A stretch of DNA of 33,561 nt, from the NCBI GenBank assembly GCA_028281465.1, contig JANQJV010000042.1, forward strand, positions 1-33,561. The letters run 5' to 3'. Positions 1 through 33,561 of the stretch are shown here, piece after piece; within the stretch, counting starts at the first letter, position 1, and each line of letters starts with the position of its first letter. A program made the translations under genes and the position numbers. The notes beneath the pieces are model-generated. The model had not been told where the DNA came from. It saw only the letters and a program-made list of their open reading frames with translations, and ran no database searches. Source of the DNA: Azospirillaceae bacterium. Its GTDB lineage: Bacteria; Pseudomonadota; Alphaproteobacteria; Azospirillales; Azospirillaceae.

Positions 1-8
1 ACGGGCTG

Positions 9-31
9 GGCCGACGGGGCGTCGGCGCTCC
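9..31 (-). repeat. REP-like palindromic unit (copy 1)
   Basis: Read on the minus strand this is GGAGCGCCGAC, a short loop, then GTCGGCC: a GGAGCG head followed by a GC-rich hairpin. The same head and stem recur at 33471-33496, and in variant form at 22916-22947 and 22997-23028. It lies upstream of hldE, outside any gene I can see. The family resemblance to REP elements with a GTGGGAGCG head is an inference from the pattern. Confidence 0.55.
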
Positions 32-180
32 GGGATGTGGCCACGACCCGCCCAGAGGTTCATCCTCTGCGGGACGGCGGCAGACGGTGAGAACTTGAGT
101 AATTCCGTAATCTTATGCAGCCTTGATCACCATGCCGACATACCATGTTTTCCGCTTCTCATCCGACGGACCCTAAGGCC

Positions 181-1641
181 ATGAGCGATCTTGCCCGCGC
201 CATCGACTCCCTCGCCGGCACCGTCGTGCTCTGCGTCGGCGACGTGATGCTCGATCGTTTCGTCTATGGCACAGTCGAGCGCATCTCGCCCGAGGCCCCG
301 ATTCCGGTGCTGCGCGAACACCGGACCACCACCATGCTTGGTGGAGCCGGTAACGTGACGACAAACCTGGCTGCCCTCGGCTGTGACAGCCGTTTCGTAG
401 CGGTGACCGGCAGTGACGAGGCCGGTTCTGGCATCCTGCGCCTGTTGGTCGAACAGGGCCTGGCGGACGGCTGCCACATGATCACGCAGCGCGACCGCCT
501 GACATCGGTGAAAACTCGCTTCATGGCCAGCAATCAGCAGCTCCTGCGCCTGGACAGTGAGACGGTGGCGCCGGTGGACGAGGTAACGGCGAGCAAATTG
601 ATCCATGCCGTCAGCCACGCCCTGTCGGAGGCGACCTGCGTCACATTATCCGACTATGGCAAAGGCGTGCTTACGCCGGCGGTGACCGAGGCGATCATTA
701 CCGCAGCCCGGCAAGCTGGCCGACCCGTCGTGGTGGACCCAAAGGATACGGACTTCCGTCGCTACCGCGGTGCGGCAGTCTTGACACCGAACCGGCGCGA
801 GTTGTCTGAGGCCGCCCGCCTGCCGACCGGCACCGACGACGAGGTGGTGGCCGCGGCACAAAGGATCATCGAAACGTGCGGAATCGGCGCAATCGTCACC
901 ACCCGTAGCGAAGAAGGCCTGAGTCTGGTCGCCGCCGACGGGCTGGTTTTGCATCAACCCGCACAGGCCCGCGAGGTGTTCGACGTCTCCGGCGCTGGCG
1001 ACACCGTTGTGGCCGTGCTGGCGGCCGGGCTAGGGGCCGGACTGGCCCTACCGGATGCCGCGCGCATCGCCAACTTGGCGGCCGGTATCGTCGTGGGCAA
1101 GGTCGGGACCGCGGTGGTGCGGGGGGCTGAACTGCTGGCCGCGTTGCATCATGAAGAGTGGCGCTTGGGAGAAACCAAGGTTGCGTCTTTGACCAGTGCC
1201 TTTGACTTCGTGGAGCGTTGGCGCCGCCGCGGCCAACGCATCGGCTTCACCAACGGCTGCTTCGACCTGCTTCACCCCGGCCACGTTTCCCTGCTCACCC
1301 AGGCGCGCGCCACCTGCGATCGGCTTGTGGTCGGTTTGAACAGCGACGAATCGGTACGGCGCCTGAAGGGTGAACACCGCCCGGTGCAGAGCGAGGCAGC
1401 CCGCGCCGCCGTGCTTGCCTCATTGTCTACAGTCGATCTGGTCGTTATCTTTGGCGAGGACACACCATACAACCTGATCCGGGCGCTGCGCCCGGATACG
1501 CTGGTGAAAGGCGCGGACTACACCGTCGATCAAGTGGTCGGCGCCGATATCGTTACGGCGCAGGGCGGCCGAGTCGTGTTGGCTGATCTGGCGCCCGGTC
1601 ACAGCACGACTGCGACCATCGCACGCCTGTCCCAAGCTTGA
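181..1641 (+). CDS. hldE: Bifunctional heptose 7-phosphate kinase / heptose 1-phosphate adenylyltransferase HldE
   Basis: Cytoplasmic enzyme making ADP-heptose for lipopolysaccharide core. It phosphorylates D-glycero-D-manno-heptose 7-phosphate and later adenylylates heptose 1-phosphate. Counting from the alternative ATG at 145, residues about 25-335 form a PfkB/ribokinase domain with VGDVMLDR near 31-38, GGAGN at 66-70 and the anion-hole/catalytic motif DVSGAGDT at 280-287. Residues about 365-495 form a nucleotidyltransferase with the HPGH motif at 377-380 and a terminal GHSTT. Both halves are intact, about 486 residues, usual for the fused form. I prefer the ATG at 181 because it is preceded by AAGG and puts the kinase motif at the usual distance from the start; the ATG at 145 has no visible ribosome site. 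The next gene starts 12 bp downstream, suggesting co-transcription. Confidence 0.96.
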   Translation: MSDLARAIDSLAGTVVLCVGDVMLDRFVYGTVERISPEAPIPVLREHRTTTMLGGAGNVTTNLAALGCDSRFVAVTGSDEAGSGILRLLVEQGLADGCHMITQRDRLTSVKTRFMASNQQLLRLDSETVAPVDEVTASKLIHAVSHALSEATCVTLSDYGKGVLTPAVTEAIITAARQAGRPVVVDPKDTDFRRYRGAAVLTPNRRELSEAARLPTGTDDEVVAAAQRIIETCGIGAIVTTRSEEGLSLVAADGLVLHQPAQAREVFDVSGAGDTVVAVLAAGLGAGLALPDAARIANLAAGIVVGKVGTAVVRGAELLAALHHEEWRLGETKVASLTSAFDFVERWRRRGQRIGFTNGCFDLLHPGHVSLLTQARATCDRLVVGLNSDESVRRLKGEHRPVQSEAARAAVLASLSTVDLVVIFGEDTPYNLIRALRPDTLVKGADYTVDQVVGADIVTAQGGRVVLADLAPGHSTTATIARLSQA

Positions 1642-1653
1642 CGGCGCCTTGCC

Positions 1654-2262
1654 ATGCCGACCGCCCTAGAGACCGCGATCTACGGCCTGACCTGGGTCAG
1701 CTTCGGTGCCGGCCATAGCGTGCTTGCCCTCGCCTCGGTCAAGGATCGCGTATCAAGCCGCCTCCGACCGCACTACCGGCTGGTCTACAACGTGCTGGCC
1801 ACCCTCCACCTCGGTGCGATGCTGGGCGTCGGTTGGTGGCTGCTCGGCGGCTACCCCAACTACGCGACTGGCACGCTCTTCGGCACTATCCAGTTGGCCG
1901 CTACTCTGGCCGGTGTTGTCGTGATGGTGGTGGCGTCCCGGGGCTACGATCTGGGTCGGCTTTCCGGACTGAAGCAGATCCGTTGTGCCAGGGCCGGGCT
2001 CGAGCTGCCGGAGGACGAACCTTTGCGGCGCGATGGCCTGCACCGCTTTGTCCGGCATCCGATTTACGCTGGCGGTTTCCTGTTCCTGTGGGGGCGTGCC
2101 GTCGACCCGCTGGGGCTGCATACGGCCATTTGGGGCAGTGTCTATCTCATCGTTGGCATCGTTCTGGAAGAACGCAAGCTGGTACATCTGTACGGCGACG
2201 CCTACCGTGACTATCGGCGCCGGGTGCCTGCCGTGTTGCCGTGGCGAGGTCAAGCAGTGTAA
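1654..2262 (+). CDS. Integral-membrane methyltransferase, ICMT/NnrU-like
   Basis: A 202-residue hydrophobic protein with four or five likely membrane spans. The N-terminal part (GHSVLALASVKDR, residues 20-32) resembles NnrU-type proteins. The C-terminal part carries the hallmark of the isoprenylcysteine carboxyl methyltransferase/PEMT fold: RHPIY at 134-138, EERKL at 172-176 and YRDYRRRVPAVLPW ending near 197. Members use S-adenosylmethionine to methylate membrane-embedded or lipophilic substrates. The substrate cannot be read from the sequence, and bacteria lack classical prenylated CaaX proteins. It follows hldE by 12 bp and probably shares its transcript, which hints at an envelope role but does not prove one. 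Confidence 0.8.
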   Translation: MPTALETAIYGLTWVSFGAGHSVLALASVKDRVSSRLRPHYRLVYNVLATLHLGAMLGVGWWLLGGYPNYATGTLFGTIQLAATLAGVVVMVVASRGYDLGRLSGLKQIRCARAGLELPEDEPLRRDGLHRFVRHPIYAGGFLFLWGRAVDPLGLHTAIWGSVYLIVGIVLEERKLVHLYGDAYRDYRRRVPAVLPWRGQAV

Positions 2263-2408
2263 CGACGGCACCGGGCCGCCCAGCGCCTTGATCTCCTGAC
2301 CCCTGAGATAGCGCATCGGGCATACTGACACCGTATCGCAAAAAGCGGACTCACGGCGCCGGGCCGGAACCGCTGTGGTGACAGTCGTCCCGGCTGCTCT
2401 CCATTCGG

Positions 2409-3359
2409 TCAGACCAAGCGCTTGAAACGCTCGGTCGCGGCGATCAGAGCGATGCGCGTGCTCGGCTCCATGGCCGAGTGACCAGCATCGGGCACCACCT
2501 GGTAGTCGGCCTCAGGCCAACAGCGGTGCAATTCCGCTGCCGTCACAATTGGACATATAATATCGTATCTCCCATGGATGATAACGGCTGGAATGCCACG
2601 GATGCGAGCAATATCGCGCAGTAATTTGTCTTCTGGTTGAAATAAATTATTTCTGAAGTAGTGGCATTCGATGCGCGCCAAACCCAATGCGTGGCTGTCC
2701 TCTGCCGCGACGGACAACAGGTCCGGATTCAGCAGGAGGGAAGAGCAAGCCCCTTCATAAACACTCCACGAGCGCGCTGCTGCCAGACGGACAGTAGCAT
2801 CACCGGCATTCAGGCGGCGCCAATACCCCTCGAGCAAGTCACTGCGCTCAGTCTGTGGCAAAAAACCGCTAAACGCCGACCAAGCTTCTGGAAAGATCAT
2901 GCCCATGCGGTACAGGAACCAGTCGATCTCCCACCGACGCATTAAGAAAATTCCGCGTAGGATCAGACCAGTCACACGGTCCGGATGAGTCTGTGCATAG
3001 GCCAATGCGAGTGTGCTGCCCCACGATCCACCGAACAGCAACCAACCATCCACGCCCAAGACCCGACGCAGATGTTCCAGATCATCGATTAAATGCTCAG
3101 TGGTGTTGTGCCGAATGTCGCCCAAAGGCGACGACCGGCCAGCGCCGCGTTGGTCAACAAGGACGATTCGGTAGTGCGATGGATCGAAGAATCGGCGGTG
3201 CGTCGCCGAGCAGCCGGCACCGGGACCGCCGTGCAGGAACAGGATGGGCGCCCCTTTCGGATTACCGCATTGTTCCCAGTACAGGGTATGGACCTCATCG
3301 ACACGCAGAAAGCCGTTCTGGTACGGCTCGATGGAGGGGTAGAGGTCACGGCGCGGCAT
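2409..3359 (-). CDS. pip: Proline iminopeptidase, peptidase family S33
   Basis: A 316-residue cytoplasmic alpha/beta hydrolase that releases N-terminal proline from peptides. The oxyanion motif HGGPGAG is at residues 43-49, the nucleophile elbow GGSWGS centres on Ser112, the acid is Asp266 in GRYDIICP, and the base is His294 in DAGHSAMEP. Length and motif order match the prolyl aminopeptidase family closely. The gene is convergent with the hldE operon across a 146-bp spacer in which I see no clear hairpin. It lies 93 bp downstream of the dehydratase gene on the same strand and may be read from the same transcript. Confidence 0.93.
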   Translation of the reverse strand: MPRRDLYPSIEPYQNGFLRVDEVHTLYWEQCGNPKGAPILFLHGGPGAGCSATHRRFFDPSHYRIVLVDQRGAGRSSPLGDIRHNTTEHLIDDLEHLRRVLGVDGWLLFGGSWGSTLALAYAQTHPDRVTGLILRGIFLMRRWEIDWFLYRMGMIFPEAWSAFSGFLPQTERSDLLEGYWRRLNAGDATVRLAAARSWSVYEGACSSLLLNPDLLSVAAEDSHALGLARIECHYFRNNLFQPEDKLLRDIARIRGIPAVIIHGRYDIICPIVTAAELHRCWPEADYQVVPDAGHSAMEPSTRIALIAATERFKRLV

Positions 3360-3452
3360 GGGCGGTTCCAGGATGTTCGGTGCCCGGGAGCTTACGGCGT
3401 GAACCCGCGAACCGCAAAGCAGCCATACCGGTCAATCCTGCGCCGGTGCGGG

Positions 3453-4427
3453 TCATGCCGCCGCCGCAGGCGCCCCTCCAGCCAAGACTTGCCGGAACAC
3501 AGGGCGATCGACATTGCCGCCGCTCAGGATGACGGCGACCCGACGCCCCCGCTGACAATCCCGCTCCTGTAGCAGGGCCGCCAGCGGGGCAGCGCCTGCC
3601 CCCTCGGCCACATTGTGCGTGGCAGAGAAGTACAGGCGCATGGCGGTGGCGATCTCATCGTCCGTGACGCGCAAGATGCGGTCGACCCCAGCCCGAATCT
3701 GTGTCAGCGCCTGCGCGTCGGGAAGGCGGCAAGCCATTCCGTCGGCAAAGGTGTGTGCGGTTTCCGTGGTCACGCGCTCACCCCGTTCGAAGGACAACGC
3801 ATAAGCCGGGGCTTCCGTCGACACGACACCAACAATGCGTGTGCCGAGATGGAGCAGATCGCGTACACGAATCAGGCCGCAGATACCCGACCCCATGCCA
3901 ATGGGTACGTAGACGGTGTCGAGATGCGGGACAGCCTGGAACAACTCCAACGCATAGGTGGCGACACCGGTGACCAGATCGACATGGAACGGCGGCACCA
4001 TCTCGAAGCCACGTTCGTCGGCGATCCGTCGGGCGTGGGTCCGTGCCACGTCGAAATCGTGACCGGCGACTACGAGTTCGGCCCCGAAGCCGCGCATGGC
4101 ATCGTTCTTCTCCACGCTGTTACCGTCCGGTACGACGATGGTGACCGGCACACCGGCCGCACGCCCAGCATAGGCAAGGCTCTGGCCGTGATTGCCGCGT
4201 GTCGCGCTGACCAGGCCCGGTACATGTGGCCGCTCACGGCTTAGCCGGTCGAGATAGAGCAAACCACCGCGCACCTTGAACGCTCCAGTCGGCGTGTGGT
4301 TTTCGTGCTTAACCCAGACCGAGCAGCCGGTCGCTTCGGCAAGCAGCGGCCAAGCGAATTGGGGCGTGGGGCCGAAACACCGATGAACCAGCTTTGCTGC
4401 CTGCTCGAGCGCGTCACGGTCGAACAT
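3453..4427 (-). CDS. PLP-dependent threonine/serine dehydratase-like enzyme
   Basis: A 324-residue fold-type II PLP enzyme. The Schiff-base lysine is Lys51 in GAFKVRGG, a glycine-rich phosphate-binding loop (GMGSGICG) lies mid-protein, and SGGNVD near the C-terminus is the usual cofactor-ring contact. The length fits the catalytic domain of threonine ammonia-lyase without a C-terminal ACT domain, so allosteric isoleucine control is not expected. Related enzymes include serine racemase, hydroxyaspartate ammonia-lyase and EutB-type dehydratases, so the exact substrate is open. The start at 4427 is chosen because it begins with the family's usual N-terminus; an in-frame extension to 4514 would only run back into the upstream metallopeptidase gene. 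It overlaps that gene by 14 bp, so the two are translationally coupled. Confidence 0.85.
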   Translation of the reverse strand: MFDRDALEQAAKLVHRCFGPTPQFAWPLLAEATGCSVWVKHENHTPTGAFKVRGGLLYLDRLSRERPHVPGLVSATRGNHGQSLAYAGRAAGVPVTIVVPDGNSVEKNDAMRGFGAELVVAGHDFDVARTHARRIADERGFEMVPPFHVDLVTGVATYALELFQAVPHLDTVYVPIGMGSGICGLIRVRDLLHLGTRIVGVVSTEAPAYALSFERGERVTTETAHTFADGMACRLPDAQALTQIRAGVDRILRVTDDEIATAMRLYFSATHNVAEGAGAAPLAALLQERDCQRGRRVAVILSGGNVDRPVFRQVLAGGAPAAAA

Positions 4428-5796
4428 GGGGGTCTCCGTTTTCGGTAGGCTCGGCGACAACGGGCATGCTCCCATCGACAATGGAACGACGGAGCCATGC
4501 CAAGGGCGCTCCATCGTCCAGCACGGTCATCGCATCAACAGGCCGAACGCCAAGATCCTGCCACAACCTGCCCAACGCAACCGGATGAACCGAGCCGGCA
4601 TGGCGCGCGTACAGGCGGGTCATGACGTCGACCCCCAACGCACGGTCACAGGCGGCGATCATTTCTCCGACCGATATGACCCGGCGCGCCGCGCCACCAT
4701 CCTGCCGCACCGCGCGCAGGCAGTGCTCCAACCCGGCACGTCCCGCGGTGGCCTGGCGCAGGCCGACATCGGCCAGAAGCATCCAGAGGGCGCCGCCCCA
4801 ATAGGTGCCAACAAAGCCACCCCCCGCCAGACCGGTGGCGGCCATCACTGTGGCTCCCTGCGGTAACCTCCGCCGAAACCCGGCCCATACCTGCGCCGGG
4901 CCAAGCCGGCCCATGCGCGCCCGGATGATCGGCTCCAGATAGGTCGCCAGGCCCTCCGCAAACCAGGGATCCCCCTTGATGTGGGGATGGCCGACATGAA
5001 CGAACTCGTGCACCAGCACCCAGTCCTCAGCCAAGGCTCGAGCATCGACCCGCTCTCCCACCATCAGAGCAACCGACAGACCTCCGCCGCGCATCACCCG
5101 GCCGAACAGAACGCCGTAGCGACCCGACCGAGGTAACACCGCCAACAGCACCAAGGGTTCGGACAGACCGCCCCAGAAGTTCACGGTGGCGGTAACCGAC
5201 TGACGCACCCAGGTCAACAGGGCTGCGTCGCCGAGCGTGAACGTGCCGTCCAGGAAAACAACAAGCACCTGCCCGGGTTCGCCGTCCACAGTGGCGAACG
5301 GCAGGGAATGGCGGCGCAGACGACCAAAAACCGTATAGCCGGCCGCGAACAGTGTGTCAGCGTCGATACGGATGCGCCCCTCGGCATCGGCCATGGCGCT
5401 CGCCATGGACATACCGGGCGCCACGGTCACTGTCACCTCAAGTGCAACCGGTCGGCCATCGATCGTATCCGGATAAGGGAGCCAAGTGCCGCCGTTGACG
5501 ATGACGGAGTTACCGATGCGGAACGCCTCGCCCAACCGCCGGGCCGACGCGGTCATGGCCGCCAGATCGACCCGGTATCGGCCAGCGCCACCGTCGAAGG
5601 CAAGCTTGGTGTGCCGGTCGGCCCGGCTGTTCATGGTCAAGAGCTCGGTCACGCCGGCGTCGCACCGTACCGTGCCTTCGAGTACGAACGCGGCAGAGAC
5701 GGCAACCTCATAGCGACACGCCGTACCTACGACAGCAGCGGCCGGACCTGCCCAAATCGCCAATGCCCCCACCAGCACCAACACCCCTGTGCCCAT
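4414..5796 (-). CDS. Exported MA-clan metallopeptidase-like protein
   Basis: A 460-residue protein beginning with a hydrophobic, alanine-rich stretch ending near residue 21, consistent with a Sec signal peptide. Zinc-binding HEFVH lies at residues 263-267. It is followed 13 residues later by WFAEGLATY (278-286), whose Glu281 is the likely third ligand. This HExxH-plus-EGLA spacing is typical of the short peptidase-MA-like families and shorter than in classical M1 aminopeptidases. The first 250 residues look beta-rich and are not recognised. The start at 5796 is chosen because it opens the signal peptide; an upstream in-frame ATG at 5889 adds a proline- and glycine-rich leader without such a signal. 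The gene overlaps the following dehydratase gene. The substrate is unknown. Confidence 0.65.
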   Translation of the reverse strand: MGTGVLVLVGALAIWAGPAAAVVGTACRYEVAVSAAFVLEGTVRCDAGVTELLTMNSRADRHTKLAFDGGAGRYRVDLAAMTASARRLGEAFRIGNSVIVNGGTWLPYPDTIDGRPVALEVTVTVAPGMSMASAMADAEGRIRIDADTLFAAGYTVFGRLRRHSLPFATVDGEPGQVLVVFLDGTFTLGDAALLTWVRQSVTATVNFWGGLSEPLVLLAVLPRSGRYGVLFGRVMRGGGLSVALMVGERVDARALAEDWVLVHEFVHVGHPHIKGDPWFAEGLATYLEPIIRARMGRLGPAQVWAGFRRRLPQGATVMAATGLAGGGFVGTYWGGALWMLLADVGLRQATAGRAGLEHCLRAVRQDGGAARRVISVGEMIAACDRALGVDVMTRLYARHAGSVHPVALGRLWQDLGVRPVDAMTVLDDGAPLAWLRRSIVDGSMPVVAEPTENGDPHVRP

Positions 5797-5917
5797 GCCC
5801 CGTATCTCCGGACCTGCGAGAGCCAACAAAAACGGCCCCCCGCCGCCGAGTATGGAGGGATCGGACTGCCGGACCCATCGAGGCGGCAACCGTTCACCAG
5901 GACGTGAAGCGCGGGCA

Positions 5918-7381
5918 TCAAGCGCTTTCGATTTGTGCCAGAAAATCCTCGACCTCTTGCGTCAACCGACCGGCCTGATCCTTCAGACCGCGGATGAACT
6001 CCAGCGTGTCACCAACCATCTGGCCGGTCTCCGAAGCACTACGGCTGACCTCTCCGATGCTCCCGGTCACGGTCTGTGTGCCTTCGGCTGCCTGCTGGAG
6101 GTTGCGGGCAATCTCTTCTATGGCAGCGCCCTGCTGTTCGACGGCGGCGGCAATGGTGGTGGTGATCTCGCTCATGCGTTCAATGGTTCCGCCTATGCTG
6201 CGGATAGCACCAACAGCCAAGGCTGTGACCTCTTGCATAGCGCCGACCTGGGCCTGGATATCCTCCGTCGCCTTGCCGGTCTGGTGTGCGAGATTCTTGA
6301 CCTCGCTCGCGACCACGGCAAAACCCCTGCCGGCGTCGCCGGCGCGTGCCGCCTCGATGGTCGCGTTGAGCGCCAGCAGGTTCGTCTGTGCGGCGATGCT
6401 GTTGATCAGATCAACGATCTCGCCAATTTTCTGCGCTGCATCGGACAGGCTGCCAACGGTTTGGTTGGTGCGGCCGGCCTCCTCGACGGCGACCGCGGCA
6501 ATGCGCGTGGACTCGCTCACCTGGCGGCCGATCTCGCTCACCGAAGCGGAGAGCTGCTCAGTCGCCGATGCTACGGTCTCGACATTGGCCGACGCCTGCT
6601 CGGCAGCCGATGCCACGGTCATGGCGCGATGGTTCGTCTGTTCCGCCGTTTCGGCCACATGCTGCGCCCGCCCTTCGACGGCACTCACGTCATCGACGAT
6701 GGCCGTCACAAGCGATTGCACGGAAGTCTGGAACTGGGCTGCCAGGCCTGACAACAACTCTCGCCGCTCGTGCTCGGTCCGGTCCCGTGCGTCCTGCTGC
6801 TGGCGCAAAAACGCCGCGCGTTCGGCCGCCACGCGCATGTCGTCGTCGCGCTGCCGGTTGACCCAGCTCTCCAAGATCGCCGGCAAGGAGGCAGTCAACC
6901 AGATCAGCGCCGCCGCCTCGCCCGCAACCACGACGGCGTGAACGATCACCCGGTTGAAATCGGCACCATCGGGAAACACGGCTGCCGGATAGACAGCATT
7001 CATCCCCAGGTGATGCAGAGCGATGGCAAGTGCGGAGACCAGGATCACCCGCCAGTCGCAGAAGACGCACAGCATGGCCAAGACGGAGAAATAGGCCATG
7101 TGTAGATCGATTTGCCACGGATGGCCCGCCAACTGGTACACAATGACCGAAATCAGACCGACGAGCGCAATTCCGATCATGAGCCGGCCAGCCAACCCCT
7201 GACGGTTCATGGTCCACACCAGCGAGGCGGCCCCCGCCAGAGCGACCCCAATCAGCACCGGCAGCAGCCAATCATCGCCGCGCAAGGCCGCAACGGCAAA
7301 GATCACCGGCAACTGACCCCAGAGAAACACCAACAGACCGATCCCGGCCCGTGCGCGCAATTGGTCGAGATTCTCCGGCAT
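5918..7381 (-). CDS. Methyl-accepting chemotaxis protein with membrane-embedded sensor
   Basis: A 487-residue chemoreceptor. Residues 12-170 hold about six membrane spans with only short loops, including an HHLGMN...VFP stretch (123-137) and an HAVVVAGE helix (148-155) seen in chemoreceptors whose sensor is the membrane domain itself. There is no large periplasmic ligand domain. A coiled cytoplasmic region follows. The conserved signalling hairpin tip, with [18 protein letters not shown] around 331-348 and [11 protein letters not shown] at 351-361, binds CheA and CheW. The C-terminus lacks an NWETF-like CheR tether. The start at 7381 has GAAGGA a few bases upstream. No other chemotaxis genes are nearby, so the receptor is probably an orphan feeding a distant array. 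Confidence 0.93.
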
Positions 7382-7424
7382 GGGGTTTCCTTCGCTTGGG
7401 TCGAGCCCGGGTACTGGGCAATGT

Positions 7425-7778
7425 CTACACACGGCTCAAGAGCGACGAGCCAAGGCATGCGGCGAACCCCATCGGATCAACGATCATCCAGGCGCCAGCC
7501 CGCCGCAACCGCCGCAACAGGTCTGGAGCCGGCGAACGGATCACGACGACATTGTCCCAGCCACCGCGCGCGATGACCGTGGCACCAGTCCCCCCGGCCC
7601 GTTGAAAGGTCTCCGTCCAACTCAAGCCCGGTGCGAACACCGCCGCCACCGGCCGGCCGTCGGCCGACGGTGTGAGAGCAACCGCCGCCGTGCCGAATAC
7701 GCTGGCGATCAGAAATAGGAACACTGGCCAGACGGAGACGAGAGTCTCCGACCGGCTTCGTCGCACGGTTGGCGTCAC
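7425..7778 (-). CDS. Small single-span membrane protein of unknown function
   Basis: About 117 residues if it starts at the GTG at 7778, which is preceded by GGAGGA at good spacing; in-frame ATGs at 7790 and 7808 are alternatives. A basic N-terminus leads into one hydrophobic segment near residues 14-32, either an uncleaved signal anchor or a signal peptide. The remaining domain of about 80 residues includes a [25 protein letters not shown]-like stretch that reads as a compact alpha/beta fold. I do not recognise the family. It ends 43 bp before the chemoreceptor gene on the same strand and may be co-transcribed, which makes an accessory role possible but unproven. Confidence 0.45.
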
Positions 7779-7923
7779 AGATTCCTCCATCAAATGCGTC
7801 ACCGGCATCGACTGCTCATTGGTGCACAAAGGGCAGCGAGGGTTACACAAGATTCCGAAACAATCTGTCACATAGGTGTGATCGTTGATTTGTCTTTTTC
7901 GACGGCGGACCGATGGTGCCGAG

Positions 7924-8793
7924 CTACGGCCAACTCACCATCGGCGGCAACGACATCAGGATAGCCTCAACATTGCCTCCGGTCTTCAGTCCAAACGTGG
8001 TGCCGCGGTCGTACAGCAGGTTGAACTCGACATAGCGGCCACGTCGGACCAGTTGGTGCCGGCGTTGCTCTTCTGTCCAAGGCTGCGTCATGTGCCGGCG
8101 CACAAGACGCGGATACACGTCCAAGAAGGCCTCGCCGACCGCCCGCGTGAACGCGAAGTCGGCTTCCCAGTCGCCGGTGTCGAGGGTGTCGTAGAAGATG
8201 CCGCCGACACCGCGCGGCTCCTCGCGGTGCGCCAGGTAGAAGTAGCGGTCGCACCAGGCCCTGAAATGCGTGTAGTAATCCGCGCCGTGTGCATCGCAGG
8301 CTGCCTGCAGGGCGGCGTGGAAGTCCTGTGTGTCGGTCTCGTCCGGCACCATGGGCGTGAGGTCGGCTCCGCCGCCGAACCAGCCCCGACGAGTGACGAT
8401 GTGGCGCGTGTTCATGTGCGCCGCCGGCACCAGCGGCGACTGCAAGTGGGCGACCAGACTGATGCCGCTGGCCCAGAACCGGCCGTCCGCTTCGGCCCCC
8501 GGAATCTGTTTGCGGAAGTCCTCACTGAAGACACCCTGCACAGTGGAGACGTTGACGCCAACTTTTTCGAACACGCGGCCACGCAGGATCGCCATTTCGC
8601 CACCACCGGCATCGCCATCGGTCTGCCCGACAGTCCCGGCATCCCGCTGCCAGCAACGGCGTTCGAAACGGCCCGGTGGCCGGTCGGCCAAAGGACCGTC
8701 CTGCGCGTCTTCGATGGCTTCGAAGGCGGCACACAGCCGATCGCGCAAGGTGGCGAACCAGGCCACAGCGCGGGCTTGGCGGTCGGTGATCAT
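7924..8793 (-). CDS. hemF: Oxygen-dependent coproporphyrinogen III oxidase
   Basis: A 289-residue soluble enzyme that decarboxylates coproporphyrinogen III to protoporphyrinogen IX using oxygen, the aerobic step late in haem synthesis. Visible family motifs are HMNTRH at 126-131, [11 protein letters not shown] at 137-147 and RGVGGIFYD at 194-202, with a C-terminal [15 protein letters not shown] block. Length matches the family. The ATG at 8793 is preceded by AAGGAGGAG and lies 4 bp after the trmL stop, so the two genes form a tight operon. Being next to, though divergent from, the cytochrome bc1 genes fits a need for haem in respiratory complexes. Confidence 0.97.
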
Positions 8794-8797
8794 TCGC

Positions 8798-9259
8798 TCA
8801 ACTCTCCTCCTTGGGGGGCCTTTGGGTCTGGCGCACGGCTTCGCCCAACACCATGGCCGCCGCCAGAGCGACATTGAGCGAGCGCAGCGGTGGACGCATG
8901 GGTATCAGCAATCGGGCGTGTGCAGCCTCGTGCACCTCTGCCGGTGCCCCGGCGCTTTCGCGGCCAACGAGCACGAGATCATCTGCCCGGTAGGAAAACG
9001 CCGTATAGACGAGATCACCCTGCGTGGTCAGCAACAACCTGCGGCGGCCCTGCCGCGCGTCCAAAAACCGCAGCCACGAGTCATGGCGCACAAGGTCCAA
9101 GGATGCGACATAGTCCATGACCGCACGTCGCAGCCGGCGATCGTCGAACACGAACCCGCACGGTTCCACAATGTCCATGCCGACGCCCAGGCATGCGCAT
9201 AGGCGCATCATGCTGCCCGTGTTCTGGGGAATGTCGGGTTGGTAGAGGACAAGACGCAA
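8798..9259 (-). CDS. trmL: tRNA (cytidine(34)-2'-O)-methyltransferase TrmL
   Basis: A 153-residue SPOUT-class enzyme that 2'-O-methylates the wobble base of leucine tRNAs using S-adenosylmethionine. The N-terminal strand reads [17 protein letters not shown], the family's signature. The trefoil-knot region carries [10 protein letters not shown] and a terminal [18 protein letters not shown] block. No ATG precedes the conserved N-terminus, so I place the start at the TTG at 9259, which has GGGAG about 8 bases upstream. An ORF can be drawn continuously back to 11506 in this frame, but everything beyond 9259 is the antisense of petA and petB and is not coding. It is divergent from petA. Confidence 0.95.
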
Positions 9260-9347
9260 AACGCGCTCCCAAGCTCTGATTTCGCGACACTTTGCCGCAG
9301 GACTGTGGCACAGCCGGGATGCAAGTTTATGCTTCCGCACATGGTTA

Positions 9348-9369
9348 GCGTCGACCGGATTGTCGACGC
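9348..9369. promoter_or_regulatory. Perfect 8-bp inverted repeat between trmL and petA
   Basis: GCGTCGAC, six bases, then GTCGACGC. It sits in the 258-bp divergent spacer between trmL and petA, about 150 bp ahead of the petA start. The symmetry suits a dimeric regulator's operator, or a hairpin in either leader. No regulator is encoded beside it. A T-run at 9450-9457 lies between it and petA. Function is inferred only from symmetry and location. Confidence 0.35.
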
Positions 9370-9517
9370 AGGCTCCCAACCCTGGTTTCCCAGCCGGAGC
9401 CGCACGGGTTCGCTTGGAAGCCGTGTGCATACCCTCGCAGTTTACTGGGTTTTTTTTGATGGTTCCAACACGATCGCACGGTTCACCGCTTCCGGTGCAG
9501 CGTAAGGAGGGCATGAG

Positions 9518-10087
9518 ATGACCGACACCACCCACCCGACGGGTGTGGGCGCAGACGATCACCAAGAGACCGGGGGCACGCCGCGACGCGACTTCCTGTA
9601 TCTGGCCACCGGCGCGGTCGGCGCTCTCGGCGTGGCGGGCGCTGCGTGGCCGTTCATCCACAGCATGAACCCGGCGCTGGACACGCTGGCGCTTGGCACC
9701 ATCCAGGTCGACCTGTCGATGCTGGACGTCGGTCAATCGATCACGGTCACCTGGCGTGGCAAGCCCGTGTTCATCCGCCACCGCACCGAACAGGAGATCG
9801 AACAGGCCCAGACCACGGACGTGGCCGATCTGCCGGATCCGCAGCCCGATTCCGAGCGGGTGCAGCGACCGGAATGGTTGGTGATGATCGGCATCTGTAC
9901 GCATTTGGGCTGTGTACCGAAGGGACAGAAGGCGGGCGATCCGACCGGTGACTTCGGCGGCTGGTTCTGTGTCTGCCACGGCTCGCACTACGACACGTCG
10001 GGCCGTATCCGTCGCGGCCCGGCGCCGCGCAATCTGGATGTGCCGGCCTATGCCTTCCTCGACGACATGACCATCCAACTCGGCTGA
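9518..10087 (+). CDS. petA: Ubiquinol-cytochrome c reductase Rieske iron-sulfur subunit
   Basis: A 189-residue subunit of the cytochrome bc1 complex that carries electrons from ubiquinol to cytochrome c1. The twin-arginine motif RRDFLYLA at 23-30 leads into the single membrane anchor (31-48), so the folded 2Fe-2S domain is Tat-exported to the periplasmic side. Rieske box 1 is CTHLGC at 127-132 and box 2 CVCHGSH at 151-157. Ligands are inferred as Cys127, His129, Cys151 and His154, with a Cys132-Cys153 disulfide. The ATG at 9518 is preceded by AAGGAGG. First gene of petABC; the spacer to petB is 51 bp. Confidence 0.98.
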   Translation: MTDTTHPTGVGADDHQETGGTPRRDFLYLATGAVGALGVAGAAWPFIHSMNPALDTLALGTIQVDLSMLDVGQSITVTWRGKPVFIRHRTEQEIEQAQTTDVADLPDPQPDSERVQRPEWLVMIGICTHLGCVPKGQKAGDPTGDFGGWFCVCHGSHYDTSGRIRRGPAPRNLDVPAYAFLDDMTIQLG

Positions 10088-10138
10088 GCGGCGCCCACCC
10101 GCTCTCCGATCCGGCCCCCAGCCTTGGAGACCGCCTTC

Positions 10139-11407
10139 ATGGCAAGCGCACCTGAGTGGAAGAACCCGGTGATACGGTGGGTGGATCGGCGATTGCCGAT
10201 CTTCACCTTCATGCATCACGAATACGTCGACTACCCGATGCCGAAGAACTGCACCTATTTGTGGGCCTTCGGCGCCATCTCCATGATCATTCTCATGATC
10301 ATGATCGCCACGGGCATCTTCTTGGCGATGCACTACGTCGCGCACACCGACCATGCCTTCAATTCGGTCGAGCGCATCATGCGCGACGTCAACTACGGCT
10401 GGTTGCTGCGCTACGTGCACGCCAACGGCGCGTCCATGTTCTTCATCGCCGTGTACATCCACACCTTCCGCGGGCTGTACTACGGCTCGTACAAGGAACC
10501 GCGCGAGTTGTTGTGGATGATCGGCGTAGCCATCCTGCTGGTCATGATCCTCACCGCCTTCACCGGCTATGTGCTGCCGTGGGGGCAGATGAGTTTCTGG
10601 GCCGCCACTGTGATTACCAGCCTGTTCTCCGCGTTTCCGGTGGTCGGCGACCCGATCGTGACCTGGCTGTGGGGCGGTTTCTCGGTCGACCAGCCAACGC
10701 TGAACCGCTTCTTCGCCCTGCACTATCTGCTCCCCTTCGTTATTCTCGGCCTGAGCGTGCTGCACGTCGCGGCCCTGCACGTCCCCGGCGTCGGCTCGAA
10801 CAATCCGAAAGGGATCGCGATCCAAGGACCGCAGGACAGTGTGCCGTTCCACCCCTACGCCACCATCAAGGACCTGTACGCGTTCGCGGTGTTCCTGATC
10901 ATCTTCGCAGCGTTCGTCTTCTATGCACCGAACTATCTGGGCCACCCGGACAACTACGTGCCGGCCGACCCGCTGGTGACGCCGCCGCATATTGTCCCCG
11001 AATGGTACTTCCTGCCGTTCTACGCCATTCTGCGCGCGATTCCCGACAAGCTGGGCGGCGTGCTGGTCATGTTCGCCTCCATCGCGGTGCTGTTCGTCAT
11101 CCCGTGGCTCGACACGTCCAAGGTGCGGAGCTGCACGTATCGGCCGATCTACAAGTGGTTCTTCTGGCTGTTCGTGGCCAACACCATGCTGCTCGGCTAT
11201 GTCGGCGCCAAGCCGGCGGAAGGCATCTGGGTGCTGTTGGCCCAGCTCGGCACCGCCTGGTACTTCATCCACTTCCTGGTGGTCATGCCGGTGGTGGGCA
11301 AGCTGGAGAAGCCGTCGCCCTTGCCGACGAGCATCAGCGAACCCGTGTTGCATGGCGGTGGCCCGCTTCCGTCCGGTGCTGCGGCCGGTCCGATGGAGAA
11401 AGCATGA
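10139..11407 (+). CDS. petB: Cytochrome b subunit of the bc1 complex
   Basis: A 422-residue integral-membrane diheme cytochrome that houses the Qo and Qi quinone sites. The haem ligands are His94 and His108 on one helix and His195 and His209 on another, each pair 14 residues apart as in mitochondrial-type cytochrome b. The PEWY quinol-oxidation motif is present in [14 protein letters not shown]. The full eight-helix length and C-terminal tail are present, and the protein is not split as in b6f systems. The ATG at 10139 has GGAGA 8 bases upstream; the TTG at 10124 in the same frame is less likely. It overlaps petC by 4 bp (ATGA), indicating translational coupling. Confidence 0.98.
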
Positions 11408-12183
11408 TGCATAAACGGGCAACGACGGCGATCGTCGTCGGCCTGGCCGCTGCCGTCGCCGCCTGGTCGGCGCCGGTCTCGGCCGCGGAACAGATCGAAT
11501 TGCCAAGCTACGAATGGTCGCACTACGGGCCGTTCGGCACCATCGATCAAGCGGCAGCGCAGCGCGGCTTCCAAGTGTACCAGCAGGTCTGCCAGTCCTG
11601 CCACGGCATGGAGCTGTTCTATTTCCGCAACCTGGCCGGGATTGGGTTCACCGAGGAACAGATCGAGATAGTCGCCTCGGAATACTTCATCCAGGACGGC
11701 TACGACGACTTCGGCGATCCGATCGAGCGGGAAGGCCGGGCCTCGGATTCCTTCCCCGACCCCTTCCCCAATGACGCCGCCGCCGCTGCCGCGAACGGCG
11801 GCGTGGTGCCGCCGGACCTGTCGGTCATGATCAAGGCCCGGCCGAGCGGCGAAGACTACATGACGGCCTTGCTCATGGGTTATGAGGACGAGCCGCCCGA
11901 AGGCTTCGACCTGACTCTCGGCAAGTACTACAACAAGTACTTTCCCGGGCATCAGATCTCCATGCCGCAAATGCTGTATGACGACATGGTGATGTATGAG
12001 GACGGCACGGAATCGACGGCGCTTCAGAACGCCAAGGACGTGACGATATTCCTGGCCTATACCGCCGAACCGCACCATGACGAGCGCAAACAGCTCGGCA
12101 TGCGCGTCATGCTGTTCCTGATCGTCTTCGCCGGCCTGATGTACGCCACCAAACGCCAGCTTTGGAGCGCGGTGAAGCATTAA
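11404..12183 (+). CDS. petC: Cytochrome c1 subunit of the bc1 complex
   Basis: About 259 residues. A basic start and hydrophobic segment ending at VSAAEQ (residue about 28) form a cleavable signal peptide. The covalent haem site CQSCH is at 63-67, with the likely axial methionine in the SMPQM stretch near residue 187. A single C-terminal anchor ([16 protein letters not shown]) is followed by a short basic tail. The protein accepts electrons from the Rieske centre and passes them to a soluble or membrane cytochrome c. The ATG at 11404 overlaps the petB stop by 4 bp and is followed at once by another ATG at 11407; GGAGAAAGC precedes both. Last gene of the operon. Confidence 0.97.
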
Positions 12184-12203
12184 CCCAGCATTAACCCAGA
12201 CCG

Positions 12204-12235
12204 ATCGTGGGATGCGAACCGACGCATCCCACGAT
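12204..12235 (+). terminator. Hairpin downstream of petC
   Basis: A perfect 13-bp stem (12204-12216 with 12223-12235) around a 6-base loop begins 21 bp after the petC stop. No T-run follows, so it may act as a weak intrinsic terminator, an mRNA-stabilising end, or a Rho-linked structure. Being symmetric, it could also block convergent transcripts from the minus-strand cassette that ends at 12399. Confidence 0.6.
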
Positions 12236-12398
12236 GCGTGAATGTCAACGCGACGGAGGTATGCCGTTTCAACCAAATCCAAATGGTCTGATCAGGCCTG
12301 CACGCCCGGCGAGGGTGTTTAGTCTGCCGGAGTGATGGAATGATAAGCGGTTTTCTTGCCGACTAGCATTCGACACGCTATCTGGAGCGCGCATGAAA

Positions 12399-15392
12399 TC
12401 AAAAGATAACCAGATTTCGGAATTGCCCTGTTCGCAAGAAGAGCGGCAGCCATGGCAGACGCCCTGACACCTGGTCGTCGTGTTCCAGATACTTGCTGTC
12501 TGGGCGATACCAACCGGGACACCACAGCGCTGTGTAGGTTGACGTCGGAACATTAAACGGCGTGACAGTCACGCCTCTCTTGTTCCCATACCCGACGACC
12601 CGATCGTCAACCGCCGTGAGCGAATTCTTGATGGCCTCCTCGGGAAAATCACGGCGACGCGCTCCCAGCATCAAGCCTCGACCAACCTTTGCCAGAAACT
12701 GCTCAAGATTCGGAGACGCATCGAACTGTAGTTCATCAAATTTTTTACGTGATCTCAGTCCGGCAAAGCGCATGCCGGCTTCATCACACGCTTTCTTTAT
12801 CATTTCTTCACCGTCGACCGAGGCACCATAGAAAACGAAATAGATATCACGCTCTCGGAGCTTTTGGAGTGCATCACCGTCCAAGGGCTGGCAAAATATG
12901 TTGCTATCCTTTTCGTCCGCGCCCAGCATGCCACAGATCGCTTTGATCTGCTTGGCTGCTTGAGTGCCGGAGGAAACATGATCATCGACAAACACGATCG
13001 GTTCTTGCGATCGTGGCTCCAATACTGCGTTGCGTAGACCTGAATGCACCTCAATACTAGAATTGTTTTCGAATAGCTTGTTAATGAACAATCGCACCAG
13101 GTGACCACTGCTCGGAGTAAAAGGAACGGCTAGAATGCGATTGCCAACCTCTTGCTGGAGCTGTAGGAGCAAACTAACTACCCCACCCTCAATCTCACTT
13201 CGGCCGAACATCTCTATATTCATAAGCAAATCTACCATTTCCCCCCTCAGCGAATATGGAAACTGCGATAGAAACACTCGAATGTGATGCCTATCTATCC
13301 GCCACTCCTGCTCCCCACTATATGCACCGCAACGCTCCAGAATACAATCAATCTTAGCTTCATCCCCTTGATATGGAAAAAGAAATGGTAAGTCGTCATA
13401 GTAACCCACTAAAGCTAGTTTACCTTGAAACTCCTCAAGCTGTGCTAAATTTGCGTGGCAGGCTCTAGAAGAAAAAGCAGTATCAAGAACGGGAAGAACC
13501 CACATTAAGAGGTCAACAGAGAACCCTGTCGTTCTTTCCCTTTTTTCATTTGAGTTTCCTTGTGGCTCGCTGTAGGTATACCTAAAAGGAACTGGATGTC
13601 TTCTTTTTGGGTGTGCACGTACTATGTCGATAAAGGCCCGCTGACATGCCAATAAGGCGATTTCCCGCCATTTGGAGTCGGTCAGAAGAACAGTTGTTTG
13701 GTGTGGAAGGTGGCCGGCATCAGTGTAGCTGGCATGCCTGAATTCGGATGCTATTACATCTTTGGAAACTGTAAGCACTCGGGCCTGCTTCAACATGGCA
13801 TCGTTCGTTTCCGGGCAAGGGATAATGCGCAGCGTTTCTGGAGCTGATCCAGCTGGCAATTGATCGCTAGTAGTACCAGCGCCCTCCAGCTTTCTGTAGA
13901 TGAGTTCACAGTGTTGCATTATCGGATTTATGACTTCATCAACATCATCAATTATCTCGACAACTTCACTCACCTCGGCCTTCACCATGCCACCAACTTG
14001 CTGCCAGACTGGGCATGATTTCTCGCGGACTGCAACATCACCCAGAACGGGTCTTATGACACTATTACCTATTATCGCTGCCTTCTTTGGCATTTGCCGA
14101 CGTCGTATAGCCCATGACATTCCGCTAACGTGGGAAACAGGGTGCTGGCAAAGTGCCTCTATCAAGCAATCTTCGGGGGTAGACCAGATTTTTAGCAGAT
14201 CTCGGAATTCCACATTGTACTTTCCAGCCTCATTCAATAGTGCAAAATAGTGACCCTCAACATTCCTGGTGAATGGATGCTGGTAGACCCGGCGATAAAG
14301 TGACAATCGACTATTGCCCATTTCAACAAATGTGTCACCCCCATGCTGATCAATGACAAATATCCGAACTGTATCGATATCATCCAAGCCACTTAAGCCC
14401 GATGCGAATGGGTCGCGAGATTTGTTGATGTCATAGACACCGGCACGCATGAAGACGCGCGGGATATCAAGACCCAAGGATATACGGCATGCATCTGCAT
14501 CTCGCTGCATATAATCGATCTTATCGGCATCGATCGACCCCGACAGTATCGATGGGAGAGCAAAATCTCCCTTGGTAATCCTATCGCCTAAAATTAGTGC
14601 TGATATGTAGTAAACATCATGAAGGCCGTGAGCGTCTCTGCTGCCAATTGTGACATCATAATACGACCTAAATCGATCGCTGACAAGCAGGGCGACCGCC
14701 AGCATCTCTGAAATCGGAGCCTTGCCGGTCGGTAGAATACTAGAACGCCCGTCATCAAATCCCTTATAATAATGGTGGAATTTATGCTTAAACTTCCCAA
14801 TCGTGAATGGGCCGATCATACAATGGAGCATGCCACTTTCTGCCCTCTCCTCTTCTGAATCCATTTCCATTTCATCATGTATCTGAAAGTATCTTTCAGA
14901 GGCGTGGGAAAATGGTCCATGGCCTATATCGTGCAATATGGCAGCATACCTTAGGTAGTCTTTCTCAGCATTGTCGAAGCTCGCAGCCTGAAGCTTCGCT
15001 GTTCCCAAGCTGGATTGCAGCGTCTTTGTCGTCTCGAATTCTTGCAGTAACCGACCAACAACCTCATAGACTCCCATGGAGTGAACAAAACGGGAGTGAT
15101 CAGCGGATGGGTAGGTAAAGGAGCTGAAGCCAAGCTGTTTAACTGATCGGAGACGTTGAAGTAAGGGACAGTTAACTAATGCAGCAGCCGAGGAGTCGAA
15201 TTCGATCATCCCCCAAACTCTATCTTTAACAGCTTGTGTTCGTGGCGGGGATTTACTGGCCTCTCTTACATACTCCTCTGTGAAACCAATTCTGTCGAAC
15301 GCCGAATTGAGAGAGGACGTCCAGCCATCCTCATCACTCAAAAAGTTCCCCCAGGCACGGAGTCGGGAGGGAAAGACGGACATTTCCATCAT
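12399..15392 (-). CDS. HD-domain (SAMHD1/dGTPase-like) protein with C-terminal phosphoribosyltransferase-like domain
   Basis: A 997-residue two-domain protein. Residues about 56-300 match the SAMHD1/dGTPase HD fold: LLQRLRSVKQLG (77-88), RFVHSMG with His104, LHDIGHGPFSH with His154-Asp155 and His158/His163, and DADKIDYMQRD with Asp290. The four expected metal ligands are therefore present. Such domains hydrolyse dNTPs, or less often other nucleotides. Residues about 700-997 resemble PRTase-like effectors: a PRPP-loop-type IVFVDDHVSSGTQ (799-811) after a hydrophobic strand, and a GYGN...W.PLFLR ending (934-987) that I associate with the PRTase-CE type in predicted conflict systems. The middle 380-700 is unassigned. 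The gene is visibly AT-richer than its neighbours, with many ATA, TTA and AGA codons. It starts 2 bp after the upstream gene (MM, 15392 or 15389) and has no strong ribosome site of its own, so it is probably coupled. Confidence 0.85.
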   Translation of the reverse strand: MMEMSVFPSRLRAWGNFLSDEDGWTSSLNSAFDRIGFTEEYVREASKSPPRTQAVKDRVWGMIEFDSSAAALVNCPLLQRLRSVKQLGFSSFTYPSADHSRFVHSMGVYEVVGRLLQEFETTKTLQSSLGTAKLQAASFDNAEKDYLRYAAILHDIGHGPFSHASERYFQIHDEMEMDSEEERAESGMLHCMIGPFTIGKFKHKFHHYYKGFDDGRSSILPTGKAPISEMLAVALLVSDRFRSYYDVTIGSRDAHGLHDVYYISALILGDRITKGDFALPSILSGSIDADKIDYMQRDADACRISLGLDIPRVFMRAGVYDINKSRDPFASGLSGLDDIDTVRIFVIDQHGGDTFVEMGNSRLSLYRRVYQHPFTRNVEGHYFALLNEAGKYNVEFRDLLKIWSTPEDCLIEALCQHPVSHVSGMSWAIRRRQMPKKAAIIGNSVIRPVLGDVAVREKSCPVWQQVGGMVKAEVSEVVEIIDDVDEVINPIMQHCELIYRKLEGAGTTSDQLPAGSAPETLRIIPCPETNDAMLKQARVLTVSKDVIASEFRHASYTDAGHLPHQTTVLLTDSKWREIALLACQRAFIDIVRAHPKRRHPVPFRYTYSEPQGNSNEKRERTTGFSVDLLMWVLPVLDTAFSSRACHANLAQLEEFQGKLALVGYYDDLPFLFPYQGDEAKIDCILERCGAYSGEQEWRIDRHHIRVFLSQFPYSLRGEMVDLLMNIEMFGRSEIEGGVVSLLLQLQQEVGNRILAVPFTPSSGHLVRLFINKLFENNSSIEVHSGLRNAVLEPRSQEPIVFVDDHVSSGTQAAKQIKAICGMLGADEKDSNIFCQPLDGDALQKLRERDIYFVFYGASVDGEEMIKKACDEAGMRFAGLRSRKKFDELQFDASPNLEQFLAKVGRGLMLGARRRDFPEEAIKNSLTAVDDRVVGYGNKRGVTVTPFNVPTSTYTALWCPGWYRPDSKYLEHDDQVSGRLPWLPLFLRTGQFRNLVIF

Positions 15393-15394
15393 GA

Positions 15395-15829
15395 CTATAG
15401 CGCCTGTCGTATTTTATTCGCTGAGTTTTCAACTATGCTCTGCCACTCTGGCTGTATTTGTTTTAACCGCTCAGTTGCAGACACTGGGTCTAGGGAAAGA
15501 TCGAGACTCACGTACTCTGGATTCCCAATGCGAATGAGACCTGGCTGTAACTTCCGGAATGTAGCCCACAAGGCATCATACGCTCCAGTGTTCGAATCAG
15601 CACTGATCTGGTCGATAATTCGCATGATCTCAACAGCGCGCCGTTCTCCCTTACTGACAGCGTCACGGTATTCGTCCTTCAGTCCGTCGAGAATCTCACT
15701 GAATGCTTTCTGAAGCCTTGGATTTTCTAGGGGAATTGACCGAACACCGTCACTCGCCAAACGAGCGACTACTGCCTTGCAGAAATCTCGAGTCGTGAAT
15801 TTCCCCGGTCCCCAAGATCGCCGTGCCAT
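15395..15829 (-). CDS. Small partner protein of the HD-PRTase gene, unknown family
   Basis: A 144-residue protein, probably mostly helical through residue 95 (an amphipathic FTTRDFCKAVVARL start, then DGLKDEYRDAVSKGERRAVEIM), with a short strand-like IGNPEYVSLDLSL stretch near 105-117 and a final helix. I do not recognise the family and see no enzymatic motif or membrane segment. The ATG at 15829 has AGGAGGGA at good spacing; an in-frame ATG at 15940 would add a poorly supported 37-residue leader. The stop is 2 bp before the HD-PRTase start, so the two are almost certainly one operon. Likely roles are adaptor, sensor or inhibitor of the large protein, all inferred from position. Base composition matches the large gene. 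Confidence 0.72.
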   Translation of the reverse strand: MARRSWGPGKFTTRDFCKAVVARLASDGVRSIPLENPRLQKAFSEILDGLKDEYRDAVSKGERRAVEIMRIIDQISADSNTGAYDALWATFRKLQPGLIRIGNPEYVSLDLSLDPVSATERLKQIQPEWQSIVENSANKIRQAL

Positions 15830-16162
15830 GGTTGCTGTCCCTCCTACACCGGGACGGCGTGTCCGTCCCAACTCTTCCATGGGGTGCAACGGCGCCCCAA
15901 GTGCCTCAAGAACAAAATACGAACATTGCGATCCATTCAACAGTTGTGCTGCCTACATCTTTACTTCTGTCCGGAAGCGTATCGCTGGCGAAGCGACTAT
16001 TTCAAGAAGCAATCTACCAAATAGGGAAATCCCTGTGTATAAAACCACAATATATTGGCCACCTGTGGATATATAGCATGATGCGACTCCATGCGCGGTC
16101 TTGATTGCCAGAAAGGGGGCTTTGACCATTCCAATCGAAGTGCAGATCCACTCGAGAGCTAC
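15830..16162. other. AT-rich spacer upstream of the HD-PRTase operon, candidate promoter zone
   Basis: I see no convincing gene here. The stretch 16018-16085 is strongly AT-rich, with TATATT and ATATATAG tracts and a CCACA...TGTGG inverted pair near 16045-16068. On the minus strand it lies about 200-250 bp ahead of the operon start. A possible -35-like TTGAAA lies near 16000. This is the most likely region for the operon's promoter, but no element can be fixed by eye. GC content rises again past about 16160, marking the right edge of the AT-rich island. Confidence 0.35.
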
Positions 16163-16547
16163 TCACAGTTCCATCTGACCAACGTCCAAACGACCCCAAT
16201 GCACACCCGACAGCCCTGCCAGTTGACAAAGCGAGCCGATATCGGGGAACTGCTCTAAGGTCGGGAAAGGAAAGCCATCGGGGTCTTCAGCCATTTCATA
16301 CGCATCTGGAAGCGTTGACCAACGCCCGCCCTCTTGCCCGCGCGGCGCATTCCGCGGCAGCGACATGCTTACCGTCCGCCAATGCGGATCCAAGAACAGC
16401 GATAGCATGAATGTCGCGGTGTCCGCCCCCCAGTCGCGCACTTCCGACGCAGGTTCAATCCCCGCGAACATCGAAATCCGTCACACACTCGGCAGTCACC
16501 GGCGAGGCCGGAATGAGCAGCAGTATCAGCGCAGCTTGGGCGACCAT
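16163..16547 (-). pseudogene. Frameshifted small exported protein, unknown family
   Basis: From an ATG at 16547, one frame gives a textbook signal peptide (a hydrophobic ALILLLIPAS core, an ASPVTA cleavage-like end) and stops at 16455 after 30 residues. The adjacent frame, open from 16471 to 16163, continues with a plausible soluble sequence containing VRDWGADTATFMLSLFLDPHWRTV and ending in HWGRLDVGQMEL. Joining the two near 16460 gives one secreted protein of about 125 residues, so I read this as a single gene broken by one frameshift. The 102-codon downstream piece alone could be annotated as a hypothetical protein. The function is unknown. Confidence 0.38.
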
Positions 16548-16708
16548 GTCCTCCGGGCTGCAGAGGCCGGCGGTAAGCGAGACGAAACGCAGGGTGGTGT
16601 CCAGCGACAGTCAAGACGAGAGTGTGGCGACAATCAGGATGAGAACGCCGGTGGTGGCGTCATGGAGTGAGGCGTAGCCCGACCGGAATGACGCCACCAC
16701 CGGCGGGC

Positions 16709-16733
16709 GGGAGCGCCAAACGCCCGTCTGGCG
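16709..16733 (+). repeat. Diverged REP-like unit
   Basis: GGGAGCGCCA, a 10-base loop, then TGGCG: the same GGGAGCG head plus hairpin layout as the units at the window ends, with a different stem sequence. It sits in the gene-free gap between the frameshifted exported protein and the IS21 stub. The rest of 16548-16788 shows nothing I can name. Confidence 0.35.
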
Positions 16734-16788
16734 GTCGTGGTGGTTCGGCAGGGTCTGGTTTTCTCACGCAGATGAGGACACCAGGCGG

Positions 16789-17040
16789 TTGCCGGGCCGA
16801 CACATCACCGACAGCCAGATGAGGCTCACCATGAAGTTCCGTCAGACCGACGGTGTGGCGATCGCCGCCGCCAAGTCGGGGTTCAGCCCGGCAAGCGGAT
16901 ACCGCCTGGAGGCGGATGACCGCATGCCATCCCAGAAGAAGCAGCCACGGGGGCGGCGCAGAGAGGACCCCTTGGTGGAGGTTTGGGACGAAGAAGTCGC
17001 TCCCATGCTGATTGCCGCACCGGCACTACCGCCGGTGCCG
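16789..17040 (+). mobile_element. IS21-family transposase (IstA) N-terminal stub
   Basis: About 80 codons from a TTG at 16789 encode the N-terminus of an IstA-type transposase: ITDSQMRLTMKFRQ, AAAKSGFS, a YRLEADDRMPSQKK stretch, and RGRRREDPLVEVWDEEVAPML. This is the helix-turn-helix region that binds element ends. Homology stops at about 17040; the catalytic DDE core and IstB are absent. It is a non-functional remnant marking past insertion or recombination at the edge of the HD-PRTase island. I could not identify terminal repeats. Confidence 0.72.
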
Positions 17041-17122
17041 CTCCAGCACAATGCCTGGACAAGGCTGCGGGCCGTGGCGAAACGCGGCGCCCCCCAAATC
17101 GACTGAAAACGCCCCCCCGGCC

Positions 17123-17313
17123 GAAAGCGCACGCAGGCCTATAGATCTCGTCCTTGCCGTAGGATAGCGCCAGCGCCCGGCACAACCGCACGACGGCGGC
17201 GCCCGGCCGGTCTCCAGGCAGCTCCGATGGTGCTGCGACGTCCCGGCGCGTTCGGCCAGCGCCGTCTGCGACAGGCCTCGGCTGCGCCGTAGCGCGGCCA
17301 ACGCCGCACCACG
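17123..17313 (-). pseudogene. XRE/MmyB-type regulator fragment, frameshifted
   Basis: On the minus strand one frame (17313-17194) reads LRRSRGLSQTALAERAG...LETGRAPP, a recognisable XRE helix-turn-helix. The continuation, AVVRLCRALALSYGKDEIYRPACAF, is in another frame (about 17203-17123). Together they give the DNA-binding domain of an MmyB-like regulator, whose ligand-binding C-terminal domain is lost at the IS21 stub. It is divergent from the alpha/beta hydrolase remnant, a common pairing for this family, so both were probably once a regulator-target module. Confidence 0.5.
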
Positions 17314-17414
17314 TCTCTGCTCCGTCGATTATGACCGCACAGTCATGGCCCCTGCGACCATCATCGGCCACCCTGCGCCGACCGACAATGACGGATGGCA
17401 CGAAGGGCCCTGCA

Positions 17415-18276
17415 ATGACCAACCCGGATCTGCCGATCGCCCGACGACAAGCCCTCGACAGCGCGCACTATGCCAACCGAACCGCCGGTACCCATGGCCC
17501 GCTTGTGGTCCTGCTGCATGGCTGTCCGGACGATGGCCGGCTCTGGCGCCACCAGGCCTGGGCCTTGTCTGCAGCCGGCTGCCGGGTAATGTGCCCGTAT
17601 CTGCTCCGCTTCGGCGCCAGCGATGCCCCAGAAGCGCTGTCCCGCTATGGCGCCGCCCGGCTCGCTGCAGATGTCATGACCCTGATGACTGCCGAGATGG
17701 ACGAACCGGTCCACCTGGTCGGCCACGACTGGGGCGCCATGGTCGGCTGGAAGATCGCTGCTACCCGGCCTGCCCGGCTGCGCTCCTTCACTGCGCTTTC
17801 GGTCGGCCGCATGGCGGCGTTGGTCGGCCTCGACCACTGCAAACCGAGCGGACTGTGGTACTTCCTGCTGAGCCAAGCGCCGTGTTGTCGCGACGTCTTT
17901 TTCGCCGACAACGCTGCCTTCATGCGCTTCTTTCTGGTCTCGCACCCCGAGAGCGAGGCCATCGCCGACCGCATGACGCGCGATCCGGCGGTCCTCACCG
18001 AGATGCAACGTATCGAACTGGCACATCCGGTCGACGCCATTCTCCTGGCGGCCCTGACGAAGCCCGCCGCCCATCAACATCCCGGTGCTCGGCCTCTGGG
18101 GCGCCGACGACCTCGTCGTGCGCGAAGCGCAAGTCCGCGACTCCACCGGCCTGATGACCGGTCCCTGGCGCTACGAGCGGGTCAACGATGCCGGCCACTG
18201 GATCATGCTAGATCGACCGGCCCCCGTCTCCGCACCCCTGCTGGCCTGGATCCGGGCCCATACACCGCCGATTCAG
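17415..18276 (+). pseudogene. Alpha/beta hydrolase (epoxide hydrolase/dehalogenase type), frameshifted
   Basis: From the ATG at 17415 the frame shows LLHGCPDDGRLW (oxyanion HGxP), GHDWGAMVGW (Asp nucleophile elbow as in epoxide hydrolases and haloalkane dehalogenases) and a cap domain, then loses homology at about 18060. The next frame resumes with PPINIPVLGLWGADD (acid residue), RYERVNDAGHW (His base) and LLAWIRAH. The break falls in a CCCGCCGCCC run at 18064-18073, consistent with a small insertion. After the homology ends near 18276 no stop occurs in the resumed frame until 18676-18678, reading through the antisense of the next gene, so the C-terminus is also damaged. A sequencing error at the GC run cannot be excluded. 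Confidence 0.75.
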
Positions 18277-18304
18277 CCGGTCCCGCGATCCCCCAACGGT
18301 CCGA

Positions 18305-18547
18305 TCACTCGGCCGGTTGGACCGGTTGGGGTGCTGGCTCGCCGTTATTCATCTTCTTCCATATCTTGTTGTGCTGGCGCAGCACGCGCTTGGCGAAGCG
18401 CTGGCGATTGCGCCGCTCGGCCAGGGTTTTACCCGAAGACTTGCAGCCGCGCTTCAAGGACCGCAGCTTCTTGGCCCGGAAATCGGCGTATTGTTCCTCG
18501 CTCAGTTCACTCGATTGGAACGGCGACAGCGACTGCCAGTTGCTCAT
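18305..18547 (-). CDS. Small basic protein, unknown function
   Basis: An 80-residue protein with a polar, acidic start (SELSEEQYADF) and a strongly basic helical middle (KKLRSLKRGCKSSGK, then RRNRQRFAKRVLRQHNKIWKK), ending in a proline-rich tail. The charge pattern suggests nucleic-acid or ribosome association, but I do not recognise the family. The ATG at 18547 is preceded by GAGG at slightly long spacing. It lies 180 bp downstream of the binding-protein gene on the same strand and runs antisense to the damaged 3' end of the hydrolase remnant. The lysine/arginine-rich composition is not what a random shadow frame here would give, but the evidence is thin. Confidence 0.5.
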   Translation of the reverse strand: MSNWQSLSPFQSSELSEEQYADFRAKKLRSLKRGCKSSGKTLAERRNRQRFAKRVLRQHNKIWKKMNNGEPAPQPVQPAE

Positions 18548-18727
18548 GGCGTGGAGATCCTCTGTTTCGATCCGGAATGGCGCCGGAACGGTGCAATATC
18601 ACAGAAACCGGTTCAACAATTTTTCCAACACCGGCGCACGATGGCGGCTCCGGACCTTGCGCTCCCCGCATCGCTTGACGGCAAGGCACCTCGACGGTCG
18701 GCGGGCAGGCCGGTCTTGCAGCGCCTA

Positions 18728-19771
18728 TCAGCGGGTCATGCCATAGACATAGCTGCCAGGTGTGGGGACGCCCTGGAAGTCTTCCAGCCAGGTTTTCAGC
18801 AGAGCATCAGGATTTAGATCCACCAGCCGGTCGGGATGGAGCCACTTTGCCATGTAGGCAACACCGATCATCTTGGAGCTGGCACCCGCGGCGAAAAAGC
18901 CGATCAAGTAAACATGGCCGCGTTCGGCGGCATGCAGCGCGTCCCAGCCGGCTCGCATCATCAGGGCGTCATGGATCGACGCCATCTCTGCGCTCCCCGC
19001 CGGTTCATAGGAATCTGGGATCAGTTTGACCACCACCTCGGGGTTGCGCTCCAGGATTGCTTCGGGATCGATCTGAAACTGATGCACGCTTCCCCGGCTG
19101 CTGGGCTGGTCGCCAATGCGAACGTCGGCAAAGATGTTCGTGCCGCCTGCCTGATCCACCATGTCGTGCCAACCGGACCCCACGAGGGCGGTGTAGAAGT
19201 CCGGCGCCTTTTCCAGATAGACAGTCGGTCGCGGTGCATCGGCGACAGCCTCGGCAATGCGATCCATCACCGCCTCATGGAAGGTCGCCACGACTTCGGC
19301 ACGCTCCGAGTGGCCGGTCATGGCCCCGATGGTGCGCACGGTGGACCCATGGCGTGCGACATCCCATCCCGACAACACGACCACTGGAATGCCGAACGGA
19401 CCAAGTCGATCAGCCGCCTCTTGCCACGGATAGTTGCGCGGCATGACGACCACATCGGGTTCGAGGGTCACCATGAGTTCGTAATTCGGCGCCTTGAAGC
19501 AATTCCCCACCATGGCGCCGGGGTCAAGATCCGGCCAGTAGCCGTCACGATTGGCCGCTTCGGCGTCGATCGCGGCCAAGACGTCGCTGCCGGCAACGGC
19601 ACGGAAAAACTCTGCATTGTACGGATTGCAGACAACGGCATTGGTCACCGGCTTGTCGAAGCGCGTTTCCCGTTCCGCCTCGTCGAGGATGGTAACGGGC
19701 GCGGCACCAGCGCCATGGGCGGCAAAGACAGCCAACAGGCCCAACCAGCCAACCCCGGAAACTCGAAGCAT
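18728..19771 (-). CDS. ABC transporter periplasmic binding protein (BtuF/FecB type), paralogue 1
   Basis: A 347-residue secreted binding protein of the class serving cobalamin, haem and siderophore importers. An N-terminal signal peptide ends near GAGAAP. Two lobes follow, without an obvious lipobox. It is clearly paralogous to the protein at 21713-22786: both share YNAEF, a GSGWHDM turn, GSVH..IDPEA, SKMIG...AKWL and FQGVP.PG. The ATG at 19771 is preferred because AGGAG lies 6 bases upstream; the ATG at 19777 abuts that site. It follows the ATPase gene by about 47 bp as the last gene of the transporter operon. Cobalamin or a related corrinoid is the inferred ligand because of the upstream riboswitch. 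Confidence 0.9.
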   Translation of the reverse strand: MLRVSGVGWLGLLAVFAAHGAGAAPVTILDEAERETRFDKPVTNAVVCNPYNAEFFRAVAGSDVLAAIDAEAANRDGYWPDLDPGAMVGNCFKAPNYELMVTLEPDVVVMPRNYPWQEAADRLGPFGIPVVVLSGWDVARHGSTVRTIGAMTGHSERAEVVATFHEAVMDRIAEAVADAPRPTVYLEKAPDFYTALVGSGWHDMVDQAGGTNIFADVRIGDQPSSRGSVHQFQIDPEAILERNPEVVVKLIPDSYEPAGSAEMASIHDALMMRAGWDALHAAERGHVYLIGFFAAGASSKMIGVAYMAKWLHPDRLVDLNPDALLKTWLEDFQGVPTPGSYVYGMTR

Positions 19772-19818
19772 GTCCATCTCCTCTCACTGAGTGGTGTGTG
19801 CGTGGAAGCGAGGTGCCC

Positions 19819-20607
19819 TCACGCCGATTGCGAACGCGCAGCCGGTTCGTCCTCAGACGGCAGGACATAGGGCAGTCCCTGGACGCACCCGACCACGGCG
19901 GTGACACCGTAGGCCGCTCGGATCGCGTCAGGAGTCAGAACCGAGTCCCAGCCGCCGATCCTGCTGAGCCGCCCGCCGGCGAGCAATGCGACGCGGTCGG
20001 TGAAACGGGCCGCCAAACCCAAGTCGTGCATGGCCGCAAGCACGCTCCATCCCCGGTCGGCTGCCAGACTCCGGACGATGCGCATGGTCTGGAGTTGATG
20101 GCGCAGATCGAGAGCGCTGGTCGGCTCATCGAGCAGCAACACGCGCGGCTCCTGGACGAGAGCGCGGGCCAGAGCAACCCTCTGGCGCTCGCCGCCAGAC
20201 AGCTCGGCCAAAGGGCGAAAGGCGTCCGGTACCAGATCCATCTGCTCCAGGGCTGCAAACACGATGCGGCGGTCGCCGGGGCCGAAGCGGCCGCGAAGGT
20301 GCGGCACACGACCCAGTTGGACCAGATCCATGACCGTCAGCGGCATGTCCGTGGGCATGAACTGGGGTACGAATGCCACCGAACGGGCGAACTCCCTGCG
20401 GCCGAATGCGGCAATCGGCCGACCGTCGAGCGTGATCCGTCCGGCCGAGGCGGCGACAAGCCGCGCCAGGCATTTGAGCAGAGTGCTCTTGCCGGCCCCG
20501 TTCGCCCCCAACAGACCGACGAACTCACCGCGCTCGAGAGCGATCCCAACGTCCTGCAAGATCGTCTTGTTTCCGGCAACAAACCGGACGGCATCGGCGA
20601 CGATCAT
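19819..20607 (-). CDS. ABC transporter ATPase (BtuD/FecE type)
   Basis: A 262-residue cytoplasmic ATPase of the iron-siderophore/cobalamin import class. Walker A is GANGAGKST at 34-42, the signature LSGGERQ at 136-142, Walker B VLLLDEP at 156-162 with Glu161, and the switch histidine is in AMHDLG. Length and motif spacing are standard and all catalytic residues are present. The ATG at 20607 overlaps the permease stop by 4 bp (ATGA), so translation is coupled; an upstream in-frame ATG at 20778 lies inside the permease gene and is not credible. It works as a homodimer under the 20604-21716 permease. Confidence 0.92.
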   Translation of the reverse strand: MIVADAVRFVAGNKTILQDVGIALERGEFVGLLGANGAGKSTLLKCLARLVAASAGRITLDGRPIAAFGRREFARSVAFVPQFMPTDMPLTVMDLVQLGRVPHLRGRFGPGDRRIVFAALEQMDLVPDAFRPLAELSGGERQRVALARALVQEPRVLLLDEPTSALDLRHQLQTMRIVRSLAADRGWSVLAAMHDLGLAARFTDRVALLAGGRLSRIGGWDSVLTPDAIRAAYGVTAVVGCVQGLPYVLPSEDEPAARSQSA

Positions 20608-21716
20608 GGCCCTGCGACCTGGCGTTGGCGCAAGATCAAGTGGACGAACAACGGCACGCCAACATAGGCGACCACGATTCCAACCGGGATCACCGCCGGT
20701 GCGAACACCGAACGCCCCAGCGTGTCCGCCACCAGCAACAAAAGAGCGCCGACGATCATCGAAAAAGGAATCAACCATCGGTGATCATTGCCGATGATCA
20801 GCCGTGCCATATGCGGGGCCACCAGACCGACGAATCCGATCACGCCGGTAAAGGCAATGATTCCCGAGGTGACCAGGACAGACAGCACCGCCGTTGTCAG
20901 CCGCACCCGACGCAGATTGTAGCCGAGCGACTGCGCCGTTTCGTCGCCGGCCCCAATGGCGTTCATCACCCACGCCAGGTTCAGGAACACCGGCACGGCA
21001 ACCACCAGGAGAAGGGAGGCGACCATCACCTCGTCCCAGCCGGCGGCGTTCACCGAACCGAAAGTCCAGTGGACGATCGCCGCAAGCTGTTCTTCGGTGG
21101 CGACGAACTGGATGGTCGCAGTTAAGGCACTGAATAGATATGTGAGCCCAATGCCGGCGAGAATGATCGTGGTTGCCGACACGGCCCGCAAACCGGCGAT
21201 CAACAAAACCAGTGCGGCGCATAGCAACGACGACAGGAATGCGCCACCGACGGTCAGATACTTGCCGACGAAACCGGCCTCCAAGGCGCCGAACAGGATG
21301 GCAAGCGACGCTCCGAATGCGGCCGCCGGCGACAGGCCGATCGTGAATGGACTGACCAGCGGATTCCGGGTGATGGCCTGCATCATGACACCGGTGACTG
21401 CCAAGCCGGCGCCACCGACCACCGCCATCGCCACCCGAGGCAAGCGTAGGTGCCAGACGATCTTTTCCTGAATCACCGTCACATCGGCAAACTGACCGGC
21501 GGGCACCAGGTCGCGCAACAAAATCTGAGCAACCTGACCAAGCCCGAGGTCGTTGACGCCCTGGGAGACCGCCACCATGACCGTGCCGATGAGCAGGATC
21601 GTCCCGGCCGTAAGCCACGCCGAGCGCTGCGCGGCCCGGTGTGCGAACCCTGCCTCCAATGCCGCAGCAGGCCCTCTCTGAGCGTGGCCGTCCGCCATCG
21701 GTATTCCACTGGTCAT
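20604..21716 (-). CDS. ABC transporter permease (BtuC/FecCD family)
   Basis: A 370-residue FecCD-type permease with about ten hydrophobic spans. Family landmarks include LRLPRVAMAVVGGAGLAVTG, QAITRNPLVSP, the cytoplasmic coupling-helix region with MNAIGAGDETAQSLG, and VGLVAPHMARLIIGNDHR near the C-terminus. It forms a homodimeric channel with the ATPase. The ATG at 21716 overlaps the stop of the upstream binding-protein gene by 4 bp (ATGA); the ATG at 21791 lies within that gene and is rejected. The chain of 4-bp overlaps shows that the binding protein, permease and ATPase are one translation-coupled unit. Confidence 0.93.
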   Translation of the reverse strand: MTSGIPMADGHAQRGPAAALEAGFAHRAAQRSAWLTAGTILLIGTVMVAVSQGVNDLGLGQVAQILLRDLVPAGQFADVTVIQEKIVWHLRLPRVAMAVVGGAGLAVTGVMMQAITRNPLVSPFTIGLSPAAAFGASLAILFGALEAGFVGKYLTVGGAFLSSLLCAALVLLIAGLRAVSATTIILAGIGLTYLFSALTATIQFVATEEQLAAIVHWTFGSVNAAGWDEVMVASLLLVVAVPVFLNLAWVMNAIGAGDETAQSLGYNLRRVRLTTAVLSVLVTSGIIAFTGVIGFVGLVAPHMARLIIGNDHRWLIPFSMIVGALLLLVADTLGRSVFAPAVIPVGIVVAYVGVPLFVHLILRQRQVAGP

Positions 21717-22786
21717 GGTGCGGGCGGCCTGTCGCGCAGGGCCGTCCAGTACCGGCCGGGATACGGAACGCCCTGAAACGTCTCCAGCCATTCGCGCATC
21801 ACGGCACCGGGATCGATGTCAGCAAACCGGTCCGGATAAAGCCACTTGGCGATCTGGAGCGCGCCGATCATCTTCGAACAGCCGCCGGCCAGGTAGTAAT
21901 TCATGTGATAGACGTCGCCATGACGCACGGCGGTAAGGTCGACAAAGCCGGGACGCGCCGTGATCTCCGCAAAGAAGTCGGACGAAAACTCTGGCGGATG
22001 AAGCGGGTAGGACCCGGGTTGGAGCTTGACGATGATCGCCGGATCCGCAGCCAGCACCGCCTCGGGATCGATCTCGAAGTTGTGCACGCTTCCCTTGATG
22101 TCGGGCTGCTCACCGATGTCGATATGGCCGAAGATGTTGCGCCCGCCCGCGACGACGATCATGTCATGCCACCCCGAGCCGGGCAGGACAGAGCGGAACG
22201 GCGTTTTCTCCTCAAGATAAACCGGCTTGGGCGCAACGCCGGCGAGCCGCTCGGCGAGCAGGTCCATATGCCGCGTATAGACGTCATTGAGCGCAGCCGC
22301 ACGGTCGGTGTTGCCGAACAGGGCGCCGAACGCTTCGATGTTGGAAACATGCTTGAGAACGTCCCACCCGGTCAGGACAACGACTTCGATTCCGAACGGA
22401 CGGAGCGTCTCGATCGCCTGTTGATAGGCACCGTTGCGTGGGAAAATGACGACCTCGGGTTCCAGGGCGACGATCGCCTCATAGTTGGGCTCGCGCTGAC
22501 CGATCCCGGCCAGCATGCCGTCCTTGAGGGCGGGCCAATAGGTTGGATCGCGGGTGACCCAACTGTCGACACCAACGATGGGGGCCATGCCGGCGACCGC
22601 GCGCACGAACTCTGCATTATACCGGTTGAAAACGACTGCACGCCGCACGGGATCGGCAAAGGTCAGAGTGCGTCCGGTATCATCCGTGATCGTGATCTGG
22701 TTGCCAGCCAGGACAATGTCTGAAAGTAATGGTGCGGCAACCACAACCGCGGCCAACCACATAACCAAACGATGCGTCAAATGCAT
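21713..22786 (-). CDS. ABC transporter periplasmic binding protein (BtuF/FecB type), paralogue 2
   Basis: A 357-residue secreted binding protein and the first gene of the transporter operon. The hydrophobic leader (MWLAAVVVAAPLL) ends near LAGNQ. The mature part has the same scaffold as the protein at 18728-19771: RYNAEFVRAV, YWPALKDG, PGSGWHDM, GSVHNFEIDPEA, SKMIGALQIAKWLYPD, FQGVPYPG. The ATG at 22786 has GAGGAG 3-4 bases upstream. The ligand is probably a corrinoid, because a cobalamin riboswitch lies upstream on the same strand, but the riboswitch is about 600 nt away, so the regulatory link is inferred. Two binding proteins on one permease may widen substrate range, for example cobalamin versus cobinamide. 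Confidence 0.9.
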   Translation of the reverse strand: MHLTHRLVMWLAAVVVAAPLLSDIVLAGNQITITDDTGRTLTFADPVRRAVVFNRYNAEFVRAVAGMAPIVGVDSWVTRDPTYWPALKDGMLAGIGQREPNYEAIVALEPEVVIFPRNGAYQQAIETLRPFGIEVVVLTGWDVLKHVSNIEAFGALFGNTDRAAALNDVYTRHMDLLAERLAGVAPKPVYLEEKTPFRSVLPGSGWHDMIVVAGGRNIFGHIDIGEQPDIKGSVHNFEIDPEAVLAADPAIIVKLQPGSYPLHPPEFSSDFFAEITARPGFVDLTAVRHGDVYHMNYYLAGGCSKMIGALQIAKWLYPDRFADIDPGAVMREWLETFQGVPYPGRYWTALRDRPPAP

Positions 22787-22868
22787 GCTCTCCTCTCAGG
22801 TCACCGTGTTAGGATTGGGGTTTGGGCACAGCCGGCAGTCGGCCGGCTGCGGTGGATGCCGGCGACTG

Positions 22869-23076
22869 ATACCAACGGGCCGAAACAATGACCGGTCCTC
22901 GGGCCGCCCTGTTTCGGAGCGCCGGCCTCCTTGCCGGCTGGACCGCCGGCGTCCAGCCGGCCCGGACCACGCCCAGCGGCCGGCCGCCAAGATGGTGGCG
23001 GTCCAGCCGGCCGGGATGCCGGCGCTCCTCGTTCAACGCCGAAACCGAACGTGTCGTCAATGCGGGCCGTTGGTAT
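22869..23076. repeat. Compound inverted repeat containing two REP-like units (REPIN-like)
   Basis: Two 32-bp units face each other: plus-strand 22916-22947 and minus-strand 22997-23028. Both begin GGAGCGCCGGC, share a GCCGGCTGGACCGCC end, and differ at only four positions by eye. Outside them, matching arms continue: GTTTCGG at 22911-22917 against CCGAAAC at 23039-23045, and ATACCAACGG at 22869-22878 against CCGTTGGTAT at 23067-23076. The whole 208 bp therefore behaves as one imperfect palindrome, like a REP doublet or short MITE. It lies in the leader between the cobalamin riboswitch and its presumed target gene. Confidence 0.65.
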
Positions 23077-23242
23077 GACACGCAGCCAGACATCCGTTTC
23101 GGCCGTGCGGGAGCGAGGCGGTCGATCCTTTGGAGAAAAAGCGACCACACGGGTGTCGTGAGCAGCGGCCTGGCCGGAAGACATACCGCCGCAAAACGGC
23201 CGAGATCAGGCCACGCAGGTCACGAGAGTGAGACCCGCTGCG

Positions 23243-23332
23243 TCACGGCGGGCACAGAGTCCGGTGATCTGGATCGCCTGCTGCCGGTGGCACCAAGCCT
23301 TGGCAACGGGAAAACGCAAAGGGAAGGAGCAT
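23243..23332 (-). CDS. Possible 29-codon leader or remnant ORF downstream of the riboswitch
   Basis: An ATG at 23332 lies 58 bp after the riboswitch's 3' end and is preceded by AGGAGG at ideal spacing, the best ribosome site in this stretch. The reading frame (MLLPFAFSRCQG...) stops after 29 codons, and I do not recognise the product. It may be a leader peptide, or the start of a lost riboswitch-controlled gene such as an outer-membrane receptor. The strong ribosome site in the right place is the only support. Confidence 0.33.
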   Translation of the reverse strand: MLLPFAFSRCQGLVPPAAGDPDHRTLCPP

Positions 23333-23390
23333 TGCCTACCTCCTGCCGGGACACCCCGCCCGACAACGGTTCGTGTCGTGGTTGCGTGTC

Positions 23391-23560
23391 GGCAGGTCTC
23401 CTGGCTCGCGGGTCAAGGTCTCCGATCCGCCTTCCCGGGAGAACAGCACTCTCCCAGTGGCTCGTGGATGAATCGAAGCTCGCCGCTTACAGTTGCGGGG
23501 GCAGCGCCGGCCTTGCACCGGCTTCCCTGTTAGACCCTGTTACGGGTACCGACGGTGTCA
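23391..23560 (-). promoter_or_regulatory. Cobalamin (adenosylcobalamin-type) riboswitch
   Basis: On the minus strand the leader contains the conserved core in order: GCCGGTGCAAGGCCGGCGC, CTGCCCCCGCAACTGTAAGCG, a CCACTGG helix, CCGGGAAGGCGG, and the closing B12 box AGCCAGGAGACCTGCC (23406-23391). These are the signatures of the class I cobalamin riboswitch, which represses expression when cobalamin is abundant. Downstream on the same strand are a short ORF, a REP doublet and then the BtuF/BtuC/BtuD-type genes. No clear intrinsic terminator follows, so translational control of the ribosome site at 23337-23345 is the simplest mechanism. Confidence 0.95.
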
Positions 23561-23768
23561 GCATGCTCTGGGTCGGAACAGCGGTCAAGAGACAAGCGGC
23601 ACCGACATGACAATCAGATACCGCCACACCTACCAACGGCCTTTTTGTAGCGTCGTAGCGCACGCCTCTGCGCACCCGCAGCGGTTCGGCATGCGCAAGC
23701 GGCGCGGACTGTGCTCCGACGGAACCGTTTAACCAAGCGGAGACCCGGCCGGCCGGAACCCAAGCCCC

Positions 23769-26700
23769 CTACCCAGCCGCCAGTTTGGCCAGGTTTTCCA
23801 TCAACTTGTGCGTGCCTTTGAGACGCAGGGCCGGGGTGTCCCAGGCGCGGGATTGCACCAGTTTGTGGTCGGGGCGGAGTTTGACCGTGCCGACTTGTTT
23901 CTGGATGAACTGCACCAGGCGGTCCGGGCGGGCGAAGCTGTTGCCACGGAAGGTCACCACCGCACCCTTGGGGCCGGTGTCGACGCGTTCCACGCCGCCC
24001 TTGCGGCACAGGTGCTTGATGGCAACCACCTGCAACAGGTTTTCCACCTCTTCCGGTAGCGGGCCGAAGCGGTCGATCATCTCGGCGGCGAAGGCATCGG
24101 TCTCCTTGCGCCCGACCAGGTCGGCGATGCGGCGGTACAGGCTCAGGCGCACACTCAGGTCGGGCACGTACGCGTCCGGAATCAGCACCGGCATGCCCAG
24201 GTTGATCTGCGGCGTCCAGGTCTCCGCCTCGGCGCGGTCGGTCCCGCCGCCTTCGCGCGCCGCCTGCACCGCCTCGTCGAGCAATTGCTGGTATAGTTCC
24301 ATGCCGACTTCGCGGATATGGCCGGATTGCTCCTCGCCCAGCAGGTTGCCGGCACCGCGGATGTCCATGTCGTGGCTGGCAAGCTGGAACCCTGCGCCCA
24401 AGCTGTCCAGAGTCTCGATCACGTGTAGACGTTGCTGTGCCGAACCAGACAGCACGCTGCGCGGCGCATAGGTGAAATAGGCGTAGCCGCGCAGCTTGGA
24501 GCGGCCGACCCGACCGCGCAGTTGGTAGAGCTGCGCCAGGCCGAACAGGTCAGACCGGTGCACCACCAGGGTGTTGGCGCGCGGGATGTCGAGACCGCTC
24601 TCGATGATGTTGGTGGCCAGGAGCACATCGAAGCGGCCGTCGTCGAAGGCGCTCATCACCTTCTCCAGCTCGCTCGACGGCATCTGCCCGTGCGCGCTGA
24701 CCACCTTGATCTCCGGCACCAGGTCCTTCAACCGCTCCTGCACCTTGGAAATGTCCTCGATGCGCGGGCAGACGTAGAAACTTTGGCCGCCCCGGTAATG
24801 TTCCCGCAGCAGCGCTTCGCGGATGACCACCGGGTCGAACGGCAACACGAAGGTGCGCACGGCCAGGCGGTCGACCGGTGGTGTCGCGATGAGGCTGAGT
24901 TCGCGCACACCCGACAACGCCATTTGCAGCGTGCGGGGAATCGGCGTGGCCGTCAGCGTGAGAACATGCACGTCGGCGCGCAGCTCCTTCAGACGTTCCT
25001 TCTGCTTGACGCCGAAATGCTGCTCTTCATCGACGATCACCATGCCCAGCCGTTTGAAAACAATGCCCTTGGACAGGAGAGCATGGGTGCCGACGACCAG
25101 GTCCACAGTCCCGTCGGCCAGCCCTTTCTTGATCCGTGTCGCTTCCTTGGGCGTGACCATGCGCGACAACTGCTCGACATGAAAGGGCAGGTCGTGGAGA
25201 CGTTGCGAGAATGTGCGGTGGTGCTGGCGCGCCAGGAGAGTGGTCGGCACCACCACCGCCACCTGGTGGCCGGCAAAGGCGGCGACGAAGGCCGCCCGCA
25301 ACGCCACCTCGGTCTTGCCGAAACCGACGTCGCCGCATACCAGCCGGTCCATCGGTCGGCCCGATTGCAGATCCTCCAAAACATCTTCGATGGCGCGCAA
25401 CTGGTCGTCGGTCTCAGGGTATGGGAACCGGGCCGCAAACTCGTCGTACAAACCCTCCGGCGGTGCCATGGGATCGCCGGTGCGCAGTTGGCGCTCGGCG
25501 GCGATGCGCATCAGCGCCTCGGCCATGTCCTTGAGGCGTTTCTTGACCTTGGCCTTGCGGTTCTGCCAACCGGCGGCGCCCAGTTTGTCCAGTTGTACGC
25601 CGGCATCCTCTGAGCCGAAGCGTGACAATAGCTCGATGTTCTCAACCGGCACATACAGCTTGTCGCCGCCGGCATACACCAGCCGCAGGCAGTCGTGCGG
25701 CGCGCCGGATACATCGAGAGTCTCAAGCCCGTCGTAGCGCCCGATGCCGTGGTCCACGTGCACCACCAGATCGCCTTCGCCCAGGCTGGCTGCTTCATTG
25801 ATGAGATTGGCCGCCCGTTTGCGCCGACGCACCGGTCGGGTCAGGCGGTCGCCCAGGATATCCTGTTCGGTAATGACGGTGAGGTCGGCGGCCTCGAAAC
25901 CGTGCTCCAGGCCGAGAATGGCGCCGGCAATCACATTGGGATCGAAGGCGTCGGTATCGTGCCAGGCATTGACCGGTTCGATCGGCTCCACACCATGATC
26001 GCCCAAGACAGTGCCGAGCCGGTCGCGGGAGCCGGCGCTGTAGGCGGCAACCACGACGCGCCGGCCGTCACGGTGTGCCTGCTGCAGGTGCTCACGCACG
26101 GCATCGAAGACATTGCGGTCCTGCCGGTTGCGCGCTTCTGAGAAATCGGCGGCACGGCGTCCGCCGGCATCGACCATGCCGGCAATGCCGGGCGGCGGCG
26201 CAAACGGCGTGAGCCGGCCGACGGCATGCACCTTCAACGCCGCCTCCCATCCGGCCCAGTCGAAATACAGCATGCCCGGCGGGATCGGCTTGTACAGCGG
26301 CGCACCGGCCTTGCGGTCGGCGCCTTGCATGGTCACGCGCGCCTGATGGAAATCGGCGACCTGCGCCAGTCGGGCGTCACACGCCTCGTCAATCTGGTGA
26401 TCGAGGGTCACCACCGCCTTGGGCAGGTAAGCAAACAGGGTGTCCATCCGCTCGTGGAACAACGGCAACCAGTGTTCCAGGCCAGCGTATTGGCGTCCGG
26501 CCGCCACCGCCTCGTACAAGGGATCGGTATCCGTGACCGCGCCGAACAACTCGCGATAGCCGGCCCGGAATCGCGCGATCGAGTCCGCATCCAGGAAGTA
26601 CTCGGAGACCGGGTGAAGGGTCAGGCTCTGCCGCTTGGCCTTTGTGCGCTGGCTGATCGGGTCGAAAACGCGCACGCTTTCCAGCTCATCGCCGAACAGG

Positions 26701-27278
26701 TCGAGACGCACCGGATTCTCGGTGTCGGGCGGAAACAGGTCGATGATGCCGCCACGCACGGCGTAGTCGCCCGGTTCACGCACCGTCTGGGCGCGCACAT
26801 AGCCGTTGTGCACCAGGTAGCCGTTCAGCGCCTCCAGATCCAACCGGTCGCCGACGCGCGCCGAGAACGCCGCCTGCTCCAGCCGCCGGCGCGGCGGCAC
26901 CCGCTGCAGCGCCGCATTCAGGGTGGAAAGCACCAGAAGCGGCCGGTCGCGCGCCGCCAACAGGCGCGTCAGAGTCGCGACGCGTTGCGCCACCAGCGCC
27001 GCATGGGGCGAGACCCGGTCATAGGGCAAACAATCCCAGGCCGGGAACATCAGGATGGACAGCTCCGGATCGAAGAACCCGACCAGTTGCTTGAGCCGCG
27101 CGGCCCGTGCGTCGTCCAGGGCAATGTGCAGCACGCCGGCGGCTTTGCTGCGACGCGCAAGGTGGCACAGAACGCGTGCATCCTGCCCTTCCGGGGCGCC
27201 CCCAATGGTCAGACGGGCCGGATTGCCGGGATGGAGATCGATCGGGTGCAAGGGACCGCTGACTTCCTCAAATCTCAC
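23769..27278 (-). CDS. mfd: Transcription-repair coupling factor Mfd
   Basis: A 1169-residue ATP-dependent translocase that displaces stalled RNA polymerase at DNA lesions and recruits UvrA. An N-terminal UvrB-like module (LHIALDDARAARL...FPAWDCLPYD) is followed by the RNA-polymerase-interacting domain (LGEGDLVVHVDHGIGRYDGL). The RecG-like motor has Walker A GDVGFGKTE near residue 650 and the DEEQ box near 748. Helicase motifs continue with QLRGRVGRS, and the TRCF C-terminal domain ends the protein. Full length, no breaks. The start at 27278 opens the conserved N-terminus. It lies 69 bp downstream of sdhE on the same strand, an adjacency common in alphaproteobacteria. The 206 bp between 23561 and 23768 hold nothing I can identify. 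Confidence 0.98.
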   Translation of the reverse strand: MRFEEVSGPLHPIDLHPGNPARLTIGGAPEGQDARVLCHLARRSKAAGVLHIALDDARAARLKQLVGFFDPELSILMFPAWDCLPYDRVSPHAALVAQRVATLTRLLAARDRPLLVLSTLNAALQRVPPRRRLEQAAFSARVGDRLDLEALNGYLVHNGYVRAQTVREPGDYAVRGGIIDLFPPDTENPVRLDLFGDELESVRVFDPISQRTKAKRQSLTLHPVSEYFLDADSIARFRAGYRELFGAVTDTDPLYEAVAAGRQYAGLEHWLPLFHERMDTLFAYLPKAVVTLDHQIDEACDARLAQVADFHQARVTMQGADRKAGAPLYKPIPPGMLYFDWAGWEAALKVHAVGRLTPFAPPPGIAGMVDAGGRRAADFSEARNRQDRNVFDAVREHLQQAHRDGRRVVVAAYSAGSRDRLGTVLGDHGVEPIEPVNAWHDTDAFDPNVIAGAILGLEHGFEAADLTVITEQDILGDRLTRPVRRRKRAANLINEAASLGEGDLVVHVDHGIGRYDGLETLDVSGAPHDCLRLVYAGGDKLYVPVENIELLSRFGSEDAGVQLDKLGAAGWQNRKAKVKKRLKDMAEALMRIAAERQLRTGDPMAPPEGLYDEFAARFPYPETDDQLRAIEDVLEDLQSGRPMDRLVCGDVGFGKTEVALRAAFVAAFAGHQVAVVVPTTLLARQHHRTFSQRLHDLPFHVEQLSRMVTPKEATRIKKGLADGTVDLVVGTHALLSKGIVFKRLGMVIVDEEQHFGVKQKERLKELRADVHVLTLTATPIPRTLQMALSGVRELSLIATPPVDRLAVRTFVLPFDPVVIREALLREHYRGGQSFYVCPRIEDISKVQERLKDLVPEIKVVSAHGQMPSSELEKVMSAFDDGRFDVLLATNIIESGLDIPRANTLVVHRSDLFGLAQLYQLRGRVGRSKLRGYAYFTYAPRSVLSGSAQQRLHVIETLDSLGAGFQLASHDMDIRGAGNLLGEEQSGHIREVGMELYQQLLDEAVQAAREGGGTDRAEAETWTPQINLGMPVLIPDAYVPDLSVRLSLYRRIADLVGRKETDAFAAEMIDRFGPLPEEVENLLQVVAIKHLCRKGGVERVDTGPKGAVVTFRGNSFARPDRLVQFIQKQVGTVKLRPDHKLVQSRAWDTPALRLKGTHKLMENLAKLAAG

Positions 27279-27347
27279 TGCGGCGTGCGGAGCATGGAGT
27301 CCGGATGCGCGAACGAGGGACTCGCGTGTGCCCGATGCACCGCCGCG

Positions 27348-27629
27348 TCAGGGGCTATAATGCGCCCGCAGCAAGCGCATCACCTCGGTATCGTGGACCG
27401 CCGGCACGGGTGTGCGGCCGATCAGCCAGTCATAGATGTCGGGGTCATTCTCGCATAACAGGTCGGCGAATTGGTTGAGTTGCTCAGCCGTGAATCCACG
27501 CAAATAGCGGTCAGCAAACCGACCAAGCAACAGGTCCGCCTCACGCGTGCCACGATGCCAAGCCCGAAAGCCGAGTTTCTTACGCAACCGGTCGATGGAC
27601 TCAGCGTCAGACTCTAGGGGCATGGCCAT
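27348..27629 (-). CDS. sdhE: Succinate dehydrogenase assembly factor SdhE (FAD assembly factor)
   Basis: About 93 residues, a small soluble five-helix protein that promotes covalent FAD attachment to succinate dehydrogenase flavoprotein. The signature RGTRE sits in AWHRGTREADLLLGRFAD, and the C-terminal NDPDIYDWLIG block is conserved. Start choice is uncertain: ATGs at 27629 and 27623 and a TTG at 27632 are clustered, and none has a good Shine-Dalgarno sequence because a T-rich run sits immediately upstream. It probably forms a transcription unit with mfd. Confidence 0.93.
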   Translation of the reverse strand: MAMPLESDAESIDRLRKKLGFRAWHRGTREADLLLGRFADRYLRGFTAEQLNQFADLLCENDPDIYDWLIGRTPVPAVHDTEVMRLLRAHYSP

Positions 27630-27728
27630 CAAGAAAAAAACAGCACAGGTATCGCGCCACCGAACCGAGCATCCCGGTGACCGCTATATGGGCCGCTGCA
27701 GCGCCCCCGCCAAGCGTGACCCCTTGGC

Positions 27729-29189
27729 TCACCCAACCTTGCGCGGGTCGACACCGGCGGCACGCCAAGCTTGAAGCTTCCGGTAGATGGTCGACGGGCT
27801 GATTTCGAGCAACGTGGCAGCGCGCGGCACATCGTCGTTGCACTCACGCAGAGCGTGCAGGATGGTCTCCTTTTCCACCGCCCACAGCGGACGGACACCG
27901 GGACTGCTGGTGTTGGCCGGTGCCGGAATCGCGGCACGCATGCTCCCCCGGCGCGGTCCGGGCAGGCCGGCCAGTCCGACCGTACCTGTGTCCATGCCTG
28001 TTGTGACAAACGACCGCAACGGCTCGGGCAACATGTGTGTCTCGACCAGATCGCCGTCGTTCAGGATGACGACGTTGCGCACCACATTCTGCAACTGACG
28101 GACGTTGCCCGGCCAATCGTATCGTCGAAGACACGCTTCGACCGCGGGCGCGAACCCTTGGAAGCGCTTACCCTCCTCCCGGCTGAAATCACTGAGCAAG
28201 GCCTGAGCAATCAACAGTGCATCTTCGTCGCGGTCACGCAGCGCCGGCAGATGAAGCGGGACCACATGCAACCGATAATACAGATCCTCGCGGAAACGAC
28301 CGGCCTCCACCTCCGTCAACGGATCCTTGTTGGTGGCGCAAACGAAGCGCACGTTCAACCGCCGGCTCTTCGTGCTGCCCACTGGTTGGATCGCGCCGGT
28401 CTGGATGAAGCGCAGCATCTTGGCCTGCAAGTCGCCGGCCATCTCACAGATTTCATCCAGGAACAAGGTCCCGCCATCGGCTTCCACGGCCGCTCCGGTG
28501 CGATCGGACACCGCGCCGGTGAAAGCACCGCGGACATGACCGAACAACTCGCTTTCCAAAAGCTCGCGCGGAATCGCCGCGCAGTTAAGCGCGACAAACC
28601 GGTTGTCGCGGCGCGGACTGGCACGATGGACAGCCTCGGCTGCCAACTCCTTGCCAGTGCCACTCTCACCGGTAATGAACACGCTGGCCTTGCTGGAGGC
28701 GACGCTCTCAATGGTGCGATAGACCGCCTGCATCTCCGCGGAGTCACCGATAAAGTCGAAAAACCGGTCCCGGTCCAGGTTCCGCCGGTAGCGCTCCAGC
28801 ATGCCGGTCAGGCGGTGGCGTTCCAACGCATTCCGCACCGTCACCGTCAACCGGTCGGCATTGAAGGGCTTAACGATGAAGTCGAAGGCGCCGCGACGCA
28901 TGGCTTCCACCGCCAGGTTGACCGACCCCTGCGAGGTCACCACAACCACCGAGACGGCGGGCCGGTCTTCATGCAGACGGGCCAAGATATCCAGGCCATC
29001 CATGTCGGGTAGCCGGATGTCGAGCACCACCACATCGGGCGTGGCACGGCGTAGGCACTGCATGGCTTCCGCACCCGTCATGGCGAGCTCGACGGCATGC
29101 CCGTCGCGCGTTAGATACTCCTGTGTGATCAGCGCTTCCGCCGGCGAATCCTCGACCAACAAGATGACCGGCACGTTGTCCGATACCAT
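27729..29189 (-). CDS. Sigma-54-dependent response regulator, NtrC/LuxO type
   Basis: A 486-residue transcriptional activator. The receiver domain (residues 6-120) has the phospho-acceptor Asp57 in VVLDIRLPDMDG and the switch lysine in VKPF. The AAA+ domain has Walker A GESGTGKE at 173-180, the sigma-54-contacting GAFTGA at 220-225 and Walker B LFLDE at 241-245. A C-terminal Fis-type helix-turn-helix (ATLLEISPSTIYRKL) binds enhancer DNA. All residues needed for ATP-driven open-complex formation at -24/-12 promoters are present. The ATG at 29189 is preferred to the one at 29246 because it starts the receiver domain. No sensor kinase is adjacent, so its signal and targets are unknown. Confidence 0.95.
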   Translation of the reverse strand: MVSDNVPVILLVEDSPAEALITQEYLTRDGHAVELAMTGAEAMQCLRRATPDVVVLDIRLPDMDGLDILARLHEDRPAVSVVVVTSQGSVNLAVEAMRRGAFDFIVKPFNADRLTVTVRNALERHRLTGMLERYRRNLDRDRFFDFIGDSAEMQAVYRTIESVASSKASVFITGESGTGKELAAEAVHRASPRRDNRFVALNCAAIPRELLESELFGHVRGAFTGAVSDRTGAAVEADGGTLFLDEICEMAGDLQAKMLRFIQTGAIQPVGSTKSRRLNVRFVCATNKDPLTEVEAGRFREDLYYRLHVVPLHLPALRDRDEDALLIAQALLSDFSREEGKRFQGFAPAVEACLRRYDWPGNVRQLQNVVRNVVILNDGDLVETHMLPEPLRSFVTTGMDTGTVGLAGLPGPRRGSMRAAIPAPANTSSPGVRPLWAVEKETILHALRECNDDVPRAATLLEISPSTIYRKLQAWRAAGVDPRKVG

Positions 29190-29311
29190 GCAAACATCCA
29201 GATATTTTAATTGAAGTGCCCCAGCCCACCGCCCCGAGAGCACCAATGGAAGACTAGTGGTGTTGGCTCAAGGGTTCAAGCGCAAGCGGTCGACACGGCA
29301 CCGAGTCCAGG

Positions 29312-29900
29312 TTAACGGACGGTCACGGTTGGCGTGTTGATGATGCGCTCAAGAAACGCAGCATCCCAGCCTGCTACCTTGCGAGCTGTTTTGATTAGCT
29401 TTTTCCCTCGTCCGATGCGAACGAGATTGAAGACAAGACGCCGAACGAGACCCATGCTTTGGGCGCCGTGTCCGGTATGTAATCTGGCCTGATCTTCCTT
29501 GTAAGGTGACATCCAGGACCCAATAGACCCTCTCAGCGCGCCAACGGCTGCGGGTTACCGCCGCAGACTGTTCGGGTGTCAAGCCTGTTCGGGTTTCAGC
29601 GGCTTTGACGCGACAAAGCAACGGGTCTCGCTGGTCAGCTTACCGCGGCACGCGATGTCTGTTGTTGTGCAAATGGCGCCGGTTTCTGCGGCATTGGGCC
29701 GTTCCACGTCGATCGTCCAGCGACCGAGACCGGCCAACGCCCCAATACGCCTGGCGCCTCACGTGCCGCTGCACCCCATGCGAGAGTGATCGCTTTCCAA
29801 GTGCCATCGTCACGCCAGTCATAGATTCGCTTGTCACCGCTGCAGTCCAGGGTCTTGCCACCCGGGGGCAATCAGATCGGACGTATCCGGCCACGCGAAC
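29312..29900 (-). mobile_element. Degenerate ISAs1-like transposase remnant
   Basis: On the minus strand, pieces of one transposase occur in successive frames. First is GLGRWTIDVERPNAAE...RGKLTSETRCFVASKPLKPEQ (about 29750-29590). Next is RWRAERVYWVLDVT, and then EDQARLHTGHGAQSMGLVRRLVFNLVR...AGWDAAFLERII, ending near 29312. The order and wording match the C-terminal third of ISAs1/H-repeat-type transposases (HW..E..LHWVLDV and the GHGPQNMA..R..ALNL block). At least two frameshifts and no intact start make it inactive. Upstream to 29900 a KRIYDWRDDGTWKAI stretch may be more of this or of an IS5-type element. Confidence 0.6.
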
Positions 29901-30370
29901 CGCTAGCTGAGAATCGGTCCGGCTCATCAGGCTACGCAGCCAGTCTTTTTTGGAATGCAGAAATAGAACCCCGACGCCTGGCACACTCAAGGCAGATTTT
30001 GACCATTCCACGATGACTTCCCCACAGTCATGGGATCAATTTATCGCAGTATACACAACAATAACAGGGCTTCACAAAATGAAAAACTCACCCCATCCAG
30101 TTTCCACGGCCGATAACTTGACCAAAGTGATCAAACCACAGGCAAAGGCAATCTCTCACAACAGCCTTTTCCATGGCATCGGCTCAAATCTGGGCTACCG
30201 ACGCTCCGTGACTCGCATCACCACCCCTCGCCCATACCCGTCGACTCAGTGAGGAAGCCTATTCGCTGTCCGGCTGAGCGCGCTGCCGTGACGCGGTCGG
30301 CGGCGGGCTTGCCCCTTTGCTCGGCTGGGCTTATCCTGACCGTTCGGTCTGAGTCGGCATGGATGCATCA
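29901..30370. other. Gene-free stretch upstream of leuD
   Basis: I find no supportable gene here. The segment 30030-30130 is noticeably AT-rich (TTTATCGCAGTATACACAAC and following), unlike both flanks, and may be the outer part of the mobile-element debris or an old promoter region. The last 120 bp before leuD are GC-rich and contain no obvious -35/-10 pair. leuC, which usually precedes leuD, is absent. Confidence 0.3.
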
Positions 30371-30982
30371 ATGGACAAGTTCACCACACTCACCGGTGTT
30401 GCGGCACCGCTGCGTATGATCAATGTCGACACCGACATGATCATTCCGAAACAGTACCTAAAGACGATCAAGCGCACCGGACTTGGCCGCCACCTGTTCG
30501 ACGAGCTGCGCTTCGGGCCCGACGGCACCGAGATCGGCGACTTCGTGCTCAACCAATCGGCCTATCGCAACGCCAAGATATTGATCGGCGGCGCGAATTT
30601 CGGCTGCGGGTCGTCGCGCGAGCATGCTCCTTGGGCGATCCTGGACTTCGGCATCCGCTGCGTCATTGCTCCCTCTTTTGCCGATATTTTTCACAACAAT
30701 TGCTTCAAGAACGGCATCCTGCCCATTGCCTTGCCAACCGATCAGGTCGAGACCCTACTGCAGGACGCGGAAAAGGGCGCCAACGCCACGCTGACCGTGG
30801 ACTTGGCCGAACAGGTGATCGTTCGGCCGGACGGTGCCCGACTCAGCTTCGAAATCGATCCATTCCGAAAACACTGTCTGCTCAATGGCCTGGACGACAT
30901 CGAGCTGACACTCACCCATGCCGGTGCCATCCAGAGCTTCGAAGACGGCCAGCGGGACCGACAGCCTTGGCTGTGGGCCTGA
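30371..30982 (+). CDS. leuD: 3-isopropylmalate dehydratase small subunit LeuD
   Basis: A 203-residue subunit of isopropylmalate isomerase, which together with the iron-sulfur LeuC interconverts 2- and 3-isopropylmalate in leucine synthesis. Family motifs are [13 protein letters not shown] near the start, [16 protein letters not shown] at the substrate loop, and [16 protein letters not shown]. The protein is complete. I prefer the ATG at 30371 (MDKFTTL), the usual family N-terminus; the ATG at 30359 would add four residues. Its partner leuC is not in the window, so the subunits are encoded apart. leuB follows after 64 bp, a spacer with an eight-C run. Confidence 0.97.
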
Positions 30983-31046
30983 CCCCGCGTCGATCCACGC
31001 TGACCGCCCCCCCCTTAAACATGGACCCGCGTGAAGGTGTAACGCC

Positions 31047-32159
31047 ATGGGACAGGCGAAGACGATTCTCATGCTCGCCGGCGACGGCATCGGCCCGGAA
31101 GCAATGCGCCAGGTGCGCCGAGTCATGGACTGGCTGGAGCAGCGCCGCGGACTGTCGTTCGCGGTGACCGAAGGGCTGGTCGGCGGCATCGCCATCGACC
31201 GCGAAGGCACGCCCTTGAGCGATGCCACCCTGGAGGCGGCCAAATCGGCCGACGCGGTGCTATTGGGTGCGGTCGGCGGCCCGCAATGGGACAACGTGGA
31301 TTTCGCCATCCGTCCGGAAGCCGGTCTGTTGCGCCTCCGCAAGGAGCTCGGCCTGTTCGCCAACTTGCGCCCGGCCATGGTGTTGGATGCGCTGATCGAC
31401 GCCTCGACCTTGAAGCCGGAGATCGTGCGCAGCCTGAACATCATGATCGTGCGCGAACTCACGGGCGGCGTGTATTTCGGCGAGCCGCGCGGCATCACCG
31501 ACCTGGGCGACGGCGAGAAGCGCGGCGTCAACACCCAGGTGTACACCTCGAGCGAAATCCGCCGGGTGGCACGAGTCGCCTTCGAGCTGGCGCGCAAGCG
31601 GCAAAACCGGCTGTGCTCGGTGGAGAAAGCCAATGTGATGGAATCCGGCCGGTTGTGGCGCGCCGAAGTGACATCGCTGCACCAGGCGGACTTTGCCGAC
31701 GTCGCGCTCTCGCACATGTATGCCGACAACTGTGCCATGCAGCTTGTCCGCAACCCGCGCCAGTTCGACGTCATCGTCACCGACAACCTGTTCGGCGACA
31801 TGCTGTCGGACGAAGCCGCCATGCTCACCGGCTCACTCGGCATGCTACCGTCAGCCTCACTTGGCGCCACCCGACCGGACGGCAGCCGGCCGGCGATGTA
31901 TGAACCGGTGCACGGCTCCGCACCAGACATCGCGGGACAGGACAAGGCCAACCCCATTGCCACCTTGTTCAGCTTCACCATGATGCTGCGCTATTCGTTC
32001 GATCTTGGTGACGAGGCCGAGCGCATCGAAAAGGCGGCCGTCCGCGTTCTCGATGGGGGCCGGCGTACGGCCGACATCATGGCGCCGGGCCTGACCGAGG
32101 TCTCCACCACCGGCATGGGCGATGCGATCCTGGGCGAACTGGATGCGTCTCTGGCATAA
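31047..32159 (+). CDS. leuB: 3-isopropylmalate dehydrogenase LeuB
   Basis: A 370-residue NAD-dependent dehydrogenase that oxidises and decarboxylates 3-isopropylmalate to 2-ketoisocaproate, the step after LeuC/LeuD. The N-terminal [11 protein letters not shown], substrate-recognising [16 protein letters not shown], metal-site [14 protein letters not shown] and nucleotide-site [13 protein letters not shown] are all present in order. Length matches the family. The ATG at 31047 is preceded by GAAGGTG at good spacing. It probably shares a transcript with leuD; the next gene starts about 105 bp downstream. Confidence 0.98.
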
Positions 32160-32263
32160 CCGCTGCCGGTGCCTTGAAGCGGTGGGCGCCGCCGTTTACG
32201 TGTCATCCACGGAGCCTTGATCAGGGTACGTCGGGCCGAGCGCGTTCGGGAGCGAAATCCACC

Positions 32264-33400
32264 ATGCACAGCGTCGTCATTGCCGGCTTCGCCCGGTCGC
32301 CGTTCACTCCGGCGCGCAAAGGGGCCCTGGCCAAGACGCGACCGGACGATCTGGCCGCCGCCGTGGTGGCGGCCCTGGTCGCGCGCACCGGCGTGGCGGC
32401 CGACGCCATCGAAGACATCCTGGTCGGCTGCGCCTTCCCGGAAGGTGAGCAAGGCCTGAACATGGCACGCACCATCGGTTTTCTGGCCGGATTGCCGCGA
32501 ACCGTCGGGGCGGCCACGGTGAACCGCTACTGCGGCTCTTCCATGACCACGATCCACATGGCGGCCGGGGCCATCGCCATGGGGGCCGGCGAGGCGTTCG
32601 TGTGCGCCGGCGTGGAGTCCATGACCCGCGTGCCCATGATGGGGTTCAATCCCATGCCGCATCCGGGTTTGGCCAAGGATTACCCACCGGCATACCACTC
32701 CATGGGGCAGACGGCGGAGGAACTGGCACGACGGCAAGGCATTAGCCGCACCGACCAGGAGGCTTTCGCGCTGGACTCGCATCGCAAGGCGGCGGCGGCA
32801 CAGGCCGAAGGCCACTTCCGGGACGAGATGGTCACCATCGAAACCAAAGTCGGCCCAGTGGCGGTGGACGGCTGCGTACGACCCGACACCTCGTTGGAAA
32901 AGCTGGCCGAACTGGAGCCGGTGTTCGATGCCACAGGCACGGTGACCGCCGGCACCTCCTCGCCACTCACCGACGGGGCTGCCGCCGTGCTGGTCACTTC
33001 GGAACATCATGCGCGGCGTCACGGCTTGCCCATGCTGGCGCGCATCCGCGCCGTCTCGGTGGCCGGTTGCGAGCCGGAGATCATGGGCATCGGCCCGGTA
33101 CCGGCGACGCGCAAGGTACTGCAGCGGGCCGGTGTCGAGCTCGGTGACATCGACGTGATCGAACTGAACGAAGCCTTTTCTGCCCAATCGCTGGCGGTCA
33201 TCCGCGCGCTGGGCATCGACCCGGCGCGGCTGAACCTGGACGGCGGTGCAGTCGCCCTGGGCCATCCGCTCGGTGCCAGCGGCGCCCGCATCACCGGCAA
33301 GGCTGCAGCCGTGCTGCAGCGCGAAGGGGCACGTCTGGCCTTGGCGACCCAATGCATCGGCGGCGGCCAGGGGATCGCCACCTTGTTGGAAGCCATCTGA
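32264..33400 (+). CDS. Thiolase, acetyl-CoA acyltransferase type
   Basis: A 378-residue thiolase. The acyl-accepting cysteine is Cys90 in NRYCGSSM, NEAF lies at 302-305, the activating His334 is in GHPLGASGAR, and the second catalytic cysteine Cys364 is in QCIGGGQG. It cleaves 3-ketoacyl-CoA in beta-oxidation or condenses acyl-CoAs; the sequence resembles FadA-type degradative thiolases, but chain-length preference cannot be read. The ATG at 32264 starts the conserved N-terminus; the TTG at 32174 adds an unconserved leader. No fadB-like gene is present in the window on either side, though a partner could lie further downstream. Confidence 0.95.
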   Translation: MHSVVIAGFARSPFTPARKGALAKTRPDDLAAAVVAALVARTGVAADAIEDILVGCAFPEGEQGLNMARTIGFLAGLPRTVGAATVNRYCGSSMTTIHMAAGAIAMGAGEAFVCAGVESMTRVPMMGFNPMPHPGLAKDYPPAYHSMGQTAEELARRQGISRTDQEAFALDSHRKAAAAQAEGHFRDEMVTIETKVGPVAVDGCVRPDTSLEKLAELEPVFDATGTVTAGTSSPLTDGAAAVLVTSEHHARRHGLPMLARIRAVSVAGCEPEIMGIGPVPATRKVLQRAGVELGDIDVIELNEAFSAQSLAVIRALGIDPARLNLDGGAVALGHPLGASGARITGKAAAVLQREGARLALATQCIGGGQGIATLLEAI

Positions 33401-33470
33401 ACCGCAGTTTCCCCTAACAAGAAACGAACGGTGCCGTTGGGCACAAACGGGTCCATGCGGGGAGGCCTTT

Positions 33471-33496
33471 GTGGGAGCGCCGACGCCTCGTCGGCC
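33471..33496 (+). repeat. REP-like palindromic unit (copy 2)
   Basis: GTGGGAGCGCCGAC, a short loop, then GTCGGCC, located 70 bp after the thiolase stop. It is the same unit as at 9-31 in the opposite orientation and shares the GGAGCGCC head with the pair at 22916-23028. The remainder of 33401-33561 shows only a weak 5-bp stem (GTGCC/GGCAC, around 33432-33445) that could assist thiolase termination. Confidence 0.6.
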
Positions 33497-33561
33497 TCGT
33501 GTGCACGCCGGTGCGGGTGGCGCCGTCGGATGGCCACAGCGCCGCGGACGGCGGACGGTGT

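What the first reader, a model, noticed from the sequence alone, without database searches (positions are those of the whole stretch)
12399..15829. Two-gene AT-rich cassette: SAMHD1-like HD domain fused to a PRTase-like effector domain, plus a small partner
Seen: the 997-residue protein has a complete HD metal-site set (His104, His154-Asp155, Asp290) and a C-terminal PRPP-loop motif (IVFVDDHVSSGTQ, 799-811) with a GYGN...PLFLR tail. It is coupled at 2 bp to an unrecognised 144-residue gene, in sequence visibly AT-richer than the flanks. Known: SAMHD1 and dGTPase HD enzymes restrict viruses and phages by destroying dNTPs, and PRTase-like C-terminal effectors occur in predicted bacterial conflict systems. 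Inference: this is a mobile anti-phage or nucleotide-control system in which one polypeptide both hydrolyses nucleotides and performs or senses a phosphoribosyl/base reaction. I know of no characterised system with this exact pairing.
Basis: partly seen in the sequence, partly recalled or inferred. Interest (0 to 1): 0.88.

Follow-up and report, generated by a model that had tools for sequence, protein, structure and literature searches.

The report
SAMHD1-like nucleotidase with swappable effector
A two-gene cassette encodes a bacterial cousin of the human antiviral enzyme SAMHD1 fused to a second enzyme-like domain that related bacteria and phages have exchanged for a nuclease-like domain, together with a small regulator-like partner, which makes it a probable but untested antiviral module.

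Summary
At 12399-15829 (minus strand) lie a 144-aa gene and, 2 bp downstream, a 997-aa gene, at 48.8% GC against 63.8% in the flanks. Residues 50-563 model as a SAMHD1 catalytic core (Z 27); 13 of 17 active-site positions looked at are invariant in the 20 proteins compared. Residues 706-987 are Pfam PRTase-CE (E 5e-17) with an invariant DD....G loop.

Nine loci carry core + PRTase-CE (this one, Actinomycetota, one phage contig). Seventeen others (Pseudomonadota, Desulfosarcina; plasmids and viral contigs among them) carry the same core; the 14 uninterrupted ones end in a domain with a PD-(D/E)XK-like motif. A small partner gene, predicted winged-helix-like, accompanies all 26. One PRTase-type pair sits inside a phage tail module; neighbours of other copies match many defence families, control genes few.

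Most likely a phage-conflict system: a nucleotide-regulated dNTPase core with exchangeable effector and a winged-helix regulator. No activity, protection or mobility of this copy was shown. Eight literature searches found no paper on the pairing. New variant of known kinds.

The parts
12399..15392 (-). HD-PRTase-CE gene, 997 aa (SAMHD1-like core + PRTase-CE effector-like domain)
   Evidence: ORF; Pfam; PDB profile and fold comparison
13533..15245 (-). SAMHD1-like catalytic core, residues about 50-620
   Evidence: VIA-align to SAMHD1, Z 27.3, rmsd 3.4, 309 aligned, residues 50-563 (some rows reach 620); active-site residues
12432..13277 (-). PRTase-CE domain, residues 706-987, with DDxxxxG loop (803-809) and GYG...NxPT...TALW...W tail
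   Evidence: PF24390; invariant residues in 7 of 7 aligned PRTase-type proteins
15395..15829 (-). small partner gene, 144 aa, predicted winged-helix-like protein, 2 bp upstream of the large gene
   Evidence: Match to a profile of five PRTase-type partners, E 4.3e-7 among 488 ORFs; AlphaFold mean pLDDT 82; wHTH-type fold neighbours, Z up to 5.7
15838..15844 (-). putative Shine-Dalgarno GGAGGGA of the partner gene
   Evidence: read directly in the sequence
12200..16240 (.). AT-rich segment holding the cassette and its upstream region (approximate limits)
   Evidence: composition profile
16831..16998 (+). IS21-family istA N-terminal fragment beside the cassette (mobile-element scar)
   Evidence: 56 aa at up to 69.6% identity to annotated IS21 istA

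Best explanation
A two-gene phage-conflict (probably abortive-infection-like) system. The large protein is a SAMHD1-type dNTP triphosphohydrolase core that reads and consumes nucleotides, joined to a C-terminal effector: PRTase-CE here, a PD-(D/E)XK-like domain in a sister group. The small winged-helix-like protein is its dedicated regulator or adaptor. In the resting cell the partner and/or the allosteric state of the core keep it quiet; a phage-made change in the nucleotide pool, or a cue read by the partner, switches it on, so that dNTPs are depleted and the effector acts on a nucleotide or macromolecule, stopping phage replication. SHOWN: domain make-up, fold similarity of the core, conserved active-site residues, the recurring gene pair, the two C-terminal types, a phage-borne copy, defence-family matches among neighbours. 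INFERRED: enzyme activities, the trigger, the partner's role, the outcome for phage and cell.
For: Core: SAMHD1 fold at Z 27 and Foldseek E 6.6e-12 to a fungal SAMHD1. Of 17 active-site positions mapped from the alignment (SAMHD1 numbers and roles recalled), 13 are one residue in 20 of 20 proteins (equivalents of Q149, R164, H167, H206, D207, H210, H215, D311, D319, R366, Y374, H376, plus E where SAMHD1 has D218); K312 is K in 16 and R in 4, Y315 is Y in 17 and F in 3, L150 is L in 19. Pair: a partner gene at 9 of 9 PRTase-type and 17 of 17 other-type loci. Swap: the core tree splits by C-terminal type, nuclease-like 95/95, PRTase 83/91, together 97/90 apart from ordinary HD proteins. Conflict setting: PRTase-type pair L193 lies on the opposite strand inside a phage tail module; 7 of the 8 L193 neighbours scanned match tail, tail-terminator or holin families. 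PADLOC at E <= 1e-10: 29 families among 85 neighbours of six PRTase-type loci and 128 among 110 neighbours of nine other-type loci, against 4 among 110 control genes. Cassette GC is below that of its flanks in 12 of 14 loci measured, not in L115 and L119. Precedents: Clover CloA, a dNTPase that responds to phage-raised dTTP (PMC12265719, abstract and passages); retron III-A PRTase/WH effector genes (PMC12548924, passages); DprA-PRTase defence (PMC9122126, one passage).
Against: No activity or protection was measured. This copy's own neighbours look like ordinary chromosomal genes (cytochrome c1, HemF, FecCD transport, mfd; they were not scanned with PADLOC). In this copy alone two of the four SAMHD1 first-allosteric-site equivalents differ (Q53 for K, N74 for D; K and D in 19 of 20), so SAMHD1-like allostery may be altered or lost here; the Q375 equivalent is variable in the family. 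The PADLOC counts are families, not proteins or loci, and the lists were capped at 25; of 10 hand-picked PRTase-type neighbours only 2 matched, both in L106. Partner fold matches are middling (best Z 5.7). The large model is weak (mean pLDDT 62, with 167-205 and 384-484 under 50).
Confidence: 0.55

Rival explanations
1. dNTP depletion by the HD core is the whole defence; the C-terminal domains are localisation or oligomerisation modules without catalytic weight.
For: The HD active site is the best conserved part (13 of 17 positions invariant in 20 of 20); phage contig L194 has a core and a small upstream gene of unproven kinship but no C-terminal effector; a dNTPase alone can be the effector (PMC12265719).
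Against: The DD..G loop and tail motifs of the PRTase domain are invariant in 7 of 7, and the D, ExK and QxRRY positions are invariant in 13 of 13 nuclease-like C-termini, which suggests catalysis.
Confidence: 0.2
2. Toxin-antitoxin-like pair: the large protein is a toxin and the small winged-helix-like protein its antitoxin/autorepressor, serving to stabilise plasmids, prophages or islands rather than to sense phage.
For: Small gene first, large gene 2 bp behind it here; copies on plasmids and viral contigs; wHTH-type fold.
Against: A 900-1000 aa multidomain protein is unlike ordinary type II toxins; at L121 the partner is on the opposite strand with an HTH gene between; a partner homologue stands in L059 with no HD gene seen beside it in the ORF list.
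Confidence: 0.12
3. Nucleotide salvage enzyme: HD makes deoxynucleosides and triphosphate, PRTase reclaims bases with PRPP; a metabolic fusion, not a conflict system.
For: Both domains act on nucleotides in other proteins (family knowledge; no call).
Against: The same core with a small partner carries a nuclease-like domain instead in 14 loci; distribution is sparse: a full-length match in 1 of 385 genomes of the class, the window's own, and in 2 of 297 of the order of L106, itself included; one copy sits in a phage tail module.
Confidence: 0.07
4. Phage- and plasmid-borne weapon against other mobile elements (superinfection exclusion), recruited only now and then to chromosomes. This overlaps with the best explanation: it differs in who benefits, not in mechanism.
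For: L193 is phage-borne, L090 and L091 are on viral contigs, L025-L028 on plasmids.
Against: Eight of nine PRTase-type copies are on contigs of bacterial genome assemblies, and neighbours of copies match defence families.
Confidence: 0.15

Closest known systems
SAMHD1 and bacterial SAMHD1-like dNTPases (e.g. the Enterococcus faecalis HD protein of PDB 2o6i/3irh/4lrl)
   Same: Fold of residues about 50-563 (Z 26-27) and most active-site residues checked
   Different: Extra C-terminal effector-like domain and a linked winged-helix-like partner; no SAM domain match; two first-allosteric-site residues altered in this copy
Clover (CloA dNTPase + CloB nucleotidyltransferase)
   Same: Two-gene system with an HD dNTPase and a dedicated partner; precedent for a nucleotide-pool-sensing dNTPase in phage defence (PMC12265719, abstract and passages)
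   Different: The partner here is predicted winged-helix-like, with no nucleotidyltransferase match, and the HD protein carries a second domain
Type III-A retron effectors (PRTase + winged helix)
   Same: PADLOC PRTase_III-A models match the C-terminus (best E 7.9e-7); a PRTase together with a WH protein (PMC12548924, passages)
   Different: No reverse transcriptase family in the 22 window ORFs scanned and no Rfam match; the PRTase is fused to HD instead
DprA-PRTase defence system of P2-like phages
   Same: PRTase in a phage-borne defence locus (PMC9122126, one passage)
   Different: No DprA family in the 22 window ORFs scanned; the PRTase is fused to a SAMHD1-like core
Dgt-type anti-phage dGTPases
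   Same: HD dNTPase superfamily
   Different: NCBIfam dGTPase models score far below cut-off (27 of 405, 20.7 of 152.35 bits); the core is closer to SAMHD1

Membership tests
SAMHD1-like dNTPase | HD metal site H...HD...D | tested here: met
   H104, H154-D155, D290, 20 of 20
SAMHD1-like dNTPase | SAMHD1 core fold | tested here: met
   Z 27.3, rmsd 3.4, 309 aligned; model mean pLDDT only 62, residues 51-160 at 73-94 but 167-205 and 384-484 under 50
SAMHD1-like dNTPase | dNTP-selecting and catalytic residues (Q149, L150, R164, H215, Y374 equivalents; numbers and roles recalled) | tested here: met
   Q86, L87, R101, H163, Y370
SAMHD1-like dNTPase | first allosteric site K116, D137, Q142, R145 equivalents (recalled) | tested here: not met
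   window Q53, N74, Q79, R82, so 2 of 4; K and D in 19 of 20. Whether the site works cannot be judged from sequence
SAMHD1-like dNTPase | dNTP triphosphohydrolase activity | not testable with these tools
   needs protein
PRTase-CE (PF24390) | score above the curated cut-off | tested here: met
   63.2 bits against 27
PRTase-CE (PF24390) | PRPP-type loop with DD and G, and C-terminal GYG...W tail | tested here: met
   D803, D804, G809, G934-Y-G936, W957, W981 in 7 of 7; pairwise alignment with L029, a strong PF24390 match, shows the DD and the tail
PRTase-CE (PF24390) | PRTase fold | tested here: inconclusive
   the whole-model fold searches were filled by the HD core
Retron type III-A | reverse transcriptase and msr-msd RNA next to PRTase | tested here: not met
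   no RT family in the 22 window ORFs scanned; no Rfam match at 11500-17500, though Rfam may not cover all retron RNAs
Clover | CloB-type nucleotidyltransferase partner | tested here: not met
   partner matches no Pfam or NCBIfam family; predicted wHTH-like
Dgt-type dGTPase | NCBIfam dGTPase score above cut-off | tested here: not met
   TIGR01353 20.7 of 152.35 bits; PRK04926.1 27 of 405
DprA-PRTase | DprA gene or domain | tested here: not met
   no DprA family in the 22 window ORFs scanned
PD-(D/E)XK nuclease (sister-group C-terminus) | D...ExK motif and a matching profile | tested here: inconclusive
   D43, E53-N-K55, Q74, R76-R-Y78 invariant in 13 of 13, but no significant Pfam or PDB profile match (one member MTES_1575 REase E 0.069)
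Winged helix (partner) | wHTH fold | tested here: inconclusive
   pLDDT 82; ORC WH, RTP, MukE and LmuC among matches, Z about 4-5.7, a level that may mean only a common arrangement

The most novel reading that the evidence does not exclude
A new class of modular immune receptor: a SAMHD1-like dNTPase core that, with a winged-helix partner, senses phage-made changes in the nucleotide pool and licenses interchangeable C-terminal effectors (PRTase-CE, PD-(D/E)XK-like), in the way CARF or STING-type sensors carry swappable effectors. It would make SAMHD1-type allostery an old immune switch rather than only a dNTP drain.
Probability: 0.3. Interest if true: 0.87.

Novelty: new variant of a known kind. 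Interest (0 to 1): 0.7.

Why it matters
dNTPase defence and PRTase effectors are both known, but separately. A recurring gene pair in which a SAMHD1-type core keeps its place while the effector changes would connect human SAMHD1 biology to modular bacterial immunity, give the PRTase-CE domain a tractable context in which to find its substrate, and offer a test of whether SAMHD1-like allosteric sites act as infection sensors. Named strains carry full-length copies by their record titles (Microbacterium sp. Leaf151, Agreia sp. Leaf210, Nocardioides alkalitolerans DSM 16699).

Tried and rejected
Single-protein scans of genome contigs and viral contigs gave no relative, probably because patterns from one divergent sequence are too narrow; alignments solved it. 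E. coli genomes: no DNA match. Plasmid search with the window's own partner: no match. An early profile comparison of the window partner with seven nuclease-type partners was weak (probability 5%); with the PRTase-type family it is clear, and the two partner families compare at score 27.8 against at most 18.4 in 30 column shuffles (probability 27%, E 6.6e-4), so their common origin is likely but not proven. Empty-site test: in 10 relatives of the same family the cytochrome genes are found but the region after them is not shared, apart from one MCP-family and one NtrC-family match, so insertion could not be dated. Direct repeats at the edges: none convincing. Promoters and terminators: about as many as in shuffles. 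Structural RNA: none. PADLOC PtuB hit of the partner (E 0.0053): treated as chance. Viral fold library for the partner: nothing at E <= 0.001. The fold search of the large model tested residues 50-620 only; the PRTase assignment rests on the Pfam profile, invariant residues and local pLDDT, and in the homologues on alignment, not on a Pfam scan of each. Named phage records held matches to the HD region only, 11 records for the window protein and 11 for L106. Literature: no paper on this pairing in searches of open PMC papers; most subscription papers are not covered.

Rows left out: gene neighbours given to PADLOC were 85 of 109 for the PRTase set (108 called plus one HTH gene added; the 17 of the window and 7 near locus ends were left out), 110 of 117 for the other set (7 near locus ends left out), 110 of 119 for the control. 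Genes were called by a crude script of mine, not a gene finder. Alignments A10 and A14 hold 13 of 14 uninterrupted nuclease-type proteins (L110, near-identical to L025, left out). The 20 proteins are 7 PRTase-type and 13 nuclease-type; L163 and L193 were found later and are only in the tree. L163 is seen only to position 850 of 907 of the profile.
Full report
WHAT IS THERE. The window holds a 144-aa gene (15829-15395, minus strand) followed after 2 bp by a 997-aa gene (15392-12399). The pair lies in an AT-rich segment (48.8% GC against 63.8% for the rest of the window) between a cytochrome c1 gene and an alpha/beta hydrolase gene. On the hydrolase side lies an IS21 istA N-terminal fragment.

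THE LARGE PROTEIN. Pfam finds HD (PF01966, E 1.3e-7, residues 101-175) and PRTase-CE (PF24390, E 4.6e-17, residues 706-987). A profile of seven PRTase-type proteins finds SAMHD1-like structures in the PDB (best E 5.4e-48 for 2hek, an unnamed protein; SAMHD1 down to 3.1e-41). An AlphaFold model (mean pLDDT 62; residues 51-160 at 73-94, parts of the core under 50) aligns over residues 50-563 to human SAMHD1 with Z 27.3, rmsd 3.4, 309 residues. So the core is not just an HD motif but most of the SAMHD1 catalytic core. From the HMMER alignment with SAMHD1 I mapped its active-site residues (numbers and roles recalled). Of 17 positions, 13 are a single residue in 20 of 20 proteins (one of them E where SAMHD1 has D218); K312 is K in 16 and R in 4, Y315 is Y in 17 and F in 3, L150 is L in 19, and the Q375 position varies. 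Of four first-allosteric-site residues, Q142 and R145 are kept in 20 of 20; K116 and D137 are kept in 19 of 20, the exception being this window (Q53, N74). The PRTase loop (D803, D804, G809) and the tail (GYG, N947, PT, TALW, W981, R987) are invariant in 7 of 7.

RELATIVES. A scan of GTDB genomes with the N-terminal core gave 19 loci, which I read one by one: 6 are full-length HD-PRTase proteins (Thermoleophilia MAG, Agreia, Microbacterium, Propionibacteriaceae MAG, another Actinomycetota MAG, Nocardioides), 11 have the same core but another C-terminus or are interrupted before it, 2 are ordinary HD proteins. With four plasmid copies, two viral contigs, one more genome (L163) and one phage contig (L193), the totals are 9 PRTase-type (this window included) and 17 of the other type, 14 of these with an intact C-terminus. 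That C-terminus carries an invariant D...E-N-K...Q-x-R-R-Y pattern in 13 of 13 aligned, the look of a PD-(D/E)XK nuclease. No Pfam or PDB profile confirmed it, so it is a motif-based assignment.

THE PARTNER. A small gene stands directly upstream at 8 of 9 PRTase-type loci; at L121 it is also present, on the opposite strand about 0.5 kb away. All 17 loci of the other type have one directly upstream. Gaps run from -29 to 65 bp in the 26 cases measured, which are 8 PRTase-type, 17 other-type and L194. The PRTase-type profile was built from five partners, so those match by construction; independent matches are L163 (1.7e-39), L121 (6.6e-30), L193 (1.2e-17) and the window (4.3e-7) among 488 ORFs. 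The start of the L104 partner is uncertain. The two partner families look related but weakly. The model of the window's partner (pLDDT 82) resembles winged-helix proteins: ORC WH domains, replication terminator protein, MukE and LmuC, Z about 4 to 5.7. That level is middling and fixes no function.

EVOLUTION. In a tree of 32 cores the two C-terminal types form separate groups (95/95 and 83/91), together apart from ordinary HD proteins (97/90; 100/97 with L194). The window is on a long branch beside another long branch, so its exact place is unsure. The simplest reading is one effector exchange between two lineages on a shared core-plus-partner chassis. L194, a phage contig beside an integrase gene, has a core and a small upstream gene but no C-terminal effector; that small gene does not match the partner profile significantly (E 0.62). 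Cassette GC is lower than that of the flanks in 12 of 14 loci.

SETTING. L193 carries the PRTase-type pair on the opposite strand between phage tail genes: 7 of 8 flanking proteins scanned match tail, tail-terminator or holin families. This is a position typical of phage cargo genes (general knowledge). PADLOC matches at E <= 1e-10: 29 families in 85 neighbours of six PRTase-type loci, 128 families in 110 neighbours of nine other-type loci (Septu PtuA/PtuB, SspA/B/C, DndA, PifA, BrxC and AriA among the 25 listed), and 4 families in 110 control genes from cytochrome bc1 regions of relatives. These are family counts, several models can match one protein, and the control is a core region, so the contrast is indicative. 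Against it, only 2 of 10 hand-picked PRTase-type neighbours matched, both in L106, and the window's own neighbours look ordinary. The family is sparse: a full-length match in 1 of 385 genomes of the class (the window's own) and 2 of 297 in the order of L106, itself included. In 398 genomes of the phylum no other genome had more than partial core matches; those were not checked for a partner.

MECHANISM. I commit to a phage-conflict system with a nucleotide-regulated SAMHD1-type dNTPase core, a C-terminal effector and a winged-helix regulator. The precedent for the core is Clover, whose CloA dNTPase is switched on by phage-raised dTTP and restrained by a signal from its partner (PMC12265719, abstract and passages). 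Precedents for the effector are type III-A retrons with PRTase and WH genes (PMC12548924, passages) and DprA-PRTase (PMC9122126, one passage). That the PRTase place is taken by a nuclease-like domain elsewhere argues that the C-terminus is an effector and not the next step of a salvage pathway. What PRTase-CE does, what the partner senses, and whether this copy with its altered allosteric residues is still regulated like SAMHD1 are open.

NOVELTY. Eight literature searches found no description of this pairing; only open PMC papers are covered. DefensePredictor (PMC13092281, term search only) mentions PRTase once, in a figure legend, and HD domain not at all in the main text. I rate it a new variant of known kinds, with a bolder reading (a modular SAMHD1-based immune receptor) at 0.3.

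Noticed in passing
window 16831-16998 (+): IS21-family istA N-terminal fragment beside the cassette; 56 aa at up to 69.6% identity to annotated istA.
   Followed up: partly
window 16646-16705: Perfect 18-nt inverted repeat with 24-nt spacer between the cassette and the hydrolase gene.
   Followed up: no
window 12399-15392, residues Q53 and N74 of the large protein: Of 20 proteins only this copy departs from K and D at the equivalents of two SAMHD1 allosteric residues; possible loss or change of nucleotide regulation.
   Followed up: partly
L194:5594-7566: Phage contig with a small gene overlapping a SAMHD1-like core gene without C-terminal effector, next to an integrase gene.
   Followed up: partly
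L195:5479-8079: HD core with SAMHD1-like motifs behind a protein-kinase-like N-terminal half on a viral contig (read by eye).
   Followed up: no
L059:5926-6360: Partner-like gene on a Rhizobium leguminosarum plasmid with no HD gene seen beside it in the ORF list.
   Followed up: no
L121:8940-9762: In Nocardioides alkalitolerans the partner is on the opposite strand and an XRE-type HTH gene (by eye) stands between it and the HD-PRTase gene.
   Followed up: no
L028:6004-7952, L107:9878-11302, L111:1593-2693: Copies whose HD gene ends early (in L028 overlapping an annotated IS6 transposase gene), with the partner still present.
   Followed up: no
L028:794-4377: Annotated restriction endonuclease, 7-cyano-7-deazaguanine synthase and PfkB kinase genes close to the pair on a Methylocystis plasmid.
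   Followed up: no

Follow-up and report, generated by a model that had tools for sequence, protein, structure and literature searches.

The window analysed here is a stretch of 33,561 nucleotides from an Azospirillaceae bacterium, in which two adjacent genes are read one after the other from the minus strand. The first, P0001 (15395–15829), runs from an ATG start through 144 codons to a TAG stop, and carries the ribosome site AGGAGGG (15839–15845, minus strand) 10 nt 5' of its ATG. A gap of 2 bp separates its stop from the ATG of the second gene, P0002 (12399–15392), which encodes a SAMHD1-like HD protein of 997 residues fused to a PRTase-CE domain. No good ribosome site is found in the bases upstream of the large gene, GACAGGCGCTATAGTC. 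An initial annotation of this DNA had described the same layout, with a strong ribosome site for the small gene, an end 2 bp ahead of the large one and no good site for the latter, and both the bases and the coordinates agree with it. The partner frame is open further, to a TTG at 15940 (181 residues); the ATG is favoured over it by the ribosome site and by the match to the family profile, which starts at 15826. A profile built without P0001 and its four nearest relatives recovered it at E = 1.7e-7 among 7213 open reading frames, so that it is not a chance reading frame: the small gene is real. Its close or overlapping order with the HD gene is seen again in relatives.

The pair is present as a single copy in the 6.3-Mb genome. 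It lies within a low-GC stretch (12500–16499, 46–55% GC versus 61–69% in the host DNA around it), flanked in high-GC host DNA by a cytochrome c1 gene on one side and an alpha/beta hydrolase gene on the other. This low GC content between high-GC host genes indicates that the pair is probably an acquired two-gene cassette. An integration site was also considered for this locus and rejected, as a tRNA is absent and none of the flanking repeats is convincing. Separately, the high-GC flank has at 17026–17301 of the minus strand what may be left of an Xre-like helix-turn-helix gene.

In P0002, Pfam places an HD domain (PF01966) at residues 101–175 (14868–15092, minus strand) and a PRTase-CE domain (PF24390) at residues 706–987 (12432–13277, minus strand), the latter with 63 bits against a cut-off of 27. 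The nearest solved proteins by sequence are the HD protein 2o6i and SAMHD1. The AlphaFold2 model of P0002 (pLDDT 80.6) matches SAMHD1 chains over about 550–640 alignment columns in Foldseek, and these chains are nearly all of the best 50 rows (E 5e-15 to 3e-13); from such fold matches an approximate SAMHD1-like core can be assigned to residues 16–600 or thereabouts (13593–15347, minus strand). The metal ligands of human SAMHD1, His167, His206, Asp207 and Asp311 (PMC7045340), align with H104, H154, D155 and D290 of P0002, respectively. These four residues are invariant in 84 aligned cores, the invariance of D290 being partly selected because DADK belonged to the HD search pattern. In the PRTase-CE domain, which is marked by catalytic DD and SG residues, D803, D804 and G809 are invariant in 23 aligned sequences, and the DD pair at 803–804 is intact. 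Judging from the fold match, the invariant HD metal residues and the PRTase DD pair, P0002 is a SAMHD1-like enzyme with an added PRTase domain, and both putative active sites look intact. With SAMHD1 and the EF1143-type dNTPases (2o6i, 9mr6, 4zwe) it shares the HD residues and about 570 fold columns, but it differs from them in the C-terminal PRTase-CE domain and in the dedicated small partner.

The partner itself had been called unrecognised. This stands insofar as P0001 belongs to no Pfam, NCBIfam or PADLOC family, but it is not an orphan, as it is a member of an unnamed family that adjoins HD genes. One PADLOC match to PtuB (E 0.0036, in 1 of 68 members only) was taken as chance, and SocA_Panacea (PF13274) was discarded after giving no Pfam match in the 68 partners and none in genomes G000 and G821. 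Scanning the genome contigs with the single sequence of P0001 as query found nothing. The relatives were gathered via the HD protein, from plasmids, virus contigs and genomes; 80 genome loci were picked by an HD pattern and the partner profile was made from their small upstream reading frames. A partner homologue adjoins the HD gene in 68 of these 80 loci, usually directly upstream. At 11 loci (genome loci and the plasmid locus L037) the match is independent of the seed, with E ≤ 1.3e-13, and divergent (L116, L175) and downstream (L134) placements are included among them. Holding out the whole 35%-identity cluster still allowed recovery of 60 of 67 partners. No match at E ≤ 0.001 was obtained from the 2648 reading frames of 82 control loci, comprising HD genes outside the group, standalone PRTase-CE genes and low-scoring PRTase matches.

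Over the genome, plasmid and viral loci, the partner is present in all 37 HD-effector fusions, 26 of them HD-PRTase proteins and 11 HD proteins with a nuclease-like C-terminus, a class called by eye from a GGxxD...ENK motif and with no nuclease match in Pfam. No intact HD-effector fusion without a partner was seen in these sets. On a tree of 84 cores, the partner accompanies 26/26 HD-PRTase, 11/11 HD-nuclease-like and 36 HD-only enzymes, and is absent in 11 HD-only enzymes; nine of these fall in a single Clostridia clade, in which the absence reads as loss. Of the 80 loci, 12 lack a partner (11 related HD-only enzymes and one enzyme cut off by its contig end), so the HD core can be tolerated without it. 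The core of the window groups with those of Solimonas, Rhizobium, Microvirga and another alphaproteobacterium (support 100/99), and HD-only pairs are scattered across Bacillota, Acidobacteriota, Spirochaetota and the former Deltaproteobacteria. Partner and HD distances are correlated (r = 0.87, 62 pairs, 0 of 2000 permutations as high), which shows joint travel rather than contact, given that shared descent of a fixed pair produces it too.

The initial annotation had proposed a dedicated subunit of the HD-PRTase protein. Constant pairing strongly supports this, since all 26 HD-PRTase genes have the partner, and so does the lack of homologues apart from the large gene. With one genome per species, and bearing in mind that very divergent copies can be missed, the profile search found no orphan copy in 348 other Pseudomonadota genomes and none in 249 Bacillota genomes, in which the partner occurs twice, once in the centre genome and once next to an HD gene. 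In 25 genomes that have the pair, the profile matched exactly once per genome, and in five genomes with a lone HD gene it matched nothing. However, naming the HD-PRTase protein as the object of the subunit is too narrow, as HD-nuclease-like and HD-only enzymes are also paired. Moreover, the profile matches no reading frame beside 17 standalone PRTase-CE genes, by which a retron-type winged-helix partner was rejected; it is thus the SAMHD1-like core, rather than the PRTase, that the partner accompanies. Very probably, the partner serves as a dedicated regulatory subunit for bacterial SAMHD1-like enzymes and not for one fusion alone, and the finding of the family is more general than the first framing. 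The novelty lies in this unnamed family and in how constantly it accompanies SAMHD1-like cores, whose effector domains are exchangeable. The kinds of components (HD, PRTase-CE, winged-helix-like regulators) are already known; the definitions of PRTase-CE and HD-CE reportedly come from Burroughs and Aravind in 2020, and the partner/HD pair may have been noted before in that work.

The partner had also been described as helical and without enzyme motifs. Its AlphaFold2 model (pLDDT 90.7, from 65 sequences with the plasmid-locus rows left out) has six helices and a few short strands, and the Pfam scan gave no match, in line with both statements. The elements follow the order helix, strand, two helices, helix, two strands, two helices, which fits a winged helix (H-S-H-H-S-wing-S); the Foldseek matches are not significant, either in PDB or in BFVD, and no DarG chain is among the best 50 rows listed. 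Besides Met1, the sole near-invariant residues are N103-P104 (15518–15523, minus strand), kept in 63 of 65 relatives and located between the last two strands of the model.

A remote relationship comes from profile comparison. The two best control matches of the partner profile, sub-threshold at E 0.03, are YwgA-like proteins adjoining other HD genes. Aligned by hhalign to a profile of 11 YwgA/DarG-C sequences, whose own match to the DarG chain in 7yk3 reaches 5e-15, the partner family attains a score of 36.4 over about 55 columns (P 5.9e-6, probability 85%), whereas 60 shuffled decoys reach at most 13.1 and the reversed profile 14.2. Most of this signal stems from the partners that go with HD-only enzymes (P 1e-4); taken by themselves, the HD-PRTase partners give no significant match (P 0.25). 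The likeness to DarTG and YwgA coexists with differences: the subgroup of P0001 alone has no match, the partner family has an N-P motif and a C-terminal half of its own, and P0001, with its 144 residues, has no Pfam domain, no macrodomain and no DarT, its neighbour being an HD-PRTase. We consider this kinship a lead for the mechanism, not a sign of membership. As a parallel pairing, YwgA-like proteins (RLQK..Y.L ... GPYS) adjoin six other SAMHD1-like HD genes that lack the partner (L005:601-1170, L230:1426-2094, L231:1447-1986, L232:1444-2016, L090:3388-3900 and L092:2943-3422).

We think that the best explanation as a whole, with a probability of roughly one half, is an obligate regulatory subunit that binds the HD core and most likely holds the enzyme inactive until a trigger. 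It builds on the directly observed gene order, constant pairing, co-divergence, conserved active sites and lack of orphans in the searched genomes. The partner would be made just ahead of the SAMHD1-like enzyme and would bind the HD core common to HD-only, HD-nuclease-like and HD-PRTase proteins; binding to the core is the most likely option because the partner accompanies it in three architectures and is never missing from the effector fusions found. Contact with protein rather than with DNA is suggested by the mostly acidic character of the family (median pI 5.2, 6% of members above pI 8), unlike P0001 itself, which is basic (pI 9.2). The bound partner would most likely keep the enzyme inactive and might release it on a trigger, which would probably be infection or altered nucleotide pools. 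Once free, the core would cleave dNTPs, and the PRTase or nuclease-like domain joined to it could add a second attack, giving the pair a possible role in defence.

Adaptor, sensor and inhibitor had all been offered as roles for the partner, and the remote match to the DarG domain leans to the last. The C-terminal domain of DarG blocks the toxin DarT by direct binding, so that the remote relative is itself a direct inhibitor. In addition, the partner is intact next to damaged HD genes, disrupted by a nonsense codon (L040/L154), an IS insertion (L038) or a frame break (L141), cases that are few and come partly from metagenome assemblies; together with the lack of intact partnerless fusions, they favour inhibition over activation. 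Clover provides a third argument, as its HD dGTPase CloA, an enzyme of defence, is toxic alone and is restrained by the nucleotidyltransferase CloB (PMC12265719). The system at hand is similarly formed by two genes, for a putative HD dNTP hydrolase and a partner that presumably restrains it. Yet CloB works as an enzyme that synthesises an inhibitory nucleotide, whereas the partner is of another family, with no nucleotidyltransferase domain in the Pfam scan of 68 partners, and a PRTase-CE domain is not described for CloA.

The same observations bear on the idea of an activating or sensing subunit, which would assemble or switch on the core, for example by recognising a phage component. Its presence with every HD-effector fusion in the sets and its co-divergence with the core are as expected of an obligate activator, but such a protein would be needless beside a broken HD gene, and the inhibitory nature of DarG-C also goes against it; we find this role unlikely. 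An equally doubtful view is about what the pair is for, and is compatible with either direction of control: the pair would regulate dNTP pools in normal growth, and only the PRTase and nuclease-like fusions would have later turned to defence. The wide phylogenetic scatter of HD-only pairs agrees with it, and so do the neighbours of the effector fusions, which are mixed and form no clear defence set. Nevertheless, the distribution described above (2 of 249 Bacillota, 0 of 348 other Pseudomonadota) is too sporadic for housekeeping, several copies of the pair are in prophage or plasmid DNA, and that of the window is in a low-GC stretch. The defence context is, for its part, suggestive only, and consists of the prophage and plasmid copies and of a few genes in otherwise mixed surroundings, namely integrases, one relaxase and one nuclease of the DpnII type. 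Finally, a winged-helix repressor of its own operon without direct enzyme control, like many antitoxins, would agree with the order of helices and strands, the first position in the pair and the basic pI of P0001, but it is improbable in view of the acidic family, of a partner-HD correlation that exceeds the need of an operon regulator, and of the separate MerR-like regulator in 5 of 11 nuclease-like-C-terminus loci and in L038, where the HD gene is truncated.

Taking the inhibitory subunit as the preferred reading, a broader proposal can be put forward only tentatively: a large class of SAMHD1-like enzymes in bacteria might have the unnamed antitoxin-like family as its standing regulator, and the pair might be a platform for exchanged PRTase or nuclease-like effectors, building anti-phage systems in which control is exerted by a protein that inhibits a dNTPase directly. 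In animals, SAMHD1 controls dNTPs and restricts viruses, and a protein partner of its bacterial relatives would reveal how the cell keeps such enzymes safe. One small gene offers a handle on a class of putative defence systems, the PRTase effectors of which are without known chemistry, and the profile of its family is a means of finding further such systems. PRTase effectors have been described in retrons (PMC12548924) and in a DprA-PRTase system that gives protection against phages (PMC9122126); in both cases the mode of action of the PRTase is described as unknown. Type III-A retrons encode PRTase and winged-helix proteins with a reverse transcriptase (PMC12548924). The present pair resembles them in encoding a PRTase effector together with a winged-helix-like protein, and differs in the presence of the HD core and in the lack of a reverse transcriptase match among the flanking reading frames scanned.

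Several neighbouring genes are worth recording. No conserved third gene was found among the neighbours of the pair, except for the MerR-like gene, which is divergent and precedes the partner in six loci: L035:4885-5352, L037:4924-5364, L102:2056-2469, L121 and L101, all of the nuclease-like class, plus L038:4983-5444. It occurs at none of the HD-PRTase loci. On a Desulfosarcina plasmid, genes of the nucleotidyltransferase and ThiF-like kinds, reminiscent of CBASS (L036:11325-13098), lie about 3 kb downstream of the pair. An 866-residue protein at L105:2915-5515 joins a kinase-like part to an HD domain, without a partner. A prophage-like contig (L074:3480-8603) carries in a row the partner, an HD-only enzyme, an integrase and a reverse-transcriptase-like reading frame of 524 residues.
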